52,704 nucleotides of DNA, from the NCBI GenBank assembly GCA_944368815.1, contig CALVXD010000005.1:1-52704 (forward strand), in the 5' to 3' direction. Shown in pieces: positions 1-52,704 of this stretch. How positions within the stretch are numbered: position 1 is the stretch's first letter; each line of letters begins with the position of its first letter. The stretch is from an uncultured Bacilli bacterium. Lineage in GTDB: Bacteria > Bacillota_I > Bacilli_A > RF39 > UBA660. Below the pieces are notes generated by a model, which ran no database searches, was not told the DNA's origin, and saw nothing but the letters and a program-made list of their open reading frames with translations. A program made the translations under genes and the position numbers.

Positions 1-23
1 AAACGCCCATATTATGGACGTTT
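1..23 (-). terminator. Probable intrinsic terminator after aguA (cut by window edge)
   Basis: Read on the minus strand, a 10-bp stem (AAACGTCCAT against ATGGGCGTTT, one G-U pair) closes a 3-nt loop. It lies about 60 nt after the aguA stop. The 3' arm ends in three T and any longer U-run lies outside the window, so termination is inferred from the hairpin and its place. It implies that no further agu gene is co-transcribed beyond aguA. Confidence 0.6.
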
Positions 24-84
24 CTTCTACATTCAAATTTTACTTTATGAAACTGGAATTTACTTTTTCATTTCACATCTTTTC

Positions 85-1197
85 TTATTTTTTCTCTCCA
101 AGAGGTACTTGTTGAGTTATACAGTGAATATTTCCTCCACCAAGTAAAATTTCTCTTGCATAAATTGGCTCAATTACTCTATCAGGATATAATTCTGTAA
201 GTAAGTCAATTGCTTTTTGATCGTTAGGATCTCCAAATACTGGAACCGCAACAAATCCATTACCTGTATAATAGTTTACATAAGAAGCTGCCAATCTATC
301 TCCAACTTGTCTAGGAAGAGTTCCTTCAACAGCATCTACTCCTTCACTTTCTTCTTCAGAAATTAATACAGGTTTTGGTACATATAATTTATGTATTTTT
401 AATTTTCTTCCTTTAGCATCAGTTTCACTTTCTAAATATTCAAGTGCTTTTTTACTGATTGCATATTGAGGATCAGATTCATCATCAGTCCATGCAAGTA
501 CTACTTCACCTGGTCTAACAAAGTTACAAATATTATCTATATGTCCATTTGTTTCATCATTATAAATTCCTTCTGGAACCCATAATACTTTAGTGCATCC
601 TAAATAATCACATAAAGTTTTTTCAATTTCCTCTTTAGTCATATTAGGAACATTTCTACCTGATTCTGGTCTAAGTAATGTTTCAGCACAAGTCATTACA
701 GTTCCTTCACCATCTACGTGAATTGATCCACCTTCAAGAATGAAATCGTCTAATCTATAACTATCACATCCTTCAAGTTCACACATTTTTCTAGCAATAG
801 CATCGTCTTTATCCCAAGGGAAATATAGTCCATCTACTAGTCCTCCCCAAGCATTAAAGTACCAATCTACTCCTCTTAGACCACCTTTATCATTAACTAG
901 GAATGTAGCTCCACAGTCTCTCATCCATGAGTCATTATTACTCATTTCAACTACTCTTACTTTTGGATCTAACATATTTCTAGCATTTGCGTATTGTTCG
1001 TTAGAAACTACCATTGTAATAGGTTCGTATTTAGCAATAGTGTTTGCTACTTCTACAAATACTTTTTGAGCTGGTTTTCCACCAAATCTCCAATTATCTG
1101 GTCTTTCAGGCCATATCATATAAGTACCTCTATGTGGTTCAAATTCACCAGGCATTCTATAACCATCATCAATTGGTTTACTATTTAATCTTTTCAA
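85..1197 (-). CDS. aguA: Agmatine deiminase (agmatine iminohydrolase)
   Basis: Converts agmatine to N-carbamoylputrescine and ammonia in the cytoplasm, the first step of the agmatine deiminase pathway. At 370 aa it has the usual length for the peptidyl-arginine-deiminase/agmatine deiminase family. The catalytic cysteine sits in the C-terminal motif [11 protein letters not shown] (Cys359), and the N-terminal substrate region WPERPDNWR is typical. The start is a TTG, supported by the SD-like GAGGT six bases upstream. It is the last gene of aguB-aguD-aguA, 22 bp after the antiporter gene. The pathway normally ends in a carbamate kinase (aguC), which is not visible before the terminator at the window edge. 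Function is certain from motif and context. Confidence 0.96.
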
Positions 1198-1219
1198 ATT
1201 ATACCTCTTTTCTAGTTTA

Positions 1220-2614
1220 TTATTTTTCTTTTACCTTTTCATTCTTTACTCTAGCAGCAAGAATTTCTTGAATAATAAGTGATACAACTACACCTAATAT
1301 TAACGGAATATTTGCTTCTATATATTCTTTTGTAAAATCTCCAAATAAAGTAAAGATAATACTTAATACTAATAATACAAATGGTACATAAGCCATAAGA
1401 GCAGTCATTACTGGTCCTCCAGGAACTTTATATACTCTTTTTGTTTTATCAGTTTTTCTTAATTTAATAAATGCTAAGAATAATGGAATGTAACTCATAA
1501 GTAATGTTACTAAACTAAGTGAGAAGAAAGTCCAAAATAAATTACTAGCAGTTTCTGAAACTTGTCCTAATATTAGTCCAATTATAACAATAACTGTAGC
1601 TACTACACCATTCATAATTGATGCCATATAAGGCACACCTTGTTTATTTGTTTTAGAAAATACTTTTGGAAGTCCACCATCGTCTGCTGAATATTTAGCA
1701 ACAGAATTAACTCCAAATGACCAAGAAACAATATTAGCAACCATTGTATAAATAAACATAAGTCCCACAGCGATTACAATAGCTCTAATCAAATCAGCAT
1801 TAACTCCTAAATTAGAAAGTAAAATACTAAAACTATCAGTTATACCTGCAGCTTCTGCTTGTTCCAAACTCATTGCTATATTTACACCTGTTGCAGGTAA
1901 AATATAGAATATTGCCATTAATAGTCCGCCATATATTAATGCTTTAGGAATTTCTTTACTAGGATTTTCCATATCATCTGCAAAAGTTGCAACTACCTCA
2001 AATCCTAAGAAATTAAATATAATAACTGATAAGAAAGATAAACTTAATAAATCCATTGAAGGAAGTAAATCCATCGCACTTTCAATAGGATTTGCACTTT
2101 CTCCAGTTTTAATAAAGCAATAAATACCTAAAAGTCCTAACGAAACCATAAATAAGATTTTAAAGAATGTTCCAATATTAACAATCCATTTACTTTCTCC
2201 TATTCTTTGAGTTCCAAGGAAACTAACTAACCAAGTATAACCAAGTTGTAATATTAAAAGCACCCATATGTTTAATTCTAAATCGAATATACCAGCAATT
2301 ACATCAGTTACTGCTACTGCAAGTGATGCAATCCAAAGTGGGAAATTTATCCAATAGTTCCAAGCAACACGAGAAGCCCACTTAGCTCCAAATGCTCTTT
2401 TTACCCAATCATACATTCCCCCTTCACTTTGATAAGTAGTTCCTAATTCTGCTGAAATCATACCATAAGGTACACAGAAAGCAATAATAAGGAATAACCA
2501 CCAAAAATATTGCGAATTACCAATTGCAGCAGTAGGTGTTACAGATTCTGCTACTAATGTAATACAAACTGTTGCAAGAATGGCATCAAATAATCTAAAT
2601 TTCTTCTTTTTCAT
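1220..2614 (-). CDS. aguD: Agmatine/putrescine antiporter, APC family
   Basis: An amino acid/polyamine permease of 464 aa with about 12 hydrophobic membrane segments. The first carries the APC-type stretch [11 protein letters not shown], and [18 protein letters not shown] follows near residues 55-72. In agmatine deiminase operons this protein brings agmatine in and lets putrescine out. Here it lies between putrescine carbamoyltransferase and agmatine deiminase with spacings of 12 and 22 bp, so the substrate assignment rests mainly on operon context. On sequence alone it could be another APC amino acid exchanger. The start has an SD (AGGAG) and the protein ends in a basic tail (KNEKVKEK). Confidence 0.88.
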
Positions 2615-2626
2615 AATAAACTCCTA

Positions 2627-3613
2627 TTATTCTCCTAAATTTTTCTTACAAATTTCAATTGTTTCATCCATCTTGTCCATAAAGTATACAAGTAATGCTC
2701 TCATTGCTGTTAATCTGTTTTCTGCTTGATCAATTACGATTGAATACTCTGAATCTATAACTTCATCAGTTACTTCTTCACCTCTTTTAGCAGGTAAACA
2801 ATGCATAAATTTTACATTAGGTGAAGCCATTTTAATCATATCCATATCCACTTGATACTTTGGATAGAATATATTCATTCTTTCTTCTTCGGAAAGTTCT
2901 GCTTCATATAATCCATACCATACATCAGTATAGATGAAATCAGCATCTTTTAGTGCTTCTTCAGCATTATCAGTAATTAACATACTTCCGCCTGATACAG
3001 CGCAATTTTTTCTACCTATTTCTTGGAATTCTTCTTTTAATTGGAATCCTTTTGGTCCAAATTGAACAAAGTTACCACCAAGTTTAGTAGTTACCATCAT
3101 AAGTGAAGCACACACTTGTGTAGCATCTCCTACGAAAACAATTTTTAAGTCTTCAAACTTTTTACCTTTTGGCATATGTTCAAAGATTGTTGTGATATCT
3201 CCCATCTCTTGAGTTGGATGGTTATAATCACTCATACCATTAATTACTGGTACTGAAGCATATTTTGCTAGCACTTCAACACTAGAATGCTTGATTACAC
3301 GAGCCATTAAAATATCTGTTAGTCTTGCTAAAACCATTGCAGTATCTTTTAAATTTTCGTGTGCACCAAGTTGTATTTGACCCGGGGCCAAATATTGTGC
3401 ATGACCGCCTAATTGAGTCATTGCTGTTTCGAATGAAACACGAGTTCTTGTTGATGGTTGTTCAAAAATCATACCTAAAGTTTTGTGATATAAAACATTT
3501 AATGGATAACCAGCCTTGATATTCTTTTTAATAATAATACCAAGTTTAACAATGTCTAATAACTCATCTTTAGTAAAATTTTGTGAATCAACAAAATCTT
3601 TTACTCTTGCCAT
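2627..3613 (-). CDS. aguB: Putrescine carbamoyltransferase
   Basis: Phosphorolyses N-carbamoylputrescine to putrescine and carbamoyl phosphate. The 328-aa protein has the carbamoyl-phosphate motif STRTR (residues 54-58), HPTQ (132-135) and HCLP (270-273) shared by carbamoyltransferases. The YGLY loop at 232-235, in the context [16 protein letters not shown], is as I recall it from enterococcal putrescine carbamoyltransferase, and separates it from ornithine carbamoyltransferase. First gene of the operon, with SD GGAGG and a strong promoter. Carbamoyl phosphate would feed ATP synthesis through a carbamate kinase encoded elsewhere. The older name ptcA is also used for this enzyme. Confidence 0.95.
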
Positions 3614-3637
3614 TTCTTATTCCTCCTATTCTATTAA

Positions 3638-3667
3638 ATTATATCACTAAACTTTTTTTACAGTCAA
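3638..3667 (-). promoter_or_regulatory. Promoter of the agu operon
   Basis: Minus-strand -35 TTGACT (3662-3667), 18-bp spacer and extended -10 TGATATAAT (hexamer 3638-3643), about 25 bp before aguB. The -35 box starts directly after the U-run of the potD terminator. No catabolite or regulator operator was recognised. Confidence 0.8.
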
Positions 3668-3700
3668 TAAAAAACGACACATTTTTTACACTATGTCGTT
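3667..3700 (-). terminator. Intrinsic terminator of the pot operon
   Basis: A 9-bp minus-strand stem (AACGACATA with TATGTCGTT-complementary arm, one G-U pair; 3673-3681 and 3692-3700) is followed by six T. The potD stop codon (3699-3701) lies in the 5' arm, so the gene ends inside its own terminator. Confidence 0.85.
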
Positions 3701-4721
3701 ATTTTATTTCAGCCCAAACTTTATCATATAGTTCTATTTTATCACCAATATTTTCTACAAAACTACCAGTACTAAACATCAAATCAGATATATTTGAAGC
3801 ATTATTATCTAAATATGTATCAGATAAATAATTTTGTGTTTCTAAATTAACATTCTTATACGGATAAGCCTCGATTATTTTTTGCATTACTTTCCCTTCC
3901 AAAATATAATCAATAAATAAATATGCATTATCTATATTTTTTGCACCTTTAGGTATAGCAAAATTATCTATGCTAACGGAAAATCCTTCAGACGGATATA
4001 CTACTTTCAAATTTTTATTTTCTTCCATTGCTAAGGCTGCTTCTGCATTCCAAATAACTCCAATGGATGTTTCTTTAGAAATCATAAACGTTTTAGGACT
4101 ATCACTATCAAAAGCTTTAACATTCTCTTTTAGTTTTAATAACCATTCTTTAGCTTCTTCTAAATGGTCACTATCAGTATCATTCATATCATATCCTAAA
4201 GCCATAAGAGCCATACCAATAACTACCCTTTGATCGTCTAATAATATGATCTCTCCTTTGTATTTACTATCTAACAAATCATTATAAGATGTTATATCAT
4301 CTTTGATTTTTTCACTATCATATACAATTACTACAGATGCTGCTAAAAATGGAAGTGAATATTCGTTATAATAGTCATAATTATAATTTAAGTAATTGTA
4401 ATTAATATTTTCTAAATTATTTAATTTGCTTTTATCTATTTTTTGAATTAAATCCCTTTTAATCATAAGTTCGATCATATAATCACTAGGAAATACTAAA
4501 TCATAAGTTCCTTCTTTGGCTGAACTTAATTTAGCCAAACATTCTTCATTTGAGGAATATGTACTATAATTTACTTTTATTCCATATTCTTTTTCAAATT
4601 CTCTTATTACTTCATCAGGAATATACGAAGACCAGTTTAAAATATTTACTACTTCTTTATTATCTTGTGTACACCCTGTTAATAGCAATAATAAAGTTAT
4701 ACATAATATTATCTTTTTCAT
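3699..4721 (-). CDS. potD: Spermidine/putrescine-binding lipoprotein
   Basis: Extracytoplasmic substrate-binding component of the polyamine ABC importer. The 340-aa protein begins with a lipoprotein signal peptide whose lipobox LLTGC puts the lipidated cysteine at residue 17. The mature part starts VVNILNWSSYIPDEVI, typical of PotD-type solute-binding proteins. Its ATG overlaps the potC stop in an ATGA arrangement, and it is the last gene of potABCD. Whether spermidine, putrescine or both are bound cannot be read from the sequence, but the adjacent agmatine/putrescine operon makes a polyamine role convincing. The stop codon is embedded in the operon terminator. Confidence 0.93.
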   Translation of the reverse strand: MKKIILCITLLLLLTGCTQDNKEVVNILNWSSYIPDEVIREFEKEYGIKVNYSTYSSNEECLAKLSSAKEGTYDLVFPSDYMIELMIKRDLIQKIDKSKLNNLENINYNYLNYNYDYYNEYSLPFLAASVVIVYDSEKIKDDITSYNDLLDSKYKGEIILLDDQRVVIGMALMALGYDMNDTDSDHLEEAKEWLLKLKENVKAFDSDSPKTFMISKETSIGVIWNAEAALAMEENKNLKVVYPSEGFSVSIDNFAIPKGAKNIDNAYLFIDYILEGKVMQKIIEAYPYKNVNLETQNYLSDTYLDNNASNISDLMFSTGSFVENIGDKIELYDKVWAEIK

Positions 4722-5509
4722 CTTGCATACTCCTTTTTCATTTTTCTTACTTGAATTAATGAAGAAATAATTAATACGGTCATTATTACTAAAATCATTA
4801 AAGTAGTAAGAGCATTAACATCTGGTGTTATTCCTGTTTTTATCATCGCATATATTTGCAAAGGCAAAGTATTACTACCTGGTCCTGCCGTAAAATAACT
4901 AATAATAACATCATCAAGCGATAAAGTAAATGCTAAAGTAGCACCCGATACTATTCCTGGCATTATTTCTGGTATTATTACATTAGTAAGTGTCTTGAAA
5001 TCATTTGCCCCTAAGTCATGAGCGGCTTCTTCTATTTGTAAATTTGTAGAATTAAGGACAGTTCTTACACTTATAATAACAAATGGTATTGAAAAAGCTA
5101 TATGTGATACTATTAATGTACCTAATCCCAAATTTAATTTTAACAATGTATATACTGATAATAATGATATTCCAAGTACAATTTCTGGTATTACTACTGG
5201 AACATATAATAATTTATTAATAAAGTTTTTACCAACAAAATTATATTTCTGTAAACCTATGGCTGCTAATGTTCCAATAAAAGTAGATATTACTGTACTA
5301 ACAACACTAACTATTATAGTGTTTTTTAATGCTTCTAATAAAGTTGTATTACTAAATAGTTTGCCATACCATTCTAAAGTAAATCCTTCAAATAAAATAT
5401 TTAATGGTGAAGTATTAAAAGAAAATACTATTAATGTAATTATTGGAAGATATAGGAATAAAAATACTAAAAAGATAAATAAATTTTTTAAATGTCTATG
5501 TCTTTGCAT
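4718..5509 (-). CDS. potC: Polyamine ABC transporter permease
   Basis: Inner-membrane permease of 263 aa with about six membrane segments. The EAA loop that docks on the ATPase is EEAAHDLGANDFKTL, followed by PEIMPGIVSGA, typical of PotC/PotI. The ATG overlaps the potB stop (TAATG) and follows a G-rich SD. The stop is TGA, shared with the potD start. It forms a heterodimeric channel with PotB. Confidence 0.93.
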   Translation of the reverse strand: MQRHRHLKNLFIFLVFLFLYLPIITLIVFSFNTSPLNILFEGFTLEWYGKLFSNTTLLEALKNTIIVSVVSTVISTFIGTLAAIGLQKYNFVGKNFINKLLYVPVVIPEIVLGISLLSVYTLLKLNLGLGTLIVSHIAFSIPFVIISVRTVLNSTNLQIEEAAHDLGANDFKTLTNVIIPEIMPGIVSGATLAFTLSLDDVIISYFTAGPGSNTLPLQIYAMIKTGITPDVNALTTLMILVIMTVLIISSLIQVRKMKKEYAR

Positions 5510-6357
5510 TAGAATCCCCCCAAATCATCCATATTTCCACCTGTCTTTTTATATAATTTAACAAGTAAAAATGTAATTACAATTAAAAATATTGATATGG
5601 CTGCTCCAAATGGCCAATTTCTAGATACTAAAAATTGATTTTTGATAAGATTTCCTACTAACATAATTTTTCCACCACCAAGTAAATCGGCTATAAAAAA
5701 CATACCAATCGCTGGAATAAAAACCATAAGTGAACCATTAAATATTCCTGGTAAAGTTTGTGGTAATATTACTTTAGTAAATGTATGATAAGCATTTGCT
5801 CCTAAATCTTTTGATGCCTCTAATACTTTTTTATCTATTTTGGATACAGAACTATATACTGGTAATATCATAAACGGAAGTAAGGTATATACAAGTCCAA
5901 TGAACACTCCTAAATTATTATACATAAAACTAATCGGCCCATCACAAATATTTAGAGCCTGTAATATACTATTAAATACTCCTTCTTTTCTAAGAAGAAC
6001 AATCCAACCATAAGTTCTAATTAATGAATTTGTTAAAAAAGGAACCATAACTAATGTTATTAATATTTTTTGAACATTAGTTTTCTTTTCTGATATAAAA
6101 ATACAAAATGGATATGAAATTAAAATACATATTACTATTGTAATAAAGGCAATTGAAGCTGATTTAAATAATACTCTTAAATAAACAATATCAAATATTT
6201 TAATATAGTTATTTAATGTTAAAGAATAAATTATTCCACCATAATTATCATTAGTTTGAAAACTTAAGAACAATATATATAGTATAGGAAAAAGAATAAG
6301 AACAATTGCATAAATAATAATCGGAGATAAATATAAAAATTTACTTTTATTCTTCAT
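5509..6357 (-). CDS. potB: Polyamine ABC transporter permease
   Basis: Inner-membrane permease of 282 aa with about six hydrophobic segments and an EAA loop EASKDLGANAYHTF, then PQTLPGIFNGS. Order and similarity to PotB/PotH place it as the partner of PotC. The reading frame overlaps the end of potA by 11 bp and has an SD (TTGGAGG), so translation is probably coupled. An acidic/glycine tail (NMDDLGGF) closes the protein. Confidence 0.92.
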   Translation of the reverse strand: MKNKSKFLYLSPIIIYAIVLILFPILYILFLSFQTNDNYGGIIYSLTLNNYIKIFDIVYLRVLFKSASIAFITIVICILISYPFCIFISEKKTNVQKILITLVMVPFLTNSLIRTYGWIVLLRKEGVFNSILQALNICDGPISFMYNNLGVFIGLVYTLLPFMILPVYSSVSKIDKKVLEASKDLGANAYHTFTKVILPQTLPGIFNGSLMVFIPAIGMFFIADLLGGGKIMLVGNLIKNQFLVSRNWPFGAAISIFLIVITFLLVKLYKKTGGNMDDLGGF

Positions 6358-7420
6358 TATTTTCCTCCAATATGACTATATCGTCAGAGCTAAACTTTAA
6401 TTTAACTTCTTCGTTTTTAGTATAGTCATCATCATTATAAATAATAAATTCTATTTCTTTTTTTCCTACTTTTCCTAGTACTTTTGTAAATGATCCACTA
6501 TATATGTGTTCTTTAGTTTTTACAACAAAACAATTTGTTATATCTTTCTCCCTTGCCAATCTAAATTGTTCCGGTCTAATTATTACAGTTAATCTTTCTC
6601 CAACATCATAATGATTATTTTTAACTTTAATTTCTAAATCTATTTCTAATTTTATTGTTGCTTCATCATTTTGAGTAGAAACTACAACCGCATTAAACTG
6701 ATTGGATTCTCCAATAAAATCTGCAACAAATTTAGTTTTTGGTGCATCATAAAGTTTTCTTGGTGTATCTATTTGTTCAATTACTCCATTATTAATAATT
6801 GCTACTCTATCACTCATAGATAAGGCTTCATCTTGATCATGTGTAACATAAATAAAAGTTATGCCCATTTTCTTTTGAATTCTTTTTAGTTCTACTTGCA
6901 TTTGTTTTCTTAATTTCATATCTAATGAAGACAAAGGTTCGTCTAAAAGCAATACTTTAGGTTTATTTACTATTCCTCTTGCAAGGGCTACTCTTTGCTG
7001 TTGACCTCCAGATAATTGACTAGGCTTTCTATCTTCAAAACCTTCCATTTGAATTAACTCAATTACTTCTTTTACTCTAGTTTTAATTTCTGATTTTGGA
7101 ACTTTTTTCATTTTTAATCCAAAACCAATATTTTTTTCAACTGTCATATGTGAAAATAGTGCAAAATTTTGAAATATAGTATTTACTTCCCTCTTACGAG
7201 GTATAACATCAGTAACATCTTCACCATCAATATATATTTTACCTGAGCTTACTTTTTCAAGTCCTGATATTGTTCTTAAAAGAGTTGTTTTTCCACATCC
7301 GGATGGACCTAATAAAGTTAAAAATTCTCCTTCATATATATCTAAACTAATACCTTTAATTATTTTCTTACCCTCATAATCTTTTTTTACATTATCTAAT
7401 TTTACCATTACTTTTTTCAT
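6347..7420 (-). CDS. potA: Polyamine ABC transporter ATP-binding protein
   Basis: ATPase that powers polyamine import. The 357-aa protein has Walker A GPSGCGKTT (about residue 38), signature LSGGQQQRVALARG, Walker B VLLLDEPLSSLD and the H-loop VTHDQDEA. A C-terminal TOBE-like regulatory domain follows (about 240-350, with the VIIRPEQ stretch). First gene of potABCD with SD GAGGTG. The nearby extended -10 element suggests the operon has its own promoter, separate from yneF. Confidence 0.95.
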   Translation of the reverse strand: MKKVMVKLDNVKKDYEGKKIIKGISLDIYEGEFLTLLGPSGCGKTTLLRTISGLEKVSSGKIYIDGEDVTDVIPRKREVNTIFQNFALFSHMTVEKNIGFGLKMKKVPKSEIKTRVKEVIELIQMEGFEDRKPSQLSGGQQQRVALARGIVNKPKVLLLDEPLSSLDMKLRKQMQVELKRIQKKMGITFIYVTHDQDEALSMSDRVAIINNGVIEQIDTPRKLYDAPKTKFVADFIGESNQFNAVVVSTQNDEATIKLEIDLEIKVKNNHYDVGERLTVIIRPEQFRLAREKDITNCFVVKTKEHIYSGSFTKVLGKVGKKEIEFIIYNDDDYTKNEEVKLKFSSDDIVILEENNEE

Positions 7421-7447
7421 TGTATCACACCTCTATTTTCGTTTTTT

Positions 7448-7456
7448 ATTATAACA
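7448..7456 (-). promoter_or_regulatory. Extended -10 promoter of potABCD
   Basis: Minus-strand TGTTATAAT (hexamer 7448-7453), 28 bp before the potA start. No good -35 is seen; the T-run of the preceding terminator occupies that position. The same TGTTATAAT string recurs before the AI-2E permease, the 22.9-kb gene and the toxin gene. Confidence 0.65.
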
Positions 7457-7464
7457 CGAAACAT

Positions 7465-7494
7465 AAAAAAAAGACATATTTCTATATCTTTTTT
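7465..7494 (-). terminator. Intrinsic terminator after yneF
   Basis: A 12-bp A/U-rich stem (7467-7478 with 7483-7494, one G-U pair) with a GAAA tetraloop, followed by T residues on the minus strand. The yneF stop (7493-7495) lies in the stem. Confidence 0.8.
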
Positions 7495-7714
7495 ACATAT
7501 ATTTATTCATTTGTTTCATCATTTGATTAATTTGTTTTTGTGAAGGAGTTCTTCCCATTCCACTCATCATTGCTTTTATCATTTGTTCATTAATCGGTGG
7601 ATTTTCTTTTAAATATTTTTTAGTAACTTTTCTAGACACAAAGAACCCAATTACTAAACCGATTATTAAACCAATAACTAAATATAATATATCTCTTAGT
7701 ACAAACCATTCCAT
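7493..7714 (-). CDS. yneF: YneF family (UPF0154) small membrane protein
   Basis: A 73-aa protein with one N-terminal membrane helix (about residues 8-27, [20 protein letters not shown]) and a cytoplasmic tail with the UPF0154-like stretch [18 protein letters not shown] then [13 protein letters not shown]. Strong SD AAGGAGG. The order tkt-sirA-yneF is as I recall it from Bacillus. Molecular function is not established. Confidence 0.88.
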
Positions 7715-7732
7715 AATTATTTCCTCCTTTAA

Positions 7733-8179
7733 TTATTTTACTAAATATTTATCAGTTTGGCAATCACTTTTAAATATTTTATCTAACCAAAAATAATCTT
7801 TATTAACAAAATCGCATACAAAGATATTATCACTATATTCATTAATAATATTAAAAAATTTACAATAAGCAGCATTAGTTTTAATTTTTAAGTTAGAATT
7901 TGATATTACTAATTTACTACATTCAATACTAGTAGTTATCATATGCATATTACTTCTCTTATAATAAGTTTTATCATTATATAGTCTATTATATACATAT
8001 TCATTTAATGATTGCTTATCAAAAGGAATTGCAATTTGTTCATAATATTTATATGTAAGTACCATATCATATTCTTTAATATGATACATTTCTTCTAATA
8101 TTTTATATAATTTATATGGTTTGTTTCTATAAACATAAGAAAAATAATTATTAATATAAAAAACATAATATACTCTCAT
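7733..8179 (-). CDS. sirA: SirA-like protein (sporulation inhibitor of replication family)
   Basis: A 148-aa protein, the same length as I recall for Bacillus subtilis SirA (YneE), between tkt and yneF exactly as in Bacillus. The opening MRVYYVFYINNYFSYVY and the following short helix (KPYKLYKILEEMY) match the general SirA pattern of an aromatic N-terminus followed by a leucine/phenylalanine helix. In Bacillus SirA binds DnaA domain I and blocks initiation at sporulation onset. The call rests on synteny, length and weak similarity; a search against the SirA family (PF10747) would decide. SD is GGTGAT. Whether it still targets DnaA here is unknown. Confidence 0.65.
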   Translation of the reverse strand: MRVYYVFYINNYFSYVYRNKPYKLYKILEEMYHIKEYDMVLTYKYYEQIAIPFDKQSLNEYVYNRLYNDKTYYKRSNMHMITTSIECSKLVISNSNLKIKTNAAYCKFFNIINEYSDNIFVCDFVNKDYFWLDKIFKSDCQTDKYLVK

Positions 8180-8236
8180 ATAATCACCATATCGATTATA
8201 TAAAATACATTATGAATTTTTTGTCGTTATATATTA

Positions 8237-10207
8237 TTATAATAAATTTTTGATTTTTATAACTATACTTGCTATATCAAGCTCATAGTCCAAAGAAAGT
8301 TCTTCTTTATTTCCTGATCTTCCAAATGTTCTTATATTAATTAAATCAGTATCATTATTAACAAATCTATACATATTAGGGTCATTAGAAAATTCTATTA
8401 CTATCTTACGATATCCTTTAGGAAGTATTTGTTCTTTATATGATTCTTCTTGTTTAAAAAATAGTTCTACATTAGGCATACTTACTACTCTTGCCTCAAT
8501 ATAGTTTTTTAATAGTTCTTCTTTTACTTTCATAGCAAGTGCTACTTCACTTCCTGTTGCAATTAAAATAACATCAAGAGCATTCTTTACTTCACTTACA
8601 ATATAAGCACCGTTTCTTACTTCATCTGCTGATGTAAATTCTAAAGCTGGTACATGATATTTAGATAAAACTAAGGCTGATGGTTTGCCACTTCTTAATA
8701 TAAAGTTCCATGCTCCAATTAATTCTTTATGATCAGCTGGTCTAAATACATGAAGATTAGGAATACTTCTTAACGCCCCTAGTTGTTCAATAGGTTCATG
8801 AGTTGCTCCATCTTCTCCAATTAAGAATGTATCATGGGTAAATATATATGTAACTGGTAAATTCATCATGGCACTAAGTCTAATCGATGGTTTTAAATAA
8901 TCACTAAATACTAAGAAAGTACTAGCAAATGGCCTTAAATTAGAAAGCGCAAGTCCATTGGAAATAGCTCCCATTGCATGCTCTCTAACTCCATAAAATA
9001 TATTTTTACCACTATAATTATCACTACTAAAGTCTTCTTTATTCTTTAAATATGTTTTAGTAGAATTTACTAAATCTGCACTACCTCCAACAAAATTAGG
9101 AACAAAAGCTGATATTACATTCATAATTTGATAATTAATATCTCTTAAAGATTTATCTACAAACAATTTAGAAGTATCTATAACTTTATCAAGTTGTAAT
9201 GCTATTTTTTCATTATTAATAATTGCATTTAACTTATCTACTTCTTCATCTTCATTATTATTTACAAAAGTTTCGTATTCACTATACCAACTAGCATATA
9301 GTGATGCTACTCTATTTTTGACAAGAGCTCTACACATAAACATATTATCTTTATCATACATAAAGTCTCCTTGCCATCCTAATTTTTCGCGAATACCTTC
9401 TAAATCTTCTTTTTCTAATTTTCCATGAATTTTATTAGTATTTTCATATTTAGAATATTTACCAATAGTAGTATTTATAATAATTAATGTTGGAGAATCA
9501 CTTTTTTTAGCAGTATTTATAGCTTTATCAATATCTTTTATTTTTTCTCCATCCTTAACCTCTAAAACGTTCCATCCTTGGGATAAAAATCTTCCACCAA
9601 TATCATCTGTGAATGTTTTAGAAATATTTCCGTCTAAAGATACATTATTTGAGTCATATAATACAATTAAATTATCAAGTTCAAGATTGCCTGCAAGAGA
9701 TGCTGCTTCATAAGAAATACCTTCCATCAAGTCACCATCACCACATAATACATATACATAATTATCAAATAACGTAGTATTTTTATCATTGTAAATAGAT
9801 CCTAAATATTTAGAAGCCATAGCCATACCAACAGCATTAGCAAAACCTTGACCTAAAGGGCCGGTAGTTGTCTCTATTCTATGATTGATATCATATTCTG
9901 GATGACCCGGAGTCATTGAATCTATTTTTCTAAAGTTTCTTAAATCAACCATGTTATAATCATCTGTTAAATAAAATAATGTGGCATATAATAAAGCTGA
10001 ACCATGACCTGCTGATAATACAAAACGGTCTCTATTAATCCAATCTTTTCTTTCTAAATCAAAATTAAGATGATTTTTAAATAAAGTATATAATATAGGA
10101 GCAGCTCCTAATGCTATTCCAGGATGTCCACTTCCTGCTTCATTTATCATATCAAGCGCTAACAATCTAATATCATTAATTGCTCTTTTTTCATCATACT
10201 TACTCAT
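8237..10207 (-). CDS. tkt: Transketolase
   Basis: Thiamine-diphosphate enzyme that moves two-carbon units in the non-oxidative pentose phosphate pathway. At 656 aa it has the standard three-domain length. Visible motifs are the N-terminal GSGHPGIALGAAP, the ThDP/Mg motif GDGDLMEGISYE ending in DSNNVSLDG, and the pyrimidine-domain GVREHAMGAISNG with FLVFSDYL. Cytoplasmic. It has its own extended -10 promoter, and the SirA-like gene follows after 57 bp with no clear terminator, so they may share a transcript. Confidence 0.97.
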   Translation of the reverse strand: MSKYDEKRAINDIRLLALDMINEAGSGHPGIALGAAPILYTLFKNHLNFDLERKDWINRDRFVLSAGHGSALLYATLFYLTDDYNMVDLRNFRKIDSMTPGHPEYDINHRIETTTGPLGQGFANAVGMAMASKYLGSIYNDKNTTLFDNYVYVLCGDGDLMEGISYEAASLAGNLELDNLIVLYDSNNVSLDGNISKTFTDDIGGRFLSQGWNVLEVKDGEKIKDIDKAINTAKKSDSPTLIIINTTIGKYSKYENTNKIHGKLEKEDLEGIREKLGWQGDFMYDKDNMFMCRALVKNRVASLYASWYSEYETFVNNNEDEEVDKLNAIINNEKIALQLDKVIDTSKLFVDKSLRDINYQIMNVISAFVPNFVGGSADLVNSTKTYLKNKEDFSSDNYSGKNIFYGVREHAMGAISNGLALSNLRPFASTFLVFSDYLKPSIRLSAMMNLPVTYIFTHDTFLIGEDGATHEPIEQLGALRSIPNLHVFRPADHKELIGAWNFILRSGKPSALVLSKYHVPALEFTSADEVRNGAYIVSEVKNALDVILIATGSEVALAMKVKEELLKNYIEARVVSMPNVELFFKQEESYKEQILPKGYRKIVIEFSNDPNMYRFVNNDTDLINIRTFGRSGNKEELSLDYELDIASIVIKIKNLL

Positions 10208-10229
10208 ATTTTCCCTACCTTCTATTATA

Positions 10230-10238
10230 ATTATATCA
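10230..10238 (-). promoter_or_regulatory. Extended -10 promoter of tkt
   Basis: Minus-strand TGATATAAT (hexamer 10230-10235) 23 bp before the tkt ATG. The -35 position is only weakly TTATAA-like. Confidence 0.6.
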
Positions 10239-10282
10239 TGTTACCGAAATTTTATAAATCTTTTTTTTAATATATGTAAAGT

Positions 10283-10308
10283 AAAAAAGAAGCTATCCTT
10301 GCTTCTTT
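10283..10308 (-). terminator. Intrinsic terminator after the AI-2E family permease gene
   Basis: Minus-strand 8-bp stem AAAGAAGC/GCTTCTTT (10286-10293, 10301-10308) with a 7-nt loop and a T-run. The stem touches the upstream gene's stop codon (10293-10295). Confidence 0.85.
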
Positions 10309-11417
10309 AATCTTTCATTTGTAATGTTTACAAGTACACCATATAATATCGCACAAAGTGGTACACTTATAATCATTCCGATTATTCCAAAAGTAGAGGC
10401 TCCAATTGTTACTGCTACAAGTACCAAAATTCCCGGAAGTCCAACAGATTTTCCTACAACTTTTGGATATATTAAATTACCTTCAAATTGTTGTAATATT
10501 ATTATGAATATAACAAATATTATAGCTTTAATTGGATCTATCATTAGAATTAAGAATGCTCCAATTATAGTTCCTATAAATGCTCCAAACATAGGAATTA
10601 GTGCAGTAAAAGCTACTAATACAGAAATAGTTGGTGCATAAGGTATTCTAAGAATAATCATACCTATAAAGCATAAAATTCCAATTATTAACGCTTCAAC
10701 AAATTGACCTGATGCAAAATTATAAAATGCTTTATTAATTATTCCAACAACAGTATCTATTTTATCTATAATTTTTTTATCAAGGAATGCTTTCATTACT
10801 TTATTTACTTGATAAGTAAATTTTTCTTTTTGCGCTAAAATATACAATGCAAACACTAAAGCTATTACTCCATTTACAATATATCCTACTACCTTAGTAG
10901 CCATATCAAATATTCTTTCTGCAATTTCATCAGTATTTGTCATTACAAAGCTAGTAGCTTTCTTTTGCACTTCATTTAATGTATCTGTTACCATTTTAAT
11001 ATTTTCTTCACTAAATTCTTTTTCTTCTAAATAGTCTTCAATTATTTCTGTATATTTAGGTAAACTTTCACTAAATATTTCAACGGCATTTATAAATTCT
11101 GGAATAACTAATTTAAATATTAATGATATTAAGGCTATTACTAATATCATAACTGACACTAAACATATTGGTCTTTTTAGTTTTTCACTTCTTTTAGTCT
11201 TCTTTTTAAATATTTTAGGATACACTTTTGTTTCAATTATTTTAAGTAAAATATTTAATATAAATGCAATACCTATTCCTATTATAAAAGGCATAAACAA
11301 TTTAAGAATATATATAATTATTCCAAACATTGTTTTTAAATTAAATAAAGCAAATATTAATACAATTGCATAAGTTACAATCAATAATAATTCTTTAGTT
11401 TTTTCATTTATTTTCAT
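10293..11417 (-). CDS. AI-2E family transporter (PF01594-type membrane protein)
   Basis: About 374 aa with seven to eight membrane segments and the family's C-terminal pattern (EGNLIYPKVVGKSVGLPG, then ISVPLCAILYGV). Members include autoinducer-2 exporters, sodium/proton antiporters and proteins of unknown substrate, so no substrate is claimed. I chose the ATG at 11417 (MKINEKTK) because GGGGG lies seven bases upstream and because the longer reading frame would run back through the -10 box at 11439-11444. Monocistronic between its own promoter and terminator. Confidence 0.88.
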   Translation of the reverse strand: MKINEKTKELLLIVTYAIVLIFALFNLKTMFGIIIYILKLFMPFIIGIGIAFILNILLKIIETKVYPKIFKKKTKRSEKLKRPICLVSVMILVIALISLIFKLVIPEFINAVEIFSESLPKYTEIIEDYLEEKEFSEENIKMVTDTLNEVQKKATSFVMTNTDEIAERIFDMATKVVGYIVNGVIALVFALYILAQKEKFTYQVNKVMKAFLDKKIIDKIDTVVGIINKAFYNFASGQFVEALIIGILCFIGMIILRIPYAPTISVLVAFTALIPMFGAFIGTIIGAFLILMIDPIKAIIFVIFIIILQQFEGNLIYPKVVGKSVGLPGILVLVAVTIGASTFGIIGMIISVPLCAILYGVLVNITNERLKKQG

Positions 11418-11438
11418 ATTTATTCCCCCATTGGTCTT

Positions 11439-11447
11439 ATTATAACA
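11439..11447 (-). promoter_or_regulatory. Extended -10 promoter of the AI-2E family gene
   Basis: Minus-strand TGTTATAAT (hexamer 11439-11444), 22 bp before the chosen start. No good -35 box. Confidence 0.6.
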
Positions 11448-11480
11448 CAAGTTCTATTTATATAATAGCCAAAAAATGTA

Positions 11481-11511
11481 AAAAAAATAACAAATATCTA
11501 TTCATTTGTTA
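11481..11511 (-). terminator. Intrinsic terminator after rpmF
   Basis: Minus-strand 8-bp stem TAACAAAT/ATTTGTTA (11488-11495, 11504-11511) followed by a long T-run. The rpmF stop (11498-11500) is in the loop. Confidence 0.85.
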
Positions 11512-11683
11512 CTTTTTGTTCTCCTTTATAAAAACCACATTTTGGACATGCACGATGTGGTCTAATCATTTCACCACAATTAGGGCATTTAACTAATCCA
11601 TTAGCAGTAATTTTATAATGAGTTCTTCTCATATCTCTTCTAGTTTTACTTACTTTTCTAAATGGAACTGCCATATTATTCAC
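11498..11683 (-). CDS. rpmF: 50S ribosomal protein L32 (zinc-binding form)
   Basis: A 61-aa ribosomal protein with the L32 opening MAVPFRKVSKTRRDMRR (from the third residue) and a zinc ribbon of two CxxC pairs, CPNC and CPKC. This is the zinc-containing paralogue type; a cysteine-free form may exist elsewhere under zinc control, but that is only inferred. The frame overlaps the DUF177 gene by 8 bp and is closed by an embedded terminator. Confidence 0.97.
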   Translation of the reverse strand: MNNMAVPFRKVSKTRRDMRRTHYKITANGLVKCPNCGEMIRPHRACPKCGFYKGEQKVTNE

Positions 11684-12182
11684 TCCTTCCTTTTGAATCT
11701 AATAATTTTTGCAAATCACTAAATGGTGAATTATTATCAGTGTTAACTTCGTCTTCACTAATAAGTCGCCATCCATTTCCTTTGGTTGTTTTATTTCTAT
11801 TTTTATCGCCAACAACCTTTAAAGGAATTTCTACTATTATATTTTGCCATAAAAAAGGAAGAATATCAATAGTATTTTGCACAATTTCAATATTATTTTC
11901 ATTATTTTCAGTATTTTCTCCAAAATTTTCATCAATTTGGATTTCATAATTGTAATCTACATCTTCTAGAGTAACATCATCAGGAAGTACCATTGTACCA
12001 CTTAATACCCCATTTATAGAAAATGTATCATCACTTATTCTCGTAATTTTACCTTTGAAATAAGTATTATTTAATTTTCTAATATTTGTATTAGATAAAT
12101 CAACTGAAGCTATATCAACACACTCGTCAATATCAATACATTCTTTTAAATTAGTTACTAAACTACTTAAATCAATAATCAT
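11676..12182 (-). CDS. DUF177/YceD family protein (rRNA accumulation factor family)
   Basis: A 168-aa protein directly upstream of rpmF, the conserved position of DUF177 (YceD in E. coli, YlbN in Bacillus), a family linked to 23S rRNA processing or accumulation. Visible family traits are a beta-rich middle (ISDDTFSINGVLSGTMVLP) and the C-terminal stretch NRNKTTKGNGWRLISEDE. The SD is GGTGAT, and a promoter with a perfect -10 lies 20 bp upstream. Confidence 0.85.
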   Translation of the reverse strand: MIIDLSSLVTNLKECIDIDECVDIASVDLSNTNIRKLNNTYFKGKITRISDDTFSINGVLSGTMVLPDDVTLEDVDYNYEIQIDENFGENTENNENNIEIVQNTIDILPFLWQNIIVEIPLKVVGDKNRNKTTKGNGWRLISEDEVNTDNNSPFSDLQKLLDSKGRSE

Positions 12183-12200
12183 AAAATCACCTGCTAGATA

Positions 12201-12229
12201 ATTATATACTAAAATTAAAAAAATAGCAA
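12201..12229 (-). promoter_or_regulatory. Promoter of DUF177-rpmF
   Basis: Minus-strand -35 TTGCTA (12224-12229), 17-bp spacer, -10 TATAAT (12201-12206). Confidence 0.8.
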
Positions 12230-12240
12230 GAATTTACATA

Positions 12241-12267
12241 ATAAAAGAACTAAATTTATTAGTTCTT
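12241..12267 (-). terminator. Terminator of the comEA-comEC-yhcG transcript
   Basis: Minus-strand 9-bp stem AAGAACTAA/TTAGTTCTT (12245-12253, 12259-12267) with a 5-nt loop and a modest T-rich tail. It ends the 3' untranslated region of the nuclease gene. Confidence 0.7.
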
Positions 12268-12279
12268 CATCTATATTAA

Positions 12280-12326
12280 ACGCGAGTAGCACGCGTACCC
12301 ACGACTAATATATATTATGCTGGGTA
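12280..12326 (-). other. Two stable hairpins in the yhcG 3' region
   Basis: The 258-bp gap between DUF177 and the nuclease gene holds a terminator, a promoter and this GC-richer block. On the minus strand TACCCA pairs with TGGGTA (12321-12326 with 12296-12301) around a nested TAATA/TATTA helix, immediately followed by ACGCG/CGCGT (12292-12296, 12280-12284). The two arms abut. This could be an RNA stability element or a small RNA; no known family was recognised. Confidence 0.45.
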
Positions 12327-12440
12327 CTTTATGATGTATAATGATTTAGCTCAAATTTATATTTATACTTCCATATATAGTATATTATATTTTTAAATAT
12401 TTATTACATAATATAATAATAACTATTCATAAGATATAAA

Positions 12441-13325
12441 TTACAACAATTCATATTCCCTAGATAGTATCCTATCATCACTACAATATTCCATTATAAA
12501 TTTATTATCTTTTTTACAAATAATTATTCCTATAGTTTTATCTTGATGAATTTTTCTTAAATTATTATCTATATAATTCATATATATTTGTATTTGTTCT
12601 ATATATTCTTTCTTTAATTCGGTTATTTTTAGTTCTACTACAACATAGCAATTAAATTCTATATTATATAAAAGTAAATCTATATAATTATAACTATTGC
12701 CAACTTTAATTTTATATTCATTGCCAATATAACTAAAATTATTTCCTAATTCTAATAAAAAATTATCTATATCCTCTAATATTAATTGTTTTAATAACTT
12801 TTCTGATATTTCATTATAATTATAACTATTTTTTATTAATATTGGATTTTTTACAAAATCTTCTACTTTAAATTTGTCTTTTTTAATTATTTTATTTCTA
12901 GTATCTTTAGGTAATCTCTCATATTCTTGAGATTTTATTTTACTTCTTAAATCTCTTACATTTAAATTATTAATTTCACATTGATTAACATAATATACAA
13001 TTTTATCAATTTCTTTTATAGATAACATTTCATACCAATGACTCCATGTTAAATTTCCCGACATTGTCGGGACTTTTTCATATATATCATAAAACTGCTT
13101 TATTTTATATAAAAGAGATGGTTTATATTTTTTTCCTAACTCTAGTGTCAATTTCTTTGAATATTCCTTTATTATACCTTCGCCATAATGTTTCCCAGCT
13201 TCGGCAAGTATTTTACCTATATTATAATAAGTTTGTAAATCACTTTTATTTTTACTATAATCTTTTACTTTTTTTGTAATCTCATTATTTATAATTTGCT
13301 TTTTTATTTCATTGTAATAGTTCAT
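12441..13325 (-). CDS. PDDEXK nuclease domain protein, YhcG/DUF1016 family
   Basis: A 294-aa protein. The N-terminal half (about 1-130) is the helical DUF1016 N-domain, with YYNIGKILAEAG, YGEGIIKEYSKKL and SHWYEMLSI. The C-terminal half is a PD-(D/E)XK fold: GNEYKIKVGNSYNYIDLLLY supplies the acidic residue, followed by VVVELKI with the E-x-K, then QIQIYMNYI and KTIGIIICKK. Such proteins are predicted DNA nucleases often found in accessory and defence loci. Here the ATG overlaps the end of comEC by 17 bp, so it is translated with the DNA-uptake genes. No methylase or restriction partner is seen nearby. Confidence 0.85.
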   Translation of the reverse strand: MNYYNEIKKQIINNEITKKVKDYSKNKSDLQTYYNIGKILAEAGKHYGEGIIKEYSKKLTLELGKKYKPSLLYKIKQFYDIYEKVPTMSGNLTWSHWYEMLSIKEIDKIVYYVNQCEINNLNVRDLRSKIKSQEYERLPKDTRNKIIKKDKFKVEDFVKNPILIKNSYNYNEISEKLLKQLILEDIDNFLLELGNNFSYIGNEYKIKVGNSYNYIDLLLYNIEFNCYVVVELKITELKKEYIEQIQIYMNYIDNNLRKIHQDKTIGIIICKKDNKFIMEYCSDDRILSREYELL

Positions 13326-15399
13326 TTCTCACCACTTTCTTTTGTGTAAATGCTTTTATTTCTAATTTATCACTCTTAACTTTTAATATAATACTGCCAT
13401 CCATATCTGTCCTGTATATTTTGCTATTATCTAAATTATCTAATACTTCAGCGTTGGGATGCCCATACCAATTATTTTTACCAACAGATATAATACTATA
13501 TTTAGGATTTATCTTATCTATAAAATATTTACTAGAACTAGTATTACTTCCATGATGACCTACTTTTAATATATCAATATTATTAAGACTATATTTTTTT
13601 AGAATATCACTTTCTCTATTTATACCGGAGTCTCCCATAAATAAAAACTTGATGTTATTATAATTTAAATATATAACACTAGAGTTGTCATTCTCATCAT
13701 TATATTCTTTAGTATTTAGAAAATATAATATATTACTATCTATACTTATTTTTTTTATATTTTGATAATATTTAATGTTTTTTTCTTTTAATGTATTAAT
13801 TAATTCAAGTTCTAAATCATTATAATTACCAATATTAAATATAACTTTATTAACTTTAAACTTATTAACTAAATTAATAGATTCTCCCATATGGTCATAA
13901 TCTCCATGCGTAATAATTAAATAGTCTAGATGTGTTATTCCTAAGCTCTTTAAATATGGAATTGTTTCATTTTTAGTAATACTATAACTAGAACTATATA
14001 TGCCTCCTGTATCTATTAATATATTGCCTTTGTTATAAGGAAAACTTATTAATATTGAGTCTCCTTGTCCAACATCTAAAAAAGTTATATTCATGCTTGA
14101 ATAAATATATTTATAACATTTATGAAATAATAATAGTATAATCAAAAATATTAAATATTTTCTTTTATAAAATGATATATAAATTAATATATAATACAAA
14201 ATAATAACTAGTATAGTTGGCTTAGAAAATATTATTTTAGTACATTCTATTTTATCTATGTTTATAGAAATAAACTCTAAAAATTTAATTAATATATATA
14301 ATAAGTTATCTAAAAAAGGGGAAATGAAAGTTATCATTGATAATGGAAATATAATTATACTTACTAATGGAATTACTATAACATTTAGTGGTATTGATAT
14401 AATATTTACTTGATAAAAATTATAAATAGTTATAGGAAAAGATACTATAAAAGTAATATATGATATATATAAACTCTTTAAGACATAATTATTAATTTTC
14501 TTTATTTTATCTCTTAAAATTATTAATGTAAAACTAATAATATATGAATATTGAAAACCTATATCATAAATAATAAATGGATTTATAATAATACATATTA
14601 CTAATACAAATAACATTAAATCAGTGTTTTTTATTTTTAAATTAAATAATTTATTAATAGCAAATAATATATACATAACTATCGTTCTAAGTACTGATGC
14701 GATCATACCTAATATAAAAGTATATATAAGTAAAAAAGTAATCACTACTCCATAATTATAATAGTTATTATAAGAGATTCTTTTTATTAAATAAAATAAA
14801 ATTCCTGATATTAAACTAATATGCATTCCTGATATTGAAAACAAATGCGATATTCCATTATCTCTATATGTATTATTAATATTATCATCCATATATGATT
14901 TATCCCCTAAAATAAATGTTTGTAAATATGGGCTACTTTTAGTTATATTATTTATTCTATTAGATATAATACTTTTTATATAGTATATTAAGTCAGTATT
15001 ATTTTCTATTTTTTTAATACTATTTATATCTAAAGTAAAGTAAATCTTTTTATTATATAAATACTTTTTATAATTAAAAGTGTTTGATACTGTATTACTA
15101 CTAGGTTCTTCTAATTCCCCTTTTATTTCAATTATATCCCCTAAAGATATATCATTATATTCTTTATTATTTTTATAATAATAAGTTGCTTTTAATAATT
15201 CTTTCCCTTTTACTAACATAATTATTTTATCTTCATCTTTTTCTATTTCTAATACTTTAACTATAAATGTGTTATCACTTATATTATATTTACTTTGATA
15301 AGTAATACATTTAGTTACAACAATAACATAAATTATACTTAATAAAAATATTATTTTAAATATGTATCTAGACCGTAATATATGCTTTAATCTGTTCAT
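13309..15399 (-). CDS. comEC: ComEC/Rec2 DNA uptake channel
   Basis: Membrane channel for single-stranded DNA entry during transformation. The 696-aa protein has an N-terminal membrane anchor and OB-like region (about 1-150), the multi-spanning competence domain (about 155-430, with FSISGMHISLISG) and a C-terminal metallo-beta-lactamase domain (about 438-690) with FLDVGQGDSILIS, the metal motif THGDYDHMGE and GHHGSNTSS. All parts look intact. It overlaps comEA by 32 bp and the nuclease gene by 17 bp. The stop is TGA. Presence of comEA and comEC suggests competence, but pilus genes are outside the window. Confidence 0.95.
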   Translation of the reverse strand: MNRLKHILRSRYIFKIIFLLSIIYVIVVTKCITYQSKYNISDNTFIVKVLEIEKDEDKIIMLVKGKELLKATYYYKNNKEYNDISLGDIIEIKGELEEPSSNTVSNTFNYKKYLYNKKIYFTLDINSIKKIENNTDLIYYIKSIISNRINNITKSSPYLQTFILGDKSYMDDNINNTYRDNGISHLFSISGMHISLISGILFYLIKRISYNNYYNYGVVITFLLIYTFILGMIASVLRTIVMYILFAINKLFNLKIKNTDLMLFVLVICIIINPFIIYDIGFQYSYIISFTLIILRDKIKKINNYVLKSLYISYITFIVSFPITIYNFYQVNIISIPLNVIVIPLVSIIIFPLSMITFISPFLDNLLYILIKFLEFISINIDKIECTKIIFSKPTILVIILYYILIYISFYKRKYLIFLIILLLFHKCYKYIYSSMNITFLDVGQGDSILISFPYNKGNILIDTGGIYSSSYSITKNETIPYLKSLGITHLDYLIITHGDYDHMGESINLVNKFKVNKVIFNIGNYNDLELELINTLKEKNIKYYQNIKKISIDSNILYFLNTKEYNDENDNSSVIYLNYNNIKFLFMGDSGINRESDILKKYSLNNIDILKVGHHGSNTSSSKYFIDKINPKYSIISVGKNNWYGHPNAEVLDNLDNSKIYRTDMDGSIILKVKSDKLEIKAFTQKKVVRNELLQ

Positions 15400-16072
15400 A
15401 AATTGCAGTGCCTATTCCATTTACATTAAGTATTTCTTCAATAGACCCAAATTTACCATTAATATTTCTATAATCAATTATGTTTTGAGCTTTACTAGTT
15501 CCTATTCCTGGTAAACTATCTAATTCAGAAATACTAGCAGTATTTATATTTACAATTGATATTTCTTCAGTTTTAGTTTCTTCTTTAATACTTTCATTAT
15601 TACTAGTACTTGTTTCTTCTTCTATAACCGCATCATTTTTAATATCAGGAAATAATATTTCTTTATCAGTAATTATATTATCATAATTGATTTCTTCACC
15701 ATTTAGCATTTTTTCAACTTCTTCTTTTGTATAAATAATTATTACCATTTCATCAAAAACTTTTTTAGATAGATTAATTACAGTTATATCAGAATTTTCA
15801 AGTAATCCTCCTGCCATATCAATTACATCTATTACCCTTGTATTATCATTACCAATATATACTCCAGGATTAACTATAGCCCCTTTAATATCTACTTTAT
15901 ATTCAGAAATCTTTTCTTTATCTTCTTCTTCAGTATCATAACTAAATATTTCATTATCTATAGTTAGTTCTTTATCTTTTGTTAAATTAATTTTAATGAT
16001 TATTCCTAATATAATTATTAATAAAATTAAAATAATTGTAATTAAATATTTATATTTTTTTATCTGTTTCAT
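15368..16072 (-). CDS. comEA: ComEA DNA-binding competence protein
   Basis: Membrane-anchored DNA receptor that hands DNA to ComEC. The 234-aa protein has an N-terminal membrane helix (about 8-28), a SLBB-like domain (about 52-120, VDIKGAIVNPGVY) and a C-terminal helix-hairpin-helix pair (about 175-234) with INTASISELDSLPGIG and VNGIGTAIYEQI. Between them is an acidic, threonine/glutamate-rich linker. SD AAAGGAGG is strong. A terminator-containing leader precedes it. Confidence 0.95.
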   Translation of the reverse strand: MKQIKKYKYLITIILILLIIILGIIIKINLTKDKELTIDNEIFSYDTEEEDKEKISEYKVDIKGAIVNPGVYIGNDNTRVIDVIDMAGGLLENSDITVINLSKKVFDEMVIIIYTKEEVEKMLNGEEINYDNIITDKEILFPDIKNDAVIEEETSTSNNESIKEETKTEEISIVNINTASISELDSLPGIGTSKAQNIIDYRNINGKFGSIEEILNVNGIGTAIYEQIKAYITV

Positions 16073-16110
16073 ATTCCTCCTTTCTTCGTCCTCCTATATA
16101 TATTATAAGT

Positions 16111-16245
16111 AAAAAAAAGAAGGAATTACTTCTTTCGAGTAAAATTCATGCAGTGATTATTAAAATTAATGCAAAAAGCTGCCCGCACACGCTTCGCTTA
16201 CTCGGATTTTGCCAATATTATCTTACTCGGGCAACGGTCATTTTA
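16111..16245 (-). promoter_or_regulatory. Structured leader with attenuator before comEA
   Basis: The 216-bp gap between secDF and comEA holds the secDF terminator, a likely promoter (TTGGTA 16264-16269, 18 bp, TAAAAT 16240-16245) and a leader of about 120 nt. On the minus strand the leader has two copies of CCGAGTAAG (16222-16230 and 16197-16205), a TGCCCG/CGGGCA helix, and the complement TTACTCG (16136-16142) right before a terminator stem AAAGAAG/CTTCTTT (16116-16135) with eight T. The repeats could pair with TTACTCG, so alternative folds are possible. No known riboswitch class was recognised. Confidence 0.5.
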
Positions 16246-16277
16246 AACCATAAACAGTAACTTTACCAATGTAAAAC

Positions 16278-16302
16278 AAAAAAAAGAATTAACAGTTAAT
16301 TC
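16278..16302 (-). terminator. Intrinsic terminator after secDF
   Basis: Minus-strand 7-bp stem GAATTAA/TTAATTC (16286-16292, 16296-16302), 3-nt loop and eight T. The secDF stop (16289-16291) lies in the stem. Confidence 0.88.
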
Positions 16303-18604
16303 CTTTAACTTTTAATTCTTCTAATTCTTTGTCATCATCATCTTTTTTCTTTGGCGCTTTAATGCTCTTTTTCTTTAAATATAACCATATTTGGTTAGAT
16401 ATAAATACTGAAGAATATAGACCCGCGATAAATCCAATTAATAATGCTATATTAAAGTTTATTATTTCTTTAGCTCCAAATAACATTAAACATATAACAG
16501 GAAGTATTGTAGTTACTGTTGTTAAAATACTTCTAAATAATGTAAGTCTAATAGAATCATCTACTATTTCTTCTAATTCTTTATCTTTAGGTAATCTATT
16601 TTTAAATTTGCTATTATATTTTTCTCTTATCATATCAAAAGTTACTATCGTAGCATTTATTGAGTATCCAATAATTGTTAGGATTGCCGCAATAAATATT
16701 GAAGTAATTTCAATATTAAATAATCCAAAGAATAATATTACAATTAAAGTATCATGTACTAAAGCAAGTACACCAGATACTGCATAATTAAATTTAAATC
16801 TAAAACTAATATATAAAATTATTCCAAGTGACGCTAATATTAGTGATATTATGGCATTTTTAGTAAGCTCTTGTTTTACTATTTGGCTAACTACATATAT
16901 ATCAGTAGTAGTATTAAAATCATTAGTTAATTTACTGTTTAAAGCATTTATTTCTTCTTTATTTAATACTTCATCAATTATTATTGTATAACTACTATTT
17001 GTTTTTTCTTCTTTTTTAAACGTATAATCTTTAATTATTTCTTCTTTTATTTCATTTATATTAGTATCATTATTAGTATTAACTGTAATATTAGTACCAC
17101 CAGTAAAATCTACTCCTAAATTAAATCCTGTGAATATTATTCCAATTACTGATATTAATATAACAGCAAAAGTTATACCAAAATATATTTTTCTATTTTT
17201 ATAGAATTGCAACTTCTTAAATGGAACATGAACTTCATCACTTTTAACTATTTGTTTTTTCTTAACTCCAATAAATAGCCATAATTTATTATTAAAGAAG
17301 TTAGAATTAACAAATAATCCTAATATAAATCTTGCGAAGAATATCATTATAATTACTGTTACTATTATATTAATAATAAGCATAGTTGCGAATCCTTTAA
17401 CAGAACTTTGTCCAAATATGAATAAGATAATAGCTGCAATTATTGTTGTTAAGTTAGCATCAATTATACTTGTAAATGATGATTTATTACCAACAAGGAA
17501 TGCTTCTTTTAAAGACGCACCTCTTTTTAATTGTTCTTTAATTCTTTCATAACTAATAACTGAAGCATCTACTGCCATTCCTATTCCTAAAAGCATTGCC
17601 GCAATTCCTGGAAGTGTTAATACTCCTTCAATTAGATAGAATATCAAGAATGATAGAATTGCATAAATTACAAGATTCATACTAGCAATAAGTCCTGAAA
17701 ACTTATATATAACAGTCATTAATATACATACAAGAGCGAGCCCAATAAAGCCTGCGATCATTGTATTTGTAAGTGATGCACTACCGTAAGTTGCTTCTAC
17801 TGTTCTTGATGATATTTCTTCTAATTTTGTAGGAAGTGCTCCTGAATTAATAAGTTCTACTAGACTCTTTGCTTCTTCTTCGGTAAAATTACCTTGAATA
17901 ATTACATCTGATGCAAAAGCTTCATTTACTGTAGCAGCTGATAAACATTTAGAATTGCTAAGCGATCCACAATTATCTTTTTCTTTCAAATAACTATCTT
18001 CACTAGCATCATAATCTAACCATATAACGATAACATTATTAGTCATATCTTTTACTTTATTAGTAACTTCATAAAAAGTATCTTTATCTTTAATAGATAA
18101 ACTAACAGCAGGTTTTCCATATTGGTCAGTTGTTACTTTAGCATTTCCCCCTAAAACAGAAGAAGTCATAAGTAAATTATCTGATGAATCTCTAAAGGAA
18201 AGAACTGCTGTTGAAGATATTGTTTCTCTTGCTTCTTCAACATTTTTAACACCTGCTAGGCGAATTCTTATATGATTTTCTCCCTCAATAGTAATTTCTG
18301 GTTCACTAACACCTAATATATCAATTCTTTTTAATATTGCTTTATAAGTGTTATATACCATATCACTATCTAATTCCTGTCCTTCTTCAAGGGGACTTAC
18401 TTCGTATAAAACTTCGAAGCCTCCTTGCAAGTCTAACCCATAATTTAAATTATTAAAAAGCGGTTTATAAGATAATACACAAGAAGATACTATACCTATA
18501 CATCCAATAATTCCTAATATGAATTTAACATTCTTATTTTTAACCCTAGCCATTACTATAAATAAAATGATGGCTACTACCAATATCCCTATTATAATTT
18601 CCAT
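16289..18604 (-). CDS. secDF: Protein translocase SecDF (fused SecD and SecF)
   Basis: Proton-driven membrane partner of SecYEG. In 771 aa it fuses SecD (about 1-440, with NYGLDLQGGFEVLYEV and the membrane motif GIAAMLLGIGMAVDASV) to SecF (about 470-760, with GVDFTGGTNI and IIGYSINATIVTFDMIRE). Twelve membrane segments are expected. Fused SecDF is usual in Bacilli. SD AAGGAG. The comN gene sits 14 bp upstream, as near Bacillus secDF. Confidence 0.97.
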   Translation of the reverse strand: MEIIIGILVVAIILFIVMARVKNKNVKFILGIIGCIGIVSSCVLSYKPLFNNLNYGLDLQGGFEVLYEVSPLEEGQELDSDMVYNTYKAILKRIDILGVSEPEITIEGENHIRIRLAGVKNVEEARETISSTAVLSFRDSSDNLLMTSSVLGGNAKVTTDQYGKPAVSLSIKDKDTFYEVTNKVKDMTNNVIVIWLDYDASEDSYLKEKDNCGSLSNSKCLSAATVNEAFASDVIIQGNFTEEEAKSLVELINSGALPTKLEEISSRTVEATYGSASLTNTMIAGFIGLALVCILMTVIYKFSGLIASMNLVIYAILSFLIFYLIEGVLTLPGIAAMLLGIGMAVDASVISYERIKEQLKRGASLKEAFLVGNKSSFTSIIDANLTTIIAAIILFIFGQSSVKGFATMLIINIIVTVIIMIFFARFILGLFVNSNFFNNKLWLFIGVKKKQIVKSDEVHVPFKKLQFYKNRKIYFGITFAVILISVIGIIFTGFNLGVDFTGGTNITVNTNNDTNINEIKEEIIKDYTFKKEEKTNSSYTIIIDEVLNKEEINALNSKLTNDFNTTTDIYVVSQIVKQELTKNAIISLILASLGIILYISFRFKFNYAVSGVLALVHDTLIVILFFGLFNIEITSIFIAAILTIIGYSINATIVTFDMIREKYNSKFKNRLPKDKELEEIVDDSIRLTLFRSILTTVTTILPVICLMLFGAKEIINFNIALLIGFIAGLYSSVFISNQIWLYLKKKSIKAPKKKDDDDKELEELKVKGINC

Positions 18605-18618
18605 AATTTTACTCCTTA

Positions 18619-18879
18619 CTATAATATTTCTTTTTCTTCTTTATTTAATTTATCTTTTAAATATTTATCAATTAATCTTTCTTCGACATTAATAATATCA
18701 TTAACCATTTCTGATATACATAAATTAATATCTTTACACCATTTATTAGTTCTTAAATAATTCCATATATCTTCTTTTTTTATATAATTATATTCACTAT
18801 TTCTAATAATTCGCATTTTAACATTTAAAGCAGGTACTAATGCTAAATATAATTCTTTCTGACTTTTATATTCATCCAT
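18619..18879 (-). CDS. comN: ComN-like post-transcriptional regulator
   Basis: An 86-aa protein resembling the small ComN (YrzD) family in length, charge and core pattern: NVKMRIIRNSEYNYIKKEDI, then WNYLRTNKW and a helix ISEMVNDIINVE. In Bacillus ComN acts on comE mRNA and lies near secDF and spoVB, which is the same neighbourhood as here. The family call is by pattern and context. It is interesting that comEA-comEC lies just beyond secDF in this genome. SD GGTGAA. Confidence 0.7.
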   Translation of the reverse strand: MDEYKSQKELYLALVPALNVKMRIIRNSEYNYIKKEDIWNYLRTNKWCKDINLCISEMVNDIINVEERLIDKYLKDKLNKEEKEIL

Positions 18880-18937
18880 ACTTATTCACCAATAACATTA
18901 TATACTATTTTAGTTATTTTTAAAAGACTTAAAATAA

Positions 18938-18964
18938 AGAAAAAGAAGTAAGTTTTATCTTCTT
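18938..18964 (-). terminator. Intrinsic terminator after the coiled-coil protein gene
   Basis: Minus-strand 6-bp stem AAGAAG/CTTCTT (18959-18964, 18943-18948) with a 10-nt loop holding the stop codon (18955-18957), then a T-rich tail. Confidence 0.6.
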
Positions 18965-19497
18965 CTTCCCTGATTATTTTTACCAGCAAAATATTTATTT
19001 ATTAATTCTTCTAATTCTTCATTTGAAAAATTTCGTATGTATTGGTTACTTGATTGCTTCTCACTTAATATTTGATAAAAATCTTTTAAATTAATTGAAG
19101 GATATTTACCTAAAATCTCTTGTACAAAACTTTCCAAACTTTCATATTTTTTAGGCAAATGACTTTCTAATCTTTGAAGTTCTTGCTCTAATGAATATTG
19201 TGAATCCTTAGACGCTGATTTTTGTCTTCCTAATTCTCTATCCAAAAAATATTGACTAGTAGCATAATCCATTGCTCTTTTTTTATCTGCTTGTTCTAAT
19301 AAAAATTGGTTAGTACTAACATCCTTTAAAAATTCTCTATCTTGTCTTGCTCTATCAAAAGCTGCATCTGCTTCTTTTCTTCTCATTTCTGCTTCCAATT
19401 TTTGATCAAAATATTTAGCCTTTTCTTCTTTTCTTCTTATTTCCTCTTCGACCATTTTATCATTATATGCTTTTCTTTCATTAGATTCATAACTCAT
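18955..19497 (-). CDS. Charged coiled-coil protein of unknown function
   Basis: A 180-aa soluble protein. Residues 1-110 form a long, highly charged helix with repeated E-x-R-R-K-E units (EEEIRRKEEKAK, EAEMRRKEADAA) and a repeated F/YFLDR-like unit (REFLKDVSTNQFLLEQA, TSQYFLDREL). Residues 115-170 look like a compact helical domain (YESLESFVQEILGKYPSI, NEELEELINKYF). It ends in GRRR. No family recognised. It has its own strong promoter and terminator. Confidence 0.75.
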   Translation of the reverse strand: MSYESNERKAYNDKMVEEEIRRKEEKAKYFDQKLEAEMRRKEADAAFDRARQDREFLKDVSTNQFLLEQADKKRAMDYATSQYFLDRELGRQKSASKDSQYSLEQELQRLESHLPKKYESLESFVQEILGKYPSINLKDFYQILSEKQSSNQYIRNFSNEELEELINKYFAGKNNQGRRR

Positions 19498-19517
19498 ATA
19501 AAATACCTCCTAAACAA

Positions 19518-19546
19518 ATTATAATATATTTTTTTTAATTTATCAA
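19518..19546 (-). promoter_or_regulatory. Promoter of the coiled-coil protein gene
   Basis: Minus-strand -35 TTGATA (19541-19546), 17-bp spacer, -10 TATAAT (19518-19523), then SD AGGAGGT before the ATG. Confidence 0.8.
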
Positions 19547-19593
19547 GTTGCTATTTTTTTCTATATTATTTCATATATTTAATTGGTGATACA

Positions 19594-20892
19594 ATGAAAA
19601 GCAAATTTATTAAATCTACTATTATCTTAATAATTGGAGGCTTTATTACTAAAATACTTAGTATGGTAATTAGAATTGTTTTAACTAGAGTTGTATCTAC
19701 TGAAGGTATTGGACTATATATGTTAGTTCTACCTACCTTTAATTTATTTATAACTTTATCAACATTAGGTCTTCCTACTTCTATATCAAAACTTGTCAGT
19801 GAAAACACTAGAAGTAATAAAAAAATAGTATTATCTACTATTCCTATTACTTTAGTATTTAATATAATTTTAATGTTTATTTTATTTATAATTGCTCCAT
19901 TTTTATCAAAATATTTAATTAATAATACGGATACTTATTATCCTATTATGGCTATTGGATTAACTCTTCCTTTTATATGCTTATCAGGAATATTAAAAGG
20001 ATTTTTCTTTGGTAAAGAGAAAATGTTTCCCCATACTCTATCTAATATAGTAGAACAAATAGTAAGACTCTTATTAACTATATTCTTTATTCCTAGTTTA
20101 CTTAAATATGGACTAAATATTGCTATTACTGGTGTTGTATTAATTAATATAGTTAGTGAATTTGCTAGTTCCATTACTATGTTATTATTTATGCCTAAAC
20201 ACGTAAAAATTAATAAAGAAGACTTTAAATATAATAAATATATTGTTAAAGATTTACTTAGTATTAGTATCCCTACTACTTCATCAAGATTTATTGGATC
20301 TATTTCTTATTTTTTAGAGCCTATTATTTTATCATTTGTACTACTTAGTGTGGGATACTCTAACGAATATATTACTTTTGAATATGGGGTAATTAACGGT
20401 TATGTATTTCCTATTTTACTTCTCCCTTCATTTTTTACTATGGCTATATCTAATGCTCTACTTCCTGTTGTATCTAATTCTTACTATCATAGAAATTATA
20501 ATTATACTAAAAGTAAAATTAAACAAGCAATTATGTTTTCTTTATTAATAGGTATTCCTTGTACATTAATATTTATATTTATTCCCGAAGTACCTTTAAA
20601 ATTTATATATAATACTACTTTAGGCGTTAACTATATAAAAATAATCGCACCATTCTTTATTCTTCATTATATCCAAGCACCACTTACTTCAACATTACTT
20701 GCTATGGGTAAAGCAAAAGATGCCATGTATGGAACTTTAATTGGTAGTATTATTAGAACTATATTACTAGGAGTCATCTCTTACTTAAAAGTAGGAATAT
20801 GGGGACTTATTATTGCTTCTATATCTAATGTATTATTCGTAACAATTCACCATATTTATTATGTAAATAAGTATTTAAAAAAAGAATATTAA
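19594..20892 (+). CDS. SpoVB/MurJ-like polysaccharide flippase
   Basis: A 432-aa membrane protein with 12 or more hydrophobic segments, of the MOP/MviN superfamily (stage V sporulation protein B and RfbX-like flippases). Family stretches include [19 protein letters not shown] at the start, [14 protein letters not shown] [15 protein letters not shown] and [13 protein letters not shown]. It probably flips a lipid-linked cell-envelope precursor. The secDF-comN-spoVB neighbourhood supports the SpoVB branch, but a general MurJ or O-unit flippase is possible. SD GGTGAT; one of only three plus-strand genes. Its stop overlaps the glyS stop. Confidence 0.85.
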
Positions 20893-20907
20893 AATTCAAT
20901 ATTCTTT
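20875..20907. terminator. Bidirectional terminator shared by spoVB-like gene and glyS
   Basis: A 10-bp stem AAAGAATATT/AATATTCTTT (20881-20890, 20898-20907) with a 7-nt loop. On the minus strand it is followed by a long T-run; on plus the tail is CTTAT. Both convergent stop codons (20889-20892) fall inside it. Confidence 0.85.
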
Positions 20908-22262
20908 CTTATATATTCTTCTACTTCATCTAATTTTAAAGTAATTTGTTTCATAGTATCTCTTTCTCTTATAGTTACAGTTCCTTCATTTAATGTATTA
21001 TCGTCTATTGTTATACAATATGGAGTACCTATCATATCTTGTCTTCTATATCTTTTACCAATAGAGGCTGTTTCATCATAAGATACCATAAAATGTTTAG
21101 ATAGTTTCTTATATATTTCTTTAGCTTTTTCTGTATGAAATTTCTTAACTAAAGGAAGTACTGCTACTTTATATGGTGCTAGATATGGATGTATTTTTAA
21201 TACTTCTCTTTCACTTCCATCTTCCAAAGTTTCAACATTATATGCTTCACATAATACTGTTAAGAAGAGTCTTTCTAATCCTAAAGAAGGTTCTATTACG
21301 TAAGGAATATATTTTTCATTAGTTTCTGGGTCTAAATATTCTTGACTTACATTAGAGTACTTCTCGTGTTGTGATAAATCATAATTAGTTCTACTTGCTA
21401 TTCCCCATAGTTCTCCAAATCCAAATGGGAATAAATATTCAATATCAGTAGTAGCATTACTATAGAACGATAATTCTTCTTTAGAGTGATCTCTAAGTCT
21501 TAAATGTTCTTCACTAATACCTAGACTAATTAAGAAATTCTTACAATATTCTTTATAATGTTTAAACCAATCAAGTTCTGTACCTGGCTTACAGAAAAAT
21601 TCAAGTTCCATTTGTTCAAACTCTCTAACTCTAAATATAAAGTTTCCTGGTGTTATTTCATTTCTAAAACTTTTACCTACTTGAGCTATTCCAAAAGGCA
21701 CTTTTAATCTCATACTTCTTTGAACACTTAAAAAGTTAGCAAATATACCTTGAGCAGTTTCTGGTCTTAAATATATAGTACTTTTAGAGTCTTCTGTTAC
21801 TCCTTGAAATGTTTTAAACATTAAATTAAATTGTCTTATCTCAGTATAATCTAATTTACCACAATTAGGACATACTATATTATGTTCTTTTATGTAATTG
21901 ATTAATTCTTCATTAGACATACCACCGGCATCAATATGATCGTGTTCCTCAATTAATTTGTCCGCTCTATGTCTTGTTTTGCAATGCTTACAATCAATTA
22001 AAGGATCTGAAAAAGTAGTTAAATGTCCACTTGCTTCCCATACTTTTGGATTCATAAGTATTGCTGAATCAAGTCCTACATTATTTTCATCTTCTTGAAC
22101 AAATTTCTTTAACCAAGCATTTTTTAAATTGTTTTTAATAAGCATACCAATTGGTCCATAGTCCCAAGTATTAGATAATCCTCCATATATTTCACTTCCT
22201 TGAAATATAATTCCATTTTGCTTGCAATAACTAACAAGCTTATCCATAGTTAATTTTTCCAT
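20889..22262 (-). CDS. glyS: Glycyl-tRNA synthetase (single-chain, dimeric type)
   Basis: Charges tRNA-Gly. About 457 aa, class II, with [18 protein letters not shown] (motif region near residue 20), motif 2 region [21 protein letters not shown] and motif 3 SLGLERLFL, plus a C-terminal anticodon-binding domain ([25 protein letters not shown]). An insert with CKHC and CPNC could bind zinc. I chose the ATG at 22262, since the longer frame begins with a TTG inside the leader and the SD AAGGAAGGA is well placed for this ATG. Regulated by the T-box just upstream. Confidence 0.97.
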
Positions 22263-22270
22263 ATTATCAT

Positions 22271-22396
22271 CCTTCCTTATATACAAACAAAAAGATTCTT
22301 ACAATATAAGGACGACATACGCCGCGGTTCCACCTTATTTATTCATAAGAATCTCTTTATATATATAGCTCCGAGTTTCCAAGCTCATCTTCGCTT
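22271..22396 (-). promoter_or_regulatory. T-box leader of glyS with very short Stem I
   Basis: The T-box sequence AAGGTGGAACCGCG is at 22323-22336. The antiterminator pairs ATAAGG (22333-22338) with CCTTAT (about 22306-22311). A 9-bp helix AGATTCTTA/TAAGAATCT (22346-22354, 22293-22301) followed by TTTTTG could terminate. CCTTATAT (22304-22311) is also fully complementary to ATATAAGG (22275-22282), which runs into the SD, so translational sequestration is possible. Only about 55 nt separate the upstream stop from this domain, enough for a small hairpin (AGC, GAG/CUC, GCU) with GGA in its internal loop as possible specifier, not for a canonical Stem I. Confidence 0.85.
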
Positions 22397-22942
22397 TTAA
22401 CTTATTTTCCTTATTTTATTACTTAAATTTATTTGTCTATGTTTTTCTACTTCTAAACAAAAATTATAATATTCACTGTATATCGGAACTAATTCCTTAT
22501 CTAAAATTAAATTGACAATTAATTTTTCGATTAATTCCAATAAGTCTGATGAAAATGTAGACCTATAATTTAATACAAAATCTTTTCTTTTTGTATCAAT
22601 GCTTTTTCTTGTACTTAAGCTATTATAAGTGCGTATATTTTTTATTTCTTTTTTTCCTACATTAATAGGAAGCGAAATTGCAACATTTCCAATTAATAAA
22701 GATATATTCTTTATAGTTTTAACTTTTTCTTCAAATTTTATTATATCTTTGTATTCAATTAATAATTGGCATCCTACAACACCAGGTAACATTGAAATAA
22801 TAGAATACTCAACACCATTATATTTAAAAACATCATTTTGGGTTCCAATAATATTTTCAGTATTAATTTTTTCAATTCTTAACTTATCAATAATTGTTAA
22901 CAAATCACCATCTATTACATTTGTAGTATTACTTTCTTTCAT
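22397..22942 (-). CDS. Conserved-looking protein of unknown function, upstream of glyS
   Basis: About 181 aa from the ATG at 22942 (MKESNTTN), chosen because a promoter with extended -10 at 22959-22964 lies immediately upstream, so the longer frame (to 22990) would start before the transcript. The protein has a beta-rich N-half (FKYNGVEYSIISMLPGVVG, NVAISLPINVGKK) and a helical C-half (SSDLLELIEKLIVNLIL). No family recognised. It is followed directly by the glyS T-box and so probably shares a transcript with glyS. Confidence 0.7.
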   Translation of the reverse strand: MKESNTTNVIDGDLLTIIDKLRIEKINTENIIGTQNDVFKYNGVEYSIISMLPGVVGCQLLIEYKDIIKFEEKVKTIKNISLLIGNVAISLPINVGKKEIKNIRTYNSLSTRKSIDTKRKDFVLNYRSTFSSDLLELIEKLIVNLILDKELVPIYSEYYNFCLEVEKHRQINLSNKIRKIS

Positions 22943-22958
22943 TTCCATCACTTGAAAA

Positions 22959-22987
22959 ATTATAACATATTCCTTAGAAAAAGGCAA
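22959..22987 (-). promoter_or_regulatory. Promoter before the unknown gene and glyS
   Basis: Minus-strand -35 TTGCCT (22982-22987), 17-bp spacer, extended -10 TGTTATAAT (hexamer 22959-22964). It lies within and just after the end of the PAP2-like gene. Confidence 0.7.
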
Positions 22988-23417
22988 CATGTAATATACA
23001 AGTTAATATTATGCCTGTTATAGCCCCCATCAATACTTCAATTGGTTTATGACCTATTTTTTCTTTTAAAGTTTCAAATCCATTTTTTAAATGAGCTTTT
23101 TCAGCAAGTTCATTTATTATTTCTGCTTGTTTACCAGTTTCATATCTTATTCCCATCGCATCATACATTACAATCAAACTAAATATCAAACTTATTGCAA
23201 ATTGTGCTGAACTTACACCGTAATCTATATACATAAGTGTTGTAAGTGAAATTACTATAACAGTATGTGCTGATGGCATACCACCTGCTCCACTAAATAA
23301 TCTTTCAAGCGAAAACTTTTTTGTACTTATTGTTTCAATAATAGTTTTTATAATTTGAGCAATAATTACTGATATAAAAGGTATTAAAAGATATTTATAT
23401 TCTTCCATATTTAACAC
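22974..23417 (-). CDS. Divergent PAP2 family membrane protein (YuiD/DUF212 type)
   Basis: A 147-aa membrane protein with about four hydrophobic segments and the divergent PAP2 motifs GGMPSAHTVIVISLTT and MYDAMGIRYETGKQAEIIN. The SAH histidine and the final GHKPIEVLMG stretch fit the acid-phosphatase/vanadium-peroxidase related fold. The substrate is unknown; lipid phosphate hydrolysis is a guess by fold. It begins 3 bp after recO ends, so both are likely co-transcribed. Confidence 0.85.
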   Translation of the reverse strand: MLNMEEYKYLLIPFISVIIAQIIKTIIETISTKKFSLERLFSGAGGMPSAHTVIVISLTTLMYIDYGVSSAQFAISLIFSLIVMYDAMGIRYETGKQAEIINELAEKAHLKNGFETLKEKIGHKPIEVLMGAITGIILTCILHVAFF

Positions 23418-23420
23418 ATC

Positions 23421-24152
23421 CTAACTAATCTTATTTAAAAACTGTTTACTTTTCAAATATAAACCCGAATATCGATCATAATAATCATCAATAAACATAT
23501 TTAATTCTTTTTTTATGTTCTCTGATATTTCTAATTTCTCAATCTTAGAAATGTCTACATAATAAAACATTCTTAACAATTTAATAGTCTTTATATTAAC
23601 TATTTTTTCGTTATTTAGACAATTTTTGCAAAGATAACCACCACGATAACTAGAAATAGTCACAATATCAGATGTATTATGACAATTTACACATTTATCT
23701 ATACAAGGTCTTATTCCTAGATAATCTAACATTTTTAATTCTAAAATATTGGTAATTACTAATGGATCAAAACCTTCATTTATTTTAATTAAACTAGCTA
23801 TATAATTAGAATATATCTCTTTATTTTGTTCATGTTTATAAACTTGATTAACTAAATCTGTTAAATATATTGAATAACTCATTTTTATTAAGTCTTTCTT
23901 TATATTTTTAAAACTATCAATTAAATCTACTTCAATTAATGAAGAAAGATTATCGCGATAATTAATATGAAAATAACCATAAGTAAGCTTACTTGTAAGT
24001 CCCATATAAGGACTTTTTGGGCGCATTGCACCTTTTGCTACTATACCAATAAGTCCATCTTCTTTAGTTAAAACATTAATAATTTTACTTGTTTCATGAT
24101 ATGGTATTTCACTTATTACTATTCCTTCTACTTTCTTTATCAAATTAATCAC
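23421..24152 (-). CDS. recO: DNA repair protein RecO
   Basis: Recombination mediator that loads RecA with RecR/RecF. 243 aa with an N-terminal OB fold (KVEGIVISEIPYHETSKII, then GIVAKGAMRPKSPYMG) and a helical C-terminal domain with a zinc motif of C-x2-C pairs (CVNC and CKNC, near residues 155-182). The longest frame starts at a GTG (24152); a TTG at 24143 has the better-placed SD-like GAGTGAT, so the true start may be nine bases downstream. Sits between era/yqzL and the PAP2-like gene, as in Bacilli. Confidence 0.93.
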   Translation of the reverse strand: MINLIKKVEGIVISEIPYHETSKIINVLTKEDGLIGIVAKGAMRPKSPYMGLTSKLTYGYFHINYRDNLSSLIEVDLIDSFKNIKKDLIKMSYSIYLTDLVNQVYKHEQNKEIYSNYIASLIKINEGFDPLVITNILELKMLDYLGIRPCIDKCVNCHNTSDIVTISSYRGGYLCKNCLNNEKIVNIKTIKLLRMFYYVDISKIEKLEISENIKKELNMFIDDYYDRYSGLYLKSKQFLNKIS

Positions 24153-24158
24153 TCTTTA

Positions 24159-24236
24159 CTACATTTTCTTATATTCTAAATAATATTCAATTTTTCCAGT
24201 TTCTTTAAATTTTTTCCATAGTTCTTTTTTAGTCAT
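24159..24236 (-). CDS. yqzL: YqzL-like microprotein (25 aa)
   Basis: A 25-codon gene between era and recO: ATG, then TKKELWKKFKETGKIEYYLE, ending YKKM. The pattern W-K-x-F-x-x-T-G-x-I-x-x-Y-L-x-Y is the YqzL core, and YqzL lies between recO and era in Bacillus. SD is GAGGTGAT. It is about half the Bacillus length as I recall it. Function unknown. Confidence 0.8.
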   Translation of the reverse strand: MTKKELWKKFKETGKIEYYLEYKKM

Positions 24237-24277
24237 TTTTATCACCTCTATTATATATTGAGGTAATAATATATTTT

Positions 24278-25168
24278 TTATTCATTATTAAAGTCTTTAA
24301 ATCCAATTTCATTTAATATTTTATCTTTATCACGCCATTTAGGTATTACTTTAACAAATAAGTCTAAATAAACTTTTTTATTTAATAACTCTTCAATATC
24401 TTTTCTGGCTCTAATTCCTATTTCTTTTATCATACTTCCATTTTTACCAATAATTATCTTTTTTAAATTATCTCTATCTACTATAATAGATGCATTAATT
24501 ATAATCGCGTTATTATCTTCTTCAATATTTTCGACAATGCAAGTAGTAGAATGAGGAACTTCTTCATTAGTAAGTTCTAATACTTTTTCTCTAATGTACT
24601 CACTTATCATAAAAGTAACATCTACATTAGTAACTGTATTATCATCAAAATATTTTATTGTATCAGGTAGATATTTTTTTAACACATCTATTAAGTGACT
24701 CACATTTTCTCTTTTTAATGCTGAAACGGGAACTATCTCATCAAAATTATACAAGTCTTTGTATTCATCTATTTTCAATAATATTTCCTCTTTAGGTAAT
24801 TTATCAATTTTATTTAAAATTAATATTACTGGTTTATTAATTTCTTTAAACATTTCTATTATAAATTTATCTCCAGATCCTAACTTTTCAGTTATATCTA
24901 CTAGAAATAAAATAATGTCTACATCATTTATTGAAAAGAATGCTTGTTTATTTAAAACTTTTCCTAATTTATGTTTAGCTTTATGTATTCCTGGAGTATC
25001 TACGAATACCATTTGATAGTCTCCATCAGTATATATTCCTTGTATATTATTTCTTGTTGTTTGAGGTTTATTTGAAGTAATCGCAACTTTTCTTCCAATT
25101 ATACTATTTAATAATGTGCTTTTCCCGACATTAGGTCTTCCTACTAATCCAATAAATCCACTTTTCAT
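24278..25168 (-). CDS. era: GTPase Era
   Basis: Essential GTPase that binds 16S rRNA and assists 30S maturation. 296 aa with G1 GRPNVGKST (about 10-18), G2 around TTRNNIQGIY, G3 DTPG, G4 NKID, G5 SAL, and a C-terminal KH domain with IIGKNGSMIKEIGIRARKD. SD AGGAGG. It follows cdd by 14 bp and precedes yqzL/recO. Confidence 0.97.
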   Translation of the reverse strand: MKSGFIGLVGRPNVGKSTLLNSIIGRKVAITSNKPQTTRNNIQGIYTDGDYQMVFVDTPGIHKAKHKLGKVLNKQAFFSINDVDIILFLVDITEKLGSGDKFIIEMFKEINKPVILILNKIDKLPKEEILLKIDEYKDLYNFDEIVPVSALKRENVSHLIDVLKKYLPDTIKYFDDNTVTNVDVTFMISEYIREKVLELTNEEVPHSTTCIVENIEEDNNAIIINASIIVDRDNLKKIIIGKNGSMIKEIGIRARKDIEELLNKKVYLDLFVKVIPKWRDKDKILNEIGFKDFNNE

Positions 25169-25182
25169 AAAAACCTCCTGTA

Positions 25183-25572
25183 CTAAACATCTAAGTCTTC
25201 ACTATCAAAAGGTAGAGGGCATAATTTTTCTTTTGTATATGTCTTAAATTCACCTTTATTATTATATAAAATTATTTCTGTGTCATTATTAAAAAATTCG
25301 CTAAATACTTGTCTACACATAAAACAACAACTACTTATTTTAGGACTATCTACCATTACATGTAATCTTTTAAAGTCACCTTTTCTATATCCTTCACTTA
25401 CTGCTTTAAATATAGCTACCCTCTCAGCACATACAGTTGCACCATATGATGCATTTTCAATATTAACACCAGTATAAATATTATTATCAGTAGTTTCTAA
25501 TATTGCACTTACTCTAAATTTTGAATATGGTGCATAAGCCTTATTTAATAATTCTAATAATTTGTCTTTCAT
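25183..25572 (-). CDS. cdd: Cytidine deaminase
   Basis: Deaminates cytidine and deoxycytidine to uridines in pyrimidine salvage. 129 aa, the length of the tetrameric bacterial enzyme. The zinc site is CAE (VCAERVAIF) with the downstream CFMC pair; the usual P-C-G-x-C-R-Q is here S-C-C-F-M-C-R-Q, a slightly unusual variant but with both cysteine ligands. Substrate motif NIENASYGATVCAE is present. It overlaps dgkA by 4 bp. Confidence 0.95.
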   Translation of the reverse strand: MKDKLLELLNKAYAPYSKFRVSAILETTDNNIYTGVNIENASYGATVCAERVAIFKAVSEGYRKGDFKRLHVMVDSPKISSCCFMCRQVFSEFFNNDTEIILYNNKGEFKTYTKEKLCPLPFDSEDLDV

Positions 25573-25946
25573 TTTATTACCTCCATTATTTTAGGTGCAA
25601 ATATAAGTATTCCTATAACTAAAGAAAATATAGATGCTGTAAGTACTGCAGCCGCTGCTACATCTTTACAAGCTTTAGCTATTTTATTATATTCTTGAGT
25701 ATATAAATCTACTACTGACTCAAATGCAGTATTAAGTAGTTCTAATACTAAAACTAAATTAATAAGAAGTACTACTACTACCCACTCTAATATTGATATT
25801 TTAAGTAAAAAACTTAATATTACTGCTATTATACCCAATATTGTTTCTATTCTAAAGTTTCTTTCATTTTTAAATGTGTAAGATATTCCTTCTAAACAGT
25901 ATCTAACACCACGAAGAAAAGATTTATCTTTGTATTTCGTATGCAT
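25569..25946 (-). CDS. dgkA: Diacylglycerol/undecaprenol kinase family protein
   Basis: A 125-aa integral membrane kinase with three to four membrane segments. The family motif ELLNTAFESVVDLYT (about residues 66-82) and KACKDVAAAAVLTAS are intact. Gram-positive members mainly phosphorylate undecaprenol. It overlaps ybeY and cdd, so translation is coupled. Confidence 0.95.
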   Translation of the reverse strand: MHTKYKDKSFLRGVRYCLEGISYTFKNERNFRIETILGIIAVILSFLLKISILEWVVVVLLINLVLVLELLNTAFESVVDLYTQEYNKIAKACKDVAAAAVLTASIFSLVIGILIFAPKIMEVIK

Positions 25947-26367
25947 TAAGTAACTCCTCCTGTCTTTTAAACATTATTTTTTCTTCTTCTTCATTCATGT
26001 GATCATAACCAAGTAAATGAAGAATACCATGAGTTGCTAAAAAACATAATTCTCTTTTTACAGAATGTCCATATAATTCTGCTTGTTCATAAGTCTTATC
26101 AATTGATATATATATATCCCCTAAAACTCTAAATTCCATTCCTTTTACATTATCTTCATTATCTTCTAATGCAAAAGTTATTACATCTGTTTCTCTATCA
26201 ATATTACGATACTTACGATTAATTTCTTTTATTTCTTTATTATCTATTAAGATAATATTAAAAAGGCAATTTTCTAAATGCTCTTCTTTTACAACAAAAT
26301 CAATATAACCTTGTAATATATCTAATTCTTTAATTTCTTTATCATAATTATTTATTATTTCAAACAT
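25924..26367 (-). CDS. ybeY: Endoribonuclease YbeY
   Basis: Metal-dependent RNase for 16S rRNA 3' end maturation and ribosome quality control. About 147 aa with the zinc motif HGILHLLGYDH near the C-terminus and the upstream RNIDRETDVITFAL. I chose the ATG at 26367, which overlaps the vanZ stop by one base and follows SD GGGTGGAT; the longer frame begins with a GTG nine bases upstream. Confidence 0.95.
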   Translation of the reverse strand: MFEIINNYDKEIKELDILQGYIDFVVKEEHLENCLFNIILIDNKEIKEINRKYRNIDRETDVITFALEDNEDNVKGMEFRVLGDIYISIDKTYEQAELYGHSVKRELCFLATHGILHLLGYDHMNEEEEKIMFKRQEELLNAYEIQR

Positions 26368-26996
26368 TAAATCCACCCTAACTTATATAATCCAAATATA
26401 TTTATATTAAATAAATATACAACCATTAAAATTATTAATATTATTACTACTAAATTTAAAAACCAATTACTACTAAATACTTTTGGTAATTTAGATTGTA
26501 TAGCATCTAATCCTACAAATAATAGAAATCCTACTATACCTCCAACTAAGTTTAATATAATATCATCTATATCAAAAACTCTTCCTATGTACATTTGAAC
26601 AAATTCAATTGTTGTCGATACAATAAGTGTAAGAAAAGCAATTGTTCCAAACTTCCTATTTTTTAAATAATATGAAGCAAAGAATCCATATGGTATAAAC
26701 ATAACAATATTGCCAATAATATTTCTTATAAATTTATAACTTCCTACATCATATCTAAGTATTTCTTTAAAAGGTATAAAATTATTAGTTCCATAATTTA
26801 CATCTTGAAAAGTAACTACATGGAACAAACACAGTATATAAATCATAAACATTAAACCTAGTAATTCTTTATATAAGCAAAAACTCTTTTTATTTCTAGT
26901 TACATATGCAAGTCTTAATGTTGATACTATTACTGTTATAATAATTACCATTGGCCAAATATCTGGTAATATATCATAAATTACATCTCTTACCAT
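26367..26996 (-). CDS. VanZ family membrane protein
   Basis: A 209-aa membrane protein with five to six hydrophobic segments and VanZ-like stretches: VNYGTNNFIPFKEI, RNIIGNIVMFIPYGFF and the acidic loop GRVFDIDDIILNLVGG. VanZ homologues affect teicoplanin sensitivity in some Gram-positives; the biochemical role is unknown. First gene of the vanZ-ybeY-dgkA-cdd-era-yqzL-recO run. A weak promoter (TATACA, 17 bp, TAAAAT) may lie about 30-60 bp upstream. Confidence 0.85.
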   Translation of the reverse strand: MVRDVIYDILPDIWPMVIIITVIVSTLRLAYVTRNKKSFCLYKELLGLMFMIYILCLFHVVTFQDVNYGTNNFIPFKEILRYDVGSYKFIRNIIGNIVMFIPYGFFASYYLKNRKFGTIAFLTLIVSTTIEFVQMYIGRVFDIDDIILNLVGGIVGFLLFVGLDAIQSKLPKVFSSNWFLNLVVIILIILMVVYLFNINIFGLYKLGWI

Positions 26997-27066
26997 CTAA
27001 AACAACCTCCAATTTATCTATGTTAATTTTACTACATTTTTATTTTTTTGTATACCTTTTAAAAAG

Positions 27067-27095
27067 AAAAAAATATTAGTTTTGCCTAATATTTT
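27067..27095 (-). terminator. Intrinsic terminator after rplT
   Basis: Minus-strand 10-bp stem AAAATATTAG/CTAATATTTT (27086-27095, 27070-27079), 6-nt loop and T-run. The rplT stop (27094-27096) lies in the stem. Confidence 0.88.
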
Positions 27096-27627
27096 ATTTT
27101 TCTTCTTTTTTAGTTGTCTTTTTTGCTGCAGAAGTTTTTGTAGTTGTTTTAGTTGCTGGTGCTTTTTTTACTGTTTCTTTCTTTTCAGTAGTTTTCTTTT
27201 CTTTAACTTCTACTTTTTCTTCAGATTTCTTTTCTGCTTTAGTTTCTGCTGCTTTTGGTTCATATTTTTTACCATTTAAAGCATCTTTTGCAATTTTAAC
27301 CATTTCTGTAAATGATGCACTGTCATTAATTGCAATTTCGCTTAACATTTTTCTGTTAATTTCAATACCTGCTTTATTTAATCCTTCAATAAATCTAGAA
27401 TATGAAATTTCATTTTCTCTACAAGCAGCATTAATTCTTGTAATCCATAATTTTCTAAAGTTTCTCTTATTTTGTCTTCTATCTCTAAATGCATATTGTC
27501 CTGAATGCATTAATTGTTCATGAGCAGTTTTATATAATCTATGTTTACTACCAAAATAACCTTTTGCTTCTTTTAATACTTTTTTTCTTCTAGCACGTGC
27601 TACTGTGCCACCTTTAACTCTTGTCAT
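27094..27627 (-). CDS. rplT: 50S ribosomal protein L20 with a long basic tail
   Basis: Residues 1-117 are a standard L20 ([20 protein letters not shown], then [18 protein letters not shown] and [13 protein letters not shown]), needed for early 50S assembly and, in Bacilli, for repression of the infC operon. Residues 118-177 are an extra tail of Lys, Glu, Ala and Thr with repeats such as KKTTKKEEK and [13 protein letters not shown], resembling histone-H1-like or trigger-type tails. L20 is normally about 118 aa. The tail codes through to the embedded terminator and is in frame with no interruption. Confidence 0.96.
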
Positions 27628-27645
27628 ACTGTTTCCTCCTTAATA

Positions 27646-27849
27646 CTATATTAGATCTTTAATTCTCTTATAATCTGATTTGTGTAATGTGCTTCCATTT
27701 CTCTTTTGTCTTGCTCTTTTTGATGAATTTTTACCTGTATTATGTAATATTCCTTGTCTTGTAATTTTAATAGAACCACTTTTTCTTTTTCTAAATACTT
27801 TTGCACTTGCTTTATGAGTTTTCATTTTATTTTTCTTAACTTTTGCCAT
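27646..27849 (-). CDS. rpmI: 50S ribosomal protein L35
   Basis: 67-aa basic ribosomal protein with KMKTHKASAKVFRKRKSGSI and RQGILHNTGKNSSKRARQKR, typical L35 patterns. Middle gene of infC-rpmI-rplT with an SD 15 bp after infC. Expression is expected to follow the L20-controlled leader. Confidence 0.97.
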   Translation of the reverse strand: MAKVKKNKMKTHKASAKVFRKRKSGSIKITRQGILHNTGKNSSKRARQKRNGSTLHKSDYKRIKDLI

Positions 27850-27863
27850 AATAAGTCCTCCTT

Positions 27864-28385
27864 CTATTTTTTAGGTGTTAATTGCATAAAAATACTTCTA
27901 CCCTCAAATTTAGGTTGAATTTCTACTTCTGATATATCAGAAAGTTCATTACTAAATTTTTCTAGAACTTCTTTAGCAAGTTCTGGATGGGCAATTTGAC
28001 GGCCTTTAAAGCGAATACTAGCTTTAATTTTTGAACCTTTTTCTAAATTTTTACGAGCATTTCTTACACGAGTATCAAAATCGTGTTTATCAATTGTTAC
28101 AGATAATCTAAATTCTTTAGTATCTACAATTGTTTCTCTTTGCTTTTTCATAGCTTCTTTACTTTTTTTCTTCTTTTCATAACGGAATTTATTATAATCC
28201 ATTATTTTACATACAGGTGGATTAGAATTCTCACTCATAAGTACTAAATCAAATCCTGCATAGTTTGCTAATGTTAAAGCATCTTGTCTACTCTTTAATC
28301 CTAATTGTTCTCCATTTGGTCCAATAACCATCATTTCCTTACATCTGATTTGCTCATTTATAAGGTTTAACTTTTCTTTTGCGAT
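27864..28385 (-). CDS. infC: Translation initiation factor IF-3
   Basis: About 173 aa; keeps 30S subunits dissociated and checks start codons. N-domain LINEQIRCKEMMVIGPNGEQ, linker rich in Lys (KKKKSKEAMKKQ), C-domain FRLSVTIDKHDFDTRVRNA and IRFKGRQIAHPELA. The start is inferred to be ATC at 28383-28385: GGAGGTG lies six bases before it, and upstream in-frame ATGs precede or overlap the SD and terminator. IF-3 genes commonly use rare AUU-type starts so that IF-3 limits its own synthesis. If the upstream ATG (28400) were used, the SD itself would be coding. Confidence 0.93.
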   Translation of the reverse strand: MAKEKLNLINEQIRCKEMMVIGPNGEQLGLKSRQDALTLANYAGFDLVLMSENSNPPVCKIMDYNKFRYEKKKKSKEAMKKQRETIVDTKEFRLSVTIDKHDFDTRVRNARKNLEKGSKIKASIRFKGRQIAHPELAKEVLEKFSNELSDISEVEIQPKFEGRSIFMQLTPKK

Positions 28386-28403
28386 ATTAAACACCTCCAT
28401 AAA

Positions 28404-28526
28404 CAAAAATGAATACAAGAACTGTATTCACTCACACCAAAAAAACATTTTAAATATTTTTAGGCTTTTTACCTATTGCTACTCCGCAATCAGGTGAGAC
28501 AAATACATCTTCTTTCCGTTTGTTCG
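28404..28526 (-). promoter_or_regulatory. L20-type leader with attenuator before infC
   Basis: About 120 nt of leader between promoter and SD. It contains ATTGC/GCAAT, AGG/CCT and CTCAC/GTGAG helices and a terminator TGAATACA/TGTATTCA (28423-28430, 28410-28417) followed by five T, just before the SD (28392-28398). Position and parts fit the L20 autoregulatory leader of Bacilli; the covariance match was not run. Confidence 0.75.
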
Positions 28527-28532
28527 CTATTA

Positions 28533-28561
28533 ATTATATAGTAAATTATTGTAGTTGTCAA
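28533..28561 (-). promoter_or_regulatory. Perfect consensus promoter of infC-rpmI-rplT
   Basis: Minus-strand -35 TTGACA (28556-28561), 17-bp spacer, -10 TATAAT (28533-28538): an exact housekeeping-sigma consensus, the strongest in the window. Confidence 0.92.
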
Positions 28562-28641
28562 CTATTATATTTAACTTTTTATTCTTTTTTATTAATTAAC
28601 CTATTATACATTCTTGAATATACTATATTAGGTGATAATCT

Positions 28642-28845
28642 ATGTTTAATCGTTTTCTAGGCTTGTTAAGAATATATATTGGGTTTCGTCTTCTTTCTTT
28701 AATTGGATGTGTAGTTATATCTATTGTTTTAACATACCAATTAATTTTAACTCTTTTTATTCCTTGTTTTTATAATGTTATAATAGCATTAATATTATAT
28801 TTAATATTTTTATCTTTATTATGTTGGACTATTTTTGGTTATTAA
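28642..28845 (+). CDS. Possible small membrane protein, unknown
   Basis: A 67-aa plus-strand frame with SD AGGTGAT seven bases before the ATG. The product is strongly hydrophobic with two to three membrane segments (LLSLIGCVVISIVLTYQLIL, VIIALILYLIFLSLLC) and basic N-terminus (MFNRFLGLLR). Its end overlaps the ysxE-like gene by 17 bp tail to tail. The SD argues for a gene; lack of a recognised family and the AT-rich setting argue for caution. Confidence 0.5.
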   Translation: MFNRFLGLLRIYIGFRLLSLIGCVVISIVLTYQLILTLFIPCFYNVIIALILYLIFLSLLCWTIFGY

Positions 28846-29734
28846 TTTTATTATTATATCCCGCTATTAAAGCATCTGTTTTATAAATATAATCTAAAAC
28901 TTTACGATGTTTTTTACACAAATCATATTCTCTTTCATTAACTTCCATTTTCGGAGGAAGAGCCATGTATACAAATAAAAGCAATCTCTCATCTTCAGTT
29001 AATCTATATCTACTTTCGTACATTAGAAATAATTCACTAAAGTCAAAATCTAAATAATGATTTTTATAAAATATTAATAGATCATATATAGGACTATCAA
29101 TCTTACTTTTGTTCCAACTAATAAAATATGGTTTATCTTTTTTTAAATAATGGTCAATAGTTACATTATTATGAATATTGACTACACGCATTTTTTTCTT
29201 ATCCTTTATTTTTTCATACCATTTTTCTAAACTATAATGACAATAATTTAACATTCCATATATTTTTCCAATATTTCTTGCTATTAAATAGTCACTTGGT
29301 GACATATATATACTAGTTTCAATTACTGTTATTAAATCAGTATAATAATTATTTAAATAGTTTATTCTACCATCTAATTCTTCATATATTTCTTTATAAT
29401 AATCAAAGTCAACTTCTTTATAAAAAGTAGTTTTACTGTGTAAAAGTGTTAATAAGTTTATTATATCTACTGCTTTTTGTTCAATTGGTTCATTATAGTC
29501 TTCAATATACTCATACATTTCATACCCATCAGTTTCATCTATTTTTTCTGGATAATAATCAAACGCTCTTGATGTTAAATACTTATAAATATTATCTACA
29601 TTCCTATTATTACCTTTCTTTTTAAATACAAAAGACCCTTTTTCCGTATCTATTATTCTAACATTATTTTTAATTGTTAGCTTTTTTGGAACAAGGGCAT
29701 TTTTTTTAACTATACTTCTTATTTCTTTATCCAT
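28829..29734 (-). CDS. YsxE/CotS-like spore coat kinase-fold protein
   Basis: A 301-aa protein with an aminoglycoside-phosphotransferase-like layout: N-lobe NVRIIDTEKGSFVFKKKG, then ICSPSDY-like helical region and the would-be catalytic segment NIHNNVTIDHYL with YFISWNKSKIDSPIYDL. The usual H-x-D-x4-N and D-F-D are not conserved, so it may be catalytically dead, as I recall for YsxE. It follows the SpoVID-like gene with an 8-bp overlap, the same pairing as spoVID-ysxE in Bacillus. A coat role in sporulation is inferred. Confidence 0.7.
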   Translation of the reverse strand: MDKEIRSIVKKNALVPKKLTIKNNVRIIDTEKGSFVFKKKGNNRNVDNIYKYLTSRAFDYYPEKIDETDGYEMYEYIEDYNEPIEQKAVDIINLLTLLHSKTTFYKEVDFDYYKEIYEELDGRINYLNNYYTDLITVIETSIYMSPSDYLIARNIGKIYGMLNYCHYSLEKWYEKIKDKKKMRVVNIHNNVTIDHYLKKDKPYFISWNKSKIDSPIYDLLIFYKNHYLDFDFSELFLMYESRYRLTEDERLLLFVYMALPPKMEVNEREYDLCKKHRKVLDYIYKTDALIAGYNNKINNQK

Positions 29735-30476
29735 TAAGTGGTGTAGGAATAATTACTTTATCGCCTGGTTTTATATCACTAAGGTCGTTATAATCTGCTA
29801 AATCATCTTTACTTACATTGTATTTAGCCATAATTTTATCAATAGTATCATCTTCTTTTACAATGTAAACATGATATGTTGAATAAGTTTCACCACTATC
29901 TAAATTATCAAATAAACTATTTTTTATTTCCGAAACACTATCGTTAACATTATTATTAATGTTTACATTCTCCACATTAAGTTCAACTTCCTTTTCTTCT
30001 TCATTAGATTCTCTTACTTCTTCTTTTAACTCTTTTTCTTCTTTTTTATTATAAATAATACTATTTACAATTTCTGGTTCTTCTTCCTTTGTTATTTCTT
30101 TTACGTTTTCTTTAACTTCTTTTAAAGGCACTTCTTCTGCTTTAACTAAATCTCCTTCAATATATAAAGTAATTTTTACTTTTAATATGTCATTATTAAT
30201 AACACTATAATTAAAGTCATCAATATCTACTACCATATTATTTGTATCATATCTAGAATCTAACGCTATATCAAAGGGAATTGTATATTCAAATTTTTCA
30301 CGGTTGATACTTCCTTCAGTCATTTTATATTCTCCAGATATAATAAATTTACCTGTTATTAAATCATCAGCTTCCATTTTATAATTATGTTCAATTGATA
30401 TTGCGGTTATTTCACAAACTTTAGTTTTAAATACTAATTCTTTTTCAAATGGTATAATTTTTTTCATATAATCCAC
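29727..30476 (-). CDS. SpoVID-like LysM protein
   Basis: A 249-aa protein with a beta-rich N-terminal domain (about 5-130; LVFKTKVCEITAISIEH, LITGKFIISGEYKMTEG) resembling the SpoVID N-domain, a very acidic Glu/Lys linker (about 120-190), and a C-terminal LysM domain (about 202-247) YHVYIVKEDDTIDKIMAKYN. SpoVID localises the spore coat in Bacillus and has the same order of domains. No signal peptide, which fits a mother-cell protein. SD AAAGGGTGGA. The assignment rests on architecture and the downstream ysxE-like gene. Confidence 0.7.
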   Translation of the reverse strand: MDYMKKIIPFEKELVFKTKVCEITAISIEHNYKMEADDLITGKFIISGEYKMTEGSINREKFEYTIPFDIALDSRYDTNNMVVDIDDFNYSVINNDILKVKITLYIEGDLVKAEEVPLKEVKENVKEITKEEEPEIVNSIIYNKKEEKELKEEVRESNEEEKEVELNVENVNINNNVNDSVSEIKNSLFDNLDSGETYSTYHVYIVKEDDTIDKIMAKYNVSKDDLADYNDLSDIKPGDKVIIPTPLNG

Positions 30477-30497
30477 CCTTTCCTAATTAAAGGTATG

Positions 30498-30521
30498 AAA
30501 AAAGAGTAATTAATATTACTC
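30498..30521 (-). terminator. Intrinsic terminator after addA
   Basis: Minus-strand 7-bp stem GAGTAAT/ATTACTC (30515-30521, 30504-30510), 4-nt loop and six T. The addA stop (30516-30518) is in the stem. Confidence 0.9.
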
Positions 30522-33500
30522 AATTTTTAAAATTACTGAATCTATAATAGAATATAAATATAAAGATACTGGTTTACCACTATTACTTCTTACAAATTCT
30601 TGGTAACCTTTTAACTGTAAAATATATTTATCATCATCAACATTCTTTAATTTATAATCAACAATATCAATATGATCATCATATTCTAACATTAAATCAA
30701 TTATACCATGATATTTAGTATCATCTTTAACATATATAAATTCATATTCTTTGTATATTTTAGCATCTTTAATATTTTTAAATAAATCACTATTTACTAA
30801 CTTATCTATTTTTTCTTGATAGAAATGATTATCTAGTTTAGTCATATTCTTAAAGTCTGTATTTTCTAATATTTCATGCATCTTTAAACCTAGTTCAATA
30901 TTATTTTTAGTTTCCACATCTATAAGTTCATGCATCTTTTTAGAAAAACTACTACTTTCTATTTCTATATTACTAATATTTATATTTTTAACATCCAATT
31001 TTGTATCAGTTCCTTCAATACTACTTTCAAAGTTACCTGACGCAATAATATTATAATCTTTAGACATTTTCAGTTTATCTAGTTCTACTTTAGCAATATA
31101 ACCATCAAGTCTATTTCTAATTGAATAGATTAAATCCCCAAGAGTACGATACTCTTCTTTTTTTTCATCTTTCAAAACTACTTCGTTATCCAAATCATCT
31201 ATATCTTTGTTAGGTAAAACTACTACCATTTTTTCTTTAGCACGAGTTACTGCAACATAAAAAAGTCTTATTTTTTCAGAAATTTCTTCTAATAAATAAT
31301 CATTTTTTAATAACGTTTTATATATTGTTTCACCAATTCCTTCATCAAAAAATGGTGTAACTATTCCTATTTTATTATTATATAAAATTTTTTCATTTAA
31401 TTCACCAAGATTAAATCTTTTATACATATTAGGAAAATAACAAACATGATATTCAAGCCCTTTTGATTTATGAATAGTCATTATTTTAACAGCATCTCCA
31501 AAATCATTATTTACCTGATACTTCATTGTATAATTTTCTTTAACTAATTTATCCAAGTGTTCTGAAAACATTCTTGGAGTATACCCTAACGTACCTAAAG
31601 AATTAGCCATATCTAATATTTTATCAATTTTAATTATACTAGTATCTATATTTCCTATTGTTATTAATTTTTCATAAAAGTCAAATTCTTTTATAATTAT
31701 GTTTAATAGTTCATTAACAGAAATATTATTAATCTTTTTACTTATTTCATAACTTTTCTTATATAACTCATTATCTTTAAAGTTATTATTTAAAAAGTAT
31801 TTAAAAATATTATCATCTGTCTCATTAATTATAAAACTACGCATCAGACTTACAAATAAATATTTGAATGTTGTATCATATTCGTGATTAGCTATTTTTA
31901 TAACAAATTTAAGTAAATTATTTAAAACATAAACATCCTTATCATTGTTCATTTTTTCTTCTTTCAAAATATTTAAAGGTATTTGTTTATATTCAAAAAT
32001 TTTCTTAAACAAATCAAAAGTAGAAGATCTATCTATTAATATCGCAAAATCACTATATTTTATATCTCTAAGAATAAGTTCATCTTTATCAAACACTTGA
32101 TAATGGGATTCTACTTTCTTTTTTATATCATCTGCAATTATAAAACATTCTATTTCTTCCATAGTAAATCCACTATCTTTATCATAATTGTATTCTAATA
32201 TATCTATATTATAGTTTTGATTAGTATTTCCTTCATTTATATAAGCATTATTTCCAAATACCATTTGATGTGTACTTATATAATCTGCTCCCCCAATTAA
32301 ATCACTCATAATTAAGTTAAACATCAAATTAACATTATCAAGTACTTCTCTTCTTGATCTAAAGTTTTTATTTAAGTCAATTTTAATACCACCATTATTT
32401 ACAGAATAATTATCATATTTATTTTTAAATATATTAGGGTTAGCATTTCTAAAACGATATATTGATTGTTTAATGTCCCCAACCATATAAACATTATTAT
32501 TAGATATATAACTTATAAATTCTTCCTGTAAATCATTAGTATCCTGATACTCATCTATCATTATTTCATTAAAACTATTTTTTACTTCTTCTCTAACTTC
32601 TGGAAACTCTCTTACTAATTTTATTGATAATAAAGCAATATCGTTAAACTCATACGCATCATTATCAAATTTAAATTCGTTTACTTTATCATCAAATTCT
32701 AAAATTATATCAATAATAGCTCTAATGTAATCTTTAGTAAGTAAAATAGTTTTTTTTATGTATTCGACATTTTCATATACACACATTTTCCCTAAATTCT
32801 TTATAATGTCACTAAGTTTTTCTTTAACTTTTTTACCTTCATCACTAGTTCCTTTAGGGATTCTAGGGATAGACACATTTAAGGAATCTTTTATTTCGTC
32901 ATAAGTATTGGCATTTAATAATTTATCTAATGATTCATATAGTTTATTCATATAGTCACTATCAAAATAACTAGATAATTCATTACATATTCCTTCTATT
33001 TTATCTCCTTCTTTTTTTATTAAATCTACATACTTATTAACATCTTCTTCTATTTTTTCTAAAATAAAATTTGTTTCTATATAATTAGATAAGTATTCTT
33101 TTTTGTTTGGTAGCATATCTAACTTATTACTTATTGCTAATATTTCTTTTTGAATATTTTTATCGTCTTTAACACAAAAATCATCTATTAAATGTAGAAA
33201 CAATTTATCTTCAATCAAATATTTATTTTCAAATATTTCATTCATTATTTCTTCTTTTTTTATAGTTATTATGGCTTCATCTATTATATTAACGTTAGGA
33301 GATATATTTAATAAATAATGATACTTTTTTACTATGGATAAAGCAAAACTATCAAATGTTGTTATATAAGAAGCATCTATCATATCGAGTTCTGAAAGCA
33401 AGTCTTCTTCTTTGGTTATTTTTTTTCTAATTCTTTGTTTCATTTCAGCGGCAGCAGCCTTAGTAAATGTTAAAAGTAATAGCTCATTAATATGTACTCC

Positions 33501-33629
33501 ACCTTTTAATTTACGAATAACTCTTTCACTTAAAACAGCAGTTTTTCCAGAACCTGCTCCCGCACTAACGATAATATTACTTCCTTCTTCGTTAATTGCT
33601 AAACTTTGTTCTTTTGTCCAACTAGGCAT
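30516..33629 (-). CDS. addA: ATP-dependent helicase/nuclease subunit A
   Basis: UvrD-type helicase with C-terminal nuclease; works with AddB to process double-strand breaks for RecA. About 1037 aa. Walker A AGAGSGKTAVL near residue 27, helicase motif II IDEYQDTND, motif III VGDIKQSIYRFR, TIHKSKGLEY and FYVAVTRAKEKM, then a PD-(D/E)XK nuclease (YHGIIDLMLEY, IVDYKLKN). I chose ATG 33629 because GGAGGTG lies just upstream; the GTG at 33638 is within that SD. It overlaps addB by 8 bp. Somewhat shorter than Bacillus AddA but complete. Confidence 0.95.
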   Translation of the reverse strand: MPSWTKEQSLAINEEGSNIIVSAGAGSGKTAVLSERVIRKLKGGVHINELLLLTFTKAAAAEMKQRIRKKITKEEDLLSELDMIDASYITTFDSFALSIVKKYHYLLNISPNVNIIDEAIITIKKEEIMNEIFENKYLIEDKLFLHLIDDFCVKDDKNIQKEILAISNKLDMLPNKKEYLSNYIETNFILEKIEEDVNKYVDLIKKEGDKIEGICNELSSYFDSDYMNKLYESLDKLLNANTYDEIKDSLNVSIPRIPKGTSDEGKKVKEKLSDIIKNLGKMCVYENVEYIKKTILLTKDYIRAIIDIILEFDDKVNEFKFDNDAYEFNDIALLSIKLVREFPEVREEVKNSFNEIMIDEYQDTNDLQEEFISYISNNNVYMVGDIKQSIYRFRNANPNIFKNKYDNYSVNNGGIKIDLNKNFRSRREVLDNVNLMFNLIMSDLIGGADYISTHQMVFGNNAYINEGNTNQNYNIDILEYNYDKDSGFTMEEIECFIIADDIKKKVESHYQVFDKDELILRDIKYSDFAILIDRSSTFDLFKKIFEYKQIPLNILKEEKMNNDKDVYVLNNLLKFVIKIANHEYDTTFKYLFVSLMRSFIINETDDNIFKYFLNNNFKDNELYKKSYEISKKINNISVNELLNIIIKEFDFYEKLITIGNIDTSIIKIDKILDMANSLGTLGYTPRMFSEHLDKLVKENYTMKYQVNNDFGDAVKIMTIHKSKGLEYHVCYFPNMYKRFNLGELNEKILYNNKIGIVTPFFDEGIGETIYKTLLKNDYLLEEISEKIRLFYVAVTRAKEKMVVVLPNKDIDDLDNEVVLKDEKKEEYRTLGDLIYSIRNRLDGYIAKVELDKLKMSKDYNIIASGNFESSIEGTDTKLDVKNINISNIEIESSSFSKKMHELIDVETKNNIELGLKMHEILENTDFKNMTKLDNHFYQEKIDKLVNSDLFKNIKDAKIYKEYEFIYVKDDTKYHGIIDLMLEYDDHIDIVDYKLKNVDDDKYILQLKGYQEFVRSNSGKPVSLYLYSIIDSVILKIE

Positions 33630-36003
33630 CAGTTTCACCTCCTAAAAATTCGGCATTCTTATATTCTTTTAATTCTACTATATCTTTTTGTTCCATATAA
33701 CATATATCATTAAAATTACAATATTTGCATCCAATGTTTTCTTTACCAATTTTTTTAGGATTTATATCAAATGAAACATCTAAAATATTATCTCTCGCTT
33801 CTTCTATTTTTTTATCAACTAAATTAATTAAACTATCAATTTGTTCATTATTAATAACTTTAGAATAACTATAAAATCCTGTTTTAGTCGTTTTTAAAGA
33901 TTTAATCATATTACTATTGTCATAACTATCATCAAGTTCTCTTAATATTTCTATATTATCGTTACTATAACCTTGAAGTTTTAACCCATCTTCTAACAAA
34001 CTAGTATATGTATGTTTATAATCTTTAACTATTTCTTTATTTAATATTTTTTGTAAATAAAATCCCGCTATTTCAACATTACTTATTTTCTCCATATTTT
34101 TACTTAAATATAAATATACAGGTAATTGAAGTCCTAATCCATAAATAGCATTATTAATATTAATATCAGGATTCCCCGTTTTATAATCAATAATACAAAC
34201 AATAGTATTATTACCTTTTTCTTCATATAATACTTTGTCGATTATGCCATTAAAAGTTACTTTTACTGTACCACTTTTATCTACACAAACTTTTTCTTCA
34301 TACATAGCTTTATTTAAGCTAGTATATTTATATTGTTTCTTTATTGTGTCAATAACAAACTTTAAATCTTCTTTTGCTTTTTTTATGAAATATAATTCCT
34401 TATTAGAAAACTCATATATTTGTTTCTCTAGAAAAGAATTATATTCATTATCTAAGTTAAATTCTTCTGTAAATGCTTTTGACAACACCTCATGAAATAA
34501 AGTACCTAAAATAGTCATAAATGTTTCTTCATAGGGATTTAATTTTAAAATATTATTTAAATAATATCTAAATCCACATTTAAAATAATTATCCATACTA
34601 GTATAAGACAATGACAATTCATTTTTTATGTATTTAGTAAATTCTTCTTTATCTATCTTTTTATATTCATTACTATATTCTAAATAATTTATATCTTTAT
34701 AATTATTATATAATAGTGATAAATCTTTATCTTTTACACCAAATTTTACTAATTTATCAATATTTGATGCTAATTTTATTTTATTTGCTTTATCAGAATA
34801 AGTATAAAATAAATTGTCTTCTTTTATTATTTCGAGTTTTAATTCATCGTTTAAATTAGAAATAGTATAACTTTCTGTGTTATTTGATAATTTATAAGTA
34901 ATTATTAAATTTTTAATATTATTTATTTTAGAAATAATATATTCTTTTTCCATTTTATTTTTAATTGTAGAAGTTGTTAAACCTAACCCTAATTTTAATT
35001 TATCACTTAAATATTCTTCATCTTTGTATATTGTTGGAATACTACCATAGTTAAATCCTAATATAAAAATATAATTATCATCATCCACTTCATTATCAAA
35101 ACTAATTAATTTAACACTATTTTTAAGTTCTTTTGTCTTTATATTAGTATTTTTTATATCATGAATAATTAATTCTTTTACTTCCGATAAGTTGTTTGCC
35201 CATACATATTTATTACAAATATTTATTATTTTATTAATGATATCAACATTATCTTCGTTATTATCGAATTTATTTTTAATATTATCAAAGACACTATCAT
35301 CATTGATATTTTCTAAAAAATAATTACCTATTTCTGTGCTATAAATACTTCCCTCACTAGGTAACGATACAGGTATATTATAAATTTCTGAATATCTTTT
35401 CATTATTCCATAATAGTCATTAGTAAGTCCCATTATTTTTATATTATTTATATCTATACCTTTATTTATTAAATCCGCAATATGCTCAAACACATACTCT
35501 ACTTCTTCTTTAATTGTCTTAAATTCATATATATTTTTATGTTTATACTTTGGTTCTAATATAGAAACGACATTTATATCATCACTTAATTTTTCTAACA
35601 TTCTTTTGTCAAAGTCGCTAATAAAATGATATCCATATACAATAATTTTCTTATTTTTATATTCATTATATAGACTAGTAACATTTAATTTATTATCTAC
35701 TATTTCTTTTTGGATATCTAATAATTTTGTTACTTTTTGGTCTTTAACTTCACTACCCTTAACATAAACAATATTATCTAAATATATTTTAGCAACATCA
35801 TATTTTATATTATATTTATTCATTAAATAAAATATTGCCTTTTCATCATAATCAAATATAACTTTTCTTCTTAATTCTTCTAATGAAATATATTTAATAT
35901 TTATAAGAGGCTTTTCTTTTGTTACCGTAGTTATTACTTCTTCTTTAATACTATTCGGAATAACTAAAACAGTATCATCTTCAACATAGTCTAGATAACT
36001 CAC
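33622..36003 (-). CDS. addB: AddB-like PD-(D/E)XK nuclease, short form without Walker A
   Basis: At 793 aa it is far shorter than the roughly 1160 aa of Bacillus AddB. The C-terminal nuclease is intact: GTLFHEVLSKAF, FNGIIDKVLYEE, CIIDYKTGNP and the iron-sulphur cysteines (FKCGFRYYL around residue 480, then IGCKYCNFNDICYM near 770). The N-terminus starts DDTVLVIPNSIKEEV and no G-x-G-K-S/T ATP loop is visible. The family's helicase-like core is therefore degenerate or reduced. Start GTG, SD GGTGAT, with the GTGA overlapping the stop of the antitoxin gene upstream. Confidence 0.9.
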   Translation of the reverse strand: MSYLDYVEDDTVLVIPNSIKEEVITTVTKEKPLINIKYISLEELRRKVIFDYDEKAIFYLMNKYNIKYDVAKIYLDNIVYVKGSEVKDQKVTKLLDIQKEIVDNKLNVTSLYNEYKNKKIIVYGYHFISDFDKRMLEKLSDDINVVSILEPKYKHKNIYEFKTIKEEVEYVFEHIADLINKGIDINNIKIMGLTNDYYGIMKRYSEIYNIPVSLPSEGSIYSTEIGNYFLENINDDSVFDNIKNKFDNNEDNVDIINKIINICNKYVWANNLSEVKELIIHDIKNTNIKTKELKNSVKLISFDNEVDDDNYIFILGFNYGSIPTIYKDEEYLSDKLKLGLGLTTSTIKNKMEKEYIISKINNIKNLIITYKLSNNTESYTISNLNDELKLEIIKEDNLFYTYSDKANKIKLASNIDKLVKFGVKDKDLSLLYNNYKDINYLEYSNEYKKIDKEEFTKYIKNELSLSYTSMDNYFKCGFRYYLNNILKLNPYEETFMTILGTLFHEVLSKAFTEEFNLDNEYNSFLEKQIYEFSNKELYFIKKAKEDLKFVIDTIKKQYKYTSLNKAMYEEKVCVDKSGTVKVTFNGIIDKVLYEEKGNNTIVCIIDYKTGNPDININNAIYGLGLQLPVYLYLSKNMEKISNVEIAGFYLQKILNKEIVKDYKHTYTSLLEDGLKLQGYSNDNIEILRELDDSYDNSNMIKSLKTTKTGFYSYSKVINNEQIDSLINLVDKKIEEARDNILDVSFDINPKKIGKENIGCKYCNFNDICYMEQKDIVELKEYKNAEFLGGETDA

Positions 36004-37007
36004 TTATTATCACCATCCATAATTTCTTTAAATATTGAACTAGCATATTTAGATATATCAGATACATCTTTCATTTTATATTTCTTACCTATATTGGTAA
36101 AATAATCTTTCATAGTTTCAGTATCAATAATATTTGATGAATACTCTTCTTCACTTAATTCTTTTCTTCCTGCTTCCCATGGAATAGTAGTATGTGTCAT
36201 TTTCTCTAATGTTTTACCACTGTAAACACCAAAATTGTTTATAACCGAATCTATTAATTTAAGTTCTTTTTCATTTAAAGAATCTATCTCGTTGTAACTT
36301 TCAAATTCATTTTTAGAAATAGGATTATATCTATAATAACTAAACCTATCATAAATTTCTCGATATACAGGTCCATGCACCCAAGCTTCAGCATTATCAT
36401 TAAATATAGGTTTATCAAAGAAATAAGTAGAAAATCCCTGAATATAATATAATATTTTTTGAAGAGCAAGTGGCGTTATATCTTCCATCTTCGCAATAAT
36501 ATGCTTAGATATTAAATATATTTTAGATTGATCTTCTGTTAATTTAAGTTCCATAATTTTACCAAGCGTCTTCTTATATGCTACTTTTGTTATTAAATCT
36601 TTATTTTTTTCTAAATATTCATATAAAGTATTAGGATCTTCTAACACTTTTTTTAATATATCGGAATACGCTTTTTCTGGAGTACTTCCTTCTAAATATC
36701 TAATAATTGTTACTTCTCCCCACCCCAAAACTAGAGAAAGTGGTTTTTTCCCTATTGCATATTTATTTAATATTTCTTCTATCTCTTTAATCGTAATAAT
36801 TCCATTAATTTCTTTAACTTTTTCCGAATATTCTAACATGTTTTGATCATATAATTTCTCAACATAAACTTCATTATTACATTTTTTACAAATAGCATAC
36901 AGTTCATTAAATGATACTATTTTATTATTAATCATTTCTTCTCTTATTCTTTTTTTTATTTTATATTCCACTATTTCATTACATATTTCACAAAAAGTTT
37001 TACTCAC
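36000..37007 (-). CDS. MqsA-like zinc-finger / Panacea (DUF4065) antitoxin
   Basis: 335 aa. N-terminus: CEIC and CKKC zinc pairs (about residues 6-42) as in MqsA/YgiT. Middle: an HTH region (about 70-115) with KKPLSLVLGWGEVTIIRYLEG, the MqsA-type Xre fold. C-terminus: a Panacea/SocA-like (DUF4065) domain (about 170-310) with TPLALQKILYYIQGF, AEAWVHGPVYREIY and the late TTIPWEAGR. Panacea domains are known antitoxin modules that neutralise varied toxins. It lies 13 bp after the toxin-like gene. Start is GTG; stop TGA overlaps the addB GTG. Expected to bind the toxin and its own promoter. Confidence 0.85.
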   Translation of the reverse strand: MSKTFCEICNEIVEYKIKKRIREEMINNKIVSFNELYAICKKCNNEVYVEKLYDQNMLEYSEKVKEINGIITIKEIEEILNKYAIGKKPLSLVLGWGEVTIIRYLEGSTPEKAYSDILKKVLEDPNTLYEYLEKNKDLITKVAYKKTLGKIMELKLTEDQSKIYLISKHIIAKMEDITPLALQKILYYIQGFSTYFFDKPIFNDNAEAWVHGPVYREIYDRFSYYRYNPISKNEFESYNEIDSLNEKELKLIDSVINNFGVYSGKTLEKMTHTTIPWEAGRKELSEEEYSSNIIDTETMKDYFTNIGKKYKMKDVSDISKYASSIFKEIMDGDNK

Positions 37008-37020
37008 TTATATCATCTCC

Positions 37021-37413
37021 CTATATAAACATATATTCTAAATTATGAAGTGCTTCATGAAATGAAACAACAATCGCTGTCCTCTTGACTTCAATATAAT
37101 TAATTTTCAAATATACTTGCATATCTTGTCTTTGGCCTTTTAAATCTATAAGTTTAAGTTTTGGGGCAAATACATATAATTTTTCTTTTTCATATCCTGG
37201 ATGTTCATTTGAAAGTACCAACGAAAAATCTTCTACTGTAAGTTTATTTATAATATTCTTAAGTATCTTACTATTTATAGCATAATTCTTACAAAATTCT
37301 AAATTCTTTCCACGATTAGATAAAACAAGATATCCATTAGTAGTGATATTCTTTTTTATCTTTTGTAAAAGTATTTCTACTTCTTCTTTTGTTACTTCAC
37401 ATACTAAATTCAA
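37021..37413 (-). CDS. MqsR-like toxin partner
   Basis: About 130 aa. The pattern of an N-terminal helix (VEILLQKIKKNI), a middle LTVEDFSLVLSNEHPG, and a beta C-half LYVFAPKLKL then VYLKINYI and AIVVSFHEA resembles MqsR-family mRNA interferases, which carry a final I-S-F-H-like strand. Similarity is remote and the catalytic residues are not assured. The start is likely TTG at 37413, with GGGAG eight bases upstream; a GTG at 37422 is the alternative. First gene of the unit, just after a strong promoter, and followed by an MqsA-type antitoxin, which is the strongest argument. Confidence 0.68.
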   Translation of the reverse strand: MNLVCEVTKEEVEILLQKIKKNITTNGYLVLSNRGKNLEFCKNYAINSKILKNIINKLTVEDFSLVLSNEHPGYEKEKLYVFAPKLKLIDLKGQRQDMQVYLKINYIEVKRTAIVVSFHEALHNLEYMFI

Positions 37414-37437
37414 GAATATCACTCCCTATCTGTATTC

Positions 37438-37466
37438 ATTATAACACGTACAAATATTCACGTCAA
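37438..37466 (-). promoter_or_regulatory. Promoter of the toxin-antitoxin-addBA unit
   Basis: Minus-strand -35 TTGACG (37461-37466), 17-bp spacer, extended -10 TGTTATAAT (hexamer 37438-37443). ACGTGAATATTTGTACGT in the spacer has partial dyad symmetry (ACGTG/TACGT) and could be an antitoxin operator. Confidence 0.82.
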
Positions 37467-37467
37467 T

Positions 37468-37497
37468 AAAAAATAGTATCATTTGACACTATTTTTT
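37468..37497 (-). terminator. Intrinsic terminator after the YnbB-type gene
   Basis: Minus-strand 13-bp stem (37485-37497 with 37468-37480, one G-U pair), 4-nt loop. The six T at the base of the stem are its 3' arm; ATTGACG of the next promoter follows at once. The stop codon (37489-37491) lies in the stem. Confidence 0.85.
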
Positions 37498-38733
37498 ATT
37501 ATATAAATTATTAAGTATATTCATAACCGCAATCTTTCCATATTCATATGTTAAACTTCCTTGTTGATATGCTATATAAGGGCTTCTAATTGGTCCATCA
37601 CAAGATAATTCTATAGAACTTCCTTGAGTAAAAGTCCCTGCAGCCATAATAACTTTATCAGTATATCCCGGCATATCCCAAGGTTCAGGGACAACATAAG
37701 AGTCAACTGGACTAGATTCTTGGATACTTTCTACATATTTAATTAATTTATCTTTATCGTTAAATATAATATTTTGAACTATATCAGCTCTTTCTTCATT
37801 ATATTTAGGTTCTACTTCATATCCTTCTTTTTCCATTACATAACTAGTAAGTATTGCTGTTTTAAGAGCATTGGCTACTACACTTGGAGCCATATATAAC
37901 CCTTGCAACAATTGTTTATTCATACCTAAAGATGGGCCTACTTCTTTTGCTTCACCAGGAAGATTTAATCTTTCACTTGCAAGATATATTAAGTCTTTTC
38001 TACCTACAATGTAAGCACCATTCGGAGCAATTCCGCCACCTAAATTTTTAATTAAAGAACCTACTACTATATCTGCTCCTACTTCTATCGGCTCTTTTTT
38101 AGACACAAATTCACAATAACAGTTATCAATCATTATAATTACATCTTTATCAATATTTTTTATAAATTTAATTACTTTTTCCACTTTATCTATACAAATA
38201 CTTTTTCTAGTAGAATATCCCTTACTTCTTTGAATTTCAATTACTTTAATTTTATTTTTTCTAAGACATTTTTCAATAGCATCATAATCAAAGTCATCAT
38301 TTACTAAATCTATTTGTTTATAATCTATATTAAAACTTTTTAAAGAACTATTATTTTCTACTATTCCAATTACTTCGTCTAATGTATCATAAGGTTTCCC
38401 TGTTATACTAAGAAACGTATCTCCAGGTCTTAATAATGCAAACAAACAAACTGTTAAAGCATGAGAACCTGATATAAATTGACTTCTTACAAGTGCATCT
38501 TCTGCTTTAAATATATCTGCATATATTTTTTCTATTATGTCTCTTCCTTCATCATTATAACCATACCCTGTTGTACTATTAAAATGGTTTTCACTAAGTT
38601 TATTTTTGTTAAATGAGATTAGCACTTTTAAACTATTAAATTCTGCTATTTTATCTACTTTTTTTAATTCATCTGTAATCTCTTCTTCACATTTTTTTAC
38701 ATATTTATAAGTTTCTTCACTAATTTTTAACAT
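37489..38733 (-). CDS. Methionine gamma-lyase family / YnbB-type PLP enzyme
   Basis: 414 aa, fold-type I PLP enzyme of the family often annotated as aluminium resistance protein or methionine gamma-lyase-like. Motifs: STTGYGYNDEGRD, RSQFISGSHALTVCLFALLRPGD, the PLP lysine in GSLIKNLGGGIAPNGAYIVG, and GPSLGMNKQLLQGL. The in vivo substrate is not established for this family, so only the cofactor class is firm. It overlaps the upstream gene by 7 bp. Confidence 0.85.
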   Translation of the reverse strand: MLKISEETYKYVKKCEEEITDELKKVDKIAEFNSLKVLISFNKNKLSENHFNSTTGYGYNDEGRDIIEKIYADIFKAEDALVRSQFISGSHALTVCLFALLRPGDTFLSITGKPYDTLDEVIGIVENNSSLKSFNIDYKQIDLVNDDFDYDAIEKCLRKNKIKVIEIQRSKGYSTRKSICIDKVEKVIKFIKNIDKDVIIMIDNCYCEFVSKKEPIEVGADIVVGSLIKNLGGGIAPNGAYIVGRKDLIYLASERLNLPGEAKEVGPSLGMNKQLLQGLYMAPSVVANALKTAILTSYVMEKEGYEVEPKYNEERADIVQNIIFNDKDKLIKYVESIQESSPVDSYVVPEPWDMPGYTDKVIMAAGTFTQGSSIELSCDGPIRSPYIAYQQGSLTYEYGKIAVMNILNNLYNKK

Positions 38734-39326
38734 ATTTTATCATCTCCATTATTTTTAATAACTTCTTTTAAAATTAATTCTGCTTTTTTTACAAAATAAT
38801 TATTTCTATCAAACGGAATGTCATAACTATTTATATCTTCTTTTAGTTCTTCTATTCCACTATATTTTCTATCTATATATTCACATGTTTGTTCCATTTC
38901 TATGAATATATATCTATTATTGACCAATTGAACTACTAATTCTGTTCTATCATTAGCATAAACAATACATTTATCATGTATTTTAAATAATTGTCTATAA
39001 CTTATTGTTTCCATAAATTTGATAGCCTTATCTATATCATAAACTGGGCATTCAACTTTTCCTTGTTCTAATATATCTCCTTTATCATCATATTTTTTAT
39101 ATTTATATAACAAAACTTTTTTAATACCTACAATATCTCTCACTAAAATACAATGTTTTAATAATTCTAAAGTATTAAAACTTAATATATCAATACTTTT
39201 ATCAATCATATAAATATCATTTAACTCATATTCTTCTTTAATGCAAAAATTATTTTCTATTAATTTTTTATGTAATTTTTCATAGGTGCTTGTAACTAAA
39301 ACAGTAATTTCATTATCTACTATCAT
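38727..39326 (-). CDS. Possible CYTH-like protein, unknown
   Basis: About 199 aa from ATG 39326, preceded by SD GGGAGAT; the longer frame starts at a GTG inside the SD. The order of elements (N-terminal strand NEITVLVTSTYEKLHKKL, then VLLYKYKKYDDKGDILEQG, later YRQLFKIHDKCIVYANDRTE and YIFIEMEQTC) is CYTH/adenylate-cyclase-IV-like, but the diagnostic E-x-E-x-K is not conserved, so this is tentative. It overlaps the YnbB-type gene and shares its promoter. Confidence 0.6.
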   Translation of the reverse strand: MIVDNEITVLVTSTYEKLHKKLIENNFCIKEEYELNDIYMIDKSIDILSFNTLELLKHCILVRDIVGIKKVLLYKYKKYDDKGDILEQGKVECPVYDIDKAIKFMETISYRQLFKIHDKCIVYANDRTELVVQLVNNRYIFIEMEQTCEYIDRKYSGIEELKEDINSYDIPFDRNNYFVKKAELILKEVIKNNGDDKIC

Positions 39327-39349
39327 AACAACATCTCCCACATATAATT

Positions 39350-39403
39350 ATATAAAAAATAAAGAAAAAAACAATATCAAAAGATATTATTTCATATTGT
39401 TTT
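39350..39403 (-). promoter_or_regulatory. Hairpin terminator merged with promoter before 39326 gene
   Basis: Within the 267-bp gap, minus-strand AATATC/GATATT with a 4-nt loop (39373-39378, 39383-39388), or a longer AAAACAATAT/ATATTGTTTT stem (39368-39403), is followed by seven T. TTGTTT in that U-run, 16 bp, then TATAAT (about 39347-39352) can act as a promoter for the downstream pair. The rest of the gap to 39556 is AT-rich with no gene I can support. Confidence 0.5.
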
Positions 39404-39556
39404 TAACCAAAATTATATTACCATTTATTAATTTGCTTTGTAACACTATTTACAATTTAGTAATAGTATTTAGCATATATTCAACAGATTTTAGTAATAA
39501 AGTAATATTTAATAAATAGATAAATCCATCATTAAAAAATTATAATCTATATAAGT

Positions 39557-39588
39557 AAAAAAATTGTTAGTAATTCGTTACAACTAAC
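39557..39588 (-). terminator. Intrinsic terminator after the anchored protein gene
   Basis: Minus-strand GTTAGT/ACTAAC stem (39583-39588, 39566-39571) flanked by A-rich and T-rich runs, ending AATTTTTTT. Confidence 0.75.
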
Positions 39589-39593
39589 TTTTT

Positions 39594-40292
39594 TTATTGT
39601 ATTTTATTTATTAAATCAACATATTGATTAGATAATTCATCTGTATCAAATACTATTACATTATCTTCTATATACCATGAATTACTATTTTCACTTAAAA
39701 AGTTAATCACTTCTTCAGAAATATTTAAAAGTTCAATAATTTGATTAATAGATTCCTCAACAGTTTTATCTTTATTAACAGTTTCCATATCTCCCACATA
39801 TTCATCTCTATATAAATCAACATAATAACTTTCTAGTCCTTTGTTTTCTATATAAGACATTGCTTTTTCTTCAGTAAGAAAACTATAATAACTATTTTTT
39901 AATTCTTCTAATTTAGTTTTTGTTTCAGTAATATATGATTTTGTTTCTATAAAATTTGGTCCATCATTTTGATAATTTTCTACAGATAATATAGAAACTA
40001 ATCTATCACTATTTAATATATCTATCATTTGAAACACACTATCTAATGTATCAGATAAATATTCTTTAAATGACATTTCTACTACTTTATAGTCACCAGT
40101 AGTTACAGTTCTATTTAACATTTCTTTTACTTTATCTACATCAATATTTTCTTCATTTACAAGTGCACTAAGTTCTTCTAATTCATTTTTTAGTTTTTCT
40201 TCTTGTTTTAAATCAGTTACTACAATATAACCAATAAACCCAATTATTAATACTAATAATACTACTACTCCAATTAAAATTTTCTTTTTCAT
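39594..40292 (-). CDS. Membrane-anchored extracytoplasmic helical protein, unknown
   Basis: 232 aa. A single N-terminal membrane helix (about 4-26, ILIGVVVLLVLIIGFIGYIV) follows MKKK and is followed by an all-helical acidic ectodomain (KNELEELSALVNEENIDVDK, IETKSYITETKTKLEELKNS). No cleavage site or lipobox is evident, so it is probably anchored. No family is recognised. SD AGGAGATGG; flanked by its own terminator. Confidence 0.75.
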   Translation of the reverse strand: MKKKILIGVVVLLVLIIGFIGYIVVTDLKQEEKLKNELEELSALVNEENIDVDKVKEMLNRTVTTGDYKVVEMSFKEYLSDTLDSVFQMIDILNSDRLVSILSVENYQNDGPNFIETKSYITETKTKLEELKNSYYSFLTEEKAMSYIENKGLESYYVDLYRDEYVGDMETVNKDKTVEESINQIIELLNISEEVINFLSENSNSWYIEDNVIVFDTDELSNQYVDLINKIQ

Positions 40293-40394
40293 AACATTCC
40301 ATCTCCTATTAATTATAGTAATAATTTAAATAAGTATTACTTAATTATATTATATAGTATTTTTATATAAAATGGAATATTTGTTTAACATTTA

Positions 40395-40820
40395 TTATAA
40401 TTTAGCATATTCACTATCACTAACTGGTTCTAACCATTCATTTTCTGTGTCAATGCCTGGAACTTCTATAGATATATGACTAAACCATGAATCTTTTTTA
40501 GCTCCATGCCAATGTTTAACATTAGGTTTTATAACGATAACTTTTCCTGGTTCTAATGATACTGCTTCTTTTCCTTCTTCTTGATACCAACCATAACCAG
40601 CTGTACATATTAATATTTGTCCTCCACCACTTTTAGCATGATGAATATGCCAATTATTGCGACATGATGGTTCAAATGTTACATTTGCTAAAAAAAGTAG
40701 ACTATTATTAGAATTTACTAATGGATTTAAATAAGAGTTACCAATAAAATATTTAGCATAATTATCATTAGGGTTACCTTTTCCAAATACATTTATTTTA
40801 TCAAACTCTTCTTTATTCAT
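40395..40820 (-). CDS. Cupin domain protein
   Basis: About 141 aa from ATG 40820 (MNKEEFDK), chosen since SD AAGGAGGT lies eight bases upstream inside the end of the preceding gene. A single cupin domain: motif 1 CRNNWHIHHAKSGGGQILIC with metal-binding histidines, motif 2 PGKVIVIKPNVKHWHGA. It ends the flavodoxin-CMD-cupin operon; CMD/cupin pairs are common and thought to act on small oxidised or quinone-like compounds, but the substrate is unknown. Confidence 0.88.
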   Translation of the reverse strand: MNKEEFDKINVFGKGNPNDNYAKYFIGNSYLNPLVNSNNSLLFLANVTFEPSCRNNWHIHHAKSGGGQILICTAGYGWYQEEGKEAVSLEPGKVIVIKPNVKHWHGAKKDSWFSHISIEVPGIDTENEWLEPVSDSEYAKL

Positions 40821-41136
40821 TATCATATACCTCCTTTGCCATATTAAATACTGCCCAAGCATTAGGCCATCCAGCATAAAATGCAACATGTGTAATAATT
40901 TCTGAAAATTCTTCTTTAGTTACACCATTTTTCTTAGCATTTATCATATGATACTTTAAACTACTATCTAAAATACCTTTACTCATAAGAGCTACTACAG
41001 TAATAATTGATCTAGTTTTTAAATCTAATTCTTTTTCACGAGACCAAACTTCCCCAAATAAAACATCATCATTTAATTCTGCAAATTTAGGAGCAAAATC
41101 TCCTAATGAATCTCTACCTGCTGTTTGCTTAACCAT
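40813..41136 (-). CDS. Carboxymuconolactone decarboxylase family protein
   Basis: 107 aa with the all-helical CMD core: FGEVWSREKELDLKTRSIIT, ALMSKGILDSSLKYHM and THVAFYAGWPNAWAVF. It has no cysteine at all, so it cannot be an AhpD-type peroxidase and belongs with the cysteine-free CMD group. It overlaps the cupin gene by 8 bp and lies 25 bp after the flavodoxin gene. Controlled by the MerR-type promoter upstream. Confidence 0.9.
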   Translation of the reverse strand: MVKQTAGRDSLGDFAPKFAELNDDVLFGEVWSREKELDLKTRSIITVVALMSKGILDSSLKYHMINAKKNGVTKEEFSEIITHVAFYAGWPNAWAVFNMAKEVYDNE

Positions 41137-41161
41137 ATTTTACATCTCCTTTTATCTATTA

Positions 41162-42109
41162 TTAATTAATTTCTAAACTTACTATAATATTATTTTTAGA
41201 TTTTATATTATCTAATACTTCTATATCATCTAATTTACCAATCTTTGTATAACTATATGATGTATTAAACGATTCATAAAAAATAACTAAACAATTATTC
41301 CCATATAAGTAAATATCTCCTTTATTTATTTTACCTGGATTAGATGAATTAGTTGGTAAAGTAAAATCTAAATATGAATAAAATTCATTACCATTTAAAT
41401 TACTCATCGATAAATCAAATGGCATATTATTTATTAAAACATCTACTGTTTCATTATCTTCTAAAGTAATACTATATTCTTTATTATCTATTAATAATTT
41501 TGCACTTTTACTATTTGAGTTACTATTTATATTTAATGAATTTATCCAAGTAATTACTTCTTCTTTTGATGAATTAGAACTAAATCTTTTTCCATCTAAT
41601 ACATTTAATTTATCATTATAATTTCTAATATTACTAACACTTAATTCTATACCTGACCCACCTGACGTGCAAAACGGAATAATTGTTTTATTTTCTAAAT
41701 TATAATTATCTAATAAAGTTAAAATAATTCTAGGTTCTTCTTCCCACCAAATGGGATATCCAAGATAAATAATATCATAATTTTCTAAATCTAATTTATT
41801 TGATATTTCTGGTCTAGCATTTTCATCATTTTGTTCTCTATTTGCTCTAGAATTATTGTTATTATAATCTAAGTCTTCATTTGTATACCCATCTTTTGGT
41901 ATTATTTCTAAAATATCAGATGAAGTAATTTCACTTATATATTTAGCTACTTGTTCTGTATTGTTTGTAGCAGAAAAATATAAAACTAAAGATTTATTAT
42001 TTATATTTGAATTTTCAATATTCATATTAGTTCTCTCCTTTTTAAAAAGACATATTATTAATATAATAATTATTATTCCAATTATTAAAATACTTATAAT
42101 TTTTTTCAT
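41162..42109 (-). CDS. Membrane-anchored flavodoxin with cyclophilin-like domain
   Basis: 315 aa. An N-terminal membrane helix (about 4-22), then a flavodoxin domain (about 40-190) with FMN-binding LYFSATNNTEQVA, YPIWWEEEPR and FCTSGGSGIE, then a cyclophilin-like domain (about 200-312) with LLIDNKEYSITLEDN, NMPFDLSMSNLNGNEFY and GDIYLYGNNCLVIFYE. The pair is common in Firmicutes. The membrane segment suggests it works outside the cytoplasm or at the membrane surface. First structural gene after the MerR-type promoter; SD AAGGAGA is somewhat far from the ATG. Confidence 0.88.
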   Translation of the reverse strand: MKKIISILIIGIIIIILIICLFKKERTNMNIENSNINNKSLVLYFSATNNTEQVAKYISEITSSDILEIIPKDGYTNEDLDYNNNNSRANREQNDENARPEISNKLDLENYDIIYLGYPIWWEEEPRIILTLLDNYNLENKTIIPFCTSGGSGIELSVSNIRNYNDKLNVLDGKRFSSNSSKEEVITWINSLNINSNSNSKSAKLLIDNKEYSITLEDNETVDVLINNMPFDLSMSNLNGNEFYSYLDFTLPTNSSNPGKINKGDIYLYGNNCLVIFYESFNTSYSYTKIGKLDDIEVLDNIKSKNNIIVSLEIN

Positions 42110-42115
42110 ATTATT

Positions 42116-42211
42116 TTAAATTCTCCTTAAATAAATGCTAGTATTTGAACATATACCACAAAATATTGTTCTTTTATCCCAGATCCTTACTAAATTTAAT
42201 TCTTCTTTCAT
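42116..42211 (-). CDS. Possible 31-aa upstream ORF in the flavodoxin leader
   Basis: The leader between the MerR-type promoter and the flavodoxin gene contains an ATG frame of 31 codons, MKEELNLVRIWDKRTIFCGI then CSNTSIYLRRI, stopping 7 bp before the flavodoxin ATG and overlapping its SD region. It has a weak SD (GGAAGAT) and a C-x2-C pair. It may be a leader peptide, a coupling ORF or chance. Confidence 0.35.
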   Translation of the reverse strand: MKEELNLVRIWDKRTIFCGICSNTSIYLRRI

Positions 42212-42256
42212 CATTATCTTCCATTATTGACTAACATAACTATTAGTTCTATAATA

Positions 42257-42287
42257 ATTATACAATCTAAACCTTAGTTTAGGTCAA
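42257..42287 (-). promoter_or_regulatory. MerR-type promoter with dyad operator
   Basis: Minus-strand -35 TTGACC (42282-42287), 19-bp spacer, -10 TATAAT (42257-42262). The spacer contains the perfect dyad CTAAAC-CTTA-GTTTAG (42267-42282). The over-long spacer with a central dyad is the hallmark of MerR-activated promoters, and the merR gene is adjacent and divergent. Confidence 0.9.
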
Positions 42288-42314
42288 GTATTTAAATAAC
42301 ATTTGGAGGTAAAT

Positions 42315-42758
42315 ATGCAAATTGGAGAAATATCAAAGAAAACTGGATTATCAATATCAACATTAAGATATTATGATAAACATGGATTATTACAAAATAT
42401 AGATAGATCAAATGGTGGTATAAGAAAATTTGATGATAAAGATTTAGAAGCATTAAGAATAATTATATGTTTAAAAACATCAGGTATGAAGATTTCTGAA
42501 ATCAAACAATTTATGGATTGGTGTAGTAAAGGAGATACCACTATTGATAAAAGATTAAATATGTTCTATCAGCAAGAAAAAAATATCAATGAACAAATTG
42601 ATATTCTTAATAAATCACTAAAATTAATTAAATTTAAACAGTGGTATTATGAAGCTGCTAAAAGAGATGGCACTGAAAAGAATGTAAAAGATATGAATTT
42701 AGATGATTATCCTGACGATATTAGAAAATTATATGAAGAAGCTCACATAATTTGGTGA
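42315..42758 (+). CDS. MerR family transcriptional regulator
   Basis: About 147 aa from ATG 42315, with SD GGAGGT five bases upstream. N-terminal winged HTH MQIGEISKKTGLSISTLRYY then GLLQNIDRSNGGIRKFDDKD, a dimerising coiled coil (KRLNMFYQQEKNINEQIDIL) and a short C-terminus. No cysteine-rich metal site; it most resembles the AdhR/NmlR-like electrophile-sensing group (weak inference). It is expected to act on the 19-bp-spacer promoter to its left. The stop is TGA directly after a TGG tryptophan codon. Confidence 0.92.
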   Translation: MQIGEISKKTGLSISTLRYYDKHGLLQNIDRSNGGIRKFDDKDLEALRIIICLKTSGMKISEIKQFMDWCSKGDTTIDKRLNMFYQQEKNINEQIDILNKSLKLIKFKQWYYEAAKRDGTEKNVKDMNLDDYPDDIRKLYEEAHIIW

Positions 42759-42807
42759 GTTTCTTTATAAATATATATTTTTATAATTCTCCTTTATAAA
42801 AATATAT
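42742..42807. terminator. Convergent terminator region between merR and the PfkB-SIS gene
   Basis: On plus, CTCAC/GTGAG (plus flanking pairs, about 42741-42761) with TTTCTTT follows and contains the merR stop. Next to it is a perfect 14-bp A/T stem (42773-42786, 42794-42807) with a 7-nt loop that contains the stop of the PfkB-SIS gene. Confidence 0.6.
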
Positions 42808-44745
42808 TTTCATAGCATCTTCACTATATGTAGGTTTTGATATATCTATAATCAAAAAATTTGATATATAATATATTAAAAATTGAGAAGCAACTAATAA
42901 ATCATATTCACATAAAATTCCATCATATCTACTTTCAATTATTAAATTTTTATCTTTTGATAAATAATCTAATAATTTATTTTCATATGGACTTGTACTT
43001 TTTTGTTTTAAATATATATTTTTGTTTTGACTTAAATGTTCATAATTAATAAATCTTCCATGAGAAAAATTTTTCTTTTCATGAACTAAGCAATTATAAA
43101 TACCTGATTCTACTATTTTACTTTCTAAATCACTACCTGCAGATTCAGTAAAATCTCCTGTAAAAATATTTATTTGTCCACCTTTAGTTAAAAATTCCTT
43201 TAACATTTGTTTATTTTCTTTAAAATATATATCAAAATATTCTTTCCAATACTTTATACTATTTTTAATAAAATCGTTGACATTATTAATTGATTGATTT
43301 TCAAAATATAGTTTTAAAAATAAACTTGATGGTGCTACTGCTCCTTCAAAAGATAGAAATCCCCTTTCTTTTCCCTTATTTGTTCCTGTTCTATATGAAA
43401 TAATATTATTTTTTGATATTCCTGTTTTTGTTACTATTTTTTGAACTTCTCCTTTTGTTATAATATATTTATTTTTATTATCAATTAAACTTGTTGCTAC
43501 TAATAAATCATTAGTAGTTCCTGAATAAGTAAACAAAAATACTGAGTCTATCTTTTCATTATTTCTATAATATACATCTCTAGGATATAATGCAAATGTA
43601 TTTGTTCCATATAAGTAATTAATGACCTTTGAAGAAAATTTTGCAGCTGCAAAAGAACCACCAGTTCCTAAGAAAATACTATTATCTAAATCTTTAAAGT
43701 TTATTTTTATTAATTTTTCATATGCATTACTATTAACAGCATTAATTACTCTTGCTTCTAAATTGTTTATATTAATATTACATCTTTTAATTTGCTTTCT
43801 TGTTGATATTTCAAAATTATTACAAGTGCAAGTATCTGTTATTTTTTTTATTTTATATAATGGTTGGATATGACCTCTAGCACCAAATTTTTTTACTACT
43901 TTTTTTGTAAGACTTGTAGCTTTTAAAAAAGTTGCATCAATAAATTTTTCATCAATTACATAATTATTTTTTACATAGGAACTAATAAATACAGAAAAGA
44001 AAGCATCTCCTGCTCCTGTCGGATCTATTTCTACTTCAGGATTAGACAATTCTTTAGTTATTTTTTTATTATTTATTATAAAATCTGCTCCTTTTTTCCC
44101 CCTTGTAACAATTATCATCCTAGGTTTTAAAATATTATATATATCTTCAAGTGAATTTAAAGAAAACCTATTTATTAAATATTTTTCAACACGTTCATTT
44201 AAATTTATAATGTCAAATTTATTTTCTATTTTTTTAATCACTTCTTCATCACTATAATTATCTAGTTCAAAATATTGCCCCAAATCCAACATTTTTTTAT
44301 TTTCACAATTATCAATAATAATTTGGTTTTTAATATTTAAATTATCAAACACCAAAACATCTCCTATGTTAATTTTCTTTAATATATCATCAGTATTTAT
44401 ATTACTTTCTTCATACCACTGTTTTTGATTACATATCGGACATCTCTTTTTTGATTTAAATTCTAATTTGCCATTTTCTTCAATATAGGATACATGAAAA
44501 CAACGTGTTTTTATATTTTCCATAATTTCTACATTATCAATGTTTGCGCCAATATCTTTTAAACTTTTTAATGCAACATTACCTGTAACATCTTGTCCAC
44601 ATACTCCATAAACAGCTGTATCTAACCCCATTTTAGCTATATTAGCAATTATATTATGAGATGTCATTCCACCATTAACCCCAACTAGTTTTCCATTTTT
44701 ATAATAAAAATCTGTAACTAAATCACCTATACTAATTATTTTCAT
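42781..44745 (-). CDS. PfkB-family sugar kinase fused to tandem SIS domains
   Basis: About 654 aa from ATG 44745 (SD GGGAG; the longer frame begins upstream of the SD). Residues 1-300: PfkB/ribokinase fold with GVNGGMTSHNIIANIAKMG, an inserted CPIC pair (102-105) and the catalytic DPTGAGDAFF (241-250). Residues 300-325: linker with CTC and a further Cys. Residues 330-654: two SIS subdomains as in GlmS or FrlB, with GTGGSFAAAK (360-369), TYSGTTNDLL and HGRFINYEH. Fructoselysine kinase (FrlD, PfkB) and deglycase (FrlB, tandem SIS) are known separate partners; this fusion may do a similar kinase/isomerase or deglycase pair. Substrate unknown. Confidence 0.85.
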   Translation of the reverse strand: MKIISIGDLVTDFYYKNGKLVGVNGGMTSHNIIANIAKMGLDTAVYGVCGQDVTGNVALKSLKDIGANIDNVEIMENIKTRCFHVSYIEENGKLEFKSKKRCPICNQKQWYEESNINTDDILKKINIGDVLVFDNLNIKNQIIIDNCENKKMLDLGQYFELDNYSDEEVIKKIENKFDIINLNERVEKYLINRFSLNSLEDIYNILKPRMIIVTRGKKGADFIINNKKITKELSNPEVEIDPTGAGDAFFSVFISSYVKNNYVIDEKFIDATFLKATSLTKKVVKKFGARGHIQPLYKIKKITDTCTCNNFEISTRKQIKRCNININNLEARVINAVNSNAYEKLIKINFKDLDNSIFLGTGGSFAAAKFSSKVINYLYGTNTFALYPRDVYYRNNEKIDSVFLFTYSGTTNDLLVATSLIDNKNKYIITKGEVQKIVTKTGISKNNIISYRTGTNKGKERGFLSFEGAVAPSSLFLKLYFENQSINNVNDFIKNSIKYWKEYFDIYFKENKQMLKEFLTKGGQINIFTGDFTESAGSDLESKIVESGIYNCLVHEKKNFSHGRFINYEHLSQNKNIYLKQKSTSPYENKLLDYLSKDKNLIIESRYDGILCEYDLLVASQFLIYYISNFLIIDISKPTYSEDAMKIYFYKGEL

Positions 44746-44817
44746 TTTATACTCCCTGCTACTTAAAAACATCAATACAAAAATTTATAAAACAATAAAC
44801 TGTACTAGATTATCTTT

Positions 44818-45666
44818 TTAATTTTCTTTATTAAATAATTCTTCCACAATTAAATCTCTTGAGTGTAAATTATTATTCTTTCCTAATAATAAGTTTTCAT
44901 AAAATTTAATTAAGAAACTACTATCTTCTTTTATATTTAAATAATTATTAAAATAATTACTTCTTACTAATGCATTTCGATAATAAACTGATTTTTCTTT
45001 GAACATAGTATTATCTACATTATATCCAAGTGATAATAAATACTTTTCTATAAATAATGCAGTTGTTCTAGTATTACCTTCTCTAAATGGATGAATTTGC
45101 CATATACTTGAAGAAAAATTAGCTATATTATTAATTACATCAACTATATTCATTTCTTTATAATTTTTATTTTTTTCTAAAGAAATATCATAATCTAATG
45201 ATTGTTCTAATAATTTACAATCACCATAAGCTACTGAATCATTATTTAAGATTCTTTCATGTTTAGAAAAATCTACTTTTCTAAATTCACCTGCAAATTC
45301 ATAAACATCTTTAAATAAATATTCATGGATATATTTTATATAGTCTACTGATAATTCAAAATTATCTTTTTCTAATAATTGAATGATTCTAGTAGAAACT
45401 AAATCACATTCAAATTCTTCTTGAATAGTTTTATCATTTTTATCTTTTTCTACATAATATTGTTTTAACTCATGTTCAACTTCATAAATTGTTTTTTCTC
45501 CTATTACATTTTCTTGTAACAATTTTTCTAAATACTTAGATGGTTTTAAATTATCAACTTTTTGAAGCCCAATAGCCATATCCCACTCTAATTGTTTTAC
45601 ATAATTTTTAGGTGTTTCTATTTCAATATAATCATTTATACTTGAATCTAATTCTTTTTCTGACAT
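44818..45666 (-). CDS. Fic domain protein (probable AMPylase or related transferase)
   Basis: 282 aa. The Fic motif HPFREGNTRTTALFIEKYLL lies near residue 192, with T in place of the usual G or K of G-N-[GK]-R, and the preceding DVINNIANFSSSIWQ matches Fic helices. N-terminal helical region (about 1-90). Fic proteins usually transfer AMP to protein hydroxyls. No inhibitory [ST]-x3-E-[GN] motif was confidently seen. It has its own promoter and SD GGAGGTG, and no obvious small antitoxin partner. Confidence 0.88.
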   Translation of the reverse strand: MSEKELDSSINDYIEIETPKNYVKQLEWDMAIGLQKVDNLKPSKYLEKLLQENVIGEKTIYEVEHELKQYYVEKDKNDKTIQEEFECDLVSTRIIQLLEKDNFELSVDYIKYIHEYLFKDVYEFAGEFRKVDFSKHERILNNDSVAYGDCKLLEQSLDYDISLEKNKNYKEMNIVDVINNIANFSSSIWQIHPFREGNTRTTALFIEKYLLSLGYNVDNTMFKEKSVYYRNALVRSNYFNNYLNIKEDSSFLIKFYENLLLGKNNNLHSRDLIVEELFNKEN

Positions 45667-45687
45667 TTTAGCACCTCCGCTAATATT

Positions 45688-45716
45688 ATTGTACCAAAAA
45701 AGTCTAAATCTGTCAG
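45688..45716 (-). promoter_or_regulatory. Promoter of the fic gene
   Basis: Minus-strand -35 CTGACA (45711-45716), 17-bp spacer, -10 TACAAT (45688-45693). Confidence 0.75.
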
Positions 45717-45807
45717 TATCATACTATAAAAATACATCTAAAAATAATTAGTTAATTTTAATTAAAAACAAAAAAATTTTCTTGGTTCTTCAGTAAGCAA
45801 ACTAAGA

Positions 45808-45912
45808 TTACATATTCTTAAATTTTAAAGTTAAATCTTTCTTTAGTGTCACAAATTCATCTATATCAATTTCATATAATTTAGGCAATAAAATCAATTT
45901 ATCAATAGTTAT
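45808..45912 (-). pseudogene. Remnant of an Xre-type HTH regulator
   Basis: In the 341-bp gap between fic and the Nudix gene, an open stretch reads ITIDKLILLPKLYEIDIDEF then VTLKKDLTLKFKNM and a stop. The pattern x-I-D-K-L-x-x-L-x-x-L-Y-x-I-x-I-D-E-x is the end of an Xre/HTH_3 domain. There is a stop just upstream and no start, so it is a decayed fragment. The rest of the gap holds the fic promoter and nothing else I can support. Confidence 0.5.
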
Positions 45913-46007
45913 TTAAAATTTACATTTAAAATATCATTGATAAGTAACATACGTACATTTTAAATATGTAGTAAATTTAACACTTCACTCTTGTATTTTT
46001 TTATAAA

Positions 46008-46511
46008 CTATATTATCATCTGCTTTTCTTCTTTATAAGTAACAAATTGAAATTCTTTTTTATTAATATTTTCTAATTGGTATTTAAGAAAATCAGGTTT
46101 TATTGGAGCTGTTCCCAATTCTTCTAATTTAAACCATTTAAACACCAAATTTTCTTGTTCTTCTATCCCGTCAAATTCGTTATTATTTAATATCCATTCA
46201 TCATCTTTTACTAAAACTTTATGTCCAAAAATAAATTGATGATATTTATCTTCCCCAAATTTAAAGAAATACTCTGATACAGTTGTTACATCACTAACAT
46301 TAAAATTATTTAAACCTAGTTCTTCTTCTAGTTCTCTTATAATAGTTTCTTTAGTAGTTTCTCCTACTCTTATTTTCCCACCTGGTAAAGCCCAAAATTC
46401 ATCTTGCTTTCTTTTTTGAAATAAAATATTATCATTATTTATAATAATTGCTACTGCACGACAATTTAATATATAATCTTCTATTCTTATATTTATATCT
46501 CTATTTTTCAT
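46008..46511 (-). CDS. Nudix hydrolase
   Basis: 167 aa with the Nudix box GGKIRVGETTKETIIRELEE ending in ELGL (about residues 44-66), preceded by FWALPGG. Hydrolyses a nucleoside diphosphate linked to another group; substrate not predictable. The C-terminal half has ENLVFKWFKLEELGTAPIKP, frequent in Nudix proteins of sugar or nucleotide loci. SD GGAGA. Confidence 0.92.
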   Translation of the reverse strand: MKNRDINIRIEDYILNCRAVAIIINNDNILFQKRKQDEFWALPGGKIRVGETTKETIIRELEEELGLNNFNVSDVTTVSEYFFKFGEDKYHQFIFGHKVLVKDDEWILNNNEFDGIEEQENLVFKWFKLEELGTAPIKPDFLKYQLENINKKEFQFVTYKEEKQMII

Positions 46512-46562
46512 ATTTATTTTCTCCTACTGCTTTATATTTATTTTTTTTATATAAACATATAA

Positions 46563-46640
46563 ATTTCTATATTGTGTATCTATATTGTATATCTATATTG
46601 TGTACAAAAAAGAAGACAAAAATCAATTGCTTGCCTTGTC
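46563..46640 (-). repeat. Triple repeat and hairpin upstream of the Nudix gene
   Basis: The 540-bp gap 46512-47051 is AT-rich with no supportable gene. Close to the Nudix gene are three near-copies of ACAATATAGATA (46563-46604, minus strand), preceded by a hairpin GAGACAA/TTGTCTT with T-run (about 46605-46645). A TTGACA hexamer lies near 46727-46732 with an imperfect -10. The repeats may be an operator; the hairpin may be an attenuator. Also present around 46985-47006 is a direct repeat of GGTAGTT. Confidence 0.4.
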
Positions 46641-47005
46641 TCCTCATCTTAAAAACTTTCATTAGTTCAATCAAACATGGGCAAACACTCCCAAAATTTA
46701 TGTTATAATTTTAGAATAATCAAAAAAATGTCAATACTTTTTTTAGTTAATATATTTTTGATAATAGAAAACCTATACAAATCATATTTTTTTTAACTTA
46801 TATGTAAAAGTAATTTTAAAACAAAGTATAATTCACGACTTTAGAACATTATTGTGTTTTATTATTATTAAATATTGTCACATTTATTAAAAAATAAAAT
46901 AAATTATCTATATTGTTGATAAACTAAATTAAAAAGTGTAACTATTTTAGTCCTAATACATACTACTTGAAAACTGTACTTTGGGTAGTTTGAGTTGGTA
47001 GTTGA

Positions 47006-47049
47006 ATTTAAAAAGTCTAATAAGCAAAATTATGTACTTATTAAACTTT
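47006..47049 (-). terminator. Intrinsic terminator after the second Nudix gene
   Basis: Minus-strand 13-bp stem (47037-47049 with 47012-47024, one G-U pair), 12-nt loop, then TT following a T-rich arm, 3 bp after the stop codon. Confidence 0.75.
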
Positions 47050-47051
47050 TT

Positions 47052-47498
47052 TTAATTAAGTTTATATCCTAATTTTTCTAATTCCATTATTGCAATAGCA
47101 GATAATTCTTTTTTAGATAATTTATCGATATCAAAAAAATCTGCCCCAAGGGAATCATCATTTACTTCATCTACTTTTACTTCTTTCTTAATTTCATTAT
47201 TATAATTTGAAACTTTAAAGAAAATACCAGTATGATGAACCTTCACTAAAACATCTTCTTTAAATTGCCATTCAAAAGCAACAGAATCGGCATCAAACAA
47301 TTGACAATCGACTACTTCTATACCAACTTCTTCCATCAACTCTCTTTTTAAAGCATCTTCTGGTCTTTCACAAAACTCTATAGTTCCACCTGGTAAATCT
47401 AGTTTTCCATCATAAGGACCTCCAAATTTCTTAATAAGTAAAATCTTACCATCTTGAATAACTAAACCATAAGCCCCTAATTGTTTAAATTCTTTCAT
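47052..47498 (-). CDS. Nudix hydrolase
   Basis: 148 aa, Nudix box GGTIEFCERPEDALKRELME then EVGIEV (about residues 37-60), preceded by YDGKLDLPGG. Opening FKQLGAYGLVIQDGKILLIKK is typical of MutT-like proteins. The substrate is unknown. SD GAGG. It lies downstream of the decayed radical SAM gene and may have belonged to the same cluster. Confidence 0.92.
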   Translation of the reverse strand: MKEFKQLGAYGLVIQDGKILLIKKFGGPYDGKLDLPGGTIEFCERPEDALKRELMEEVGIEVVDCQLFDADSVAFEWQFKEDVLVKVHHTGIFFKVSNYNNEIKKEVKVDEVNDDSLGADFFDIDKLSKKELSAIAIMELEKLGYKLN

Positions 47499-47578
47499 CT
47501 GTCTTTCCTCACTTTCTTATTTTTATTTTTAAACTAATACAATTATAGCATATTTTACCTTGATTATATTAGTAAAAA

Positions 47579-48659
47579 CTACTTTTTCTTTCTTAAAACA
47601 TATCCATCAATTTCTTTATCGTTTTTATGATAACATTCCCAGTCAAACTCTGCTATAATCTCACCACAATAATCGCAAAAAGAAGTAGAATTGTTTAACT
47701 TTTCTATAGCATCTCAACCATTAGATATATTTGATAATTGTATGTAATCATCTCTTAAAACTGCATAATTTGTACCATATCTTTTATTTAAAATATCTGT
47801 CAATAAATGGTAATAACATTTTGCTATTTTTCCATCTCGCAAAGACCTACAAAGCCTTCAAATACATTCTTTACTTACTTTATTGCCATTATTATTTTTT
47901 TCTAATATTAATCTAGTTTGAAATTTTTTTATTGGTTCAATTGGACTAAAAAAAATCATCATTTATCAAATATGTAATTTTATTTGCATCTAATATATTT
48001 AATATTTTGTCTATTTTTTTATTTGGTGGTTCATATAAAGAAATAGATAACATTATATCATTATCTACAAATGATTTAATAACTTTCTCATCTAGTTTAT
48101 CTAATAATAAACCATTTGACACTACTACAATTTTAGTGTTTGGTAATATTTTCCTTGAAATGTTTAATAGTTTCGAAAAATTAGGATGTAATAATGACTC
48201 TCCTCCTAAAATTCTAAAGTAATAGACATTAAATTTTATGATATTAATTTTATATCATGTTCATAATTAGCTAAACTAACATAATTATTATCATAAATAT
48301 TTGAAAAATGTGCACATCCTTTACAATTTAAATTGCAATGATCAACAACATTAGTTTCCAAATAATTTAAAAACGGTAATGATAAATCAATTGAATCTAT
48401 ATAACTATTTAATTGCTCATAAGATTTTTGATTAGAACATAACACTCTTTCATCAACAGTATTTATTTCTTTAAAACTAATATTTCTTAAATATTCAATG
48501 GTACACCCATGATAATTGGTTTTTTTATTATATAGTTTCTGTGATACATCTGATTTACCACCCAATTTAAGAAATCCATTTACTATAATATTGTATTTTT
48601 CTAATTTTTTTTGCAAATTCTATGGCAAAAGGTCCTATTCCAAATATATAGTTCTTTAT
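47579..48659 (-). pseudogene. Decayed radical SAM protein gene
   Basis: About 360 codons in several frames. An SD (GGAGGA) precedes ATA where a start is expected (48657-48659), then KNYIFGIGPFAIEFAKK, a frameshift at eight A (48605-48612), and an open frame 48236-48616 with the iron-sulphur motif CNLNCKGCAHF. A second frameshift near 48240 leads to FNVYYFRILGGESLLHPN, a third at eight T (47948-47955) to SPIEPIKKFQTRL. Two TGA codons follow (about 47854 and 47715), then the C-terminal cysteine region CDYC and a TAG at 47579. The N-terminus looks Rossmann-like, followed by radical SAM and an auxiliary cysteine region. Clearly a recent pseudogene, unless the assembly has homopolymer errors. Confidence 0.85.
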
Positions 48660-48671
48660 AATTTTCCTCCT

Positions 48672-49646
48672 TTATTTTTTTGCACGTTGCAAAGAGGACA
48701 TTCTTGAATTCAAGTTTTCATACATCCAATCAAATCTTCCATATTGTTTCAATTCACAATCAACTATCATTTTTAAAATAACATACATGCGATATATTTC
48801 AATTCTAACTTTTTCATCATAATTTAACTTTTTATTATCAAAACCTTTTAAATAGTGATCACTTGTTATTCCATCAATAGTATGAAAATAAAATGTCATT
48901 AATTCATCACAAAAATACAAATCAGAAAAATCAACAATTCCAGAAACTTTTCCATCTTTTACTAAAACATTCCCATCCCATATATCAGTATGTGCTAAAC
49001 AAAGATTGGAAATGTTATTTAAGCTTTTTTTATTTGATATTATTATATTTTTAATATTGTCATAATTATTTTCTCCGAAATTAACATTTTTGAATTTAGT
49101 ATTTTCTAATAAAAGTTCAAACAAATTCATTGTAAATTCATAATTATTTTTAAATTTTTTATTTGGTTGGCTTGGCAGAAAAAATTCTTGTCCTTTTACG
49201 GAACATATTCTTTTACTCAATATTCCCAATTGATATTCAACATTACTTTTTTCTTCCTCGCTCATTTTTTCTTTCATTTCTAAATAATTCTTACCATCAA
49301 TATAACTCATGAAAATATAAGGTGATTCACACACCGAACAACTGTCATCATAGTATAATAACCTTGGAGATGGAAAGTCAATTTTTTCCATTAATTTTAA
49401 CATCTCAACTTCCCACCAAAGTATATTCCTATCTGCAGTTATCATTTTACTTTCATCTTTTGGTGCTATTTTTAATACAACCTTATTGCCATTATTTTCT
49501 ATTAAATATACAGCATTTTTCATTCCACCACTTAATATTGTTATTTTAATATTATCAGTATTAGTATCGTTAAATGATTTTTCGTAAATATCTTTAATAT
49601 TAGATATATCTTGATAATTCTTAACGGAGGATTTATTTTCCATCAT
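48672..49646 (-). CDS. Aminoglycoside/choline kinase-like phosphotransferase
   Basis: About 324 aa from the ATG at 49646, with SD AGAGGT inside the end of the upstream gene. Kinase fold with nucleotide region ILSGGMKNAVYLIE and lysine VVLKIAP, catalytic HTDIWDGN (about 219-226) and metal DFSD (about 239). Residues between suggest a small-molecule kinase of the APH/choline kinase/fructosamine kinase superfamily. It overlaps the glycosyltransferase gene by 14 bp and directly precedes the decayed radical SAM gene, so a joint role in decorating a surface glycan or small metabolite is plausible but unproven. Confidence 0.88.
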   Translation of the reverse strand: MMENKSSVKNYQDISNIKDIYEKSFNDTNTDNIKITILSGGMKNAVYLIENNGNKVVLKIAPKDESKMITADRNILWWEVEMLKLMEKIDFPSPRLLYYDDSCSVCESPYIFMSYIDGKNYLEMKEKMSEEEKSNVEYQLGILSKRICSVKGQEFFLPSQPNKKFKNNYEFTMNLFELLLENTKFKNVNFGENNYDNIKNIIISNKKSLNNISNLCLAHTDIWDGNVLVKDGKVSGIVDFSDLYFCDELMTFYFHTIDGITSDHYLKGFDNKKLNYDEKVRIEIYRMYVILKMIVDCELKQYGRFDWMYENLNSRMSSLQRAKK

Positions 49647-51588
49647 TTTTTTTACCTCTATTATTTTTCTTATATTCCCTAATATATTTTTTACATACTT
49701 CATCAGTATATTCAAATTCCTCATTATCAACAGTTAAATGAAAGATGTTATCATAAGCATAATCTTTAATTTTAGTTTTAAAGAATTTTCTTATAAATGT
49801 TTTTAATTCGGCAATTTCAGAGTACATAAATCCTTTCATACCATTAAAATACACATAATTTGATACACGCATTATCAAATTTAAAACTGTAATTGTATTG
49901 CTATCATATTTATCTATCAAAGTACCAGCTTTGATAATAGGAATACCTTCAAATTCATTATCATACAAATATATATCTTTAATAAATTGTTTATACTGAT
50001 CTTGTAAATCAACAGCAACACAATCTGTAATAGTGGAACGTTCTTGTATAAATTGAATAGCCTCATCCATCATTTCCTTATCTAAAGAATTCCATAAAAT
50101 ACCAACACATGGTATTTCTATTGATGGTAATTTTTCTTTATCAATAACTTCAGCTTCTGTAAGTTCATTAATAATTGATAATACTTCATCCAATTTTCTA
50201 AACTTTTTAACATTTTTAGCATTCAATAATAAATTTATTAAATCATTTGTAATTCCTTGGATTTCATCTTTAAATTCATCTTTTTCTAAAACATTACCTT
50301 TATAATCTCTCATAAAGTTTCTTAATATATGCACCAAACTATTATAAAGAATCTTTTCAGCAGCATCTTTGTAATCTGGGCCTTGAGATAGCACTTCATT
50401 ATAAGCATTTTCTCCCCATTTTTTTAAGGTAAATAATCTTGGTGAAATTTTATTACCAGTTAAAGAAACTGATTTTCTTTTAACATAATGATAAAAAGGA
50501 ATAGGTACTAAAGCAAAAGTCTTTTCAGCCATACATAATCTAAAAATGTAATCTGAGTCTTCTTTAAAACAATTCTTATCAAATCTAATATCTTTTATTG
50601 ATGATAATTTATATAGTTTATCCCAAGCAGGAATTAAAATAATAGCATCAGAATAAGAATTTATAAGATTTAACTTACCATTTACAAATTTAACACCTTT
50701 TTGTTCACAACTAACATCTTTTACATCACCGTTCTTCATGTGAATATAAAAACTACTTTCACAAACATCAGCATTTGTTTGTTTAATTGCCTTTAATAAT
50801 GTTTCTAACATTGAATTATCAACATAATCATCTGAATCAAAGAAACATATATATTCACCAGTAGCAAGTTCCATTCCTCTATTTCTAGTTTCTGCAAGTC
50901 CACAATTTTCTTGATGGACTATTTTAATTCTTTTATCTTTTTCTGCTAACAAATTACACATTTGTAATGATTCATCTGTAGAGCCATCATCTATTAATAT
51001 AATTTCTAAATTTCTATATGTTTGGTTAGTGATACTATTTACACATCTAGTTAAATAATTAGCTGTATTGTAAATAGGAACAACAACTGTAATTTTTGTA
51101 TCATTTTTTAAATTATAATTAATATATTCCTTTAATTGATTTTCCCAATCTTCATCAAAATTAATTTCTAAATGATAATTTGAATCTTCATATTCTGATG
51201 ATATAATACTAGCTCTGTGTTTTTTTAATAATTCTATTTCATTTTCAGCAATTTCCTTACTATTTGAATTAATTTTAATTAATAAATCACAACAATCAAA
51301 TACATAAGAATCTTCAAGTAATGAATAATCTAAAACTATGACATCATTTTCATTTATGTCGTCCAATATAGAGCTTAATTTTTCATCAATTTCATTTCTA
51401 ATTTTCAAAATCAATGAATTTTTCATTTGACAATTATTTTTATTGTTTTCATCTGCAAGAATATGTTGCTTTAAAATATCATCAAACATTTTATCAACAT
51501 CTACATACTTAAATGAATAATTTTCAATTAAATATTTGGAAAGTTTTAATTTTCCATCTTTACTGTTTCCAGTTATACCTATTATCAT
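49633..51588 (-). CDS. Kinase-like domain fused to GT2 glycosyltransferase
   Basis: 651 aa in three parts. Residues 1-160: a P-loop-like domain starting MIIGITGNSKDGKLKLSKYL, like dephospho-CoA or nucleotide kinases, but the loop G-N-S-K-D-G-K-L lacks the final S/T. Residues 166-380: GT-A family 2 domain with ITVVVPIYNTANYLTRCV, LIDDGSTDES, GLAETRNRG and the metal motif DSDD (251-254). Residues 470-650: an alpha/beta domain (VGILWNSLDKEMMDEAIQFI, DCVAVDLQDQYKQFIKDIY) that I do not recognise. SD GGGGGA. First gene of an operon with the phosphotransferase and decayed radical SAM gene. Confidence 0.85.
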   Translation of the reverse strand: MIIGITGNSKDGKLKLSKYLIENYSFKYVDVDKMFDDILKQHILADENNKNNCQMKNSLILKIRNEIDEKLSSILDDINENDVIVLDYSLLEDSYVFDCCDLLIKINSNSKEIAENEIELLKKHRASIISSEYEDSNYHLEINFDEDWENQLKEYINYNLKNDTKITVVVPIYNTANYLTRCVNSITNQTYRNLEIILIDDGSTDESLQMCNLLAEKDKRIKIVHQENCGLAETRNRGMELATGEYICFFDSDDYVDNSMLETLLKAIKQTNADVCESSFYIHMKNGDVKDVSCEQKGVKFVNGKLNLINSYSDAIILIPAWDKLYKLSSIKDIRFDKNCFKEDSDYIFRLCMAEKTFALVPIPFYHYVKRKSVSLTGNKISPRLFTLKKWGENAYNEVLSQGPDYKDAAEKILYNSLVHILRNFMRDYKGNVLEKDEFKDEIQGITNDLINLLLNAKNVKKFRKLDEVLSIINELTEAEVIDKEKLPSIEIPCVGILWNSLDKEMMDEAIQFIQERSTITDCVAVDLQDQYKQFIKDIYLYDNEFEGIPIIKAGTLIDKYDSNTITVLNLIMRVSNYVYFNGMKGFMYSEIAELKTFIRKFFKTKIKDYAYDNIFHLTVDNEEFEYTDEVCKKYIREYKKNNRGKKNDGK

Positions 51589-51617
51589 AAATAATCCCCC
51601 AAAAAAAATTAACTTCT

Positions 51618-51649
51618 ATGTTACCATAATTTGACAAAAAAGTCAAATT
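51618..51649 (-). promoter_or_regulatory. Promoter and dyad upstream of the glycosyltransferase operon
   Basis: Minus-strand -35 TTGACT (51641-51646), 17-bp spacer, extended -10 TGGTAACAT (hexamer 51618-51623). A perfect dyad AATTTGAC-6-GTCAAATT (51628-51635, 51642-51649) covers the -35 and spacer, as an operator would. Confidence 0.7.
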
Positions 51650-51789
51650 ATTAATGCATTAAATAATTATACAAGTTCTCATATTAAACATGAGGTTTAT
51701 ATACAAAATAATTATAATGATGTTATAAAAAAAATTTAATGATATATATAATTTAAATTTAGATAAAAAATATAAAACTTTATTTGAAA

Positions 51790-51861
51790 TTTAAAAAAAT
51801 TAAAAATCAAGTAAAATTGATTTGGATACACAACGTTAAAAAAACGGTCAAATCACTATAA
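51790..51861 (+). pseudogene. Possible glycosyltransferase-like remnant
   Basis: In the 609-bp gap 51589-52197, a short plus-strand frame reads FKKIKNQVKLIWIHNVKKTV then KSL and a stop. The K-x-I-W-I-H-N element resembles a strand in some family 4 glycosyltransferases. Another frame just upstream reads FNDIYNLNLDKKYKTLFEI. No start or SD. Weak evidence. Confidence 0.3.
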
Positions 51862-51904
51862 ATAAAGGAATTGCTCATTTTTAACTCAAAATATCACCTA
51901 GGCC

Positions 51905-52190
51905 AAAACAAAAAGGCCATGAAGCCTTATAAACAAACAAAATGAGACGCTAACGCGTCTCTTCAGGGGGATTTGGCGCATGTTAATTTTCTAGCATATT
52001 TTGCATTATTATTGTTTTGTCATTTGCCAAATTTGTCGCAAAACGCCCTATTTTACCTATCTTGTTCTATGCCAGTGTTCCCAATTTGTTCCTGAGGAAT
52101 TTATCAAAACGCCAATTCGTTCCCGAAAGCTAAGCGTATCAAGGATTTTTAATTTGTTTTTGGCGTTTTGGCGCACCTTCAGGAGCATTG
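51905..52190 (-). ncRNA. Candidate structured noncoding RNA or foreign repeat block
   Basis: A block clearly richer in G and C than its surroundings. On the minus strand it begins near GCTCCTGAAGGTGCGCCAAA and ends near ATGCGCCAAATC, CCCTGAAG, so TGCGCCAAA and CCTGAAG occur at both ends. Inside are repeats of GGCGTTTTG and GGAACRAATTGG. Two terminator-like hairpins follow: GAGACGC/GCGTCTC (51944-51961) with a T-rich tail and AAGGC/GCCTT (51912-51927) with five T. No known RNA family is recognised. It could also be a mobile-element end. Confidence 0.45.
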
Positions 52191-52197
52191 CATTTAA

Positions 52198-52596
52198 TTA
52201 AAATATAGAATTATTTTTAATTAATAGTTTTACTTCTAATATACATAAAATTATATATACACAAACAAAAATTCCTGACACCCAATAAATATTAGTAATA
52301 AATTTACTAATAAGCAATATTAAACCAGTCAATACAGAAAAATTGATTAGAAATCCTAGGCTACCTTTCCAATAATCACCTTTTTTACTAACATACCATG
52401 TTCCAGTCAAAATATATGCCAGAGCTATTAAAACTCCTCCAAAAAGCCAATCTACTAATTCTGCAGTTCCTGATTCAAATAAATTAGAAAAAGGATTAGG
52501 TAACAAAAATTGTCTTATAAAATAACTTATCCCTGCTACTAACGTGTACGAACTTTCTTTCTTGTATTTTTTGTATTTTTTATATCTTTTTGCCAT
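52198..52596 (-). CDS. Small membrane protein of unknown function
   Basis: 132 aa. A very basic aromatic N-terminus (AKRYKKYKKYKKESSY) precedes an amphipathic segment and three to four membrane helices (WLFGGVLIALAYILTGTWYV, FSVLTGLILLISKFI, GIFVCVYIILCILEV). No family recognised. Strong SD GAGGAGG and own promoter. It lies upstream of, and may be read together with, the structured block. Confidence 0.75.
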   Translation of the reverse strand: MAKRYKKYKKYKKESSYTLVAGISYFIRQFLLPNPFSNLFESGTAELVDWLFGGVLIALAYILTGTWYVSKKGDYWKGSLGFLINFSVLTGLILLISKFITNIYWVSGIFVCVYIILCILEVKLLIKNNSIF

Positions 52597-52627
52597 ATTA
52601 CATCCTCCTCAATAATTTTTAATATTT

Positions 52628-52657
52628 ATTATATCATAAGGCAGACTATGTCCGCAA
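52628..52657 (-). promoter_or_regulatory. Promoter of the small membrane protein gene
   Basis: Minus-strand -35 TTGCGG (52652-52657), 18-bp spacer, extended -10 TGATATAAT (hexamer 52628-52633). A GCGGAC/GTCTGC dyad (about 52641-52655) spans the spacer. Confidence 0.65.
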
Positions 52658-52663
52658 CCTAAC

Positions 52664-52704
52664 AAGAAAAAAAACAAAAAAAGCAAACCTCCACTTGAAA
52701 TAGT
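52664..52704 (-). terminator. Partial terminator at the right edge
   Basis: On the minus strand GTGGAGGTTTGC is followed by a 25-nt T-rich run. This looks like the 3' arm and U-run of a terminator whose 5' arm lies beyond the window, ending an upstream unseen gene. Confidence 0.4.

What the first reader, a model, noticed from the sequence alone, without database searches (positions are those of the whole stretch)
33622..37497. Toxin/Panacea-antitoxin module translationally coupled to addBA
An MqsR-like gene and an MqsA/Panacea antitoxin share a strong promoter with addB-addA, and the antitoxin TGA overlaps the addB GTG (GTGA). One transcript would tie antitoxin supply to the AddAB break-repair and anti-phage nuclease. 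A guard arrangement is a possible reading: loss or inhibition of the unit, or of antitoxin synthesis with it, would free the toxin. Seen: order, overlap, promoter. Known: Panacea domains are antitoxins and RecBCD/AddAB is a phage target. Inferred: guarding.
Basis: partly seen in the sequence, partly recalled or inferred. Interest (0 to 1): 0.75.

Follow-up and report, generated by a model that had tools for sequence, protein, structure and literature searches.

The report
Toxin-antitoxin pair heading AddAB repair operon
In five related bacterial genomes a toxin-like gene and its predicted antitoxin gene sit at the head of the same tightly packed gene unit as the AddAB DNA-break-repair enzyme, so a single switch, likely held down by the antitoxin, would set the level of both.

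The parts
37468..37493 (-). upstream terminator-like hairpin with U-run, overlaps the end of the Met-gamma-lyase gene
   Evidence: located; -7.9 kcal/mol; hairpin plus U-run in 5 of 5 genomes with the pair (sequences printed)
37438..37466 (-). promoter TTGACG-17-TATAAT with extended -10 (TGTTATAAT)
   Evidence: hexamers kept in 5 of 5 genomes, spacer changed in G005
37021..37413 (-). toxin-like gene with modelled MqsR fold, 130 aa, TTG start behind GGGAGTGAT
   Evidence: dN/dS 0.065-0.153 over 10 pairs
36000..37007 (-). panA, predicted antitoxin gene: Cys4 zinc-binding domain, HTH, Panacea, 335 aa, GTG start
   Evidence: dN/dS 0.068-0.105 over 10 pairs
36000..36003 (-). GTGA overlap of panA stop and addB start; the addB Shine-Dalgarno GGTGAT lies inside the last panA codons
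   Evidence: 4-nt overlap in 5 of 5 genomes (GTGA in 4, ATGA in G001)
33622..36003 (-). addB, short form, 793 aa, PD-(D/E)XK nuclease
   Evidence: DYKT at 606, Cys 476/759/762/768
30516..33629 (-). addA, UvrD-type helicase with C-terminal nuclease motif, 1037 aa from ATG 33629
   Evidence: AGAGSGKT, DEYQD and VDYK motifs
30498..30521 (-). downstream terminator-like hairpin with U-run, overlaps the addA stop
   Evidence: 5 of 5 genomes with the pair, not seen by eye in the two congeners without it

Best explanation
A four-gene unit bounded by two terminator-like hairpins carries a toxin-like gene with a predicted MqsR fold, a ZBD-HTH-Panacea gene (panA) whose product is predicted to be the antitoxin and repressor, and addB-addA, so that PanA likely sets the level of both the toxin and the AddAB nuclease. 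Shown: the order, overlaps, hairpins, promoter hexamers, purifying selection, and the empty site in two congeners where Met-gamma-lyase abuts addB. Predicted from models and motifs: the protein folds. Inferred from MqsRA and MqsR:PanA elsewhere: the zinc-binding domain neutralises the RNase toxin, the HTH represses the shared promoter, and the Panacea domain senses some cue. On that cue (possibly infection or DNA stress) PanA would let go, MqsR would cut mRNA, and the derepressed promoter would at the same time raise AddAB, which degrades linear DNA and repairs breaks. A toxin-antitoxin module thus would have captured addBA as its output genes; loss of the whole unit might also be punished (addiction).
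Against: The toxin's Pfam MqsR score (15.8) is below the cut-off (26.2), and only 9 of 15 members of alignment A1 match that model at E up to 1; searches of PDB sequences with P0001, A1 and A2 did not list MqsR, and Foldseek gave no significant hit. In an earlier study the PanA partner of Herbaspirillum frisingense MqsR did not relieve its toxicity in E. coli (PMC8832971 passage). Repression by PanA is inferred; no operator is identified: the perfect inverted repeat at the promoter is short (GAATA-N14-TATTC) and could be chance. addB keeps its own Shine-Dalgarno, and six promoter-like sites of 9-10 of 12 lie in the 400 nt before it. In E. coli mqsA has two promoters of its own inside mqsR. The linkage is confined to one genus in all that I searched.
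Confidence: 0.55

Rival explanations
1. Addiction only: the pair stabilises the addBA locus against loss or replacement, without regulating it in a meaningful way.
For: addBA of the pair-bearing clade seems to have been exchanged between lineages: it groups with another genus (G208, G302) rather than with congeners, SH-aLRT 99 for AddA and AddB, 100 joined; one clade for the genus is rejected by AU p 0.0007 for AddB and 0.00018 for AddA+AddB. Toxin gene and panA are kept intact at dS up to about 0.5.
Against: AddA alone does not reject (p 0.164). The overlap and double hairpins go beyond what addiction needs. Other addBA of the family persist without the pair: 222 of 291 genomes match addB, and of the 35 in which both a Panacea gene and addB could be placed only the 3 of this genus have them adjacent.
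Confidence: 0.2
2. Bystander: the pair landed between Met-gamma-lyase and addB by chance, and addBA is driven by read-through or an internal promoter with no functional tie.
For: Panacea matches are common in the family (65 of 291 genomes, 60 over the cut-off), and relatives of the pair sit at other sites: 3 plasmids and 10 class loci. Promoter-like sites lie inside panA.
Against: Same four-gene order with 4-nt overlap in 5 of 5 genomes at dS up to about 0.5, a hairpin that would cut off read-through from upstream, the addB Shine-Dalgarno inside panA codons.
Confidence: 0.15
3. Guard: inhibition or loss of AddAB frees the toxin as abortive infection.
For: A retron is known to guard RecBCD, and retrons Ec48 and Se72 can be activated by phage inhibitors of RecBCD (PMC8791490 and PMC12409349 passages). 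The pair is genetically tied to addBA.
Against: panA is upstream of addBA, so its synthesis does not depend on AddAB; no feature shows contact of PanA or toxin with AddAB; in the 11 other class loci of this toxin family that I fetched no addA or addB was detected, so these proteins are not generally tied to AddAB.
Confidence: 0.08

Closest known systems
MqsR:PanA toxin-antitoxin pairs (Bacillus fungorum, L. rossiae; PMC10440598, passages)
   Same: MqsR-type toxin with an antitoxin that, in B. fungorum, is ZBD-HTH-Panacea; the same domain order here by models and motifs.
   Different: Described as two-gene pairs in what I saw; here addB and addA follow within the same hairpin-bounded unit and panA overlaps addB.
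mqsRA of E. coli (3hi2, 3gn5; PMC6918082, abstract and section 6)
   Different: No Panacea part in the solved MqsA (132 residues) and no addAB; mqsA has its own promoters inside mqsR, while one search lists no site of 10 of 12 or better on this strand inside the toxin gene.
RecBCD-guarding retrons (Ec48, Se72; reviews PMC8791490, PMC12409349, passages)
   Same: A growth-arresting element tied to a RecBCD/AddAB-type nuclease.
   Different: They react to loss of RecBCD function; here the tie is a shared gene unit and no sensing of AddAB is shown.
MqsR module with restriction-modification (PMC10783111, search listing and start of abstract only)
   Same: By its title, toxin-antitoxin systems reported to work in concert with a DNA-degrading defence against phage; the paper names MqsR 71 times.
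   Different: No unit with AddAB is described in the part that I saw.

Membership tests
MqsR toxin | MqsR (RelE-like) fold | tested here: met
MqsR toxin | catalytic residues (Tyr97 in B. fungorum MqsR by PMC10440598; a Tyr and Lys in E. coli are recalled) | tested here: inconclusive
   Y101 and K103 are invariant in 51 of 51 rows; no residue-by-residue map to the solved toxin was made.
MqsR toxin | mRNA cleavage and toxicity | not testable with these tools
   needs expression; GCT counts in the four genes lie near a mononucleotide expectation.
PanA antitoxin (ZBD-HTH-Panacea) | Panacea domain | tested here: met
   PF13274 82.6 bits against cut-off 25.7; the narrower SocA equivalog is not reached (55.4 of 190).
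PanA antitoxin (ZBD-HTH-Panacea) | four-cysteine zinc-binding domain | tested here: met
   C6 C9 C40 C43 invariant in 41 of 41 rows; Foldseek match to MqsA 3gn5 E 1.1e-4.
PanA antitoxin (ZBD-HTH-Panacea) | HTH domain | tested here: met
PanA antitoxin (ZBD-HTH-Panacea) | neutralises the toxin; represses the operon | not testable with these tools
   inferred from PMC10440598 and PMC6918082; one published MqsR:PanA pair did not show neutralisation (PMC8832971).
AddAB helicase-nuclease | AddA helicase and nuclease motifs in both subunits | tested here: met
   UvrD-helicase 182.1 bits in AddA, PDDEXK_1 85.6 bits in AddB; AGAGSGKT, DEYQD, VDYK in AddA and DYKT in AddB. TIGR equivalog cut-offs are not reached (AddA 446.6 of 707.65, AddB 99.3 of 903.7): a short divergent form, of a length usual in this family (open frames about 760-830 codons).
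AddAB/RecBCD guard system | toxin set free when AddAB is inhibited | not testable with these tools
   gene order argues against a passive form: panA lies upstream of addBA.

The most novel reading that the evidence does not exclude
A toxin-antitoxin module has captured a core DNA repair and anti-phage nuclease as its output: one Panacea sensor-repressor releases an RNase toxin and induces AddAB from the same promoter, giving a two-tier response (stop translation, shred foreign DNA, repair own breaks) from a single switch.
Probability: 0.3. Interest if true: 0.75.

Novelty: new variant of a known kind. Interest (0 to 1): 0.5.

Why it matters
The cue that Panacea domains sense is unknown; the authors who validated MqsR:PanA propose a sensory role without naming a trigger (PMC10440598 passages). 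A natural joining of such a module to AddAB would point at DNA damage or incoming linear DNA as the cue and gives a direct test. It would also be a case of a toxin-antitoxin promoter taking over a core repair enzyme, which bears on whether chromosomal modules are selfish, protective or regulatory.

Tried and rejected
Guarding by AddAB: not my first choice because coupling runs from panA to addB (see rivals). Phage origin: PHROGs hold relatives of both proteins (phrog_34059 E 5.5e-15, phrog_10390 E 7.5e-58), but tblastn of the toxin found no match at E 0.01 in 50,697 phage records and a scan of viral contigs, which finds close relatives only, confirmed none; three plasmid records hold a distant toxin with a SocA-domain neighbour, with no addA or addB annotated within 6 kb. 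The toxin's Foldseek list had no significant hit and did not show MqsR among the 50 rows printed; MqsR appeared in the VIA-align second look. Target-site depletion (GCT): counts near expectation, dropped. Operator search: only a 5-bp perfect inverted repeat, dropped. Structured RNA in the leader of relative G005: no Rfam match at gathering score. Species tree from SecDF and GlyS: SecDF was found in 18 of 30 genomes (not in G208, G302, G075), GlyS is itself likely exchanged (81% to G109, 64% to congener G003), so I used neither as a reference tree; the exchange reading for addBA therefore leans on the genus assignment given by the tool. AddB was left out of the tree for 3 of 30 genomes (G075, G073, G133) because I held no addB locus for them. 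The clade test was thought of after I saw the identities. In the family scan 16 of 65 Panacea-bearing genomes had an addB whose place was not printed and 14 had no addB match; they are outside the count of 35 (the join was done by hand). The genomes are drafts, so 'other contig' is not proof of distance.

Full report
What is there. On the minus strand of the window the genes run Met-gamma-lyase (37489-38733), toxin-like gene (37021-37413), panA (36000-37007), addB (33622-36003), addA (30516-33629), a LysM/SpoVID-like gene and a YsxE-like gene. The panA stop and addB start share GTGA; addB and addA share ATGCCTAG. A promoter of 11 of 12 matches at spacing 17 with an extended -10 lies at 37438-37466, 24 nt before the toxin start. 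As a motif it is not rare in this A/T-rich DNA, but its hexamers are kept in all five genomes that carry the pair, also where the spacer has changed. I add two hairpins with U-runs, at 37468-37493 just before the promoter and at 30498-30521 on the addA stop. Both are present in 5 of 5 genomes with the pair. By eye I saw none at the matching addA-spoVID junction of the two congeners. No chance estimate was made for such A/T-rich hairpins.

Distribution. The genus holds 7 genomes; 5 have toxin and panA, always as toxin-panA-addB-addA, and 2 have neither. In the 2 without, Met-gamma-lyase ends about 20 nt before addB. Of 60 genomes searched with the toxin (own included) only those 5 matched. In 291 genomes of the family 65 have a Panacea match (60 over the cut-off) and 222 an addB match. 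By my hand join of the printed places, 35 genomes could be placed for both; 3 are adjacent, all of this genus, 32 lie on other contigs. In 395 genomes of the class 12 have this toxin family. I fetched the places in the 11 other than the window's: 10 of 11 have a PanA-type gene or fragment beside it, and none has a detectable addA or addB in the stretch fetched (up to about 9 kb a side where contigs allowed; one contig is only 5 kb, and part of L155 reads N; the queries were the window's AddB, its AddA and 6 further AddA). In the genomes and records searched the linkage to addBA is thus seen in one genus only.

Age and constraint. Over the 10 pairs of the five genomes dN/dS is 0.065-0.153 for the toxin, 0.068-0.105 for panA, 0.126-0.210 for addB, 0.079-0.121 for addA and 0.085-0.139 for Met-gamma-lyase, with dS up to about 0.5 for the pair (own Nei-Gojobori script). 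Both pair genes are kept as firmly as a housekeeping neighbour. AddB (57-60%) and AddA (64-66%) of the pair-bearing clade are nearer to those of another genus, g67, than to its congeners (45-47% and 56-57%). Trees agree (SH-aLRT 99-100), and one clade for the genus is rejected for AddB (p 0.0007) and the two joined (p 0.00018), not for AddA alone (p 0.164). The two g67 genomes that I read have other genes before addB. A likely history is that addBA was exchanged into the slot between Met-gamma-lyase and spoVID, together with or before the pair.

The junction. PanA ends in MDGDNK, 6-8 columns beyond the seven relatives that I printed (of 40). The DNA of these codons holds GGTGAT, 5 nt before the addB start. 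Some addB leaders without the pair show the same GGTGAT before the start (L015, L021, L031). So panA seems to have been joined to addB through an addB leader, with the ribosome site kept. This allows both coupled and independent initiation.

How it likely works. In E. coli the MqsA antitoxin represses the promoter in front of mqsR (PMC6918082 section 6). If PanA does so here, addBA would be under antitoxin control, since the upstream hairpin would block read-through from Met-gamma-lyase. Loss of PanA would free the RNase and raise AddAB. Guarding in the passive sense proposed does not follow: PanA is made upstream of addBA, so inhibition of AddAB leaves its synthesis alone. An active form, in which PanA touches AddAB, is not excluded but has no support. 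Two of the 11 distant toxin loci whose upstream DNA I printed also show, by eye, a hairpin right before the promoter region (L154, L062), which hints that the module may travel with its own insulator.

Print. Searches of open papers for toxin-antitoxin with AddAB, with RecBCD and guard, with translational coupling and essential genes, with addA and addB, for Panacea and MqsR, SocA and DUF4065, and MqsR with phage listed no paper whose title or abstract start describes such a unit; several lists were capped. I read listings, passages of PMC10440598, PMC8832971, PMC12409349 and PMC8791490, and the abstract and one section of PMC6918082.

Verdict. The toxin-antitoxin pair is ordinary in kind. Its placement as head of a hairpin-bounded addBA unit is unusual, conserved in its genus and testable. 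Regulation, toxicity and cue remain untested.

Noticed in passing
L054 8060-9000 and L056 3818-4760: Two relatives (G002, G001) carry a further gene (277 aa in L054) with an HExxH motif (HETMH, HETVH) between Met-gamma-lyase and the toxin promoter; the window lacks it.
   Followed up: partly
L057 8617-9001: In G005 the same gap holds about 380 nt without a long ORF, with a stretch that by eye could form a long hairpin (6S-like by recall); no Rfam family reached its gathering score.
   Followed up: partly
window 28829-30476: SpoVID-like (LysM) and YsxE-like spore-coat genes follow addA in a genome of about 1.27 Mb.
   Followed up: no
window 20889-22286: GlyS of the clade is 81% identical to that of G109 (genus g101) but 64% to congener G003, so this gene too seems to have been exchanged.
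   Followed up: partly
L073 851-3491: In G196 two genes that by eye resemble the window's 12441-13325 protein lie directly before a short MqsR-like gene and a PanA-type gene.
   Followed up: no
window 28533-28561: A 12 of 12 promoter lies before infC with a leader that may be structured; not searched.
   Followed up: no
L161 (G588:C1:1970241-1971851): The toxin gene of one class relative appears as two pieces about 1.2 kb apart, as if interrupted.
   Followed up: no
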